A DNA stretch of 64,000 bases, from assembly GCF_026914265.1 (NCBI RefSeq), contig NC_069126.1, positions 39,249,725-39,313,724 of the forward strand, written 5' to 3'. The translations under genes and the position numbers were made by a program. This stretch comes from Mya arenaria (Eukaryota > Mollusca > Bivalvia > Myida > Myidae). Positions 1 to 64,000 of this stretch are shown here, one piece after another. The notes beneath the pieces were generated by a model that did not search any database, was not told the DNA's origin, and worked only from the letters and a program-made list of their open reading frames with translations. Within the stretch, counting starts at the first letter, position 1. Each line of letters opens with the position of its first letter.

Positions 1-262
1 GGTTTTACATGATTGTGTCAGGATTTAGATTTCAACCATATCTCAACATTTTAAATATTACTAAATTTAGAATGTCAGAGTCCAAATTGCGGCTATCTTC
101 ACATATATTAAGCATTGAAACGGGACGATGGAATAGACCGCAATCGACGCCCCTAAATGAACGTAAATGGACTGTTTGTTCCTTATTAGAAGATGAATAC
201 CATTTTCTTCTGAAGTGCCAATTATTTAATGAACCAAGAATGAGATTTATACCTAGGTAGTA
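1..262 (+). mobile_element. LINE ORF2 C-terminal fragment
   Basis: An open frame at about 9-260 encodes a stretch with the pattern FRMSESKLRLSSH, then an IETGRW motif, then C-x(n)-DEYHFLLKC. This is the usual C-terminal tail downstream of the reverse transcriptase in many invertebrate non-LTR retrotransposons, which often ends in 'EDEYHFLL.CP'. The reverse transcriptase itself is missing because the window starts inside the element. A second fragment at 52104-52415 (- strand) carries the same motif (GDEYHFLLVCP). No polyA or simple tail is obvious after the stop, so the 3' boundary is uncertain. Confidence 0.7.
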
Positions 263-2031
263 TATACAACATGTATAAATGAATTGCGCTGATCAATACA
301 GAAAAATAAACTATTTTTAAAAATCTGAGTATGTTTATATCTTTCTTGCACTACAGAGTACAGACAATTCATCCGTCAACCGTTTAAAAATGATTCTTTG
401 AGTAATAATATTCAACGTGTTAGTTGGAAGCGCGCGGTTTAATACAACATGCAATGCAAGCGAGACAATCGAGTATTGTTACACCATCTCAGAAGACGAA
501 AGTACTCGCCCATGCCAGGTGTGACAAAGTCGTTAAATTGCAAGTCACAATGTAGCCTTTTCATATTTAAACTCTAAAACAAAGACGGCCTCTTTTACAA
601 ACGGATGGCGATTGTAACGGAAAAGCAGATGTACAGTGTGAAACTTGGTTTACAAACCTTTTGCCGCGTGCAAATGTGCCTTAAAAAGCTGTATTTATGT
701 TCACTTGTACAACAGCGATATTTACTCCGAATGAGTCTAATGACAAAATATATTTCGGAAAAAAATGAAAGTAAATATAAACTTTATAAACAATAGTAAA
801 ACTGAAAAAGTACAAAAAGTCAAAATATTGCATTTTAAAAATGCATTAAAGGTACACAAAAAAGGAAAAATCTCAATTTTATTTCTGTTCTCTCTCATTT
901 CTATAAAAAGAATTTTACACAGCTGTGAATTTTACTTCAGACATTTCATCTTCACTTTCCGTTTAACTGACCTCCTTAGTTTCTATTTCTTCATTTTCAA
1001 AACATAAAATGATGATAATGATGATGATGATGATGATGATGATGGTTATGATGATGATGATGATGATGTTGATGATGATAACGATCTCTGCATTCGATAG
1101 ATCCAACAACGATTAAAATCGAAAGTGAAAGTGAACCAAACATTTTGGAATATAAAGGTATTTTCTATTCGTTCAATGATTTCAGATATATCAGAATATA
1201 CTCCATGCGATTCATTGATTGTATTTGCTCTACAATCAGGGAATCATGCACATATTATTAAGTATCATCACCATTTTATTCATGTTGAAAGTGTAAAACA
1301 GATTTGTAGTAATTGTAAGAAGGCTATTAAGTACAGGTCTCTTAAGCATCTACCAAAACCATGGATTGTAAATCTACACTGATTTAGAGTCAATTCGTTG
1401 GTTAAATGTTTATATATTTATTGTTGAATACTTAGACGTCTTTGTTTAGCTAGTGTTAGATTGCTAACACTATTGACACTTCATATCGACATTTGGCTGT
1501 GCCGTGTGAAATAAACCTATTTGAAATAGTTCTCTTTTGTATCAATAACTCAGATGATTTATAGAGGTCATTGTTGACAAACACGCTGATGATGACGATG
1601 TGGTGGTGGTGATGCTGTTAAATAAAACTGAAAACATCATTATTAAGAGCTTTGAAAGGACAATTTCAAGTGTCCAGGTAGACGGGGTGAAGAGGCTATT
1701 CCATAAGGCGAGGGATGGTTTAAATAATGTTACGTTGTCAATAGTTGTGGGCATTGTTTGAAAAGTTTGCATTGATCAACGGATTTCAACTTAACTAACT
1801 TAGATATCGAACAAAGACTCCAACACGTTTTATTTCAAATCCTATACATTTGAAAATCAAGAGATTGTTTTAATTTAACATTTGCTGCATGTGTAGGGTA
1901 CTCGGACTTGACATTTATTGTCCCGCGTGTGCATCGTGACTCCTGAAGTTGCTACGAACTTAGTCAACTTCTGCTGGGGAACATTGGCGGCGAATTTTGG
2001 ATGGCCGGCGCGGCTGTGCGGACTGCGACTT
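263..2031. other. Upstream region of DUF3472 gene, no recognised gene
   Basis: No coding segment is recognised here. An 85-codon frame at 1125-1382 with two Cys-x2-Cys-like residues is open but resembles nothing I know. A GAT microsatellite lies at 1008-1080. GC content rises sharply from about 1920 into exon 1 of the next gene, so the promoter and 5' UTR of that gene probably lie in the last few hundred bases, but no TATA box is visible. Confidence 0.5.
1008..1082. repeat. (GAT)n microsatellite
   Basis: About 24 imperfect GAT triplets, interrupted by GTT and AAC units. Confidence 0.95.
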
Positions 2032-2258
2032 ATGGGCTGCGGTAGCGGGCGGCCGATGGATCCACGGGACACGGCGGACTGGGAGGACGGCGAGGTGGGT
2101 GAGACGCGGGGTGTCCACTGGCAGACAGAGCAGGATGAGTTGCTCACGGAGTACGGCTCCCATCTCCAGAGCGCCTACCAGTCGCGTGCTGGAACCGCAA
2201 AGTCTCGCGCAAGGAGCGCGCGCATAGGAAGCGCATACACAGGACTGACCGCATCGAC
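2032..2258 (+). CDS. DUF3472 protein, exon 1 (N-terminus)
   Basis: This is the first coding exon of a four-exon gene (2032-2258, 4443-4638, 7835-7957, 12455-13291; 461 codons including the stop). The exon is GC-rich, unlike its surroundings. I chose the ATG at 2032 because the frame then starts MGCGSGRP, resembling an acylation signal (Gly2, Cys3), although Ser/Thr is absent at position 6. The frame is also open upstream, so a longer start is possible. The exon ends AC with donor GTAGGT. Phase 2 matches exon 2, which starts with the missing third base. The 75 residues are hydrophilic with no recognised domain: an acidic segment (DTADWEDGEVGE) is followed by an Arg-rich one (SRAGTAKSRARSARIG). 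No signal peptide is seen. The exon call rests on phase agreement and composition. Confidence 0.65.
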
Positions 2259-2269
2259 GTAGGTTGTAT

Positions 2270-3595
2270 GTTAAACAGGGAAAATTGCCATTGCCTGGTG
2301 TAGTAATGTGAGCTCCTGACTAGCCATTGCCTAGTGTGGTAATGTGTGCACCTAACTAACCATTGTCTGGTGTGGTAATGTGTGCACCTAACTAACCACT
2401 GTCTGGTGTGGTAATGTGTGCACCTAACTAACCATTGTCTGGTGTGGTAATGTGTGCACCTAACTAACCATTGTCTGGTGTGGTAATGTGTGCACCTAAC
2501 TAACCATTGTCTGGTGTGGTAATGTGTGCACCTAACTAACCATGGCCTGGTCTGGTAATGTGTGCCCCGGACTAACCATTGTTTGCAGGTTGATAGAAGC
2601 ACCTGGCGGGTTGAATCAGCACCTAAAACATTGCCTGGCGGGTTGATGTTTGCACCTAACTAACCATTGTCTGACGGGTTGATGTCTGCACCTAACTAAC
2701 CATTGTCTGGCGGGTTGATGTATGCATCTAACTAACCATTGTCTGACGGGTTGATTTATGCACTTAATTTATCAATGTGTGGTGGGCTGATGTATGCACC
2801 TAACTAACCATTGTCTGACGGGTTGATGTATGCACCTAACTAACCATTGTCTGGTGGGTTGATGTATGCACCTAACTAACCATTGTCTGGCGGGTTGATT
2901 TATGCACTTAATTTATCAATGTGTGGTGGGTTGATGTATGCACCTAACTAACCATTGTCTGGCGGGTTGATGTATGCACCTAACTAACCATTGTCTGACG
3001 GGTTGATTTATGCACTTAATTTATCAATGTGTGGTGGGTTGATGTATGCACCTAACTGACCATTGTCTGGCGGGTTGATGTATGCACCTAACTAACCATT
3101 GTCTGACGGGTTGATGTATGCACATAACTAACCATTGTCTGATGAATTGATGTATGCATCTAACTAACCATTGTCTGGCGGGTTGATTTATGCACTTAAT
3201 TTATCAATGTGTGGTGGGTTAATGTATGCACCTAACTGACCATTGTCTGGCGGGTTGATGTATGCACCTAACTAACCATTGTCTGACGGGTTGATGTATG
3301 CACCTAACTAACCATTGTCTGACGGGTTGATGTATGCACCTAACTAACCATTGTCTGACGGGTTGATGTATGCACATAACTAACCATTGTCTGATGAATT
3401 GATGTATGCATCTAACTAACCATTGTCTGGCGGGTTGATTTATGCACTTAATTTATCAATGTGTGGTGGGTTGATGTATGCACCTAACTGACCATTGTCT
3501 GGCGGGTTGATGTATGCACCTAACTAACCATTGTCTGGCGGGTTGATGTGTGCACCTTACTTACCATTGTATGGAGAGTTAATTCAGAACGTAAT
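2270..3595. repeat. Intron 1 minisatellite, 36-bp unit
   Basis: About 37 units of a 36-bp repeat (typical unit starts ATTGTCTGGCGGGTTGATG and ends CACCTAACTAACC) fill the 5' part of intron 1. The first units carry GTGTGGTAATGTGTG instead of GCGGGTTGATGTATG. A variant unit (TTTATGCACTTAATTTATC) recurs near 2752, 2897, 3005, 3185 and 3437. The spacings are near multiples of 36 bp, showing higher-order amplification. The element ACTGACC...GGTTG...TATG also occurs across the exon 1 donor site at 2243-2270. Confidence 0.95.
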
Positions 3596-4375
3596 TAACC
3601 ATTGTCTGGTAGGTGAAATCAGCACCTTACAAGCCTTTGTCTGGTGAATTAAATCAGCACCTAACAAGCTATTGTCTGACGGGCAAAATCAGCACCTAAC
3701 AATCCGTTTTCTGGCGGGTAAAATCAGCACGTGACAATCCGTTTGCTGGCACGTTAAATCAGCACATAACAAGCTATTGTCTGGCGGGTTAAATCAGCAC
3801 ATAACAATCAATTGTCTGGCGGGTTAAATCAGCACATAACAATCAATTGTCTGGCGGGTAAAATCAGCACCAAGTTATTGTCTGGCGGATGAAATCAGCA
3901 CCTAACAAGCTATTGTCTGGCGGGTAAAATCAGCACACAACAAGTTATTGTCTGGCGGGCTAAATCAGCACATAACAATCAATTGTCTGGCGGGTAAAAT
4001 CAGCACATAACAATCAATTGTCTGGCGGGTAAAATCAGCACCTTACAATCAATTGTCTGGCGGGTAAAATCAGCACATAACAATCAATTGTCTGGCGGGT
4101 AAAATCAGCACCTTACAATCAATTGTATGGCGGGTAAAATCAGCACACAACAAGTACTTGTCTGGCGGGTTAAATCCGCACCTAACAATCAATTCTCTGG
4201 CGGGTAAAATCAGCACATAACAATCAATTGTCTGGCGGGTTAAATCCGCACCTAACAATCAATTGTCTGGCGGGTAAAATCACCACTTAACAAGCTATTG
4301 TTTGGCGGGTTAAATCAGCACCTAACGAGCTTTTGTCTGACGGGATGATGTTTGCACATATATATGTAGCAATTT
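3596..4375. repeat. Intron 1 minisatellite, about 35-bp subfamily
   Basis: About 21 units related to the preceding array but diverged as a block, with core ATTGTCTGGCGGGTAAAATC followed by AGCACATAACAATCA. The switch between subfamilies is abrupt, near 3590. The array stops about 70 bp before exon 2. Confidence 0.93.
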
Positions 4376-4442
4376 TCTGGTGGCTTGATGAAACTTAAAA
4401 TTTTACTAATTGATGTATGGATCGTCTACTGTGTTGGTTTAG

Positions 4443-4638
4443 GACGATCCAGGAAGCAGAGTGGACGATGTTGTCTGATGATGAGGGGACGATGGTTGAC
4501 GAGGACGAGATGCCGGGCCTCCGAGCGCCCTCCCTGTCCCTATGGTACAACGACAACGAGGCGGGTGACATTCTCATTCAGGATGTATATGTACCACGCA
4601 TGGGCCTCGCCCGCAACACCTACTACTGCTGCCTACAG
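4443..4638 (+). CDS. DUF3472 protein, exon 2
   Basis: Acceptor TGTTGGTTTAG precedes the exon and donor CAG/GTAGGA follows it. The phase is 2 in and 0 out, so it joins both neighbours in frame. It encodes about residues 76-141: an acidic stretch ([15 protein letters not shown]) and then a beta-rich segment ([21 protein letters not shown]) that I take as the start of the folded extracellular-type beta sandwich preceding DUF3472 in this family. The family link of this exon is an inference from its position. The open frame ends 24 bases after the donor. Confidence 0.8.
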
Positions 4639-6196
4639 GTAGGACACAAAAACATGACGCTCTGATGGCAGTAGCTATTGATTTATTTCGTGTTTATTGT
4701 TTTTTGTCCGTTTTTTTCCATTTTATAATAATACAAATTGTCCGTCTTTGATTTTATTGTTTAAACTATAAATAACGCGCGGACTAGATACCGCTCGGTA
4801 TGATGACTCGCTTGGTTTACTGTTCACTTGTAATGTTTGGTTTCTTTTGGAAAACCAATGTGATGCAATCAACCATGGTTAACGCTCAACTTTGTTTGTG
4901 TTTTGTTGTCTGATACTAGTTTAAAGTTTTTTCGATACATTTATTTCGTTTATCATTTCATTTGATCCAGATTTTGAACAAAAACAACTTGGTTAAAATA
5001 AATAGGCAGTTGACAGGCGAGTGGGTTGGTGTTAAGCATAGCGATGAAACGAATGTTGCGAGCTTTGAAGATCTTGGTTTGATGGTTTTATGATCAACGT
5101 CGCTTTGGCAAAAACCGCTCAATATCTGGATGGGGAATGACGTATACGTAGTAATGGAACATAACTCTTATATACATATATATAGTACCTAAGGCCGCTG
5201 TTGCTTAAGGTGATAGGCTAAGTAATGATATGACCCATGTAGCGATGTTACTTGATTTGTTTTAAGTGTATGAATTGTTAAGATATAATACTGTGTGACT
5301 GCATTTGGCGTTGTTGGAATCATTGTATTTGTTACTGAAGAAAGGAAAATCAGGGGCGGTTTTATGATTTGACGTAAGAGGGGGCATAACATCGGGCGTT
5401 ACCTTTTGACTTGCGCACCTTCCCCAGAATCGAGATTTATTTGGTGTTGACTGGAGGTGGGGGTTGTTACCCAATAATTGAGTTATAAATGACGTTTAGT
5501 AACTAGGTGAAATATTTTCCGCTATATATAAAACATGCAGTAAGATTGACGCATAGTGATGAAAGGAGTGTTTATATAGCGCATCATAGAAGACGTTCCT
5601 CGAAATTACTGCAGTAAAAGGCCGCCGAAAGTAAAACAATATAAAAGAGTTTTTCGCTCAATATTTCAAGTTCGGAATGTTAGGTAGAGATGAAACTTTT
5701 TTTTGTTTTATCTGCGGCATATGGACGAAAACCAGCCATAACGCACTAGTCACTCGAGAGTTATCGCCCTTTAATTATATAAATTACCTTAAATCGGTCT
5801 TGTCCGATCGATAATTTCAGAATCCTTTGTCCAATCATCACCAACATTGGTCAGAATTTTTATGGGTATAATTTAATTCTTAATTTGACTTAAAGTCACA
5901 CTCGTATTCAAAATCACTATATACTGTATAACAAACATGAATTTTGAGTGATAAACCTTCAACTACTTACTTCTTACTAAATAATGCTTTTATGGAAATA
6001 TGTTATACTAATAACAAATTTTCAACCGTGTATTAAAAAGCTGAAAAATCACAAATATTAAATGACGGGTGAGTGCTAAACGATTTACAGTGATCAATTA
6101 TCGTGTAATCGTGCTAAAATGACTTTAAAAAGTTTTTAAAGATTAATAGTGATGGAATTTGTTGTATATGCTATATTGACCCGCGTAACCGGAGTT
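4639..6196. other. Intron 2, 5' part, with a MITE remnant
   Basis: This is AT-rich intron sequence. At about 5889-6130 lies a diverged copy of the MITE family seen at 15096-15473 and 28236-28623 (shared TTAAAGT.ACACTC start and the TGAGTGATAAACCTT.AACTACTTACT block). Nothing else is recognised. Confidence 0.6.
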
Positions 6197-7834
6197 ACAC
6201 CTTCTATGTCAGTGGAACGCAAGGCTGAAGGATGACGGCTACTGTGGGATCCAAGACCATGCTATGAAAACAATCTTTTATTTCAGTGGAACGCGAGGCT
6301 GGAGGATGACGGCTTCTGTGCGACCCAGGACCATGCTATGAAAACAATCTCTTATTTCAGTGGAACGCGATGCTGGAGGATGACGGCTAGTGTGGGCTCC
6401 AGGACCATGCTATGAAAACAATATCTTATTTCAGTGGAACGTGATGCTGGAGGATGACGGCTACTGTTGGACCCAGGACCATGCTATGAAAACAATCTCT
6501 TATTTCAGTGGAACGCGATGCTGGAGGATGACGGCTAGTGTGGGATCCAGGACCATGCTATGAAAACAATATCTTATTTCAGTGGAACGTGATGCTGGAG
6601 GATGACGGCTACTGTTGGACCCAGGACCATGCTATGAAAACAATCTCTTATTTCAGTGGAACGCGATGCTGGAGGATGACGGCTAGTGTGGGATCCAGGA
6701 CCATGCTATGAAAACAATATCTTATTTCAGTGGAATGCGGGACTGGAGGATGACGGCTTCTGCGGGATCCAGGACCATGCTATGAAAACAATCTCTTATT
6801 TCAGTGGAACGCGGTGATGGAGGATGATGGCTACTGTTGGATCCAGGACCATGCCATGAAAACAATCTCTTATTTGAGTGGAATGCGGACCTGGAGGATG
6901 ACGGCTTCTGCGGGATCCAGGACCATGCTATGAAAACAATATCTTATTTCAGTGGAACGCGGCGATGGAGGATGACGGCTACTGTTGGACCCAGGACCAT
7001 GCTATGAAAACAATCTCTTATTTCAGTGGAACGTGATGCTGGAGGATGACGGCTACTGTTGGACCCAGGACCATGCTATGAAAACAATATCTTATTTCAG
7101 TGGAATGCGAGGCTGGAGACTGACGGCAACTGCGGGATCCAGGACCATGCTATGAAAACAATCTCTTCTTTCAGTGGAATGCGGGGCTGGAGGATGACGG
7201 CTACTGCGGGATCCAGGACCATGCTATGAAAACAATCTCTTATTTCAGTGGAACGCGGGGATGGAGGATGACGGCTACTGTGGGATCCAGGACCATGCTA
7301 TGAAAACAATCTCTTATTTCAGTGGAACGCAGGACTGGAGGATGACGGCTACTGTTGGATCCAGGACCATGCTATGAAAACAATCTCTTATTTCAGTGGA
7401 ACGCGGGGATGGAGGATGACGGCTTCTGCGGGATCCAGGACCATGCTATGAAAACAATCTCTTATTTTAGTGGAACGCAGGACTGGAGGATGACGGCTAC
7501 TGTTGGATCAAGGACCATGCTATGAAAACAATCTCTTATTTCAGTGGAACGCGGGGATGGAGGATGACGGCTACTGTTGGACCCAGGACCATGCTATGAA
7601 AACAATCTCTTTTTTCAGTTGAACGCGGGGATTGAGGATGACGGCTACTGTTGGATCTCGGACCATCCGATGTACATATTCTCCTTCTATATTTATTTAG
7701 TGGAACGCGGGGATGGCGATGGATGCTACTATGGAATCCAGGACCATGCTATTACATATACACCTTCCAATAGTATTTTACTGTACCGAGGGACCTGAGG
7801 ATGACGGCTACTGAACCTTATTCTTATATTTCAG
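6197..7834 (+). repeat. 74-bp minisatellite carrying exon 3 splice acceptor copies
   Basis: Twenty units at an exact 74-bp spacing (exon-like starts at 6213, 6287, 6361 and so on to 7619) are followed by a less regular unit starting at 7701 and a degenerate one near 7780. Each unit has a pyrimidine-rich tract ending TTATTTCAG, then TGGAACGC.GG.ATGGAGGA, then GGCTACTG.GGGATCCAGGA. This copies the intron 2 acceptor plus the first 16 codons of exon 3, followed by about 25 bp of filler. The encoded peptide matches exon 3 at 14 of 16 residues (DD in place of GG). Four codons differ only silently. The units contain acceptors but no convincing donor. Because 74 is not a multiple of 3, use of an upstream copy would change the reading frame. 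Confidence 0.95.
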
Positions 7835-7957
7835 TGGAACGCAGGGATGGAAGGGGGTGGATACTGTGGGATCCAGGATCATCCGCGGGGCCGTAACTTC
7901 ATATTTTCCTTGTGGGACCCACCTCGGGGTGAAGGCGCGATCCGGCCCATATACGTG
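7835..7957 (+). CDS. DUF3472 protein, exon 3
   Basis: Acceptor TTCTTATATTTCAG and donor GTG/GTAAGG bound a 41-codon exon in phase 0 at both ends (about residues 142-182). It starts [16 protein letters not shown] and continues [18 protein letters not shown]. The GYCGIQ and FSLWD elements are what I expect in the beta sandwich just before the GGEGTG motif of DUF3472 proteins. The 5' edge of this exon is the template, or a sister copy, of the 74-bp array before it. Confidence 0.88.
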
Positions 7958-9000
7958 GTAAGGGCTGGAAATTGTCTATTATTGTTTAAAAACTTATCTG
8001 ATACTAAGGCTACGTCGAACCAAACATCAGATCAAAGAAAATTAAAATTGTTCGACGTCGCACCCTGTTCTATTTTTTGAAATAATATAGTTGTATGCCG
8101 GAAATAGTTTTAAGGTAGAATATTGGAGCCATCCTGCGTTCAGTCGGTTGAACTGATGCAAAATGTTTTATGAGCGAATGTCTTTCACAGTTTCAGGTAC
8201 CCACGGCTTACTCGTCTGAACGTAGCGTGACGTTTAAAATGATTTTTAAATTTTTGTTTATGTTGGAGTGGGGCGATCTGCTTAAACAGTTTTAGAAATA
8301 TCACTCATAACCATCGTTATGTGTAAAAGTACTTGATATATTTTACGTGACCCGCTGCCTAATACTCTTAAAGTTATTCACGTGCCCTATAACATAATGT
8401 ATACACTTTTTGGAGGTTAAATGATTGAACTACTTTCACAGTTTAAGAGATAACACTCTCGTATTTGTTGTCATTTGCGACCAAGCAGTTAAAGAGTTGT
8501 GTGCTCCTTATTATTCTATTTACGTTATAGCTATAAGTGGCCTATAACACACTTTGTGGAGCGGATTTTCTGAAATTTGGTTCACATGATTACCATTAAG
8601 ATATTTTTATAAGCCTTAACCAATAGTTACATTTTACATTATGGATATATGGATTTTTGGAGAGAACTACTTCACTTTAAGCTTAAAAACTTGTGAACGC
8701 TAAGGTCTACGGAAATCAAGCTTGGTTATTAGGTTGGCTAGCGAGAGATTAAAGTCGTGGCAACAATGCGCTGAAAATGTGCTTCCGATCAATAACTGAA
8801 GAACGCTCAGTCCAACGGACGTCCAACTTGGTTCCAGTTGTGTTATGAACAATAGACGAACCCTTTTTTTGAAGTCAGTGGGTCAAAGGATGACCAAAGG
8901 ATAACTCATGGTGACCTTGAGGTGAAAAACCGTTCCCATCAATATCAAAAGAACGGTGGGGCACTCAAGTATGTCTTTTTAAAGACACTACCCGAGCACA
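7958..9000. other. Intron 3, 5' part
   Basis: AT-rich sequence with no exon seen. From about 8700 to 8965 it resembles a dispersed bivalve-type repeat (CCGATCAATAACTGAAGAACGC, then GGTGACCTTGAGGTGAAAAACCG, then GAACGGTGGGG). The identity is from memory of similar sequences, not from a search. Confidence 0.45.
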
Positions 9001-9002
9001 TA

Positions 9003-9515
9003 CATGTATTTATGTCCGTGGCAGGGACGATATGCGAGCTGATCACACACATGTATTTATGTCCGTGGCAGGGACGATATGCGAGCTGATCACACACATG
9101 TATTATTGTCCGTGGCAGGGACGAATGCGAGCCGATCACACACATGTATTTATGTCCGTGGCAGGGACGAATGCGAGCCGATCACACACATGTATTTATG
9201 TCCGTGGCAGGGACGAATGCGAGCCGATCACACACATGTATTTATGTCCGTGGCAGGGACGAATGCGAGCCGATCACACACATGTATTTATGTCCGTGGC
9301 AGGGACGAATGCGAGCCGATCCCACACATGTATTTATGTCCGTGGCAGGGACGAATGCGAGCCGATCACACACATGTATTTATGTCCGTGGCAGGGACGA
9401 ATGCGAGCCAATCACACACATATATTTATGTCCGTGGCAGGGACGAATGCGAGCCGATCACACACATGTATTTATGTCCGTGGCAGGGACGAATGCGAGC
9501 CGTTCACATGTATAT
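9003..9515 (+). repeat. 46-bp minisatellite A, diverged exon 4 acceptor copies
   Basis: About 11 units of 46-47 bp contain GTCCGTGGCAG, then GGACGAATGCGAGCCGATC. Compared with the true exon 4 boundary (GGCAG/GGTCCTGGGACGATCTGCGAGCCG), the unit keeps GGCAGG, GACGA and TGCGAGCCG but lacks the GTCCTGG part. It is the most distal and most diverged of three related arrays. The long open frames across it are a by-product of a stop-free unit. Confidence 0.85.
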
Positions 9516-9544
9516 ATATTAATGACAGGATCTTGTGACGACCT

Positions 9545-10340
9545 GTGAGTCGTTGACATATGCTTCCCTGGGAGGGTTGGGACGACCTGTGAGCTGTTGA
9601 CATATTTGCTTATCTTGCAGGGTTTTGGGACGTTCTGTGAGATGTTGCCATATGCTTTCCTGGCAGGGTCCTGGGGCGACCTGTGAGCTGTTGCCATATG
9701 CTTTCCTGGCAGGGTCCTGGGGCGACCTGTGAGCTGTTGCCATATGCTTTCCTGGCAGGGTCCTGGGACGACCTGTGAGCTATTGCCATATGCTTTCCTG
9801 GCAGGGTCCTGGGGCGACCTGTGAGCTGTTGCCATATGCTTTCCTGGCAGGGTCCTGGGGCGACCTGTGAGCTGTTGCCATATGCTTTCCTGGCAGGGTC
9901 CTGGGACGGCCTAAGAGCTGTTGAAAAATATGCTTTCCTGGCCGGGTGTTGTGACGACCTGTGAGTTGTTGACATATGTTTTCCTGACAGGGTGTTGTGA
10001 CGACCCCGAGAGCTGTTGACATATGCTTTCCCGGCAGGGTCTTGGGACGATCTGTGAGCTGTTGACATATGCTTTCCCGGCAGGGTCTTTGGACGATCTG
10101 TGAGCTGTTGACATATGCTTTCCCGGCAGGGTCTTTGGACGATATGTGAGCTGTTGACATATACTTTCATGGCAGGGTCTTGGGACGATATGTGAGCTGT
10201 TGACATATGTTTTCCTGGCAGGGTCTTGGGACGACCTGTGAGCTGTTGACATATGCTTTCCTGGCAGGGTCTTAGGTAGATCATTGATTTGTTGATATAT
10301 ATACTTTCCTGGTAGGGTGTTCCGGTAGGGTAGTGGGACG
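9545..10340 (+). repeat. 46-bp minisatellite B, exon 4 acceptor copies
   Basis: About 17 units contain a pyrimidine tract CATATGCTTTCCTGGCAG followed by GGTCCTGGGACGACCTGTGAG. The exon-like part differs from the start of exon 4 at about four of 27 positions. One change makes CGACCT/GTGAGC, so each unit also carries a donor-like GTGAGC only 16 bp after its acceptor. Confidence 0.9.
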
Positions 10341-10599
10341 ATCTTTCGAGTGTAATTCGAAAAATACTTTCTTTATAACTAAGCAAGATTGTGACATACC
10401 TTGTATTATGAAATTTGGTCATACTTAATTGTTATTTTAAAGAAACTATACGAATAATAGACAAAATAAAGTTTACATTGACCTTTAGGTGAGTTAATGA
10501 TTGTTTGAACAATAAAATGGAAAGACGGAACACACGATCTAAAATGAAGTTGATTGCAAATGTTTAAGAAGTAAGTTTTATATGCATGCGAGTAGTGCT

Positions 10600-11335
10600 A
10601 CCAAACCTTGTGACTCAATGTACTTATGTATTATCGGTGAGTTATATGAGACCTTTCATTGGATAGCGTTTGGTGCCCCTGGGCTCAAGGTCAAGGTCAC
10701 TGAAACTAAACATAGAAAAACGGTTAAAACTGAATAACTTTAGTGAGGGTTGACATATCTTAACCAAATTTCATAAACATAATAATGGATGAGTTTATGG
10801 ATATATTTCATGGGATTGCAAGGCCAAGTTCACTGTTACTAAGAAGGAAAAATGGTGAGTACTGAATAACTTAAGTTAGGGTTGACATATATTTACTCAA
10901 CTTGGTATTTAGGAAGAGTTTACGGAGACCTTTCATGGGTTTGCGTTTAGGGCTCTTGGGGTCAAGGTCAAGGTCACTGTTACTAAAAATAGAAAAACGG
11001 TTGAAACCGAAAAACGTTAGGATTGACACATCTTGACTAAACTTGGTATTTAGGAATAGTTTATGGATACCTTTCATTGGGTTGCGTTTGGGGCTCGTGG
11101 AATCAAGGTGAAGGTCACAGAAACTAAAGTAATAGAAAAACGGTTAAAACTGAATTACTTTAGATAGGGTTCATATATCTTGACCAAACTTGATATGTAT
11201 GAATAGTTTATTGAGGACCTCCATGGGACTGCATTTGAGCCCATACTAAAATTAGAAAGAAAAAAAACAAAACTTCTTCTGTTAATCATTTAAAATCTGG
11301 TTTCGTCGCATTGCGGCGTTTCTAGTTTACAAATG
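10600..11335. repeat. Dispersed repeat, about 180-bp internal units
   Basis: Three to four tandem segments share CTTTCATTGG.TTGCGTTTGG, GTCAAGGTCAAGGTCACTG, AGAAAAACGGTTAAAACTGA and GGGTTGACATATCTTGACC. The end is TTTCGTCGCATTGCGGCGTT, a small palindrome. The sequence resembles a repeat family common in bivalve genomes, by memory. It separates acceptor arrays B and C. Confidence 0.75.
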
Positions 11336-12454
11336 TTTTACTGGCAGGTTCCCGGTCCGTTCACTCGAAAATAATTTATTGGCAGAGTTCTCGGGACGTT
11401 CTGCGAGCCGTTCACTGAAAAATAATATACTGGAACGATCTGCGAATCATTCACATAAAAATGTTTTCTAAAAGAGTGTCTTGGTATGATCTGCAATACT
11501 TTCACATTTATTTACCTTTCAATGTATTACTGGCAGGGTCCCGGGACGATCTTCGAGCCGTTCACCTTTCAATGTATTACTTGCAGGATCCCGGGACGAT
11601 CTGCGAGCCGTTCACCTATCAATGTATTACTGGCAGGCTCCCGGGACGATCTCCGAGCCGTTCACCTTTCAATGTATAACTGGCAGGGTCCCGGGACGAT
11701 CTGCGAGCCGTTCACCTATCAATGTATTACTGACAGGGTCCCGGGACGATCTCCGAGCCGTTCACCTTTCAATGTATAACTGGCAGGCTCCCGGGACGAT
11801 CTCCGAGCCGTTCACCTCTTAATGTATTACTGGCAGGCTCCCGGGACGATCTGCGAGCCGTTCACCTTTCAATGTATTACTGGCAGGCTCCCGGGACGAT
11901 CTGCGAGCCGTTCACCTATCAATGTATTACTGGCAGGGTCCCGGGACGATCTGCGAGCCGTTCACCTATCAATGTATTACTGGCAGGGTCCCGGGACGAT
12001 CTGCGAGCCGTTCACCTTTCAATGTATTACTGGCAGGGTCCCGGGACGATCTGCGAGCCGTTCACCTATCAATTTATTACTGACCTATCAATGTATTACT
12101 GGCAGGGTCCCGGGACGATCTGCGAGCCGTAAACCTATCAATGTATTACTGGCAGGCTCCCTGGACGATCTGCGAGCCGTTCACCTATCAATGTATTACT
12201 GGCAGGGCTCCCGGGACGATCTGCGAGCCGTTCACCTATCAATGTATTACTGGCAGGGTCCCGGGAAGATCTCCGAGCCGTTCACCTGTCAATGTATTAC
12301 TGGCAGGGTCCCGGGACGATCTGCGACCTGTTCTGTTAAAAATGTTTTGCGGGCAGGGTTCTGACACGATCTGCGAATCATTTACATAAATGTATTCTTG
12401 GTAGGGTCTTGGGATGATCTGCGAGGCTTTCAAATATATATGTTTCCTTGGCAG
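11336..12454 (+). repeat. 50-bp minisatellite C, near-exact exon 4 acceptor copies
   Basis: About 17 regular 50-bp units from 11532, plus a few degenerate ones before and after. Each unit is TTACTGGCAG followed by GGTCCCGGGACGATCTGCG and AGCCGTTC, then CACCTATCAATGTA. The 27-bp exon-like part differs from the true start of exon 4 at one silent position (CCC for CCT). One unit near 12062 is truncated. The last copies, near 12352 and 12404, lead directly into the real acceptor at 12454. A unit of 50 bp shifts frame with each copy, and all three frames stay open for hundreds of bases. Confidence 0.95.
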
Positions 12455-13291
12455 GGTCCTGGGACGATCTGCGAGCCGTTCGGGGGAGAAGGGACGGGTC
12501 TTAAGACCTGGAATTTCTCACTGGGCTGGGAACCGGATCTTTGGTACACGCTTGTTACGCGCCGCTGGGGCCACGACGACCACTCGTACTTCGGCTTTTG
12601 GGTGTACAAACACATGGCACAGGAATGGACGCATCTGGTCACGCTAGACTACCCCGTGCCTGATGTGTGCTTTGACACGCTTTCATGTAGCTTCCTTGAG
12701 GATTGGGAGGGAGGCGGTGACGAAGTTAGAAGAGTCCACTTCCAGAACGGCTTCAAACACAACCTGACCGGCGGCTGGATGCCGTTTACTGCAGCCGCCT
12801 TTAGTGTGGTCCGCGAAGCCTCCAGTCGCGCATATGAGAACAATTTCGACACTGGCGTTCTCGACGGTACGTTCTATCTTCAGTCGGGCGGAGATACAAT
12901 ACCTACAACGACAGCCGTCGATGGCGGAACGATCCGCCGAGAGATGACGCCAAAACCGGATATGCTTCCCATATGCTGCTACCTGACATCCGTCACAGAT
13001 ACGGAAATCACGTGGGAAATACCGGAAGGAAGTATCCCTCAGTTTCAATACATTATTTATATTGACCGCAGCATCTACAAACAGGAAGTTAACTCTGAAC
13101 ACAGACTGTGTATGTTTAAAGCGCCTCCGACAGAAGTGGTCGAACTACTTGTTGAGGATATTTATGGGCGCAGTGTGCGCTCTAAGTTTAGGGTTCGAGA
13201 GGAGAAAAAGCGTACCAAATTGAGGACAAGAATGGACGTTTACATGCCAAGCTCAACTCTTCTGGCTAAACATCCTAGTAAATCATACTAA
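12455..13291 (+). CDS. DUF3472 protein, exon 4 (DUF3472 domain and C-terminus)
   Basis: Acceptor TTTCCTTGGCAG opens the exon in phase 0 and TAA ends it at 13289-13291. It encodes residues 183-460. The start, GPGTICEPFGGEGTG then LKTWNFSLGWEPD, is the hallmark of DUF3472 (GGEGTG plus an aromatic-rich 'PW..G..Y..LV' segment). YFGFWVYKHMAQEWTHLVTL, FLEDW and VHFQNGF follow, as expected for this beta-sandwich domain (about residues 185-345). The C-terminal part (about 370-440, ICCYLTSVTDTEITWEIPEG to LLVEDIYGRSV) looks like a fibronectin III or Ig-like sandwich. A basic tail (REEKKRTKLRTR) ends the protein. Biochemical function is unknown for the family. No transmembrane segment is visible. Confidence 0.9.
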   Translation, partial: GPGTICEPFGGEGTGLKTWNFSLGWEPDLWYTLVTRRWGHDDHSYFGFWVYKHMAQEWTHLVTLDYPVPDVCFDTLSCSFLEDWEGGGDEVRRVHFQNGFKHNLTGGWMPFTAAAFSVVREASSRAYENNFDTGVLDGTFYLQSGGDTIPTTTAVDGGTIRREMTPKPDMLPICCYLTSVTDTEITWEIPEGSIPQFQYIIYIDRSIYKQEVNSEHRLCMFKAPPTEVVELLVEDIYGRSVRSKFRVREEKKRTKLRTRMDVYMPSSTLLAKHPSKSY

Positions 13292-13360
13292 CTTAATTGT
13301 AAACTGATTTAACATAGAAATTTTACTTGCTAGCCGATGTGATTGTTTTTATTTTATTTT

Positions 13361-13552
13361 ATGCCAAAAAGAAAATTACAGTTTGCGGAAAATTTCTCAA
13401 ATAGAACCTTTACCAGAAAAAGAAGAATGTGAGAGTTTTGTAGAGATTGATAATATTGGAGATGAAAATGAATTTTTTTCAGATATGTGGCTGCACAATC
13501 TGAATCTGACAGTTGATGACAAAAATGAAATTTCCTGCAGCCCCATAGCATA
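13361..13552 (+). pseudogene. Possible orphan coding remnant, acidic
   Basis: One frame without a clear start stays open for about 64 codons to TAA at 13550-13552. It encodes an acidic, natural-looking sequence (PLPEKEECESFVEID, ENEFFSDMWLHNLNLTV). Codon use fits coding better than the AT-rich flanks, but there is no clear acceptor, domain or partner. It may be a fragment of a mobile-element gene. It overlaps the likely 3' UTR of the DUF3472 gene. Confidence 0.25.
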
Positions 13553-13959
13553 AAGAGCAGATTGTACAGTGAATACAAACATTTATTTTCATAGAGGGTC
13601 TAGATATATTTGTGAAATCAGCTATCGAATCGTATTGACAGCTACATGTATTAAGTACACATTTAAAATATTTATGTGACAATATTCAAATAAGAATTAA
13701 ACATTTACGTTAGATCTTCTACTTCTTTTATTCTTTTCTTTCTAATGTTCAACCAAGCAAGAACCAATATGTGCGTTTTTGTTGATATTCAATCTCATGC
13801 GAAACGCGATCAGAATATCGTTATAGTAAAGAGCATAACATCATTATGAATGACAAAATTAACGATGCCATTCCAGTAACTGTGCAAACGTACCGAGGTT
13901 ATTATAATAATATAAATACCTACAATTTGTTGATTTTAAACGACACTTACCCTAAATGT

Positions 13960-14430
13960 TGATATTTCGGTACTTAATTGTATTTGCTTTCATGAAATAT
14001 TCACAAAGCTGCGAGAATTTTACAATCGCACGACACTCATTTGCTGATTTAATTAAGCTATACCGCCTGGGCTCAACTTATGAGAATCTTCTCCATAGAG
14101 TTCAATTGCCAACATTACATATGAGCAAGGTAAGATACATCGCTATTGAAACCTATGTCTATACGGTATCTCACCAGAATATGTTCAAAACATTGCAGCT
14201 TTTAAGACATTTAATTTTAATCTCAGATATGAAAACTGTGTAGACGTGCCATAAATATGGGAAAACTCATTCCGCTTTGAGGCCAGTCAGGTATGAAACT
14301 TCCTCCTAAAGGAAATAAGGTGAAAGAACTAACCATTTTACAGTGGTATGTCAACTAACGGAAACGTGAGCGTGTGGACTGGCCGTACAGCCAGGTAAAC
14401 TAGTTCATGGTATCACTGTTTTCAGTGCTC
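13960..14430 (+). mobile_element. LINE 3' coding remnant
   Basis: The frame from about 14025 reads SFADLIKLYRLGSTYENLLH, then LPTLHMSKVRYIAIETY. A second frame continues with FNFRYENCVDVP-like residues and FRFEAS. The order 'ENLL....PTLH..R...+AIETY ... +RY.N...VP' is typical of the region after the reverse transcriptase in jockey/CR1-like LINEs. The frame changes once and stops are present, so this is a dead copy. Confidence 0.55.
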
Positions 14431-15095
14431 TAATCCATCTTACTTTTTGTAATTGTATGCACGAATATAATAAGGGACAGCTTTTTTAAATACTTGTTCC
14501 AATATTTGTACCTATTTTAAACTATATGCTTTTATTTACAGGTCACAAGCTCATTGTTATTTTTAATATGTTATATTATGTATGTTTTTTATTACTGTCG
14601 GAAAATAGCTTATTGAGGTAATGTTTCTTGTTATCATAAGCCCGACTTTAAATAAAGATTATTGTATAGAAGGCGGAGCTAGTGAGTCAAATACGCGCGG
14701 ACTCGGAGTTCATTTTGGAGTTATATAGAAAATGGTGCGAGCTTCCTCGGCCTACGACCTATGTATAGTCACGTTGTTTATTTTTGTGCTTTTAGTTTCT
14801 TTTTTAATATGAGAACGAATGATCTCATCATGTGAACTTAATGCTGGGAGCCCACCAAGGTTCATCGCGGGAGTGGTCCTTGTTTTGAAGCGATATATGA
14901 CACGCAAACTGCATACTTGATTCCATGAAAAGATGATCCCAAACCTTCCTGCAAATTCAATGTTTGTGCTTGAAAATGCTGCCTTCCACAATGTCCGGAT
15001 CGACCGATATCCAACCACTGCAATACATAAAGCTTAAACGGCAGAACAACATCCATTACGACGAAATCATGCTGAAACCATAACTGATGCAGATC
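14431..15095. other. No recognised feature
   Basis: AT-rich sequence with short open frames on both strands, none recognised. Confidence 0.4.
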
Positions 15096-15473
15096 TTTAA
15101 AGTGACACTCTTATTCAAAATCATTACATACACACGTATAACAAGCATAAAATTTGAGTGATAAACCTTGAACTACTTACTAAATAATGCATTTATGGAA
15201 ATTATAAATAACTGATAACAAGATTGTAACCGTGTAATTTATAGCTGAAAACGCAAAAATATTAAATGATTGGTGAATGCTAAAAGATTTACTGTAATTT
15301 ACTATCGTCTCATAAGGTAGAAAAACCGTGTTTTGAACACCTTTATTTCAAATTAAACTCGGTATCCTTCATAAGAAGCATTGTTTTCAACATTTATGCC
15401 TCTTTTTTTGGAATATTAAAACAATATTACTAATTGTGGTAAATCTTATTTGGGAGTAAGAGTGCATCTTTAA
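15096..15473. mobile_element. MITE, about 378 bp
   Basis: The ends are inverted: TTTAAAGTGACACTCTTATTC at the left, and the right end reads TTAAAGATGCACTCTTACTC on the other strand. The inside is AT-rich with no coding capacity. A full-length relative in the opposite orientation lies at 28236-28623 and a truncated one at 5889-6130, so three copies are in the window. Ends in TTAA suggest a TTAA-type target, but this is not proven. Confidence 0.75.
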
Positions 15474-15689
15474 TACTTACATACCCGATTTTTCAACCTT
15501 TAAATTCCTATATTTTGCCCAGAAAATGCCAAAACCGCCTATATTTTTGGACAAAATTTCCTATATTTTTTCCTATATTTTCACCAAAACTTGGTTGACG
15601 GCCTGCATTTAGTATACATCAAACAACTACTCGTCACACTCGAGAACAGTAACTACGGAATCAATCATTGCAGTTACCCCCCTTTACTT

Positions 15690-17071
15690 ACATAAGTTAA
15701 TAGATATTGTGTACGTTTATTGCAAAGACTGGAAAAGGGATATTAGCGCAGCCAAATCAAACGTTGTGGCCTTTTCAAGTAAAAGGACGATACCAGATGT
15801 AGGAATCCTTTATGGTGATATATGTATAGAACAATCAGACAATGTAAACCACTTAGGAATTAGACAGTATTCCAATTTAAAGTTTTCGTTAAAAAATCAG
15901 GAAATACTACAAAAGGCTAAAAATGCATTTTTTCTATCCTGCACAAGGTGTCCACCCCTTCGGAGTGAATCCTTTAGTAAGCGCTGATCTTCACAAGAAA
16001 ATATCCTTCTTGTAACCAAGCTTATAGCTCTTTATGGTTGTGAATTATGGTGTAACCTAACTCCGCATAACATGTATACTACTGACAAATTTCAGCATTT
16101 CATTGTTAAAAAAATACAGGGTTTTCTTAGTTCAACAAGATCAGATATGTGTGAAGCAATGGTTGGACTGCAAAAGCTTACCGGCGATGTTAATTTTAGG
16201 AAAATTTTGTTTTTACACAAGATATTAAGCCTTGATTGTAAAAGTACATGTCGAAATATTTTTATACGCAGATATCTCTCATTTATATCTTGTAACACTT
16301 CCATAAAGTACGGTTTTATTCCAGATATTTGTAACACACTCTGTAATTATGATCTTCATTCTGTTATTTACAATGTTTTAGTAGATCCGACATCATTGCC
16401 GAGTAAGTATGTATGGAAAAGAACTGTCAAGCAATTAGTATATGCATACGAGACAGAAATGTGGAGATACAGAATTATGATAGACTCTGACTTGGCTCGC
16501 TTCAGAAATTTACAACCAACTATCTCTCCGTGCATTGTGTACAGGACGTGTTGTCGTGCTGCTCAGAGAAGCATGATGAACGAGGTTGCAAAACTATGGT
16601 GTCGCAGCTGTCGACTTGGCTCTTTAACACTTTGTCATAACTATAATGTCCAAACCACGGACAAAATTGTTCACCTAGTCAGTGAATGTGCAGCAACAAC
16701 TGAATTGCGGACTAAATATGTGTGCGCTATTTCATGTTTCGGCATTGAGTTTGTATCAGAAGGACTCCATGTTTACTATGAAACTGTTGGGTGCACCTTT
16801 AGCGCCACTGCTTGACAATAATGACAATAAGGACTATCTCCTGATATCGCTCCAATTCATTAGTGACTGTCTGTCATGTGTGTAAATTTTACTTCTGTTT
16901 GATGACGATGCCCACTTATTGGTATTATGTATTGTAATAACATTTTTTTTTAAATTACACATTGCTGACATGTTTCCTTGAAAAGCTTTAGAAATTAGAT
17001 ATAAATATATTTGTACATATATATGTATGCATATCTCCTTTTATAGGGAAATAAAGATTTTGATTGATTGA
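15690..17071 (+). mobile_element. LINE 3' half with reverse transcriptase end and 3' tail
   Basis: At 15709-15985 the C-terminal part of a reverse transcriptase is visible (CKDWKRDISAAKSNVVAFS, then NVNHLGI, the expected 'W...IN..KS....F' and 'YLGI'). After a frame change the long frame 16072-16815 gives the downstream region, with a Cys/His pattern near its end (WCRSCRLGSLTLC then KIVHLVSEC), the usual zinc-knuckle-like end of CR1/L2-type ORF2. The 3' UTR runs to GGGAAATAAAGATTTTGATT with GATT repeats at 17071. It is 5'-truncated and broken by one or two frame changes, a normal dead LINE copy. Confidence 0.8.
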
Positions 17072-18140
17072 AGATTCGAGTTACCACTTAGCTATAAATG
17101 CATTCTAGATTTAGGCGCTAACAGGTTAACTAGTTATCATATGGTTTGCGAATTCCACTTAATAAGTAACATACTAATTGGTTAACGTAATAAGATTCTA
17201 AGAAATGTATATCTGTTTTGTTCTATATTTATACAACTGGTTATCTACTTATGATTTGCGAAATTCACATAGTACGTGGTAACACGAATCTTATTTCGTT
17301 GACCAGTTAACAACATTTTGTAGTCATTTTATGTTCCCATCAATTTGAATTGTTCACTTTGAATATTCCACAACACGTCAATCCGAATTGTTTTTACGAG
17401 TCATTGACATCCGTCTTTTCATGTCTCGAATGTCACAATTTAATTAATCAACATGGACCCGTAGAACGACGGCAAGAATACCTCGTGTAATTTAAGTCAA
17501 CATGTATGTACAATTGTTGTTTTTCAAGTAAATTCAATTTTGCCGCTTCCATTGTTATTTTTAGAATGTCAACGCTTAATAAAAAAGTCCACACTGGTTA
17601 TGAAAAACTAGCTTACTTTCCTAATAGCGTTCGCGTTTGCCTCCCTTCATGATTTTAATATTTAATCTGTTAAAGCAGATCGACCAATTGTGATTATTTA
17701 GTTAAGACATTATTTTAAAGTCGCCAAATTTGATTTTAAGAACAAAATTGAATTCACGTGCGAACGTTTTACGGGCCGCAAAACTAATAATCGCTGAGTC
17801 ATGCAAATAATCGCGAAAACCCTGCACAAATGTGTTACTATAATAAGTAACATATGTATTAATCAACTATCAATCATGATTTATTGACGATATTTCAACA
17901 TATTTAAATCAAGTCTCTGTTTTTTTACGAGTAACAAATAAACAAGCATTAAGCGTACTAAAGACATTACGGACAATACGCCTAGCAGAATAAAGGGACG
18001 GAAGTACATGTAATATAGAAATAAAAGTTTGAATCCTGTATTCAGGAAATCTTGATAAAGAATAAACTTTTATTGATGAAATTCATATGTACAGCATATT
18101 TTTAAATTTATTTAGCAGCATTTTGTTGGTGGTAATGGCT
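17072..18140. other. No recognised feature
   Basis: AT-rich, non-coding on both strands as far as I can see. Short motifs such as GTTAACTAGTTATC recur near 17125 and 17235 but do not form an array. Confidence 0.4.
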
Positions 18141-18141
18141 C

Positions 18142-19582
18142 AACAGAGAGCCATCCGGACCCGGTTCGAGCAGATGGATCCCCAGTCTGACAGAGAGCCA
18201 TCCGGACCCGGTTCGAGCAGATGGATCCCCAGTCCGACAGAGAGCCATCCGGACCCGGTTCGAGCAGATGGATCCCCAGTCCGACAGAGAGCCATCCGGA
18301 CCCGGTTCGAGCAGATGGATCCCCAGTCTGACAGAGAGCCATCCGGACCTGGTTCGAGCAGATGGATCCCCAGTCCGACAGAGAGCCATCCGGACCCGGT
18401 TCGAGCAGATGGATCCCCAGTCTGAGAGAGAGCCATCCGGACCTGGTTCGAGCAGATGGATCCCCAGTCCGACAGAGAGCCAAGAGCCATCCGGACCCGG
18501 TTCGAGCAGATGGATCACCAGTCCGACAGAGAGCCAAGTGCCATCCGGACCCGGTTCGAGCAGATGGATCCCCAGTCCGACAGAGAGCCATCCGGACCCG
18601 GTTCGAGCAGATGGATCCCCAGTCCGACAGAGAGCCATCCGGACCTGGTTCGAGCAGATGGATCCCCAGTCCGACAGAGAGCCATCCGGACCTGGTTCGA
18701 GCAGATGGATCCCCAGTCCGACAGAGAGCCATCCGGACCCGGTTCGAGCAGATGGATCACCAGTCCGACAGAGAGCCAAGAGCTATCCGGATCCGGTTCG
18801 AGCAGATGGATCCCCAGTCCGACAGAGAGCCATCCGGACCCGGTTCGAGCAGATGGATCCCCAGTCCGACAGAGAGCCATCCGGACCTGGTTCGAGCAGA
18901 TGGATCCCCAGTCCGACAGAGAGCCATCCGGACCCGGTTCGAGCAGATGGATCACCAGTCCGACAGAGAGCCAAGAGCCATCCGGATCCGGTTCGAGCAG
19001 ATGGATCACCAGTCTGACAGAGAGCCATCCGGTACTGGTTCGAGCAGATGGATCCCCAGTCTGACAGAGAGCCATCCGGACCTGGTTCGAGCAGATGGAT
19101 CCCAGTCCGACAGAGAGCCATTCGGACCCGTTCGAGCAGATGGATCCCAAGTCTGACAGAGAGCCATCCGGACCCGGTTCGAGCAGATGGATCACCAGTC
19201 CGACAGAGAGCAATCCGGACCTGGCTCGAGCAGATGGATCCCCAGTCCGACAGAGAGCCATCCGGACCCGGTTCGAGCAGATAGATCCCCAGTCCGACAG
19301 AGAGCCATCCGGACCCGGTTCGAGCAGATGGATCCCCAGTCTGACAGAGAGCCATCCGGACCCGGTTCGAGCAGATGGATCCCCAGTCCGACAGAGAGCC
19401 ATCCGGACCCGGTTCGAGCAGATGGATCATCAGTCCGACAGAGAGCCATCCGGACCCGGTTCGAGCAGATGGATCATCAGTCCGACAGAGAGCCATCCGG
19501 ACCCGGTTCGAGCAGATGGATCATCAGTCCGACAGAGAGCCATCCGGACCCGGTTCGAGCAGATGGATCCCTAGTCCGAACT
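18142..19582. repeat. 47-bp minisatellite, stop-free in most frames
   Basis: About 30 highly similar units of 47 bp (CCATCCGGACCCGGTTCGAG, then CAGATGGATCCCCAGTCCGA, then CAGAGAG), some with a small AAGAG(C) insertion. Because 47 is not a multiple of 3, three units make 47 codons. All + frames and at least two - frames stay open for 100-300 codons. An ATG-led hydrophobic stretch (MYSIFLNLFSSILLVVMA) directly precedes the array at 18087, like a signal peptide. Openness in so many frames means the open frames are no evidence for a protein. Confidence 0.95.
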
Positions 19583-19956
19583 AATATACGTCCAAAACGG
19601 GATTCTTCGAAGGATTTGCCATATAAAAATATAAAAAAAATCCGTCCATTTACATTGAAGTCACCTACTCGGGAGCTGTTGGTGAATCCACCATCTCTGG
19701 TTTTTAGCCGACGAGGCTTATACTTTCCAAAAAAAATCCAACAGGTTATGTTTTGTAATTCTTAATTAATTTGTTTTTAATTACTATAAAATCAACTAGA
19801 TTGATCAAAGAACTTGTGTATATAGATGCATTTCGAAATTTCTTGATAGTTCACCTCATAAAATTGTTTATCTTTCTCACTGTCTCTTATTGTTATAACT
19901 TAAATACACAAGTATGTATGTGAAACGCTTTTTAAAATCAATAATGCAATGCAATG
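19583..19956. other. No recognised feature
   Basis: AT-rich flank between the 47-bp array and the foldback-like element. Nothing else is seen. Confidence 0.4.
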
Positions 19957-21937
19957 CTAGCACGACATTGGACATTCAAAATAGAATGTTGTGCTGGCAC
20001 GACATTGGACATTGGACATTCAAAATTGCATGTTGTGCTGACACGACATTGGACATTCAAAATCGAATGTTGTGCTGGCACGACATTAGACATTGGACAT
20101 TCAAAAATGAAAGTCGTGCTGGCACGACATTGGACATTGGACATTCAAAAATGATTTTCGTGCCAGCACGACGTTGAACATTCAAAAATGAAAGTCGTGC
20201 TGGCACATTCAAATTAATGTATGGTTTTGTTTTATGAATGAATGGTTTCCACCGACTTTAAATTAAATTGGATGGCATGTAACTTGAAATTATTTGAAAA
20301 GGGTTAGAGATCACAAAGGCAATGAACCATTATACAATTTATTAACACCAAGAGAGCATTGTCATTACGATTCCATCGCAATATTTGAAACTTAAGCATG
20401 ATTCAGATAGATATGATGTCACATATGCAGAGAAATATTTAAATGAATATACTTATGAATGGTCGTGAATTATATGTAGACAAACAGTGATAATGCTTTC
20501 AAAAAAGCATATTTTTAATAAGCTTAATTGTTTACACACAACTGCTACACAGCCAGTACCATTTATAAACGAAGTGAAGATAATTATATTCACAGTATAT
20601 AATGACATATATGGAAAATAAACACATCATTCCAACAAGTATAAATGTAATCGTTCCTACATCTATTTTATCTGGTTTTACGTATTATAACACGAAATAT
20701 TGTCAATGAGTCGATTAAGTAACCTATTACTGCCTGTCGACTTATTTTTTATTGACTCAATTAGTCGAACATGCTACGTCGTCTTCATTTGGTAAAGTTT
20801 ATATGAAATAATGTGTTTGATAAGTCGACAGTATTACACAAAGCGTTTTATAATCAATCGCATCGACATTAAACAATTCCAAATGACGTCTTCATCACAT
20901 ACGACAAAAGTTCTTATAGGTTTTACAGAATTTATACATGTAAAAGGTGACACCAGAGCCAGTGGAAATGACATCTCGGACAGAACTGACAATTTGGATA
21001 ACAAATGAGAAACTGGTTGAAAGGAAACAAAGCGCAAATAATTATATGAACCCCACCAATGCCAAAAAGGAAGCACGACTTTCACTTTTGAATGTCCAAT
21101 GCTGGCACGACATTCATTTTTGAATGTCCAATGTCTAATGTCCTGCCAGCACGACTTTCATTTTTGAATGTCCAATGTCGTGACAGCACAACATTAGATT
21201 TTGAATGTCCAATGTCCAATGTCGTGCCAGCACAACATTCGATTTTGAATGTCCAATGTCGTACTAGCACGATATTAATTTTTTAAAATCCCAATGTCCA
21301 ATGTCGTGCTGGCACGACATTCGTTTTTGAATGTCCAATGCCTAATGTCCTGCCAGCACGACTTTCACTTTTGAATGTCCAATGCCGTGCCAGCACAACA
21401 TTTGATTTTGATGTGCTAACACGACATTCATTTTTGAAATCCCAATGCCCAATGTCCAATGTCGTGCTGGCACGACATTCATTTTTGAAATCCCAATGCC
21501 CAATGTCGTGCTGGCACGACATCCATTTTTAGATGTCCAATGTTTAATATCCTGCCAGCACGACCTTCACTTTTGAATGTCCAATTTCCAATGTCGTGCC
21601 AGCACAACATTCGATTTTGGAATGTCCAATGTCTAATGTCGTGCCAGCACAACATTCGATTTTGAATGTTCAATGCAAGCACGACATTCATTTTTGAAAT
21701 CCCAATGTCCAATGTCCATGTCGTGCTGGCACAACATTCGATTTTTGAATGTCCAATGTCTAATGTCGTGCCAGCACAACATTCGATTTTGAATGTCCAA
21801 TGTCGTGCTAGCACGACATTCATTTTTGAAATCCCAATGTCCAATGTCCATGTCGTACCGGCACGACATTCATTTTTGAATGTCCGCTGTCGTGTTGGCA
21901 CGACTTTCGATTTTGAATGTCAAATGTCCAATGTCGT
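19957..21937. mobile_element. Foldback-like element with inverted minisatellite arms
   Basis: The left arm (19957-20210) is built of tandem units GACATTGGACATTCAAAA, then 4-6 bp, then GTTGTGCTGGCAC. The right arm (21072-21937) is made of the same units in the opposite orientation (GTGCCAGCAC, then AACATTCGATTTTGAATGTC, then CAATGTC). Unit length alternates between about 37 and 44 bp according to whether GACATTG is doubled. Units contain the near-palindrome TCGTGC(T/C)(G/A)GCACGA. The spacer (20211-21071) is unique and has no recognised gene. Long inverted arms of short direct repeats around a loop are the defining shape of foldback (FB/TU-like) transposons. I could not identify a target duplication. 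Confidence 0.7.
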
Positions 21938-22111
21938 ATGTTTGGCTTATTCACAAAAAGTATCAAGTCAGCGGTCATTGAGTTAAATGCATATTTAGCT
22001 TTCTGACAATTCGTTTTATTGTTGGTTTACATTTCATGTTGGAAATTTGCTTATTTGAAATAAAAAGGAGTAGTAGATCTAACGTAAATGTTTAATTTGT
22101 ATTGAATTTTA

Positions 22112-22486
22112 TCAAATTAATATTTTGAATGTTAACTGAACACCAAGGTGAGTTGCCGAAATAGCCTGTGTGATAATATTGTTTCCAATCATAACAGCGA
22201 CATAAGGCTGTTCACGTTTCTTGCTGTAAACAAATATTTCAGAATGTTTAACGTTGATATCGATTCTCCATGACTGACAGTATGTATATTCGATATCCAT
22301 CATTCGCTGTAGGTTGAGGGGTGACAACGCTATAAGAGCTATGGCGTCTGCGTTTGAAGGGTTGTCGGCCTTTGTTGATTGTACAGTGCAGCCATGGTTT
22401 TCTAAATCTTTTAGAAGTTGATCCACGTATAGTAAATTATAAAACATGGAAAGAGCGCCACCTTGGCGGACTGAGTTCCGCATATT
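22112..22486 (-). mobile_element. LINE reverse transcriptase fragment
   Basis: The frame reads NSVRQGGALS, then LLYVDQLLKDLE, then ADAIALIALSP, then W.IDIN..HSEIFVY, then THLGVQL. These are the RT palm motifs of a non-LTR element ('GVRQG..LSP', 'Y.DD', 'KT/S...F', 'LG'). The catalytic 'YADD' is degraded to NADA. Both ends are truncated, so the copy is dead. Confidence 0.75.
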
Positions 22487-22494
22487 AATGTTCT

Positions 22495-22735
22495 TTGACC
22501 CCCGACTTACTTAGCAACAAATGACTTCCTTAGCAATCAATGTCTTCCTTTGCAAGCAGTGACTTCCTTAGCAACCAGATTATATCATAGCATCCACGTA
22601 CTTCCTTTGTAACCAATGACTTCCTAAGCAAGCAATGACTTTATAAGCAACGTATCACGTGTTAGCATCAACCTTCATTCAAAGCAGCAAATGACTTTCT
22701 TAGCAACAAATGACTTCCTAAGCAACTAATAACAG
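22495..22735. repeat. Degenerate minisatellite, about 20 bp
   Basis: About ten loose copies of a unit like TTAGCAACAAATGACTTCC. Unit length and sequence vary. Confidence 0.75.
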
Positions 22736-24540
22736 GTATTAAGATATTGAAAAAAATATCCTTAAAAAATATGTTTTTTATTTTGATATTTGCATTCGAA
22801 ATAAGATTGCTGTTTTGTTTAAACATTATATTATAAAAAAAGTTTATATGTAAGTATTCACACTTGATGTAAGCCTTAAGTTTAAGTAACTTTAAAATAC
22901 AAAGCACACAGTTATTTTAAAGTGGAAATCTTAACGTCTACAGCACTTTCGAGACAAACCAATATTAACAAACGTTTCAACGTTGAAGAATGGCTTTCCA
23001 CGCTGTGTAATTGCTGGATCATTTCTAAAAGCATGAATCCCGACCCTGTTGGCTCTATGTCTTACTCATTCAATGTTTACATATTATCGCAAATAAAATA
23101 TATTTTATTTTGGCCGGAAAAAGGCTGCATAATTATTACACACATATGATACAGAACAATAGCCGCCAAATCACCCTTAAATCGGGGAAATATGAATATA
23201 CAATACTTGTAATTACAAATAAATTATATAAATTACATTATTAATACAGTACATGAACGGCGGGAGGGAGGGTAAAAATATTAGATGACCGTTCCCGCAA
23301 CTTAAATTCTAACAATGAATGTGAGCGCCAAATAAAGAAAATCAAGCGTAGAATTACCGAAAAGGAATTAAAGGTACTAGAGGTACAAGAGTTAACTCCC
23401 ATATAATTAAGATTTTTGAAGCAAAATTTACAAATTTTAATTTTTGATGTTGCTATTTTAACCAAGGGTTTTGAGGTTTTAGTTTAAAGACACTATTATT
23501 TTCGCTTTTATGCAACAAAATGCATTGCCGTTTTCAGCACTCTCCGTGCTTTGATTACAGAATCATCAGAAAAGGCCGGTGAACTTCAATTCCATTATTC
23601 CCCGTTGTTTATATTATAGCGTTTAAAGTGCTGGTTTTTTTACCTGGGTATATGAACTAATAGTTTGTATATACAGTTGCGCATTATCATTTCTATATAA
23701 AAGACCTCCCGGTTATTTCCACCAAGATCAAAAACACAGGCTGTACGATATGTATTACGCAGTAGTTTATACACATATTTCAAACTTTGAGTATAGTCAT
23801 GAAAAAATAACATAATTATCTAAAGTCAGTATATACATGCTTATAAATTCCTTCGCAATTACTTTTAGATATGTATGCTGATACTCAATTAAATCAAAAC
23901 CAGGGAGTATCAGTCACTTGAAATACATTTTTAATATGTGGGATACCCAAATAAATACGAAAGTATGGAATATAATTATATTGCATAAGTTTTATCTGGA
24001 ACACTGGTTTCATAAACAATGCACGGTCACTGATAAAGCATTTAGTCATTTTAGTAAAATCTACTCTACAGTTCAGACATAACTGAGTCGTATTTAAATT
24101 ACTATCCTGTACCATTGTTTTTCCGCCAAACCAGAACATCCAACAAAATTCATTGGACATGATGATAAAGTTTATGTTAAAGATATCTATGACAGGATCC
24201 TCAAACAAAATTATTCTGGATCAAATCAACAATTAACATACTACCTATTCCCTGTAGGTATTGAATAAGATGTATCTTGAAATATTACAATTCGATTTAA
24301 ACATTTTGGTTTGCTATCAAATGAGCATAAAATTGCATCTCGAATACGATCCATGTCTTTTCCGCGTTTTACCGCATTTTCCGAGTTAATTTTCGGAGGA
24401 AAAACCTGTCCGAATCTGATGACACAAATTCTACTATTAACCGATAGTTTCTAGATCCCCGACCGAGGCCAAAATGTAAACACATATATGTACATGTATT
24501 TATTGTAAGTCAATACGCGTTCGTCTTAAAACTATTTGCG
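22736..24540. other. No recognised gene
   Basis: AT-rich sequence. Open frames at 22922-23149 and 23894-24208 (- strand) have no motif or splice context that I recognise. Confidence 0.4.
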
Positions 24541-24544
24541 TATT

Positions 24545-24910
24545 TTCTAATTTCTCGTTCCCGAGCCTTGGGTGTATGGCTATTCCTTTCTTCCTGACCC
24601 TCGGGCTTATGTTACACTCACTGTTTCTGACCCGTGGTCTCATGTTATATTAATTGTTCAAGACTCTCGAAATACTCATTTATGTTTAATTCCTGGTACT
24701 CGACCTCGGGATCATGTTATATTTCTTGTTCCAGACCCTCGGAAACGTGTAGCATTCATTGTTCACGACCCTAGGTTATATGTTTGATATCATGTTCCTG
24801 ACCATCGGACTCATATTGCATAACACGTTTCTGACCCTCGGACGAATGCCATATTCCTTTTACCTGACCCTCGAACTCATGTAAAATTACTTGTTCCAGA
24901 CCCTTGTGAT
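24545..24910. repeat. Degenerate minisatellite, about 37 bp
   Basis: About nine diverged units of the form TTGTTCCAGACCCTCGGA, then about 18 bp with CATGTTATATT. Several units contain TTGTTCCAG, which could act as a splice acceptor, but no exon is recognised downstream. Confidence 0.75.
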
Positions 24911-25927
24911 TGGCGCCGCACCGGAGTGCGCGCCTATTATGGAATGGGAATTTATTTTAGTAGTGGTAGGAGCGGTTTTTAAGTTGATTGACAGTTAGGT
25001 TTTACTGTTATTTTATTATGATTAAAAAATGCAAATGGATGGCGATTGCATGGGTGTTAAAAATGCTATTTATGGTTGAATAGATTGTCTTCAATTTATC
25101 TTCAAAACATTATATCGGAAGAACGACAAATAAGTTTAATAACTGTTCCCGTTTCGTTTACGTTTTCCGATTGGTTAACTGTAATACCATGTGCCGGAAA
25201 TGTAAATATTCGGAGGAGTTCCGAATGAAATGTAAGATGTGTGGACCGGTAATTATGTGAATGGGAATAATTATGTTTGATGTTGTTTTGTTATGTTTAC
25301 TGCATTAATAAACCATGAGGTAAGCTGTTTTCTTTAATTTAATCGATATTGGAATTAAATGTTCACCTAACTTTATTTGTTAATGTGTTGAAGGTGACAT
25401 TAGTAAAATTTTATTACGATTGCCCCCGAGTTGTTTTATTTTTAGAACACTACACATATCCGGATGTTGCTATTTTTAGAACCAGAAGGTATTTCCCCGC
25501 TATTCATAGGTCAATAATGGAATTTCTACATCGTCGATTTATAGTTGGAAACTCGGTGAAGTTTTGTCATGAATATACGTTTAAAATAAGTAAACACTAA
25601 AAGTGCACACTGACAGTTGATTACGATACATCTAACAATTTGAGTCATTACAGTAAAACATGGATTATAAGTGAATTATACGCGTAAGAGAAGATTTTCT
25701 GTCGAAAAAACTAATGTCAACAATCAGCATGGAACTGGGATATTCGTATCAAAGGACTATTCATGTAAGTATCCTTGAGTAGTTGTGTAAGTTTATGTGT
25801 TCAAAAATGTTTTTTTTTTATTTCTTTGGAAATCTTAAATCATTTTTATTTGCTAAATGTTAAGACAGCATTTTAATATTTCTACATGTTCTATAAATAT
25901 ACATGTTACATACTTTACATCTACTTA
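24911..25927. other. No recognised gene
   Basis: One 83-codon frame at 25349-25600 has no family that I recognise. The rest is AT-rich. Confidence 0.4.
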
Positions 25928-26245
25928 TAATGCACCAGTCAATTGTAACCACGCCCCCCCCCCCCCCCACCCAGGTCCGAGGAATAGCTGGGACTTTGAC
26001 TTTCTGTCCAGCCAACCCCGGGTAAAATCCTCGTCCTGCGGGGACGAACTGATGGTCAAATCCTCGCCATATGCCCCGTACCCCAGGGGGCTTAGGTAAG
26101 GCATATTCCCTGCTATATTTTGCTCAAAGACAAAACCACCGCATTGCGAGGCCACCTGAAAGGTAAAAACACAGCCCATTTCCCCGGCTTTCCCCGGCAT
26201 ATCCCCAGACCTGGGGGGCCGTGGTTACAATTGACTGGTGCATTA
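25928..26245. mobile_element. MITE, 318 bp, perfect inverted ends
   Basis: The left end TAATGCACCAGTCAATTGTA + ACCACG and the right end are exact reverse complements over about 26 bp. The interior is GC-rich with a poly-C tract and CCCCGG motifs, quite unlike the flanks. A one-ended relative (ACCAGTCAGACAATTGTAAC, then CACGCCCC) lies at 29610-29665, so the family has at least two copies here. No coding capacity is seen. The target duplication could be TA. Confidence 0.85.
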
Positions 26246-28235
26246 TGTACATGTTACATATTTTAAATGTACTTATGTACATCATTTATGTATATGGTAT
26301 GAGTATGTAATCTTTTATTTGATTGTTTTATCTTAGAAAAATATTAGACTTAAAAATGCCCATTATTTGTTGACAAACTGCATATTTTCAAAATAAACCT
26401 GTATTAAAAGATGTACATGGTTTCGGGCTGGAAGCCACAACAGCTTGGACACAAGCGACATTCATTTGCTTGGTGTAGGTCTCGTTGAACGCCATACTGT
26501 TGTGAATCATTATCAACCAAATGCACAACAACTACACATTTGTGCCTACCAACCCTTACTCTTGGCTAAAACGGATATTAGTGCAGAATGTATAATTAAT
26601 ACATGTGCATTTGTATTTTACGGTTGTAGTTTCTGTTGGTTGATAATCAGAAGTCTAATTTCTTTCAGGCAGGAAAAGGACTCAATATTACTATTATATG
26701 AAGAATTCCAGCCTGCATTAAATACTTTGTTGGATCATTGAGACAGATTTGACATCCATGTCTATCCACAAGCCAGTCACATCTGATAGAGATGATGTGA
26801 GTATTTCATATAAAACATATTTGAGTTGGTGTTTGTTGTTTTATAAACTCACTGTTTTCAATAATCCAGTGGTGGTGGTGGTGGTGATGGTGGTGGTGAT
26901 GATGAATTTTATTGATAAATTTAGTAATTTTCTTTATATTATATACATGTATGTATCAGCTTATTGTTGTTGTTTTTAAATAATGTTGAGAAATATTAAA
27001 CTGTTTATATTTTATTTTGTATATGTATGGCAGTATTATTATCTATACAAATTAGTTAGAAAGTACTTTTTTTTCCTTTTACAGCACTAAACATTCTAGA
27101 TGGGTAAAGAACCTGAAGGGGCATGAAAACCAAATCAGCATTGACTCAGGCATTGAGTAATTTTCATCTAGTGTGCACACACTACAAGTACAAACGCATG
27201 GGAACAAACCAAACTTCAAATGTTGAAGAGTGAAGAATTATTGTGAAAAATTCTAAATGTTAGAATACCATTGACTAAATAAAAAAAATAGACATCGATT
27301 ACCAACAGAGACTGTTTACATGTTATAATATTAAAAAGACATTAGTTGAGAACTTTCACTCTGACATTTTTGGAGGGGCATTACCGCCTACTTAGTGTTC
27401 TTGTTTCTTTACATATTTTAATTTAAAAGTACATTCATTGTTTTTAAATCTGAATTCTGAGTTAGTATCACAAGTAAAATTCATTTATTTGAATGATAAC
27501 ATTTTATGAATAAGTCCAATTAAGCTTTTTACAAGAAAAAGGTTGATTTTTAAGCATTTTATTAGTTATAAAAATGTATAGTTACATGACATTATGTATA
27601 TTTCCTTCAAAACTGAACGGTAAACTATCATAAATTGTCTTTTAAATTGTTCATTAGACATCATAGAAAATATTTAAAATGATTTCAGCAGGTTGTCTTG
27701 TTATTAACTTTTTTTTATGAATTTATAAAACTGCTTTATATTTTCAAACATCGAAATACTGCTCTGTTCTGAAGACTCACAAGATCAATCAAAATGATTT
27801 TTTTCCATGTGTATCAATAATATGTTCGGTTGAACTTTATTTTTCTGTTAACTGAAGTTTATTTTACCAGAAACTGTTGTGTTTATTTCATAATCTCTGA
27901 TAATGTGAAAAATAATCAAATATAGACAAAATATTTTTAATTCACAGTAAAAAATCTTCAAAATTTGGATAAAAGTCCCATAGTGTACCATGATAATAAC
28001 TATGTTGTCGGTAAAAGCTTTATAAAAGTGTGTATTACTTATACCTTTATTCAGTTTAAATAATTATGGCCTTTAAGGATTTGTGTTTTCATATAGATTT
28101 CCTGTTATATTGAGCTTTGTCAATTTTTGTTGTTGTTTTGTATTATGTACAATTACTACTTCTATTTCCTAACTTTTGTCTCATTTGTCAAATTGAATTG
28201 TTACATATTTAAGTGAAAAAACACACACACTATTT
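26246..28235. other. No recognised gene
   Basis: AT-rich. A GGT microsatellite lies at 26870-26900. The open frame 26445-26741 contains a TTTCTTTCAG acceptor followed by a 24-codon open stretch (EKDSILLLYEEFQPAL..) to TGA. It could be a small exon, but no partner exon was found. Confidence 0.35.
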
Positions 28236-28623
28236 TTAAAGATGCACTCTTACTCCCAAATAAGACTTATGATAATTAATATTATTGTTTTCATTTTTCA
28301 AAATGGGTTGATAGATGTCAACAACAATGTTTCTAATGAAGGATCTTGAGTTCAATTTGCTAATTGATAAGAATGAACATAAAACATGGTATTTCTGCCT
28401 TGTGATACTATAGTAGACCACAGTAAATCTTTTAGCAATCACCAATCATTTAATATTTGTCATGCTTTCTGCTATTATAAACAGGGTGACAAGCTTGTTA
28501 TCAGTAAACCATATTTCAGTAAATGCATTATTTAGTAAGTAGTTATTGTTTTTTTCATTCAATTTGATGTGTGTTATAAATACAATTATATGTATTGATT
28601 TCAAATAAGAGTTTCACTTTAAA
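28236..28623. mobile_element. MITE, second full copy
   Basis: It starts TTAAAGATGCACTCTTACTC and ends with TAAGAGTTTCACTTTAA. It matches the copy at 15096-15473 in the opposite orientation, including the AAATCTTTTAGCAATCACCA and TTAGTAAGTAGTT blocks. Confidence 0.75.
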
Positions 28624-28644
28624 GATGCTCATTTAAAGATAATG

Positions 28645-29015
28645 AACAGACACACAAAAACTAGACACATTTGATACTAATTATATGATTGATTATTGTT
28701 TTATATATAGGTGACCTCTGATTTGTTTTGGAGATATTCATAAATGGGTGTTATTCTTTATTGTCTTCAGTTTCTTATACATTTAAGGATTTTTATAATT
28801 GCTTTTCTGGTATATATTACAATGTAGTTTAATGCAAATGAAAACACACTTTAAACTAGACACATTTGATACTAATGATATAAATGATTATTGTTTACAT
28901 GTACTCTGATTTGTTATGAAGATATTCATAAAGGGGTGTTCTTCATGTTATTATACATTTTGGACTTGATTTAGTATTGCTTTTCTGGTATATATTCATT
29001 TAATGCACAAAGAAA
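28645..29015. repeat. Tandem duplication, about 190 bp
   Basis: Two adjacent diverged copies share ACTAGACACATTTGATACTA, CTCTGATTTGTT.TG.AGATA, TTCATAAA.GGGTGTT and TTGCTTTTCTGGTATATAT. No coding is seen. Confidence 0.75.
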
Positions 29016-29431
29016 TTGTTTTAAGTGTTCACTATCACTTTCACACATTGTTTACTTTTTTTTTTGCATATTTGGCCTATTTATGCTTATATGTGCATTG
29101 TTGTATTTCAAAACCTTTCCCCTACGAGAAAAGTTCTAGAACTAGCATCAAGTTCTTGAACGTTCAAGAACTGTTCTAGAACCTTAAGAACTGTTCTAGA
29201 ACTACTGTTTTTAGTTCTTGAACTGGCGTTCTAGTACACAAATGGTTCTAGAACTCGGGTTCAAGAACTCAAAGTTCTTCAATCTTGTTCAAGAACCTTT
29301 CATGTTCTAGAACATCAGTTCTAGAAATAAAAAGTTATTCAATCTTCTTTAAGAACTGTAACTAAAAGAAAAAACAAATTATTTATTTTGTAACGTTAAC
29401 AGTTAAGTGATTTTGTATTTCCTTTTTTAAG

Positions 29432-29568
29432 CGAGAGACTGAACAGGTTAGAAGATGACTATAGATCTCTGAGGCACATTAATACCGCAATCTAGAAGAG
29501 AGAATGTCTAAGCTAGAAGGAGTCCTGAAACCCAAGCAGAGCCAGTCACCCAGTGGACTGGATTAAGG
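29432..29568 (+). pseudogene. Possible terminal exon remnant, coiled-coil
   Basis: After a CCTTTTTTAAG acceptor-like site, one frame reads ERLNRLEDDYRSLRHINTAI, then changes frame to ERMSKLEGVLKPKQSQSPS..LD and a TAA stop. Heptad-like Leu spacing suggests a coiled coil. The frame change makes it a pseudo-exon unless a small intron is present. Product unknown. Confidence 0.3.
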
Positions 29569-30089
29569 TTCCAAGATTACATTTAAACATAGCTTTTCTA
29601 GTTGTTAATGTACCAGTCAGACAATTGTAACCACGCCCCCCCCCCACCCCGGTACACCAGGGGTTGAGAGGGGATGTTTTTACCTTTCTTGTTTATCAAC
29701 TTCGTTTACAGAAGATTTTTTCATGAACGCAAACAACTGGTTCTAAAATATTTTTGAATCGGTTAAGAAATAGTTTTCTCATACAACTTCTGTTTTAGTG
29801 ACCATGCTGTACATATATAACTGATAGGCATTTGTAGTCGTTTATATGACTTTTAAACTTCACAATGGACTTACGTTTTGTTTAAGCAAATGTCTGGAGT
29901 CTTTGGTTTGCCATGACGTCAATGTACCAAACAGTAGTTTTTAATCTCTACTATTAGACAGCGTGAAAATGTAACACATTGGCTGATAGCTGGTAAGATC
30001 TATGTGATTTCTATCCTCTAGAGCAATTCAAAGTCCATTAGTTGTCTTAATCACTGACAAAATGTGTACAAACAACTGAATAACAACAA

Positions 30090-30191
30090 TAAGCCGCCAT
30101 TTTGAATTGAACCGGAAGTACACTTCTGCAGACGGTAATGGATGAAGCTTTCAATTTTTGTGTCGTTTATTTGACCACGATGGCAAACTGG
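30090..30191 (+). promoter_or_regulatory. TATA-less promoter signature and short first exon candidate
   Basis: AGCCGCCATTTTG (YY1-type motif) is followed 7 bp later by CCGGAAGT (ETS motif). This pairing is common at start sites of TATA-less animal genes. At 30139 an ATG opens MDEAFNFCVVYLTTMANW and is followed by a strong donor, CTG/GTGAGT. The phase would allow a splice to an acceptor at 31265 (TTTTTTCAG/G) that opens 28 codons (ENGLKIEEDNCHLRKKRS..) to TAG. The product is unknown and the gene model is weak. Confidence 0.35.
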
Positions 30192-30627
30192 TGAGTTTTT
30201 ACCTATCACTTGTAGACTATTGTTGAACTAAATTGGTTTTGACTCCTTACTTAATGTACAAAATTATTCAATGACAATATAAAGTGACTGTAATTTCTGG
30301 AAAGAGAATATCAATCGTCAGTTTGAATTTTCTTTTAATTAATTTAAATTCTTATAATTAAATATTATTTTTTTTTTTATAAAAAAAAATCATAAGCACT
30401 TAATGCAATTTCGTTTCATTGCTTTGAAATGGGTTTACTTGTGTAATACTTTCATTTGATCGGAAAAGAGACAATTTAAAGAAGTCCCGAAAATATGTGA
30501 CACTTTAGACTTCATGATTTGTGACTGCATTCCTTTAATGTTCTTGGGTGATTGGGTAAAGAAACCATGTGTTACTTATAATTGTTTATGATATTCACTG
30601 AAATATTTGTCCATTTTACACTCAATG

Positions 30628-30797
30628 GAGACGAGTAATACACAACCAGACCGTTCAAGTGAGGATGTTAATTTTTCTCTGTTTCCGGTACGCCTGACCC
30701 CTGATCACTTGGACACCGTACAGACCCCCCCAACCCACCAATATGTCCTGTACAATTTCTGCAGGTGTTCACTTGTTTATGACACCAGAGTTATTGG
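30628..30797 (+). CDS. Candidate small coding exon, unknown product
   Basis: ATG at about 30625 opens METSNTQPDRSSEDVNFSLF then PVRLTPDHLDTV and ends at ATTG/GTAAGG, a good donor in phase 1. Its composition is protein-like but no domain is recognised. Joining to the acceptor at 31265 would give only six more codons. It could be a separate first exon or part of a captured gene inside the putative transposon at 29120-32368. Confidence 0.3.
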
Positions 30798-32685
30798 TAA
30801 GGATTTGAGTTAAGATAATTTTAAAATATATTAAGTTTTTTCTTGTCATGAAAGCGTCATAGTGGATTTTAATGGAACCAAATATATATTTGACAGAAGT
30901 GAGTGTAGCTGTAAATACAAAGTCGTACATTTATGGGGGTTTTTCTGGGAGGACCCATTTCTCTCAAACATAGCCATTCTACTACGAGAACAATGCCTGT
31001 TAACTGTCATATGACTTGACAGTAGATTGCAAATAGTTTACTTTTACTTTGAGGCTTATGTAAATCGCCCTGTACCTACAATTAATACTAGTGAATTTTG
31101 TTTCAACTGCAAAGTAAAACTTCAATGTGAACAACTTAAAATCTCATCAATTCTATAATCTTGAGTTCAAATAATTTACAATTGGCCTTATTTAAAGAAA
31201 GAAGACTTTATTTTAAACTTGCTTCTTATTATTAAAATCTAAATTCAATGTCATATTTTTTTCAGGGAAAACGGACTTAAAATAGAGGAAGACAACTGCC
31301 ATTTGAGAAAGAAAAGGAGTACATGGGCGATACATATTACTGCACTGTGCACAGTATAGAATCAAATCATCTACCAACTCCATGCTAGTTGCTGTGGGCA
31401 TCAACATTGATACAGATGCAATTTTGGAAACTGTTCAGAAATAAGAGTTACTCTATCTTAACTAATGCAGAAGTAAAAACCGTTCCTGTATTGTGAAGGA
31501 CTTGTTTACACTAACTAGATGCTAAAAAAATTCTTGCAAGTTGCTGTGATTAAATAAATTACAAACTTACACATCAACCCTTAAGAAGAACCATCATCAT
31601 CTACAATGATGTAATCATTTTGCAATGTGTATATACTCACAACAGTGTTATGTGTTATAAAAAGTAGAAGTGTTATAAATGGACGACTCCCTGACAAAAC
31701 CATAGAACTGTCATATTTTCTAATGATTAGTCTTGTTTCATTATAACTTCTTAAACCATTATTAAAATTTAATGAATTAGTTTTATAAATTAATATGTGT
31801 TCAATTGCATTACTTATTTTTTTTAATTTCAAATATGTTTGTTCTTTAAGATTTTGTTCTGTAATGCTGTTGATAAAGCCTGGAAGTAAATATGTTGTAA
31901 CATGTAATATGGATATTGTTTCTAATTAATGTCACAGATTCTAGTGGTATTCCACTAAAAGTTTACCGCTGGTATACCACTGAAATACCATTGGTATACC
32001 ACCAGTTTGTTGTTCTGGAACTGTTCTAGAACTTGGAGTGCTTGAGGACAAATGTTCAAGAACTAGTTCAAGAACTAGTTCTTGAACAACAAATGGCCTC
32101 TTAGATATTCAAGAACTTTCTCCAGAACTTCTAGAACAAGTTCTTGAACTCATTCATTTAGAGTTCAATTACTATTCTAGAACTGGGTTCTATATTCTAG
32201 AACTGGGTTCTAGAACAAATTTTCATAAGTTCTAAAATTTGGTTCAAGAAGTTCTAGAGAAAGTTCTTGAACATTTAGTTCTAGAACTGCCATTTAGAGT
32301 TCAGTTACTATTCTAGAACTATCTTCTAGAATCTGTTCTAGAATAATTCTAGAATTCCTCGCAGGGGTTGTGAAAAATAGAAACAGTATTATTTCTTTCA
32401 TACATAGTCTGATACATATTCAGTTTGAATGCGTTATTTTTTATCATATTTGAAAAAATTGCCATTGTTCAATAAGACACATGCTGTTTTTGTGTTAATA
32501 TCAACTAAAGACATCCATTTTCAACTCTTCTTTACTATGTAAATGAAGAAGTTAACAAAATAACTCCATTGACTAGATTTTTATGCAATTTTACATTACA
32601 TTTTAGTATTATTAAACAGCTAAAAACAAGGCATGTTATGTTATAAATGCATTTCATCTAGTAAACAATGTTCACTTTTTATATA

Positions 32686-32767
32686 ACAGTTCAATAATTA
32701 TGTTCTATTTATGTTTGCAACTTTACAGTTCAATAATTATGTTCTATTTATGTTTGCAACTTTCAGA
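32686..32767. repeat. Exact tandem dimer, about 40 bp
   Basis: ACAGTTCAATAATTATGTTC followed by TATTTATGTTTGCAACTTT occurs twice back to back with no mismatch. This is a recent duplication. Confidence 0.9.
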
Positions 32768-32869
32768 CGAAATGATAATGCTTATTAAAGTACTACACAA
32801 AATGTTAAATTGTTATTTCATATCACTTATTCTTCCCTACAAGTTGTCATTCCAGCATGGTGGCGTTGC

Positions 32870-33465
32870 CCCCTCCCCCTATATGATTAGAACTGCAGTG
32901 TACATGAACAATAACTCTATTTCAGCGTTTTGCAAGAGTTATTTCCTTTGTATCTTTTCCTGTCCGGAGCATAACTAGAAAACTACTTTTTTGGAATTTC
33001 ATTAAACATCATTCAGTGGTATTGAGCACAACGAGAGGAAGTGCAGTGCACAATGACTATAGCTGTTTTTAAGCTAATTACATAATTATTGCCCTTTGCC
33101 GCTTTTTCTTGACCAGAGCATTACTTTAAAACTACTTATGGTATTGAAATAAAACTTGGTATATGGGTATGTGGCAATGACAAAAAGTATAGTGCACAAG
33201 CACCCTAATTCTGTCGTGTTCATTAATATACCCCACCCATAATGAAATGTTCAACTTGAAAATCTTTGTCTTTGTCTCAATTACAATGCTTTTGCCTATG
33301 TTGTCATGCAGAATACAACAAATATTTTGAGAATTTCATAGATGCGGTTCAATGCACCATAATATGCTTGTTGGCCTTGACATTCCTTGTTTTTCAACAT
33401 ATAACAAGTGCATAAACTATTAAACGGCGCCCTTTGATGCTTTGCATCAATGGTCTTTCTTGTTA
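32870..33465. repeat. Dispersed repeat, bivalve-type
   Basis: Two to three related blocks share CTTTTCCTGTCCGGAGCAT or TTTTTCTTGACCAGAGCAT, AAAACTACTTTT, AAACTTGGTATATGGGTAT and AGTGCAGTGCACAA. The block ends with GCGCCCTTTGATGCTTTGCA, a short palindrome. A related end (CGCCGACTTGATGCTATGCA) lies at 47050. Confidence 0.6.
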
Positions 33466-35519
33466 GTTTATTAGACTGGTAGAATCCAAGTGTTTAGGTT
33501 CGACTACAATTATCCGAAGTGAGTTTGTGGTGTCAGAAATCGATGAGAATAATCAGAATTTAGTGAAAACAGTGGTTCCAAGTAAATGAATTGTTGGCTT
33601 GTTTTTTTTCAGGAAATTTTCATTAATGAAAAAATAGTATCCATATAATTTCATTTGATGTGGACTGCCTGGATTAAAAATCTCACATTTTGTAAGTTTG
33701 ATTGTAGCGAAATATATTGAAAATATCTCATTTACTAGTAGTTGTTTTGTTTACAACTAGGATATTCAATTGTTATGTAATATCTCTATTTATCTTTAAT
33801 ATAAACATAAAGGCACGTGGTCAGTAATATGGAAGTGGGATAAGGTGTAAAATAAGTGATGAATCGCCTATGAAGGTTGTTAAAATAAACGTGTTTCGCA
33901 ATTGATGTTGCTCCTTTCAACCGATACGTAGCTTAGTTTCCGGTGTATGCCATCTTGGTCGACAAGTGCGCGAACTTGGCGACCGTTAAAGACATTTGTA
34001 TCTACCAAGAAAAGCCAAAAAAAATCCAGTAAACGATGCGTCTCTTGATTGTGGTGGAATAGTTCTCTATCGGGATGGATTAGATGATTTGAAAAGCAGC
34101 GTTATTATGACAAATATCAGTTATTCACGGTCAAGCACCTACGACACTGTTCTATGGTCTACTGATAAAAGCTCCTGCCAAACGTCACATACATTGACAT
34201 TATCAATTACATATATCTGAAATTCACCCCTAGTCCTTACACAAGGAGAGAGATAAGATGCTACAAGGGTATTGATGCTTGAAACCATGTTCGTGTCTGG
34301 CTTTGTAAGTGATGTTGGCTGCTGAGTGATCAGTGATGTGTAAAATGTGTTGCGACTGTTAAGGTCTGTTCAATATTCTTATTTCCTTTAGATCTTGTTA
34401 TTCAAATTAGATTTATTTACTAAGAGTATAGCTGATTTATATTCTGTATTCAAATTTCTGAACGATTTTTAGTGTATGACTTGTTCAAAGTTCAATACAA
34501 TTTAACTTTAAAATATCCGCGAGTGTCATGGGATATCCCATTGAGCAGTAAAGACGAAGGAGTACCACCTTTTGTACCATGTGATTGTGTTTAACATTGA
34601 TTCAGGTAGCTGTCAGACACTTTATGTAACGTTTAACGGTGATTGCAGGTTATCCATACACAACGACTGTGCAAAAAACACTCCGTCCCTCGATAATTTT
34701 AGAGAAAGATGGTAAAATTGTTGAGGGACATTGTACGTGTATGGCTGCCCCTGGTGAAACCTGCAACCTATTTACTGTATTGTATTGAGACTGTCGTTAA
34801 GATATACACGAGTCCAACTGTAACTGATGTGTCTGCCTACTTGAAATTGACACGGGCATTTAATCATGTCTCATATGCGCAGCTGAATGAGATTTCACAA
34901 GTGCAGCCACATTGAAAATCAAAGTGCTGAAAGCACTGATGGACTAGGGCTTCATTTAGGGGAATGTTGACAACTATGTTCTAAGCATTGAAAAAATCGG
35001 CTCACACCACAACGGGTCACGGTCACCGTTGAATGGGCTATATAGGAAATTTAAAAAGTCTCGTGTAATGTGTGTGTGTGGGGGGGGGGGGGGGTAAAGA
35101 GTTTAATCAGATAAAGTCATAGTTCTTTTGAATTTCTCAAAGTCGTAAAATCAGACATACAAATTAATTTACGTGACTGGCGTATGATAACCAAAGTACA
35201 CATAATTATTTATTTCGAAACAATATGCATTATAATGTATAACGTTATTGCATTAGTTTTACCTATCTCAAAACCCATGCATACATTAAAGCACTAGCTA
35301 AGTGTGCTGAATGCAGCCATGACTTAATTAAACTGACATTCAAGTTTGTTACATAAAAACTATAAGAAAACATTGATCCTCGAAAGTTGACAGTAACAAT
35401 GAAGTTTCTTAACTAAATCATTTGGAGAAGAACATTTTTTAAGCTTATGTATTTAATTATATAGAAAAAAACTGAGAAGAAGATTTTCAATGATGTAATT
35501 ATATTCTATATAGAAAATA
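33466..35519. other. No recognised gene
   Basis: A YY1-like GCCATCTTGG motif is present at 33948 in a locally CG-containing stretch, but no convincing exon follows. A run of G lies at 35080-35093. Confidence 0.35.
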
Positions 35520-35898
35520 TGTCAGCCCTTGGACAGGGCAGCTTTAAACCACAGGGCCATACTTAGAACAATCTTTGAAAAAGACAACTACATTGTACAT
35601 GTATGTCAAACTGCATACACAATGCTATAAGGAAGTAGTTTTCATTTGAAAGGTGAATAAATTTTTTCTCCCTCTTAATTTGTGCTTGATATTCCATTCA
35701 TATAAAATGTTACCATGTTAACTAAGTGTTGCTGATAAATATTAGGCTCTGCCTTCTGTCTTATGTTTTTCTTATTACTGCTGGAGACTTTTGTACATAG
35801 CAAAGCAGGTCGTGTCGAATAACATGAGATGTATATCATTATTAAAGTATGAAACATTTAAATGTCTTTAAATACACTGACCATCAATTTTCATAACA
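35520..35898 (+). mobile_element. LTR retrotransposon fossil, one LTR with primer-site-like edge
   Basis: A block starting TGTCAGCCC and ending CATAACA (TG...CA) is followed directly by TGGTGTCAGAAGT, which resembles a tRNA-Leu-type primer binding site of Metaviridae-like (Gypsy) elements. A related partial block lies at 36369-36545. No gag or pol coding is recognised between or beside them. It is an old, reduced, clearly broken element. Confidence 0.5.
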
Positions 35899-36368
35899 TG
35901 GTGTCAGAAGTACATCACACTGCTAGTGAGGATGGAATACCAAACATAATTATATTCTTTGATATATACCCATCATAAATCCACACCCAATACATATCAC
36001 AAAATACTTTAACCCGTTTTGTGCTCCAGTGCATTACGGTCGTATTCCACACTTGTGACGTCACGTCATAACAAGTATCGTTGCGCAATGTTAAATTGAC
36101 GTCATTAAACCAAAGAGTGCATCCTTAAAATGAAAATTATTATGCAAATATGTGGCTTTTAAGCGATCTAACCAGTAATGTATATAATAAAAGGGTTATT
36201 AGTACTGCGTTTTGATCCGGAATGTCATATTCGACTCTCGTGGATTTTTGTAGATTTTGATTTTTCTCGGCTTGCACCTTGTGAAATCCGAATCTGCAAA
36301 AATCTACTCGAGTCAAAACAACCTACTGGATCAAAATGCAGTACTTATAATCACATTATATACCAAAC

Positions 36369-36545
36369 CTGTTACCCCTTGGACAGAGCATCTTTAAACC
36401 GCAGGGCCATACTTTGAACAATCTTTGTAAAAGACAACTACATTGTACATGTATGTCAGACTGCATACACAATGCTTAGGAAGAAGTTTGGAAAATGAAG
36501 AATTATTTTCTCCGTCTTAATTTGTATGCATTAGATGGCTCAATA
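36369..36545 (+). mobile_element. Partial second LTR-like block
   Basis: It shares the order CTTGGACAG.GC, TTTAAACC.CAGGGCCATAC, GACAACTACATTGTACATG and CTCC.TCTTAATTTGT with the block at 35520-35898. It is shorter and has no primer-site-like edge. It is the remains of a second copy or of the partner LTR. Confidence 0.5.
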
Positions 36546-37437
36546 AATACAAAGGTAGGCAATTATTTTATTGTCCTCTGTCACTGTCCTGATAGCTCCG
36601 TATCTCATTAGTTGCAAAAGGTTGTAGGTTCATGACCAATGTGTCATACAGAAAGAAAATGTTGAATGTAGAATCAAGTAGCTTTCTTTTCTGGCACTCC
36701 AAATTAAATACATGTAGTACTGTAACATTTGGAATGCCCAGAATTCGTTCGATTCCTAGGCAACATGTATCAGGTGTTGCAATACATTTGGCAAATACTT
36801 TTCACCCGTCCTTGTAGATCTAAAAAATTTTTCGTTTGGCAACAGTAGTTCATATAAGGTTGCTAAAATAGTGTTTAAATAATTCTGATACCTAGATATG
36901 CCTTTAATTGCAGCAATTTAAACTCCAACTCATGATGTCAATTGAGCTGGTTAAGCCCTACTGCAGTTCCTTGGTGTGGGGATTGCTTGATTACTTGAAT
37001 AAACAAACAGTTATTGCATTGGAAAGTACAATATATGAACATGCAATTTTCCTGCCCTGACTCCATACAAGCCTTAAATCTTAGATCAATATGTACTTGG
37101 GGCTATGTGTTATATCAATGAGAACTATAAATTATGTTCAATTTAGTGCCTGAATTCACTTATGATATGTCATTCCACATACTAAAACACTAGCATGTTC
37201 TTTAAAACCAATAGCATTAATATGCTTTGTTATGATATAAACCATTGCAAAGTTGGTAATTTGGAAACACAAAAAAATTGATCTGCTTGGGGTTTGACAT
37301 TGTCTTTCTAGACAGCTGGACTTGTCTTGCAGTTACTTTGAAAATCTTCAAATTTAAAGTTAAACTAAACAAGACTGAAGCATAAAACTTAAAATACCAT
37401 ACCAAAAGGGGTTTTAAATACTTACAAGAACATTCTC
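36546..37437. other. No recognised gene
   Basis: A short tRNA-like B-box (GGTTGTAGGTTCATGACC) at about 36622 hints at a SINE fragment. Nothing else is seen before the transposon. Confidence 0.3.
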
Positions 37438-37445
37438 ATATTACC
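37438..37445. repeat. Target site duplication, left copy
   Basis: ATATTACC directly abuts the left end of the transposon. The same 8 bp abut the right end at 45653-45660. Eight base pairs is the characteristic duplication length of P-superfamily insertions. Confidence 0.93.
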
Positions 37446-37985
37446 CACAGGTGGTTAGCGTGTGGTAATTTTTTTATATATAATATACTGAAAGGTAAAC
37501 AACTCAATGTATGGGAAAATGATACCAACATTAATCTGACCGCTGTTTTTCCCTTAATTATGCACCGATTTTAACAAACAAGGTACTGTTACAAAGCTAA
37601 CACATTTATCTACACAAAAACAATAGGCAATACTCCATTTTTTCAAACTACATACAAGTTTAAGCCTTCCAAACGTCCGAAATCGTAACTAGGAAAACAT
37701 CTGATTGCATTTTGGTTCGTGGCTACAAAGGCTTAACATGCCATAGCCCGATGAATTGTAACGAAATTAGGGCGTATGTAGATGCAAACGATGGAACACA
37801 ATAAGTGTCCACCGGTAATAACTCATGATATCAACATACTAACTTTATACGGACCTTTTATTTGCAACGAAGCGATCGACGACAGCTACACCGCCATGTC
37901 AGTTTTATGCACATGCGCAAATTTTTGTAACGAGTAATTTCATTGGCTGTCAACTGTTAGCGTGTTGGGCCCGGCTTCGCTGATA
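37446..37985. repeat. Left terminal inverted repeat, 540 bp
   Basis: It matches 45100-45652 in reverse complement from CACAGGTGGTTAGCG to GGCCCGGCTTCGCTGATA. It contains ACACCGCCATGTCAG, a YY1-like promoter motif, about 140 bp before the helicase ATG, plus a CG-rich stretch. Both ends of the element therefore carry the same possible promoter. Confidence 0.95.
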
Positions 37986-38045
37986 GTGCAGTTGAGTAGA
38001 GGGGTACCAAATATTTCCCGCGATATGTCAAATCTGTAAACAAAA

Positions 38046-39021
38046 ATGAATCTTAATGCAGAACAAATAAAAGCCATCGAAATAAGCTGCATTGGACATA
38101 ATCTTTTAATTTTAGGGACCGCAGGCACTGGGAAAACCCACGTCATTAAACATATTGTCGAAACTCTAAAAAGTAAGGGAAAAAATGTGTCGGTAACAGC
38201 AACAACGGGGATAGCATGTTGTTTGCATGCAAATGCAACAACAATACACAGGTGGTCAGGTATTGGGGACGGCAGGTATGGGGTGAACGATATTGCCAAT
38301 ATTGTGAAGCATAATGCCCAGTACTTAGATGTGAGAAAAAGAATATTAGAAACTGATGTACTTGTAATTGACGAGTGTTCAATGTTAAGTAGAAAATTAT
38401 TTGACTCTCTCAATGAAGTCTGTAAAATGAAAAACCCTGAACTTTTATTTGGAGGAATTCAGCTGATTCTCTGTGGTGATTTTACACAGTTACCACCAGT
38501 ACCAAACTACTTATATGCTGAATCTGGGGGATTTTGCTTTAAAAGTGAACTGTTTAGCAGATTATTAACTCACAGAGTTGTGCTCACACAAATGAATCGA
38601 CAATCAGACCCACAACTTATCAAAGCTATCCATGAGGTATCAGTTGGAACAATAACAAATGAAACAGAAAAGTTCCTAACCAGTTTAAACAGAAGTATCC
38701 CTGCAAGAACAGATACCATCAAGCTTTTTACTAGAAACGACCAAGTAGACACATACAACAGAAAAAAAATTGAAGATTTTCCCGGTGCAATGTATGAATT
38801 TGTGTCCGAAGATAATGGTGATAGAAAACATTTAAATCAAATGCTAGCTCCAAAAACATTGTGGCTTAAAAAGGGTGCACCTATTATCCTAATTCGAAAC
38901 TTAACAGGTAAACTTGTTAATGGGCTACAAGGAACTGTTCATGACATCACAGAAAATGGACTAATTATAGACTTTCCTTCATGCAAGCTTAAAGTTCCTA
39001 TTGAAAAGATGAAATTTTCCG
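38046..39021 (+). CDS. PIF1-like helicase-PHD protein, exon 1
   Basis: The ATG lies 60 bp inside the left terminal repeat in a good context (AAAATGA). The exon encodes residues 1-325 of a 956-residue protein (exons 38046-39021, 39391-39496, 39810-40016, 43334-44915). Superfamily 1B helicase motifs are complete: Walker A GTAGTGKT at 24-31, TATTGIA at 51-57, Walker B VLVIDECSM at 105-113, GDFTQLPPV at 144-152, and LTQMNRQSD at about 180. PIF1-family enzymes are ATP-dependent 5'-3' DNA helicases. The exon ends in phase 1 at CCG/GTAAGC. There is no Rep/HUH nuclease, so this is not a Helitron protein. Confidence 0.93.
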
Positions 39022-39390
39022 GTAAGCATTTTTAAAGTCAAAATTTTAAATTATTTACCAGAATAAAGCATCAGTCATTGACTATAATTATAAATATGTA
39101 TGGCTTTGTTTCAGAAAATGGCTAATTTACACAACAACTCTTGAAAATTTCTTACCAACAGAAACGCAAAGAACCTTATTGAAATAAATTAATTTTCAAT
39201 TTTTAAGCCGGTTCAATTACTTAAAAGTTTCAAAGTTAATGCTGCTCTGATATATGGGTACGAATACAGTATCAGTAATTATGTTACACACGTCCCTAGC
39301 GCCTTTGAACCGCATAGTTTATTATTATATTTGTACACAATATTCACTTGCTCTTGAAAAATGGCTAATAAATGCTTTTTTAAATTTCAG

Positions 39391-39496
39391 TATTCAGTCC
39401 AAGGAAGAACTGTGATGTTGCCACCAGAGTGCAGTACCCAGTCAAACTAAGTTTTGCAATTAGTATACATAAGTCGCAGGGACTGACTCTAGAAAG
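39391..39496 (+). CDS. PIF1-like helicase-PHD protein, exon 2
   Basis: Acceptor AAATTTCAG and donor AAG/GTTTGT bound an exon with phase 1 in and 2 out. It encodes VFSPRKNCDVATRVQYPVKL then SFAISIHKSQGLTLE. The last part is helicase motif V of the PIF1 family (A.SIHK(S/A)QG.T), which is needed for the ATPase fold, so this intron interrupts the helicase domain itself. Confidence 0.9.
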
Positions 39497-39809
39497 GTTT
39501 GTTAATCAATCAGTAATACATAATAACTGCTACACTCTAGTTGAGTGTCCCCATTATCCCAATCAGACTGCATTGAATGTGAAGGCTTGATTAAGGCCTA
39601 AAATAATGTTTGGTTTGGTGAAAAGATCAGAAAGTTCTGAAGTAGTGTCTTAAACCCCTAGGGGCGCACGTTTTGGCTAGGCAGGGATGTGTTGCCCCAA
39701 AAAACACTTTTACCCCTAATTATGACTGTACATATATATACCATAATTTGTCAATAAGAAAAATATAAAATCAATTGTTCATTTCTAACATGATATGTAT
39801 CTGTTTCAG

Positions 39810-40016
39810 TGTGGCGATTGATTGTCACCAGATTTTCAAGCCAGGACAACTAGGCGTAGCTATTGGACGTGTCAGAAGTTCACAGAACTTACAAGTTATA
39901 AACTTTAATATGAAGAAATGTGTCATCCCTCAACCACCAGATGTCATTAACTTCCTGGGTGAGGAGTCTGGGGTGCTACATGATGACAGAAGTTGTTGCT
40001 GCGGTCAAGAAACTAG
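39810..40016 (+). CDS. PIF1-like helicase-PHD protein, exon 3
   Basis: Acceptor ATCTGTTTCAG and donor CTAG/GTAAAT bound the exon, with phase 2 in and 2 out. It begins S-VAIDCHQIFKPGQLGVAIGR then VRSSQNLQV, which is PIF1 motif VI (normally 'Q.YVALSR'), and so ends the helicase domain. It continues PQPPDVINFLGEESG and a Cys cluster (SCCCGQE). The TAA at 40018 lies in the intron, and the frame resumes at 43334 with matching phase. Confidence 0.88.
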
Positions 40017-40369
40017 GTAAATATTGTGTACCAAATATATAAGTACTGGTACTTACCATTTATCTTGCTGCTTAAGCTGGGGCTGTATCCACACAATGGG
40101 TAGTCACTTAGTGCTGCAGGCCTTCTCATAGGCCTTCTCATAGACCTTTATCAATCCATATGTATTATTCTCATAATGATTTAATGTTATGTAATGAAAT
40201 TTGCTACCCATGCAGCATAACACATTTGATGTATATATGTATATATAATATCCACTTCAGTACATATGCACTTAAGTTCACTTCTCAGTCACTCAATCTT
40301 CCAAGATGGGCATGATTTATGAAAAAGTTATCTCAAAACTTAGTTTGTGGCACACAATTCCTACAATAA

Positions 40370-42777
40370 TCACACTCGTATGACTTTTATTTTCTTATAT
40401 TCTGTAGATTCAACTTTTCGTTTTCGAGCTGTATCTGTCTTTCTGATTGAACAGTTGTATGGAGAAGCAGCATATTTATTTTTGCCAGCATTACTTTTTT
40501 GAGAGACTGTATTTTGTCCTAATATTATACTATTTAGAGCCTGCCGATACTGGTTTGCATTAGGGTTACTATTTGCGCCATGATATGTTGCCCTCTGTTG
40601 GTTAAATGTATTTTCTATTACATCCGAGTTGAGTAGTCCTGGGGTAATGAAGACCTTTGAAGGCTTTTTCAGAAGTAATTTTGCTAATTCACAAAATCCA
40701 ATTATGCATGATTGTATGTCCTCATGACACTGATGTGACATTAATTGTTTCTGACGTTCCTTTGCAGACAATGCTGTAGCACCTAAAGAACATTCTTGCC
40801 ATTCATGAAACCAATTTGCAATTTCAAGAAGTTCATGTAGTCTTTGATCATCCAGTGATTTAATAGGACGCATGTCTTTAAAAATGTCAATAAGTTTTGA
40901 AGTATGTTTCAGTAAGTCGATTACTCCATCTAAAACTGAACCATTTGCTCCCAGAGTTTGTTGATACTGTGACATAAGATGAAGCATATCATTGTCCAAA
41001 ACTTCCTCCGCTAAATGATTCCGCATTTTTTGCTGGTTTGTAGGGAAAATATGGTCACCACTTAGTTTTCTGTGAAGAGCTATGCCATTAGTTTTGTCCC
41101 ATTTGTAGCTGTCTATAAACATCTGCCACTGAATTGTGTGCTGGCTGGGAAGAGTTAATAATCTGGTAGAGGTTTTATGCTGACCACTTTTTAACACATT
41201 ATTTCTGATCTTTTTTATCACATGCTTACAGTCCATTATGAAAACCACTTCTCCAAATGTACAAGAAGAACATGTTTTGAATTTTTTCTCATAGCTTGTA
41301 TTCATATGCATGAATGTTCTGTTACTCTGAGCACCGTCCATGCAAATGTAAGATGTGGTAAAACCATACAAATTTAAAATGTCAACAGCTTCCCAGAACA
41401 GTGAATAAATCTCAGGTGCTTGAACACCATCCGAAATAAAGTGCGCAAATGGAAAGCGAAAGCCAATTATACCAAGGAATACAAATTGCAGGGCATGTGT
41501 ACCTAGTACCTTTTCATTTTTTCCTTTCCGCATAGTGTTCGAGAAGTTTCCCTCTTCTCCTAAATCAGTGAAGCCAGATAATTCAATAACATCACCATTC
41601 TTGCACAATTGAAAGTCACTTTGAATTGACATTTCATCTATGATGATGCCCCCATAGTATTCTTCTGGGAGAAGATTTCGCAGTTTCGCTTCGTCTAACA
41701 TCCATGTTAGCATATCTTTGTCGAAGCCAACATGCTGCCTAACACGGTTCTTGTATTGAATAAGAGTGGATTTTGATGGCATGATCAGGTACTGACTCTC
41801 CCGAAAACTTTCATATGACTGAGCTGCGGCAGTACCACTGGAGACACACCTTTATCATGCCTTCACTCCAGCGTCTTCCTCGTGGGTCTTTGTCGGCATT
41901 TTTGGCTTGATTAACAATTAGCTCGATCATTTCCTTTGTTGCACCTGGTATAAGCTTTTTCACATTTTCATTTATTTCCATGTCATTGTCATGTGTTGCT
42001 GATGTTAATGGTTCTAACTTTTCTTTATTGTTCCAATTTTCCTGATTCACTGACATATTAACACTCACATTTTCTGGACCTATCATTGTCATCTTCTTAC
42101 ACTTAATACAAGTGCTGCTAAAAGCATTGAGTGATATCACCCTATTACAAAGTTTTGTTCTTACAGATCTTTTGCAGTTACCATATTTGTCTGTAATATT
42201 TTCCAGAACATGAAATCTAGTCAAAGACACATTTTTAGATACAGTCACACCTTCACACAGAGGAATTAATTGAACTGCTTTAATAACAGTGTTTAAACAT
42301 TCTGAAGTGGACTGGTAGTTTTTAGAAATGTTTACAGCATTTAGATCTATTTGTGTTCCACTAATGCTAAGCTGAAATTCACCATTACTTTGGAAAAATA
42401 TGCATTTTTTAATACAGTTGCCATTGCTTTTTGTATTTGAGTCAAGTTCACAAGTAACACTTGTTGATTCACTTTTGATAGATGTACACACTGTTGTTTC
42501 CAGTATTCCTTTCACTTTGACAAAATCAAATAGTTCTACTTCATTCATATCTACTGGCTTCAACCGTAACCCAATATATGTGGTTGTCATGGAATTACGG
42601 GATTTTTGTTTCCTTTCCTTTCCTACATTTGGATAAACCTTTGTGATATGGTCCACAAATACACGTTTGGATGCTGTGTGGCTTGACCCGGACTCCTGCA
42701 TCTCAAAATGATATGCATCGTAGAGATGATTGACTTCCACACGTCCACTTGTGTCTTCCACAATGCGTGTCAATAAC
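40370..42777 (-). CDS. P-element/THAP9-type transposase, exon 2 (one frame break)
   Basis: Acceptor TTCTATTTAAG is followed by frame 42777-41811, and then by a second frame from about 41845 to the stop at 40370. The frames overlap near 41815-41850, after RGRRWSEGMIKVCLQWY and before AQSYESFRES. One small indel, or less likely an unusual splice, separates them. The second frame holds the RNase H-like core: IIIDEMSIQ (first Asp, near 41637), CMDGAQSNR (second Asp, near 41335) and SDVIENTF (D-x2-E, near 40620), followed by GANSNPNANQYRQALNS. This spacing and the 'NP...(Q/F)..AL' end match P transposase and THAP9. A short Cys-x2-Cys (TCIKCKKM) is near 42100. P transposases cut and paste DNA at the element's ends. 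Confidence 0.87.
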
Positions 42778-43185
42778 CTTAAATAGAAAACACAATATTA
42801 TGTGATTCGTAATGAAAAATGCAGTATTTGATTATAATCAGAATGCTTGATATTTGTTATGTTTTTATTGACAACAATAAAGAAACAAAATATCATTTTG
42901 AGGAATGTGCAGACTGATCTGGATCTACACTGGTTGATGAACATTAAATATGTTTCTATTGAGTAAGATGTAATTTATGTAGTATTGTCTTGTCTGTGAC
43001 ACCAAAATAATGTCATTAATATTATGCCATGTCTTTGATATATAAAAACTCCAATAAAATGCACATACAACAGTTTATCTCTACAATTTATATAAAATAC
43101 TAATTAAAAGTATTTCATTCATGTTTGTGCACTCAAATCTGAATGTTAAAACCTCTATACTTATTAAATATGAGATACCCTTTAC

Positions 43186-43253
43186 CTCACATTTAAGTTA
43201 TATGTGCCACCAGTGCAAATCCATATCATCGAGCAAAAATTTGCAGACTCCAT
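43186..43253 (-). CDS. P-type transposase, exon 1
   Basis: The ATG at 43253-43251 has a strong context (AACAATGG) and opens 22 codons (MESANFCSMIWICTGG..) to donor GTGAG/GTAAAG. It ends in phase 2, exactly what the acceptor at 42778 needs. The joined N-terminus continues LLTRIVEDTSGRVEVNHLYD, then SKRVFVDHITKVYPNVGKE and TTYIGLRL. A THAP zinc finger is not seen. The LYDAYHF...VFVDHITKVYPN...YIGLRL pattern recalls a winged helix of the RFX/D5 type, which could replace THAP as the DNA-binding domain. That last point is an inference. Confidence 0.65.
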
Positions 43254-43333
43254 TGTTCACTATAAACTGTTTAAATAAGTTTTCATTTTAACAATTGCTG
43301 CAGACTTTAAAAGTAACTAGTTTATTTTCACAG

Positions 43334-44915
43334 ATTAACAGACAGCTGTTCCCTGACAGCACAGAACCTTACAGTGGAGGAAATTATTGAGGAAGTGACA
43401 GAACTGGATGAGCAGGTACAGGAGGATGAGGATTTTGACTTGGAGTTTGATGATGTGATCCGTATGATTGATTCAACTCCAAGTGATTTACCAGATCTAC
43501 CAAATGATTTAAATGTTGAAGACATGTTGAGTTCACTTCAATGTAAAAATGTTCAAACAACTAAACAGCTAAACACTAACAATATACTGAAAATAATAAA
43601 TCAGACTAAATACATCCAATTCTGTAAGCAAGAATACACTAAGCTCTCAAAAATGGTTGAAGATTTAAAGATTGATCCTTCAAAACCTGTGCAAAGTAAA
43701 CAGCAAACAGAATTCTACTCTAAAGTGCATGAGTATCACACAAGTTCTGAGTTTCGAATGAATTGTCTAAATTTCTTTGAAAATGTGATCTTTACTGAAG
43801 AACACTTACATATATGCTTTAATATCTCAGTTCAGATAAGAAAATATATACTAGGGAAAAAAGCTGAGCTATTTCCAGTTAGTGCCCGGAAGATAACAGA
43901 TAGAAAAGTAACTAATAGTTCAGATGCAAGGGTTAGATATATTGGAGGTTACTGTGTTGCAAAGGTAAGACACAAGTACATGGAAAAGAAAACTAGTTAT
44001 ATGTACAAGACAGATGAAAGCAGCCAGGTCCAATACCACGAAGCTGTGTTAGCAGTCAATGTTATTGATTCACTAAAGGTAGAAGAATACTATATTCAAC
44101 AAACCACAAGTAACACAGAGTCACTTCTAGATGTTAGTAGAAGGCAAGTCCAAAATAGGTCACTTACCAATATATCAGATCAGGTGTTTACAGTATTCCA
44201 AAGGTTGACTGAAAAGTGTTTAGAATTTTTAATTGATGAACATTTGAATAAATATGGGAGCAATTTGTACCAGGTTCTAACAGACAACATTATTAGTGAC
44301 AATGATCTTAATCAACAATTTTGTACTGTGGTCAGACAAAGTTTTTTGCAAAAAGAAGAATTTGATGAAACTTGTCAAAGTGGAAAATTAAATGACAGTA
44401 TAATTGGAACCATATACAAAAAAATTATAAAACTCTTTCACATGGTAATGCTAAATCAATTTAGGAAGGATATGCTGGAGTCATTCAATGTTGAGAAAAA
44501 AATGGCACATCGAAAGCAGATCAGGGTGTCCTCAAAAGGCTCAAAATCTAAACATCCAACATCTACACTACAGCATGAGGAGCCAAAGCCTGGAACTTCC
44601 AGTGGATCTGTTGGCGGGGCATCATCCCGTATCACAAAAAGAAAAGTACAGGACTTGAATGACAGTTCAGAAGAGGACATAAATGTGTTGAGTGTGAATG
44701 AAATAGAACACAGTCATGTCAATGAAAGTACTGAATCTTGTAAAATATGTAAATTGACAGAGTATCAGGCCCCGCATCTAACTGAATGGATTAGCTGCGA
44801 CGGATGTGATGGATGGCTACATCGTAAATGTGCAGGCCTTCAAAATCATTTTAAGTGGCAAAAATTTAATCGATCTGGTGTTAAATTTTACTGTAACGAT
44901 TGTGGAGGTTGTTGA
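43334..44915 (+). CDS. PIF1-like helicase-PHD protein, exon 4 (middle region and PHD finger)
   Basis: This encodes residues 430-956. It begins with an acidic linker (EEIIEEVTELDEQVQEDEDF), followed by a helical region of about 330 residues with a RVRYIGGYCVAKVRHKYMEK motif that I cannot assign to a named domain. A Ser/Lys-rich low-complexity stretch follows (about 820-890). The C-terminal 58 residues form a PHD finger: CKIC, then CDGCDGWLHRKC, then CNDC (C4HC3 order). PHD fingers usually bind histone H3 tails, which suggests chromatin targeting. The open frame can also be read as a separate gene, but no promoter is seen and the phase and acceptor favour fusion to the helicase. TGA is at 44913 and AATAAA at 45026. 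Confidence 0.88.
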
Positions 44916-45025
44916 CTGTTCTTATCACATATTATTGCACATGCATTTGAGTTTATACATACCATGTAACAACGCACATTTTGTACAAATACCGTTGCAA
45001 CAACTGGTCGTTTATAAATTTCTTC

Positions 45026-45031
45026 AATAAA
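45026..45031 (+). terminator. Polyadenylation signal of helicase-PHD gene
   Basis: AATAAA lies 111 bp after the stop codon and 69 bp before the right terminal repeat. Confidence 0.6.
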
Positions 45032-45099
45032 CAAATCGTCTACTTTTACTTTCAGTTTTCTATTTCCGGTAGTATGATTCCCACTTGTATACATACATG

Positions 45100-45652
45100 T
45101 ATCAGCGAAGCCGGGCCCAACACGCTAACAGTTGACAGCCAATGAAATTACTCGTTACAAAAATTTGCGCATGCGCATAAAACTGACATGGCGGTGTAGC
45201 TGTCGTCGATCGCTTCGTTGCAAATAAAAGGTCCGTATAAAGTTAGTATGTTGATATCATGAGTTATTACCGGTGGATTGTGTTCCATCGTTTGCATCTA
45301 CATACGCCCTAATTTCGTTACAATTCATCGGGCTATGGCATGTTAAACCTTTGTAGCCACGAACCAAAATGCAATCAGATGTTTTCCTAGTTACGATTTC
45401 GGACGTTTGGAAGGCTTAAACTTGTATGTAGTTTGAAAAAATGGAGTATTGCCTATTGCCTATTGTTTTTGTGTAGATAAATGTGTTAGCTTTGTAACAG
45501 TACCTTGTTTGTTAAAATCGGTGCATAATTAAGGGAAAAACAGCGGTCAGATTAATGTTGGTATCATTTTCCCATACATTGAGTTGTTTACCTTTCAGTA
45601 TATTATATATAAAAATAGATAAAAAAAAATTACCACACGCTAACCACCTGTG
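45100..45652. repeat. Right terminal inverted repeat, 553 bp
   Basis: Reverse complement of 37446-37985. It differs by a tandem GCCTATT duplication, a missing 6-bp segment and a few substitutions. It carries the same YY1-like CATGGCGGTGT motif, so the right end may also fire a promoter directed into the element. Confidence 0.95.
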
Positions 45653-45660
45653 ATATTACC
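45653..45660. repeat. Target site duplication, right copy
   Basis: ATATTACC, identical to 37438-37445. Confidence 0.93.
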
Positions 45661-48600
45661 TATACCATTAGTTCTTATCTATAAACTGTAGTCAACACAA
45701 TAATGTTGTACATAAATATTGCAATGAATAAAACATATTGCAATAACAAAGCAATCAAGTATGGTCACTATAGGCCTAAACATCAGATTTCAACATTTTC
45801 CTGATAAACAATAATTATACTATTTAATAGGCAATCTAAACAATTTTCTCATTATTTACACAAGCCGGAAAATGGTCTCTTTTTGAATACTTCACATATT
45901 CTGAGTAAAGATGGCTTTCATGTGCAAACTTACATTTCGCTTGTTGTTCTATATCATTATTCAATGATTTTGTAAACATTCATGAATGAAAGTTAAAATG
46001 AAGGTTCATGCTAATCATGCCTACCATAAGCATAACTACCGGTACATTGTAACATGACATTAAGACAAGGCCTGCCAGCCAAGCCGGCGGATTGGTACCC
46101 GACTGACCAATCAGTGTCCAAATTTGACAGGGCTTATCAGTGGTTCATTGAAATCCACCATGACCTCCCACAAACTGCACTGATCAACAGTCAGTTAATG
46201 CATTGTTTTCTTTGTTCTTATTTTCTTAAACTTAGAAAACGACTGCAGTAAATAAAATTTATTCCTTATCACTGAGAGAAATTTGATATTACCTTAGAAA
46301 TATTCCAACTTAGGGACCAGTTCATAAATTGCAGAACAATGTTTTCAATAGTTTCCACGTTGCATGATAACATATGAAGTTTAGTATGTTTTATAAAACC
46401 TTACACTTTAATTGATTATCATTTTGAAAATTTTGATTTTAAATACCAACTCAATCATAACAACTCGGCCTTCTCCGAGATGGATACAGGCCGAGGTGTT
46501 CCGATTGATATCAACTTGATAAACTAAACTAAACTAAACCTACGCAGTAATCTCCCTTGGTGAGCAAAAAAGCCGAGTTTTGAAAAATTAACCTTGAGCT
46601 TAATTGTTTGTTTTGAAAATGTCATTCGAAAGAATGAACTCTAGATAATTCCCTCTTGATCTATAGTATTTCCATCCCCGTTCTATATACTCATATGAGT
46701 GAAATGTGTTACAAAAACTTATACAAAATATAAAGCAAGGAATTCACATAACATGCCGGTACAAATAAAAGGTGAATTTCATGCTATTGGAATATATGTA
46801 TCAGACCATTGGCTCTATTTCTTCCGAAGAAACGTATGTATATTTTTGTTATAATTTAGTTTTAACCGGAGGATTAGCTTGGAAAAAAACAGAATATCTA
46901 TAATTCCGGGCATAAACTATTGTAACATTAATGTATTATTAAGCATACTGTCCTTCGAGCATATGTACACCCAACATAAACAAAAATATTATCATTGAAA
47001 TAATAACCATTTTTGGTTATCTGCATGCACGTTTTTTCTAATTTCATTGCGCCGACTTGATGCTATGCATCAACTTTTTTCTTGTTCTCCAAATGTATTC
47101 ATCATTTCATGTAACCGTATATAGTAAATGTTAAATGTTCGATAGTCTTTGTATATCAAAGAACATTTGTGTGTATAATTTTGATGATATTTTGCGATTC
47201 ATTTAATTTTATAGTTCGAAATCTGTATCCCTTAGTGCATAATCCCAAGCATACCTACTTGTTCACATTAAAGTACAAGAAAGTCAGTTAAACTTAATTA
47301 TGATCTAAATAAATTCATTATAATGTAAGGTCACATAAAGGATATATTGTGCTTATTAAAAATAACATGTTTTCATCTGTGTAAAATTATTTCAATCAAA
47401 TTATGCAGTGCTTATTGAAATTTGATTATGAGTTTAAACTATGACAGGAATAATTCAAGGGAACGATTTTTTGTGATTTCTAGCATTAAAATTGTCTGAA
47501 TCGCATGAAAATTTATAAATTATGAAAGGTATTCTCACATTGCTCACAGTTTGTGAACTTTGTACTGTCTTGTTTTTATTTGTCATAAATTTAATACAGC
47601 ATTGGCTTCACTTGTTGTTTATTAAACTGCACCTTATAATGTCTGTGGCTTATCAAATATGTTTTTTGTAATGGTCTGCAACCAAGATTTGTTTTAATTA
47701 TCCAGGTTTCAAACTGATTGTGTATGCGATTGGAGAGCTAATCTTAAAAGCTCACTTAGTATAATTTAACTTATTACAAATAACATTCACCCCGCGAGGT
47801 ACTCATATTTGGATGATACATAAAGATTTGCACAGTTATTTATGTATACTTGCATTTAATGATACAGGTTACCTTTTTCAAATCTTTGATTTAGATTGCC
47901 AAGTATAACTTCTATATTCTTAACTTCTGCCTTAAAGCACTTGTTGGATTGCCCTTACTAAGGGATCATCTGATTAAGAAGGGGGTTTCACTATCAGATT
48001 GGAGTTAATATGTCAACTGCACACCAAACCCCTGAAACTGAATACACAAGCTAATGATCCAATCTCAAGCCAAGACGATTTCTGGTTTGACATCGCCAGG
48101 TTAGTTATTCTAAATCATAAAAAAGCCTGGATGCCATTTTAGAAAGACAGTTGTAAGGTTAAATCTTCATAACTTTACTATGCCACAACAATGGGTGATA
48201 TGGGAACTTTAATTAATTTTTTGTATATCATTTTGTTCCCTAAACGCCACAAGTCGAATGATTTATACAAATGTCAAATAATTATATTCTTCAATTCTTA
48301 CTCCACAATTTTCAGCACTGCTTTGTTAAATAAAACTCAAAAGTTACCACATGTATATTATTTTACCAAATACCTTTCTCTTAAATATTCCACAAATTTA
48401 TAACGATATATCAACAATGCATCACCATATCTGATTATTGATTTTCATTCTTGGCTAGGAAACAAAAAAGTAGGATATGGACGCATAGAGTCTCCATAGT
48501 CCAAATAATTGTACGTTGACGGATTTTTTACGATTTTTGATATTGCAAATCCTTCACGTACAAATTGTTTTGTACGAAAAGTGGGTAGTTATTCCGATCA

Positions 48601-49394
48601 GGATTCCGGGTTAAAGCATATTGCGACCATAAAATATCATAAAAACAAGAACTATTACTAGATAATGTTATTTTGTTTTAGTTCCATACACAAAAAATAA
48701 ATATCCAACGAGTAATTATGAGTTTGATGGGGTTTTCGTCATTTCGTTCTGTCAAAACAAAACGATATACATGAAGAGCACCTGCAAGGCTGCAGTTCAC
48801 AGTTTTACAACAATCGGAACACTTCGGCCATGGCCAAGTTGTTACGGTTGTATTTACGAGGACTATCTTTAAGCTTGTCGGAGGTGGCCGAGTGAATACG
48901 ATAATGGTCGAGTTGTTCCAATTGACATAATTGTTGTCTGTGTCAGTCAAATTTCGTTTTATTGGAAAGGTAAATCATATGTTTTAATGCATTTTAATCC
49001 TGTTTTGTGCAAAATAGCTTTTCACTTACGCGGTAATATAGGAATATAAAACTTAATTATCCATTTCAAACATAAAATACTTCACTAAATACAATTTCAA
49101 TATTTTTCAAATCCCCCCGGTTTTAGCACAAACCCGTTTAGACTAAGAGTCTCCAAAATAAATACCTTATAACTTTTAAGAGATAAAATCAAAATTGAGC
49201 AGGCAAGGTTGTTCTACCAATGGCGATGGTTTATCCCAATGTTATTGAACAAAATGTATAAAGTAAATACATACTTACACTGAAAATGTCTCAAAAGACT
49301 TTTCTATGCACCAGTAAACAGCCATCATATTCATAAGCCAGGTGCTGTACACATATTCATACATTTGGCTTCATTTAGAAAGAAACTTCATGAA
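45661..49394. other. No recognised gene
   Basis: AT-rich. There is a short (TAAAC)n-like patch near 46515 after a GCCGAGGTGTTCCGATTGAT segment that looks like a dispersed repeat end. A palindromic repeat end (TTGATGCTATGCATCAA) is at 47057. Open frames (46054-46251; 48678-48950 on the - strand) are not recognised. Confidence 0.4.
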
Positions 49395-49495
49395 TAATTA
49401 CAGTCAAACCTGTATTAAGTGGCCACCCTTGGGAAATGATCAAAGTGGCTGCTTAAGACAGGTGGCCACTTAATCCAGGTTCGGCATTTCCGTGT
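49395..49495. repeat. Short interspersed hairpin repeat
   Basis: AACCTGTATTAAGTGGCCAC and the inverted GTGGCCACTTAATCCAGGTT flank an internal AGTGGCTGCTTAAGACAGGT. This forms a hairpin of about 80 bp, a type that I recall as widespread in marine invertebrate genomes. Confidence 0.7.
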
Positions 49496-51039
49496 ATGTG
49501 CATATTTGATATTTCTTGATCTTATCACCATTTTGCAAAATTAAAATGACATGATTTGGTCGGGATCTAACGAACTTGTACCAGGGGTACTGTAATGCTT
49601 GTAATTTTACGTGTCAAATTATACATGCTACCCACGGTAAGATGAAAATAAATCCGTATGATGGTGGTAATCATTTCATGGGCGGCCTTATTGATAAATT
49701 ACTTCAACAAAACACGTATAAGCGCATCAGCCTCATCCGGAAGTAGTCTGTTGACATGTCTGATTCATTCAGCCGCTCTGATCAGAGTCAATGAGGTCAA
49801 TACAGGAGACTGGTACCCCAAGTTACTTTTCCTCAAAAGTATAACGACAGGTACGCGCCATGTACACGACATATGATTACTTCACATTAATAATATTTAA
49901 ACGATAAAAATCATTTAAAATCCATAAAAATATGCCAAAAACATCAAAGAAGTATCCAAAACCATTTGCACATATGGCTTATATGCAGTAAACATATTTT
50001 CGAAACCGCAAACTATTCGAAAAAGTGAGGGCACATATTTTAAAAATAATATAAGAGCCAAGAATGCTCAGATGTAATAAATCAATAAAATTATGTTGTA
50101 TTTAAAGTGTCGTGCAATGAATAGTTAAAATTTAAACATCTTATCGAAAAGAAAGTGTCAAGAGGACATGCAAATTTTGTCAGAAAAATGACAGGTACCG
50201 ACTTCTGAAGTTAATTTATTCAACAATTGTAATCGTTTTGATAATTAAAAAAATTTAGAAATACCAACATTCTGTACAAAGGATAGCAATAATGTTTGGG
50301 TTTTTTAATCAGCTTTTCTTGTTTACTACTAAGACGGCCATTTTGATTTGGTTTACATATTCTCAAGACATTTCGAATGGGCGACGGGCACCGGGGTTAG
50401 CTGATACTGGTCTCTTTTTGGATAAAAGAGGAAGGGGGTACCAGTCTATCAATACAGAGCATTGCACGGTATGGAATCAGATGCAAGTGTCGAGATGATC
50501 GAGATTATGTCAATTTTCGCAAAACCGTTGTATATCATCATATTGACATAATCCAACAAATACAATGGCTGCTTTAGGACTATTTCTCACGTTCCAGAAC
50601 ATTGAATGATAGTGCTCAGACCTGGTACAACTTATATTATTGAAATTCGCATTCGGAACTCCTCGGCCATGTTGAAATTCGCTGACAGACAACCAATCAA
50701 AACAGTGTAGGAATACATTACGTCAGTAAACCCCTGTATTCGCCATGGAGAAACGAATGATCGTTTGACTTCTATGAACTATGGCACAAGTGCCCTAGTC
50801 AAAAACGTTTGGTTTTGATTAAGCAGTACGGATAATCTCCCTAGAATTCTGATGTTGCTGCCAAAACACCCATAACATCCACTAATCATATATGTATGCC
50901 TTACAGAGGTAGCAGAGGGCAACCAAAATGGTTATTTTAGGATGCAGCAACAATCATCGAGATGTTTACCAATAGAACCAGTCAATTTGTGACATAAACA
51001 TACATTGCCATTCATATGCCATTTTTAAAAAATACTTCA
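49496..51039. other. No recognised gene
   Basis: Mixed AT-rich DNA. The stretch 50330-50460 is less AT-rich (GGGCGACGGGCACCGGGGTT) but has no supported exon. Confidence 0.35.
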
Positions 51040-51440
51040 TTTAATTTAGTTTAACCTTTCAGTAATCCTTTCTTACCCATTCTGTAAAAAGAACGAACCG
51101 ACTGTAACCGGAAACAATTTTTTTTCAAATGACGTCACAATAACGCGGGAAAAGATCAACCAATTGAAATCACTTTTAAACGTAAAGTTGAAACACTTTT
51201 GGAAATAATACGTTTCAAAATATGATAACTTAACACTTTCTAAAATGTTGATATATATTTTACTGGACCTGCTGACACAATTCAAACAATAACAAGATCA
51301 ATAGTTTTCATGAATATTGTTATGCAATGAATTGCGATCCGAACATATCTGAAGATGTTGCGTTCATCCATTGATAAACGCAATTGCCGAAAGGCAGTTC
51401 ATTTAAGGAATGGAAGTTGAGGTGTAAATCTTTTGTAATG
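51040..51440. repeat. Dispersed repeat, copy 1
   Basis: It shares the order CATTCTGTAAA..AACGA, TTTTTCAAATGACGTCACAA, CGCGGGAAAAGATCAACCA, ACACTTTCTAAAATGTTG and GTTATGCAATGAATTGCG with 54258-54612. It ends TTTAAGGAATG.AA.TTGAGG. Confidence 0.85.
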
Positions 51441-51721
51441 ATTGACGTAATACACAAAACGTGAAATACTTTCAGATGCTTTTAGATTAAATTTTAACAT
51501 GTACTAATTTATTTGAGATTTGTTATTGCCACACATTTACTGCAAGTCTTTAATCAAAACACTTTAATATTTTATTGCCTATATACTAAAAATAGGGCTA
51601 CGGCAAAATAGAACATTAAAGTACCTGTGTTTATTGCTACATTAAAATGCAACCCTATTGTTTTTGTTTGGTCTTTTTTATCATTTGTTATAAATTTATT
51701 GTAGATTTATTATACAAGCGT

Positions 51722-52600
51722 TATCAACAACAACAACAAATATCTTTATTACACTCAGGTCATACATACATGACAACATGAGGACAAATAAGTTTAGTCA
51801 GCAGTGTCAATAGAAGCTTAATTATACTAATACGAAGAAGGGAGACTTTGTCTCGAGTGGCGGGAATAAAATGGTTTTGTATTTTTTTCATGGTCATACA
51901 TGTATCGAATTTACATCTTATCATGGAAAAGAGGGAGACAGTTATTTTAAATATCGTTACAAAATATGAGGGATAAAAGGGATATTCAATATAGTGCCAG
52001 ATTTCAAAGTCTGTGCCTTGGACAAGCATATCGTAAAAATAAATTACAAACGTTATTGGGGAACTCAGTATAATTAATTTAATTTAACAAAAACCTAGAG
52101 AAATTACACTGGCTGACATGCGTTGCGTATTAAATGTTTCACAAATAAGGCTACTCTTGTCAATAGTTTAACATTTGTGCAAGTTAACAGTTCCTTGTAT
52201 TTGATTGTATTTGGCCTATTGAAATAATAGGTTGGTAGGTATTTTCTTCTGACATTCGAAAAGGATGGGCAAACTAGTAAGAAGTGGTATTCATCACCAA
52301 GGTCTGACCTACAAATATGACAGTATCTTTCTGCGTAGTCAACATTATTATACCTTTCTATTTCTATCGGGAATTTGTGGTTCGCCATACGGAATTTACT
52401 CATAAAGAGTTTCAAATTAGGAGCAAGATTTAAAAAGTATTTTTTCTAATTCGAGGGTTTCCTTGAACAGTGAGTAGATTTTGCCTTGAGAAGAGTTATT
52501 CATTACAGAGTGCCAATCTTGTTTAAACTGGTCGATAAGGACTTGTTATCAAATTCACCAATAAAAGCCCTAAATTATCAACAATGCGATTTGTTATGTC
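51722..52600 (-). mobile_element. LINE 3' end with (GTT)n tail
   Basis: On the - strand, the frame 52415-52104 reads SKFRMANHKFPIEIERYNN, then YCHICRSDLGDEYHFLLVCP, the zinc-knuckle-like C-terminal end of a LINE ORF2, and ends near KHLIRNACQPV. The upstream sequence to about 52600 continues the same protein in broken frames (WHSVMNNSSQGKIY..). The 3' UTR ends AATAAAGATATTTGTTGTTG at 51722, a simple-repeat tail. It is 5'-truncated and dead. Confidence 0.8.
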
Positions 52601-53415
52601 GTGAAATTATTCGGTCCTGTTATATCGTGTAGGGTCCTGTAACATTGATCAAGTTACAGAATTCGTGTATGAAGTAATTTTAGCTTTTGCAATGACTCAC
52701 TGAATTTTCATGACATTGGAAGGCGGTTTAGTACTTCAAGACAGTTTGGAACTGCCATATTTCAATTATGGATTGACATCAAGGCAGATAAGTTGAGTGA
52801 CTCTGTGGTAAGCTTTCATTAACGGTAGAATGCAATCGTCAACGCAAGAAACAATTGAGCAAAGACACATTGCTTCAGTTCACAATGTTAAGAGAGCCAT
52901 CAAAAGGCTTACATGCTACCGAACATAAAAAAGTAACAAAAATGGACAATAATGCGAATGCAAAATGCAAGTAGTTTCTTACCTTTGCAATTTTCAAACC
53001 CCATTTATCAAAGATGAACTATCTAAGGACTTAGTTTTTTCGCTTTCTAGTTTGAAGCCTTTGTGCAACTTGCTATATATCTCGAGTAAGGTGTTAAATA
53101 CATGTGTGACCGTCCTACTTACTCAGTTAATAAATTTTAATGATACGATTTGTTAACCTTTAGGTACAAATTGATGTATTGTTCGGCATTGATGTTATAA
53201 TTAATGTATTATATTCATGTTTCTTTATGTTTTCGTATAACATTTTAATACGCACCCTTTTGAAATAACATAAATTTATGCTTGCGTTTTCATTCTAAGC
53301 ATTTATGTGTGTGTGCGTGTGTATGTTCTTTCAGAAGGCCACATTGTAAATAAGTCGTGTGTTATGTTTGTTTATAATATGATGCCTATGTCTTAATGTG
53401 TTACCTTCTTTAAAT
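52601..53415. other. No recognised gene
   Basis: AT-rich DNA without recognisable coding. A GT-rich patch is near 53305. Confidence 0.4.
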
Positions 53416-53417
53416 AA

Positions 53418-53418
53418 A

Positions 53419-53487
<69 letters not shown>
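53418..53487. repeat. (ATT)n microsatellite
   Basis: About 22 uninterrupted TTA/ATT triplets. Confidence 0.97.
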
Positions 53488-53488
<1 letters not shown>

Positions 53489-53569
53489 GGTAGTTTCATA
53501 AACCGCCGGTAGATCTGTTTTGTCACAAACTTGTTCGGATCTGCACGCCTTGTTTCTGGCAATGCATTA

Positions 53570-53658
53570 ACCTTACTGTATACAGCCCGCAACCTTACTG
53601 TATACAGCCCGCAACCTTACTGTATACAGCCCACAACCTTACTGTATACAGCCCGTAG
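53570..53658. repeat. 22-bp tandem repeat, four units
   Basis: AACCTTACTGTATACAGCCC + GC is repeated four times, nearly exactly. Confidence 0.92.
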
Positions 53659-54082
53659 TTTATGCACATCTTGCCGCAAGACTGATGACTGCTCTGGTGT
53701 AGCATAACTTATATCAGACTTTTTATTTTATCATAAAAAAAACCCTGACAAATTTGACATCTTACATGTTTTACTGGTTTTAAACCACCTACTGTATTCA
53801 AGGTCTGTATGCTCATGTGGCAACCTTTCAATGACGGGCATTTTAGCATTTATAATTTGGTAAAGCATTGTGCCTTTACAATTCCATAAAGATTGTGTGC
53901 TAGAATCACTTCCATATTGTTTTTTTTTCTATTTTATAGCCATCAAGCACATTAAAAGACCAAACTACGTTACAAATTGAAAAGTGAGCAAAAATGTTTA
54001 GATCGGCAACATTTGGTGCTTAAAATGCCATTTGAGTCCAAGAACTGTTGAAAAACATGGAAAAATGGCATTTATGTAAGGA

Positions 54083-54232
54083 ATGAATTGCGGGCTTGAA
54101 GTCATTATCGGGGTATTAACGCAATTGGGCTGGTCAAAGTGTGTGGAGTCTGAAGGACTCCACGAGTACTTTGACCAGCCCAATTGCGTTCATATGCCCG
54201 ATAATGACATCAAGCCCGCAATTCATTACTTA
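54083..54232. repeat. 150-bp hairpin within or beside a MITE
   Basis: AATGAATTGCGGGCTTGA and AACGCAATTGGGCTGGTCAA recur as reverse complements around a GGAGTC/GACTCC centre at about 54152. The arms are nearly perfect. Together with the dispersed repeat that follows, it may be one element (54083-54612), since TAAGGAATGAA occurs near both edges. Confidence 0.75.
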
Positions 54233-54257
54233 TATTTTAACCAATAGTTCATTATTT

Positions 54258-54612
54258 CATTCTGTAAATAAAACGACCCGACTCTAACCGGATTTTTTTC
54301 AAATGACGTCACAATATCGCGGGAAAAGATCAACCACTTGAAATCACTTTTAAACTTTTTAAAATTCAAACAGTTATGGCAACGTCACAATTAAAATTTA
54401 ATAAACTAACACTTTCTAAAATGTTGGTTTATATTTTACGGGACCTCCTGACATAATACAGACAATAACAAGATATATATTTTTTCATGTATATTGTTAT
54501 GCAATGAATTGCGTTCCGAACATATCCGAAGACATTGCGTTCATCGATTGATGAACGCAATTGCCGAAATGACGTTCATTTAAGGAATGAAACTTGAGGT
54601 GTAAATATTTGG
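54258..54612. repeat. Dispersed repeat, copy 2
   Basis: Relative of 51040-51440 in the same orientation, moderately diverged, with a local insertion (CTTTTTAAAATTCAAACAGT) not present in copy 1. Confidence 0.85.
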
Positions 54613-54907
54613 CTAACACGCCTTGAAATTTTGGACACACAGGTGTCGAAAGTCTTTTTCATAAAACAAAGTCCAAACACGGGTTAACTCGACTGTTCTC
54701 CTAAAATCAATGCACCGAAATTTCTGAAAGACTGTGGGAATGGTATATTGGGTGTCGAGAGTAAGGAAGGCCTTCATTTAATGAACATATGGTATCTAGA
54801 CATATTATTATGATGTGGTAAACTTTCGCAATTGCCCAGATCTAAATTTTGTAAAAATAAAACTCCGTGATGTTTTGGAAGTGTGGCGCAGGAAGGTGCG
54901 CAAATGT

Positions 54908-56100
54908 TATGGTGACAGCAGCTCCTCGGTGGTTATGGTGACAGCAGCTCCTCGGTGGTTATGGTGACAGCAGCTCCTCGGTGGTTATGGTGACAGCAGC
55001 TCCTCGGTGGTTATGGTGACAGCAGCTCCTCGGTGGTTATGGTGACAGCAGCTCCTCGGTGGCTATGGTGACAGCAGCTGCTCGGTGGTTATGGTGACAG
55101 CACCTCTTCGGTGGTGATGGTGACAGCAGCTCTTCGGTGGTTATGGTGACAACAGCTCCTCGGTGGCTATGGTGAAAGCAGCTCCTCGGTGGCTATGGTG
55201 ACAGCAGCTCCTCGGTTGTAATGGTGACAGCAGCTCCTCGGTGGCTATGGTGATAGCAGCTCCTCGGTGGCTATGGTGACATCAACTCCTCGGTGGCTAT
55301 GGTGACAGCAGCTCCTCGGTGGCTATGGTGACAGCAGCTCCTCGGTGGCTATGGTGACAGCAGCTCCTCGGTGGTAATGGTGACAGCAGCTCCTCGGTGG
55401 CTATGGTGACAGCAGCTCCTCTGTGGCTATGGTGACAACAGCTCCTCGGTGGTTATGGTGACAGCAGCTCCTCGGTGGCTATTGTGACAGTAGTTCCTTG
55501 GTGGCTATGGTGACAGCAGCTCCTCGGTGGTTATGGTGACAGCAGCTCCTCAGTGGTAATGGTGACTCCTCGGTGGTTATGGTGACAGCAGCTTCTCGGT
55601 GGCTATGGTGACAGTAGCTCCTCGGTGGCTATGGTGACATCAGCTCCTCGGTGGTTATGGTGACAGCAGCTCCTCGGTGGCTATGGTGACAGCAGCTCCT
55701 CGGTGGTTATGGTGACAGCAGCTCCTCGGTGGTTATGGTGACAGCAGCTCCTCGGTGGCTATGGTGACAGCAGCTCCTCGGTGGTTATGGTGAAAGCACC
55801 TCCTCGGTGGTTATGGTGACAGCAGCTCTTCGGTGGTTATGGTGACAGCAGCTCCTCGGTGGTTATGGTGACAGCAGCTCCTCGGTGGTTATGAGGACAG
55901 CAGCTCCTCGGTGGTTTTGGTGACAGCAGCTCCTCGGTGGTTTTGGTGACAGCAGCTCCTCGGTGGTTATGGTGACAGCAGCTCCTCGGTGGTTATGGTG
56001 ACAGCAGCTCCTCGGTGGTTATGGTGACAGCAGCTCCTCGGTGGTTTTGGTGACAGCAGCTCCTCGGTGGTTATGGTGACAGCAGCTCCCCGGTGGTTTT
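54908..56100. repeat. 26-bp minisatellite, about 45 units
   Basis: Unit GGTGACAGCAGCTCCTCGGT + GGTTAT. Variants at the GGTTAT/GGCTAT position alternate in blocks, one unit near 55564 is shortened, and the edges are cleaner than the middle. Most frames contain stops or are interrupted, so it is not coding. Confidence 0.96.
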
Positions 56101-56385
56101 GAGGTGTAATGAAATATACTTCTTAATCATAAATATGAAGAAAAAGGCTCCTGATAAATAGTTTTGTAAATCATTATGGTGTAAATCGCCCACAAATATT
56201 GACATGTTCGGTAAATAAATGTCGTCAGTGCCGCCTCGTTGCTAACTACAGCTTCGCGATTTTTCTCCACAAATCATGAACTGGGGCTGGAAAAAAAGTA
56301 TTGTGGTTTTCAAGAGACTAAATGATGTAAAGCAAGGTAATATGTGATTGCGAGGTGCGTGTGAAAAGGGATAGAGATTACTACT

Positions 56386-56392
56386 ACCACCA

Positions 56393-56424
<32 letters not shown>

Positions 56425-56468
56425 ACCACCACCACCACCACTACCACCACTACTACTACTACTACTAC

Positions 56469-56503
<35 letters not shown>
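56386..56503. repeat. Compound trinucleotide microsatellite
   Basis: (CTA/CCA)n passes into (CCG)n, (CCA)n, (CTA)n and then (ATA)n. The gradient of single-base variants suggests repeated expansion from one ancestral triplet array. It lies about 200 bp past the stop codon of the next gene, in its likely 3' UTR. Confidence 0.95.
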
Positions 56504-56504
<1 letters not shown>

Positions 56505-56689
56505 GCTAAAGTGATAATATTTTATTTTTGGAAGGTTACACATCGTGATATAATTACAGTATTGACTATAACACAAACTTAAAAACGGTGGTGAGTATAT
56601 ATAGTTTGCAAAAATGTGTGTGCACAAGAACGTGATATATGTGTTAATTGTCTTCATAATCTTCGAGTACGTTCCGAAAACTACTGAGT

Positions 56690-57334
56690 TCAAGTCACAG
56701 TGTTACAGTCACCGTATGTGCCGCCACCGCTGCCCTCACATACACCGGGACCCGCAATCTGACTCATGGTTATGTCCGGCGGCAGCACTTCACGCGTCAC
56801 ATTCTCAACCCGCGAGTCTGCCATATATGGACTCTGTGGTTTATTCACCTTCGTGTGCATAGTATAAGACGAAGAATGTTTACCGTTCATATCGTTATGA
56901 GCGGTATCAAGAAGAGTGCCGTTGAGAGCATTGCCCGACCGTTTATCAGCTTTCATATCCACGTAGGCATTCTCGGTTAAACTTTCGGGGAAAATGATAT
57001 CGTATTGCCCGAGGACGGTTGATACCTTCACTTCCACGTATTCGTGCTTTGGTATCCCGGTGACGTCGTCATTCAAGTACCCTCCATCGTCTTCGGCATA
57101 GTTGATGTTCGATCTTGGACAGGCGGTGGCACCATTGCACAACGGTAAATGATGTTCTACGCTGTTTGTACACACACATTTCTCGTCATCACAGTGATTG
57201 AGATCCGCCTTACTGCTGTTTTGGGGATTCTTAATAACAGTTCGTTCAATATTGACAAGCTGTAAGGCTCCAGGCAGGTTGTCGATCTCACAGTACGCGT
57301 GGGAACTGGGTTCGTGGAATACACCTGCAGCGCG
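56690..57334 (-). CDS. Tyrosine-rich receptor-like cytoplasmic tail, terminal exon
   Basis: Acceptor TTATTCGTTTCAG opens the exon in phase 0 and TGA closes it after 214 residues. The protein is hydrophilic with no transmembrane segment, and has many tyrosines in SH2- or PTB-like contexts: HAYCEIDN, INYAEDD, GYLNDD, HEYVEVKV, GQYDIIF, ENAYVDM (a YxxM of the PI3-kinase type), SSYTM and SPYMAD. This pattern is typical of phosphorylated tails of invertebrate receptors such as MEGF10/PEAR-like scavenger receptors or other adhesion receptors. The exact family is an inference, because the extracellular exons are outside the window. Composition is much more GC-rich than the flanks. A few Cys residues (CDDEKCVCTN) are also present. 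Confidence 0.8.
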   Translation of the reverse strand, partial: RAAGVFHEPSSHAYCEIDNLPGALQLVNIERTVIKNPQNSSKADLNHCDDEKCVCTNSVEHHLPLCNGATACPRSNINYAEDDGGYLNDDVTGIPKHEYVEVKVSTVLGQYDIIFPESLTENAYVDMKADKRSGNALNGTLLDTAHNDMNGKHSSSYTMHTKVNKPQSPYMADSRVENVTREVLPPDITMSQIAGPGVCEGSGGGTYGDCNTVT

Positions 57335-58195
57335 CTGAAACGAATAAGTTAAAAACAATTATATTCCTCTTTTTTAAGACACGCTTAAGTCGTGAATATG
57401 TGTATGCAACTATATTGGATTTAGTTTTGTATTGCTAATGGTTTGCTTTTCTTTGGTGATTACCTTTGGTTTGATAAAATATTCATTCTTGATTCATCAT
57501 ATAGCATCGTTATCATTGAAAGATTCATAACAGTATTATGTTTGTTTATCACGTTAAGACTACAACTGTGCAAAACCTAGCGATAACAAGAATTAGGCTA
57601 GACAAAGCTGTATAATTTTTGCCTATTTTAACTTATTCAGGGGCCATAATTGGAGACATGATCATGTGATTCCAACCACAATCACAGGGGCAAATGTTCT
57701 CACCATGGCTAAAAGTTTGAAAAAGATTCATTCAAAAATGACGAAGGAGTAGGACGAACAAAACTAATTTTACCCAATTTAACTCATTAAGGGGCCACAA
57801 CTCCACTCAGGATCATGTGACTCCCACCAAATTCATGGAGGCAAAGGTTTACATCATGGCCATTAATATTTGAAAGTTTGAAAAAGATTTGCTCAATAGC
57901 TTCAAAGAAGAATCCTGGACAAAGCTAATTTTGCCCAATTTAACTCATTAAGGGGCCACAACTCCACTCAGGATCATGCGACTCTGACCAAATCCACGGA
58001 GGCACAGGTTTACATCATGGTCATTAATATTTGAAAGTTTGAAAAAGATTTGTTCAATAACGACAAAGATGAATCCCGGACAAAAAAAACGGACGGACAG
58101 ACGGACAGACAGACGGACAGACGGACAACCCGATTCCAGTATACCCCCCCCCCCCAAAAAAAAACAAAGTTTAAAGTATAATAAAAGAGACCAAC
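57335..58195 (-). other. Intron of receptor-like gene, with tandem dispersed repeat
   Basis: From about 57629 to 58155 there are three tandem segments of about 152-162 bp (TTAACTCATTAAGGGGCCAC, AGGATCATG.GACTC, TTTGAAAGTTTGAAAAAGAT). They are followed by (GGACGGACA)n, ACCCGATTCCAGTATA and a C/A run, a repeat type that I associate with bivalves. Confidence 0.7.
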
Positions 58196-58328
58196 CTGCT
58201 GCATCCTCCTCGTGTTCTCATATGCCATATGGCTGGCGTTAACGTCGCTGTCGAGTGAGAAAGACGATACGCCGTACAAGACGTTACTGGCCTGTGATAT
58301 CACCGGGCTGCCTGACCGCTCGCCATGC
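58196..58328 (-). CDS. Receptor-like cytoplasmic tail, internal exon
   Basis: Acceptor TTTATTTCCCCCAG and donor CAGCAG/GTTGGT bound a 133-bp exon, one base of split codon in and phase 0 out. It encodes HGERSGSPVISQASNVLYGV, then SSFSLDSDVNASHMAYENT and RRMQQ, again hydrophilic with two tyrosine motifs. It joins the terminal exon in frame. Confidence 0.8.
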
Positions 58329-59934
58329 CTGGGGGAAATAAATGTGCATAAAGGATTTGTGCGTCGTTACTTTAACTTGTATTACATGCTTGTCAACCCA
58401 ATTTTAAAGGTGACGCTTATTTCAGTTTTACCTGTATTACAAACCAAAAGTGAAACTTTGTCGATAGTGATATTAGACCCAAGTTTTAATAAAAACAATA
58501 TTTTAACAAGCTGGGCCCGTGTCAATACATATCGTAAGGCTTTGACTGTAAATTATTAATATACAACTATATATAATATACCCGGTGCCCATCTTTTATA
58601 AGATCCAAACAAACAAAACTAATTATCGTAGGTATGTGATAACTTGTACGCCAATAAATGTAATCTATCAAAACAATGGAATATTTGATCAAAGCGCTGA
58701 AAGCGCTGAAAGACTGTCGGTGATGTAACCGAAGCAAGCAAATACTACCGGTAAATTCTTTCAAATGAAAAGCGATACATCGATTTCATACATTTGATGA
58801 GTCAGTTTAATGTATATTTTTTTATGTTTCAAATGCTTCAATGTTTGTTATTTGACGTCGTTTATAACAGTTTTAGCAAACGTTAACATGCCTTCATTTC
58901 GATTGGGTCTGTTCAAGGCAATGTCTTTAAAATGCAAATACAATAAAAAGTATACGCAATATTCAATGGAAAGAATGAACATAACGTTTAATGTGCTCTT
59001 TTAATGGCTGAATATGCCTTCCAAAACTTCTATCACAGATTTCACATATCTACACAATTTGTTCTCTAGTTACACTTTCATTGATTATAAAAGTGAAAAT
59101 CTGCATGGTGATGTGGCATCATAAGACGAAAAAAACAATATCCTTACTTCAAACCCGCAACGTCCATTTTACTATTGTGTGAGTATTGCAAAGCATGATA
59201 TTAAGGTAATACAGAACTATAAGAAAATAACTTTGTCTATTCCATATCATTTCATTACAGTCAGGTATATAATAACAAGAAACATAAGCAATTCAGCTAG
59301 TTTACAACTGCATAATAAATGTAAGACCATGATATAAGAACTCCTTAAAGGGGCAACAGGACTATATACATCTCCAGGTGGCGCTGGGGCATGCTTTTGT
59401 ATAATTTTATGCATGTTTCACTTCAGGGACACATTTTTCAAAATTAAGCAATACCTACAAAGAGTTTAGACCTGAAACTTTGAAAGCATGCAGAATACAA
59501 GATTATCGACTTATTTAGTGGGTTTAATAATAAAACGAAACAAACGGTGCACGAGATATTTTCCGATAGCACAATTAAACTTATAACTATATTTTTTGCA
59601 TTAAATGCAATACACAAACTTCTGCAAAAAATTTATTCAACTGTGGAGTAGCATTGATAAAATTAAAATGACAATGTCTCAGTAATGGAACCATGACTGC
59701 ATTTTTATAACCTTTTTGAAACTGCTAAAATAAATGCACTACAGTATTCTAGGCATTTGAGCATTCTTCATTTTAATTAGTTGGTTAACATTTAATTTCA
59801 AAATTGTTGCATGGGAAACGGGGATTTAAAAACAAACTCCAGATAATTTATTCTACTTTAAAAAAATTAACATTTATCAATACTAAAAACTAACACATAT
59901 TAAAAGTAAACTAACTTAAAAGACATAAAGTTCT
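58329..59934. other. Intronic or intergenic, one alternative start exon candidate
   Basis: At 59148-59167 (- strand), ATG opens MDVAGL plus two bases, followed by AA/GTAAGG, a strong donor. Its phase 2 fits the acceptor at 58329, so a short isoform starting here is possible. The rest is AT-rich without recognised features. Confidence 0.35.
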
Positions 59935-60640
59935 ACTAGAAATGTGTCCATAGGACACTGATGCTCCCATAGCCCGCGTTTGTTTGTCACAACTGCAATG
60001 TCCGTTATTTTGTCGAGTCTGTATAAGTGTGCATCACTTAATAACATCAATAACCTTCTCAAAAGATGAAGTTATTAGCGACTCTAGTGGAACAAATCAA
60101 AAATTCCAATTTTTGCTTATTCAAGGGCCATTACACTAGATATTCTTTGTGCAGAGGCAAACAAAACTCCAGACGCACAACTATATAACCCCATTTGCAT
60201 TCCCCCATGGTTTCATGCCTATAGGTAAAATAGTTTTAGAGTTTTGAGCGACACAATTCCAGAAAAAAACAACAGATGCACAACTTCATCACCCCAACAC
60301 TATTCCCCAAAACTTTCATGACTCTTGGTCATATACCGTAGTTTTGAAGTTGGGACCGACACAAATCCAGAAGTGCAATTTTGCCTAAACACTTGTTTTT
60401 TTAAGTGCAGCAAAATAAAGGTGCAAAATTCAACACATCATCAACATTGCACTAAGGTTTCCTTAATTAGATAAATACAGTTTTAGATTTTTTAAGCAAC
60501 ACTAGTCCAGAAAAGCATAGTTTTCAAAAGGGCATTAAGAGTTTTAAGCGACACACGTTCGTACAGAACCACACACAGACCCACGTTCATATGCACAGAC
60601 GGACAGGGGAAAATTAATATCCCTAACTATTTTTTGAGCG
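59935..60640. repeat. Dispersed repeat ending in CAGACGGACAGG
   Basis: It starts CTAGAAATGTGTCCATAGGA, has an internal 'TTTGAGCGACAC..TCCAGAA' motif recurring at about 110-bp intervals, and ends with GACCCACGTTCATATGCACA then GACGGACAGG. Similar repeats are common in bivalves, by memory. Confidence 0.6.
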
Positions 60641-61560
60641 CACACAATACATTATATTTGAAATTGATTAAATATGTTTTGTTTATTATGTTTATTAACT
60701 TACACTTTATACAACATGTCATATTGTATCATTTTGATATCTTAAATGCTCTTTTGGGCATGTACATGATCTGACAATAAACATGAAACTACAGTGTGAT
60801 GTTCCCTCCTACCATTTTGTATCAAAATAATCATGAGAAAAGAAACATTTTTTCACTGCACAATGAATAAATGCCACACGAAAGAGATTTTATTATATCA
60901 TTCAAGTTATCCAATATTAATTTCACTATATTTTGATGATTTAAGCGCTTTCCTGGCTGCAGGTTTTTCCCATTTACCACACAGATATTTCATATTGGCC
61001 TCAATGTCAGAAAAGGAATTGGTTCCTCATCTCGTTATCTCTAGGGAAAACACGCTGGTGCAATTTTCACTGAAACACCTGCAAAATGAAAATACTATAT
61101 ATGTCTTTGTTTTAAAGGGTTTATATTGATTGATGATGCCTTTTTCCTTAAATTTAATGCATTATCATGTTGAACTTATTTGACTTTGATGATCAAAACA
61201 AAAAGACGTATGATTTGTGTACAGATTAAAACATATGAATTATAAATGTGTTTTTTTAATTGATAGACAAGTGGCCACAAATTCTCCAGTTAAAAGTACC
61301 AAAATAATGCTGATATTTGTACATCTGTAGCTGTCTGTATTCCTCAGCTTTACTGGTACGACACCGGCACAAATATATCGGTAGACTAGCGTTTTACCAA
61401 CTGTACTGGGCCGGCACAGAACTGTTAAAGTTCTGGACTTGGATTATAACTCGATATATATATACCCGTTTTAATGTTCTTTTTGCCAACTCGGTTTCAA
61501 CTGACCTTCCTAAGTGAATTACAAATGTCAGAAAAACAATTAGAATATCCAAGCAAATAC
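60641..61560. other. No recognised feature
   Basis: AT-rich. The frame 60833-61129 on the + strand is open for 98 codons but is not recognised. Confidence 0.35.
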
Positions 61561-61633
61561 CTGTATTCATGTGTTTCTTGTGCAGCTTCAGTAGGCTCAG
61601 GTTTTTGCATATTGTCCATCTCAGAACCATCTT
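61561..61633 (-). CDS. Candidate upstream exon of receptor-like tail
   Basis: A 73-bp segment between GACTAG and CAG/GTATTT encodes DGSEMDNMQKPEPTEAAQET then HEYR, hydrophilic with another tyrosine. It ends in phase 2, matching the exon at 58328. The acceptor has a poor pyrimidine tract, so confidence is moderate. If correct, the transmembrane and extracellular exons lie further upstream on the - strand, past the window edge. Confidence 0.5.
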
Positions 61634-62670
61634 CTAGTCAGATTTACTGCCATCCGATTTGTAAGTCAGGTCAGGCGGCCATTTCAGTTCCAGTTGATTG
61701 TATTTGATGATGTAAACAATACCAGTCTTGTGCGTCTAAGCACTTTCCTATTTGAAAGTTGTGAAAGGAACATGTGCTGTGGCGCTTGAACTCACGACCA
61801 TAGGAACATTTGCACCGGGTGATCTAACAAATTCACCTAACTTGGCAACGGATTTTTACACATACACACTACAGTTTCCAGCTTAGCCAATGAAATACCT
61901 ATCATCTTTTAAGAGGTATGTTCAATTGGAGTCCTGTGTGATACAGCCAAACACAGGGTGTTAGCAACTCTAAACTTGGTTTAAATACTGTACATTTAAA
62001 CTTTGAACGATGCACCTTGAGTATTGTATGGTGCAACTTAAGTTATAAAGACGATAAAGCAAACGCTTGAAGTAAAAATGTTCATTTTCGGATGGTTGGG
62101 ATATTTAAGGTTTTACAATAAGTTAAATGTCTTAGTGCATCGCACAATAACCAAGTGTGACTTCGAAGATGTCACCTGTAGATGTTGATGCTTAATCTTA
62201 CTTTCGTGTCCGAGATCGATCACTTCCTGGCAGGTCATTTCTGGACTGTCTTCATCAAGTTTATCATCTTAAGACGCATACATTGATGCTATTTTTGCTT
62301 CGACTGATGATGGAGCAATAACATAAATATGGTTTGGTTGCTTTGAAGGCGATGGTGTTTGAAAAAAAGATCAATTGCATTTCCTCATAATCCATGGACC
62401 CCGCCATTTTGATTTTTAAAACTGCGCCATATAGAACGGGTCCCTATCTTACATTAAAAGAGCAGGACAATTATGTACGGACGTTCTAGGTGTTTCATAT
62501 TTTGTTAGTAATTAATAGGCAGCTGATATTATAAGTTACAGAGTTTGTAGGTGACCCGATATGGGATATAAAAATACGGTAAAAGAAACCATATCTAATG
62601 AGAGCGAAGCTCAAATCCGAAAATGGTTTCCGGCGCCCCGTAGATCCCATAACGGATCTATTAATTATTA
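61634..62670. other. No recognised gene, possible SINE trace
   Basis: On the - strand near 61760-61800, GGTCGTGAGTTCAAGCGCCA looks like a tRNA-type B box and may mark a SINE. Nothing else is supported. Confidence 0.3.
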
Positions 62671-62674
62671 AACA

Positions 62675-63250
62675 AGAGGGCCATGATGACCTTAAAACGC
62701 TCACCTAAGCAAAGGGCCACAACTCTGTGATAAAACATTAATAAAAATGTTGCAATTTAAGCATATCTTGACTGATGACGATGCCTTGTTTTAAATTTGT
62801 AAATGGTCATGCAATGAAGCTACCTGTAAAGTTTCATTGAATTTGGCCTGGTAGTTTAAGATATTTTTAAGCTGTTGTTGTTGTTGCTGTTGTTGATCAA
62901 TCATGACCCCTTGTTGTATTTTTGTAGAGGGTTACCCAAGGAAGCTTGCTGTAAAGTTTCATTGAATTTGGATTAGTTGTTTCAGAGAAGATGCTTTTTA
63001 AAGCAAAACAGGAAGTCGGCCATTTTGCTGTCGTTGTTGTTGTTGTTAGTTTATCATGACCCCTTGTTGTATTTTTGTAGAAGAACACCCAAGGAAGCTT
63101 CCTGTGAAATATTTTATATAATTTGGCCAAGTAGTATCAGAGGAGATGTTTTTAAGCGACTGTTGACGGACGGACGGACGGACAGACTGACGGACGGACG
63201 ACGGACAAAGATCGATCACAATAGCTCACCTTGAGCACTTCGTGCTCTGG
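62675..63250. repeat. Dispersed bivalve-type repeat, nearly complete
   Basis: It begins AACAAGAGGGCCATGATGAC, then TTAAAACGCTCACCTAAGCA. It contains two to three segments of 'CTGTAAAGTTTCATTGAATT' with GTT runs, then (GGAC)n, and ends CACAATAGCTCACCTTGAGC then ACTTCGTGCTCTGGTG. The start and end (GCTCACCT) are complementary in part. Confidence 0.75.
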
Positions 63251-64000
63251 TGCTTATCGCATAGACACGCTGTGATGATATTAATCTGAATGATTATTTC
63301 AAACAAATACTTCCAGTTTCGACAGAATAATTGCTACAAAACTTATAAATGAAATTGGTTCGATTGCTGCTGATTAAATTTCACTGGAAACAAAAGAAAA
63401 CTTTTAAACAAAATATTACATTTCAGGGACTTTTCAAACGCATAACCGCGTATGAGTTATATACAAATAACTTTCACTCTTACAATATTTTCGATACCGA
63501 GTCAGTCTTGAATGTCGGGATATGTGTGACGTCACTCGGGAACACTCTATTCTTGCAAAAATATGGCGTAGCTAACTGCTGCTTGGAGAGTAAAATGCGA
63601 TATTTACATATTTTTTTAATATAACTCATCAACTTACAAGTACAACTATTCTATAAATAACACGCGATGTTTGGTCATGAAAAAATTTGCAATAGCGCTT
63701 GAAATACGTATAAGCAAGCACTTGACTTGACCCCTCTCACAAACACACACATTCACATTCACATTAAGTATTTCTGTTGATAAGCAAGTGGTAGTGTATA
63801 AATATTTGAATGTTCATTTTGACGCGGCATGCAACTAGTCGGATTTGATTCTATACAGAACCCTTTTCTGTGTATTTCAGACCCCCCTTCCCGAAAAAGG
63901 AAGTAGAACGCTGCTACCTAAAATAATAGCTATGCTACCTTTTGACATATTTTTAAATTCGAAAGTGCATGTTAAAATTAGGATAAGGCTTTATGGGATA
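63251..64000. other. No recognised feature
   Basis: AT-rich with short open frames. Nothing is recognised. Confidence 0.4.

Follow-up and report, generated by a model that had tools for sequence, protein, structure and literature searches.

A two-gene transposable element lies within the window, the 64,000-nucleotide stretch of the Mya arenaria genome that was analysed. Its features, numbered from the first nucleotide of the window, are as follows.

37438..37445, no strand: left target-site duplication, 8 bp, ATATTACC
37446..37985, + strand: left terminal inverted repeat, 540 bp
38046..39021, + strand: exon 1 of the helicase-PHD gene, PIF1 helicase, with PF05970 at about 38082-38609
39391..39496, + strand: exon 2 of the helicase-PHD gene, helicase motif V
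39810..40016, + strand: exon 3 of the helicase-PHD gene, helicase motif VI
40370..42777, - strand: recognisable part of the transposase gene, in two overlapping frames, 42777-41811 and 41851-40370
41309..41731, - strand: P-type RNase H N-terminal domain PF21787, with the IDEM and MDGAQSNR motifs inside
42555..42776, - strand: RFX-type winged-helix DNA-binding region, approximate, by alignment to P0001
43334..44915, + strand: exon 4 of the helicase-PHD gene, conserved middle region followed by the PHD finger, stop codon included
44739..44903, + strand: PHD finger (C4HC3), by Pfam PHD and profile comparison
45100..45652, - strand: right terminal inverted repeat, 553 bp
45653..45660, no strand: right target-site duplication, 8 bp, ATATTACC

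The element ends in CACAGGTGGTTAGCGTGTGG and is flanked by an exact 8-bp duplication on both sides (37438-37445 and 45653-45660). The first-pass annotation had described this duplication, together with inverted ends and terminal repeats of about 540 bp, and the repeats are indeed near-identical, their 540 and 553 bp differing by 2 mismatches and 3 small indels. With the left inverted repeat as query, at least 8 full ends, and hence at least 4 copies, were found in the Mya genome. A perfect 8-bp duplication of different sequence flanks each of the four full copies, those of the other three being CGCGAAAT, AATGAAAT and AACTGAAA, which is more than chance would give. One complete copy of another family likewise has an 8-bp duplication and long inverted repeats, and the duplication of the C6 copy matches at 7 of 8 positions. 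Each unit among the four full copies and the complete copy of the other family has a single pair of ends and a single duplication. Both genes lie inside each of the four full-length copies, between the distinct duplications, and the element moves as a unit; in this assembly none of the four has both genes open. Ends were also sought, and none found, for families F4, F5 and F6 and for the C9 and L033 copies. A 10-bp repeat, GTTAGCGTGT, occurs in the inverted repeat at its outer as well as its inner end; it could be a transposase site, a candidate to be taken only as a lead.

The transposase core belongs to the P superfamily, as assigned by both Pfam and the predicted fold, the alignment of which covers model residues 280-756; this favours the superfamily first proposed, a question that had been left to a profile search. 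The window copy matches the P-type RNase H domain PF21787 at E 2e-11, the core carries the conserved D, D, E and C/DxxH, and D381, D481 and E722 (P0001 numbering) are invariant across 29 aligned relatives. The GTP-binding insertion PF21788 was matched in P0008 (E 2.2e-6), had no match in the window piece, P0001, P0069 or P0101, and has a precomputed annotation in 16 of 120 relatives listed. The window copy has lost 2 bp that the three other full copies retain; this deletion breaks its frame, and the gene therefore appears as two overlapping frames. An upstream 5′ exon is expected; a search for it did not settle its position. The earlier assignment to P/THAP9 holds for the catalytic core and fails for the DNA-binding part: no C2CH signature of a THAP zinc finger occurs in the six frames of the element, and an RFX winged helix stands at the N-terminus in its place. 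A sequence search of the PDB with a single transposase piece gave no match, and a profile search gave only RFX. The element is therefore filed with the P superfamily by its core, and not with the canonical P element/THAP9 group.

The other gene was predicted to join four exons with GT/AG borders and matching phases into a single 956-aa frame. The public Mya gene model P0121, which lies on a contig as long as C14, the contig of the L026 copy, joins the same four exons, in agreement with the spliced gene proposed at first, and the split at exon 2 is similar in diverged copies. The predicted protein carries the PIF1 motifs (Walker A, Walker B, GDFTQLPPV, HKSQGLT and QLGVAIGR), and matches PF05970 at E 9e-31, the Pif1 2B domain PF21530 at E 2.5e-7 and solved PIF1 structures at E 4e-56. 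By domain, motifs and 2B domain it is classed as a PIF1 helicase. The C4HC3 pattern of the claimed PHD finger is also present. Its Pfam PHD match (E 1e-4, 22.7 bits) falls just below the curated cut-off of 24, and PHD was matched at E up to 0.1 in 16 of 21 aligned relatives. A profile of the PHD part matches PHD structures from TAF3, MLL, Pygopus and DIDO, which are readers of methylated H3K4. Walker A was matched in 14 of 26 relatives and the PHD pattern in its strict form in 8, low counts that are due in part to the many incomplete records. Pfam and PDB sequence searches with the middle region of exon 4 returned nothing convincing.

Both genes are also present in diverged families of the Mya genome, mostly in the same nested layout. 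The nested antisense arrangement recurs in 11 of the 14 loci fetched among 20 diverged loci, and genome-wide in 20 of 24 loci having all three parts on opposite strands. The first-pass annotation had asked whether other copies would expose a lone host gene or a chance nesting; the four full copies with both genes and the diverged families with the same pair indicate that it is neither. Its further question, whether the two genes always co-occur, is answered in part. The pair is found in the four full copies and several families, yet neither partner part lies within 10 kb at 14 of 56 transposase loci, 10 of 47 helicase loci and 6 of 42 PHD loci. These counts are lower bounds, based on 62 of 123 helicase matches (those with E no higher than about 1e-14) and on the full sets of 94 transposase and 78 PHD matches. 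Many of the unpaired loci are fragments, but some could represent elements that manage without the partner, or domesticated or host genes.

Protein identity over the main helicase-PHD stretches is about 33-46% in the two families examined in detail. Fused helicase-PHD proteins occur across bivalves, and the helicase lies in open frames of 1041 aa at two Mya loci. Within families, dN/dS between copies ranges from 0.28 to 3.64, mostly 0.5 to 1, and is noisy because the frames are broken. For the PHD part compared between families, dN/dS is 0.12-0.46 in the 4 of 7 pairs that had an estimable dS; elsewhere dS is saturated, with dN of 0.39-0.86 for the helicase and PHD parts. The relatives comprised 120 transposase entries (those listed among 196 matches), 42 helicase entries taken from the 120 listed among 762 matches, and 26 of 29 further entries, those not already listed; a second set held 26 family members and 23 outgroup entries chosen among those listed. 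None of the pattern matches in bacterial genome contigs (68) or viral contigs (62) was confirmed as a relative. Judged from co-occurrence and conserved layout, the PIF1-PHD protein is a long-standing component of this P-type lineage.

The observation of a P-type transposon with a PIF1-PHD gene is thus confirmed, and its interpretation as a P-superfamily element carrying helicase-PHD as its own cargo is supported. P elements are the textbook case of copy-number gain through refilling of the excision gap by the host. We consider it probable that the clam element is a two-gene cut-and-paste transposon whose PIF1-PHD partner acts in the repair of that gap. By analogy with its family, the transposase, with its RFX-type winged helix and P-type RNase H core, would excise the element and insert it with an 8-bp duplication. 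The PIF1-PHD protein would most likely act after excision, the helicase aiding long D-loop or break-induced-type synthesis off the sister chromatid across an element of 8-10 kb with long inverted repeats, so that the donor site would regain a full copy instead of suffering loss or internal deletion. The PHD finger could couple either this repair or target choice to modified histone H3. Both genes point inward from the near-identical repeats of about 540 bp, which may supply one shared promoter. Several points count against this account: no full copy has both genes open, a share of the loci is unpaired, ratios within families are mostly 0.5 to 1, and Walker A and the strict PHD pattern are matched in a part of the relatives. 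Derivatives of just 109-117 bp exist, and internal loss therefore still occurs; the effect cited from Drosophila reportedly depended on the absence of POL32. The same pairing in many diverged relatives suggests that these elements may steer the repair of their own excision gap. It is possible, and we put it forward tentatively, that the lineage has its own break-induced-replication or gap-repair engine. The PIF1-PHD protein would then have the vacated site refilled with the whole element off the sister chromatid, turning "cut and paste" into what amounts to "copy", while the PHD finger would link repair or insertion to marked chromatin.

Alternatively, the main business of the PIF1-PHD protein may be chromatin or silencing: the PHD finger would read H3, and the helicase would help the element to gain access to chromatin, to target it or to hold it open, while gap repair would involve neither. 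The match of the PHD part to the PHD structures of TAF3, MLL, Pygopus and DIDO is in line with this, as is the PHD in the RAG2-like partners of mollusc RAG transposons, the sea-urchin one of which, according to passages of PMC7204232, binds H3 methylated at lysine 4. We regard this as rather unlikely, since retention of a PIF1-type helicase is left unexplained and the PHD is seen in just 16 of 21 relatives by Pfam and 8 of 26 by the strict pattern. A host PIF1-like gene captured once and carried as a passenger, with no part in mobility, is improbable: hosts have PIF1 genes of their own, and the genes of the young window family decay at roughly neutral ratios, but the pair persists over several families at the identities given above, fused proteins occur across bivalves, two Mya loci have 1041-aa open frames, and the between-family ratios of the PHD part are 0.12-0.46 where dS was estimable.

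Helitrons encode a PIF1-family helicase and an HUH endonuclease and are not known to have inverted repeats or duplications. Their pairing of endonuclease and helicase invites a reading of the clam element as moved by helicase-driven, peel-and-paste replication with the P transposase as nick-maker, and matches to the replication-associated PF23343 occur in 2 of 21 PHD-part relatives. These matches are at chance level (best E 0.089, and 0.1 in a separate search), no HUH-type domain is among the Pfam matches listed for the window's own pieces, and the helicase matches Helraiser, a Helitron helicase, much more weakly than cellular PIF1. Together with the 8-bp duplications and long inverted repeats of the four full copies and the complete copy of the other family, this makes such a mechanism very improbable. 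Two unrelated elements nested by chance, as the antisense arrangement in the window might suggest, have a negligible probability given the recurrence of the layout and the single pair of ends and single duplication per unit. On this evidence we set aside the readings as a host or passenger gene, as a chance nesting and as a Helitron.

A helicase in a cut-and-paste transposon has precedents in AcademH and KolobokH, as described in passages of PMC10045372, PMC9587614 and PMC10799480, although their transposases belong to superfamilies other than the P type. KolobokH has a RecQ helicase (PMC9587614); it lies downstream of a Kolobok transposase, whereas the clam element joins PIF1 to a P-type core. 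AcademH duplications are given in a passage of PMC10045372 as 9 or 10 bp, against 8 bp here. PMC10799480 assigns DEAD, Helicase_C, PIF1 and Helitron_like_N domains collectively to AcademH, KolobokH or Helitron. RAG-like (RAGL) transposons, in molluscs too, resemble the clam element in pairing a transposase with a separately encoded PHD-bearing partner (passages of PMC7204232), but have a RAG1-type transposase, a kelch-PHD partner without helicase and a 5-bp duplication. Compared with the Drosophila P element and THAP9, the clam element has an RFX-type winged helix and not THAP, inverted repeats of about 540 bp, and a second gene. No P element with PIF1, PHD or RFX was found in the literature searched, which took in bivalve genome papers searched by term.

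An element with a helicase of a family implicated in gap repair would make self-controlled gap repair by DNA transposons directly testable. Some bivalve genes that carry a PIF1 annotation probably belong to transposons and do not encode host helicases. In addition, a P-type core has been found joined to an RFX DNA-binding domain.

The element occupies window positions 37446–45652, exactly as in the first-pass annotation, with ATATTACC at either flank. Its terminal repeats, put there at about 540 bp, measure 540 bp on the left and 553 bp on the right; the two inverted repeats differ by two mismatches and three small indels. The predicted spliced PIF1 helicase-PHD gene is supported by four + strand exons that are bounded by GT/AG and compatible in phase, and that give a 956-aa frame running from the PIF1 helicase through a middle region to the PHD finger. 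The transposase gene lies on the − strand within the third intron (3.3 kb) of this gene. The window copy has an open helicase frame, and a 2-bp deletion breaks its transposase frame. The terminal 10-mer GTTAGCGTGT occurs a second time close to the inner end of both terminal repeats (window positions about 37455 and 37957; 45120 and 45635), and the inner occurrence is a possible internal transposase site. Parts of the window are dominated by large tandem arrays, resulting in long spurious ORFs in several frames:

Tandem arrays in the window
2288–4344, units of 35–36 bp
6205–7666, units of 74 bp
8992–12481, units mostly of 46–50 bp
18143–19579, units of 47 bp
54906–56098, units of 26 bp

Four full-length copies of the element (8118–8207 bp, 99.1–99.5% identity) were identified in the 1.216-Gb Mya assembly, and each carries its own perfect 8-bp duplication (ATATTACC, CGCGAAAT, AATGAAAT and AACTGAAA), extending to all copies what had been noticed at one. 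The transposase frame is likewise broken in all of the other three copies, where the helicase frame has one stop in one copy and is out of frame in two. With the left repeat as query, the eight ends of the full copies were recovered, along with a 168-bp remnant and three very short elements with inverted repeats:

Mini-elements at three Mya loci
L018, 1501–1617
L019, 1501–1609
L020, 1429–1537

These mini-elements (109–117 bp) are nearly perfect palindromes consisting solely of the outermost ends of the element, and have 8-bp duplications; the outer ~50 bp therefore seem sufficient for movement in trans. Two of them lie about 0.54 Mb apart on one contig (C10) and are probably a single insertion duplicated in inverted orientation, since their 10-bp flanks are mirror-image.

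Association of the two genes extends to diverged relatives. Among the matches listed, transposase and helicase/PHD matches share four exact contig sizes outside the window, three of them in the 5–20 kb class, where about 0.055 are expected. Fourteen of 20 diverged transposase loci were fetched from the Mya genome; all 14 have helicase and/or PHD parts on the strand opposite the transposase, and 11 have all three parts with the transposase in between. Within the stretches fetched, L042 gave no PHD match, and L043 and L044 no helicase match. The loci form five further families, each of two to four copies at 92–98%. One includes a complete 9800-bp copy with a perfect duplication, TCCTTGAG, and a terminal match of 30/30; another includes a 9629-bp copy whose 8-bp duplication has one differing base. 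Ends of the remaining three were searched for and not found. A self-complementary repeat of about 360–390 bp lies between transposase and PHD exon in two diverged copies (L027, 2656–3016; L028, 6839–7224), and pieces resembling it occur at other positions in other families.

Genome-wide, 94 transposase matches collapse to 56 loci. When the best 62 of the 123 helicase matches are considered, 33 of the 56 lie no more than 10 kb from a helicase exon of the family (uniform scatter predicts 0.043), 31 of these 33 in the window's orientation. With PHD matches added to this set, constant co-occurrence, raised as a question by the first-pass annotation, holds in part: helicase, PHD or both accompany the transposase at 42 of 56 loci, and the other 14 lack the two. 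Where both parts are on the opposite strand (24 loci among these matches), the arrangement is nested in 20 and the transposase lies beside the helicase-PHD gene in four; the nested layout may therefore derive from a side-by-side pair. Open helicase frames of 1041 aa occur at two Mya loci.

P0121, with 98% identity at 72% query coverage, is the closest public protein to the partner; it is recorded as 'PIF1-like protein, partial [Mya arenaria]', and its gene model splices together the same exons. With E values of 4e-56 against cellular PIF1 and 3e-17 against Helraiser of the Helitrons, the helicase is nearer to the former. In a 50-row tree, with family members and PIF1 outgroup rows chosen among the matches listed, the window protein and 26 family members are separated from 23 cellular or bacterial PIF1 by a branch with 100/100 support. 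Relatives covering 75–99% of the query are found across bivalves, among them Mercenaria, Mytilus, Argopecten, Saccostrea, Mizuhopecten and Pinctada, and a PHD domain is precomputed for several; the Mercenaria relative (989 aa, PHD present) shares 38% identity over 99% of the query. Among 26 relatives, many of them partial records, strict patterns are satisfied for Walker A in 14, Walker B in 23, GDFxQLPPV in 20, motif V in 23, motif VI in 19 and PHD in 8. The exon-4 part as sole query retrieves 29 relatives; of 21 members aligned, 16 have a match to the Pfam PHD family, and the exon-4/PHD profile matches PHD domains of TAF3, MLL, Pygopus and DIDO. Motifs such as RYxGGYC, NQFRKD and MAHRK are strongly conserved in the middle region, and its comparison with Pfam and PDB sequences gave nothing convincing. 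Selection signals are mixed: ratios within families are near neutral and noisy; comparisons across families put dN/dS for the PHD part at 0.12–0.46 in the 4 of 7 pairs with estimable dS.

Cut-and-paste elements with a helicase are already known from the accounts of AcademH and KolobokH (PMC10045372, PMC9587614, PMC10799480, as excerpted). The helicase of KolobokH is RecQ, whereas that of the clam element is PIF1. What appears to be new is the joining of a P-type core to an RFX domain and a PIF1-PHD partner, for which no earlier description was found in a search confined to one library of open-access papers.

P elements leave a double-strand gap, and the sister chromatid often serves to refill it. 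For an element of 8–10 kb with inverted repeats of ~540 bp, a PIF1-family helicase of its own could help to restore a full copy. A paper on the P-element gap assay states that break-induced replication depends on PIF1 in yeast and is promoted by it in flies, and that efficient repair of the gap without POL32 needs PIF1 (PMC8951532). By analogy with RAG2-like partners of RAG-type transposons, for which PMC7204232 links PHD to histone marks, the PHD finger could tie gap repair to such marks. We infer both roles from these parallels.

Some database labels touch on this family. The transposon-family proteins P0121, P0142, P0146 and P0152 bear the name PIF1 or PIF1-like in the annotation of bivalve genomes, where they might be taken wrongly for expansions of the host gene. 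The family transposases P0006 and P0034 are in records labelled Sedimenticola MAGs, possibly as host DNA within symbiont assemblies.
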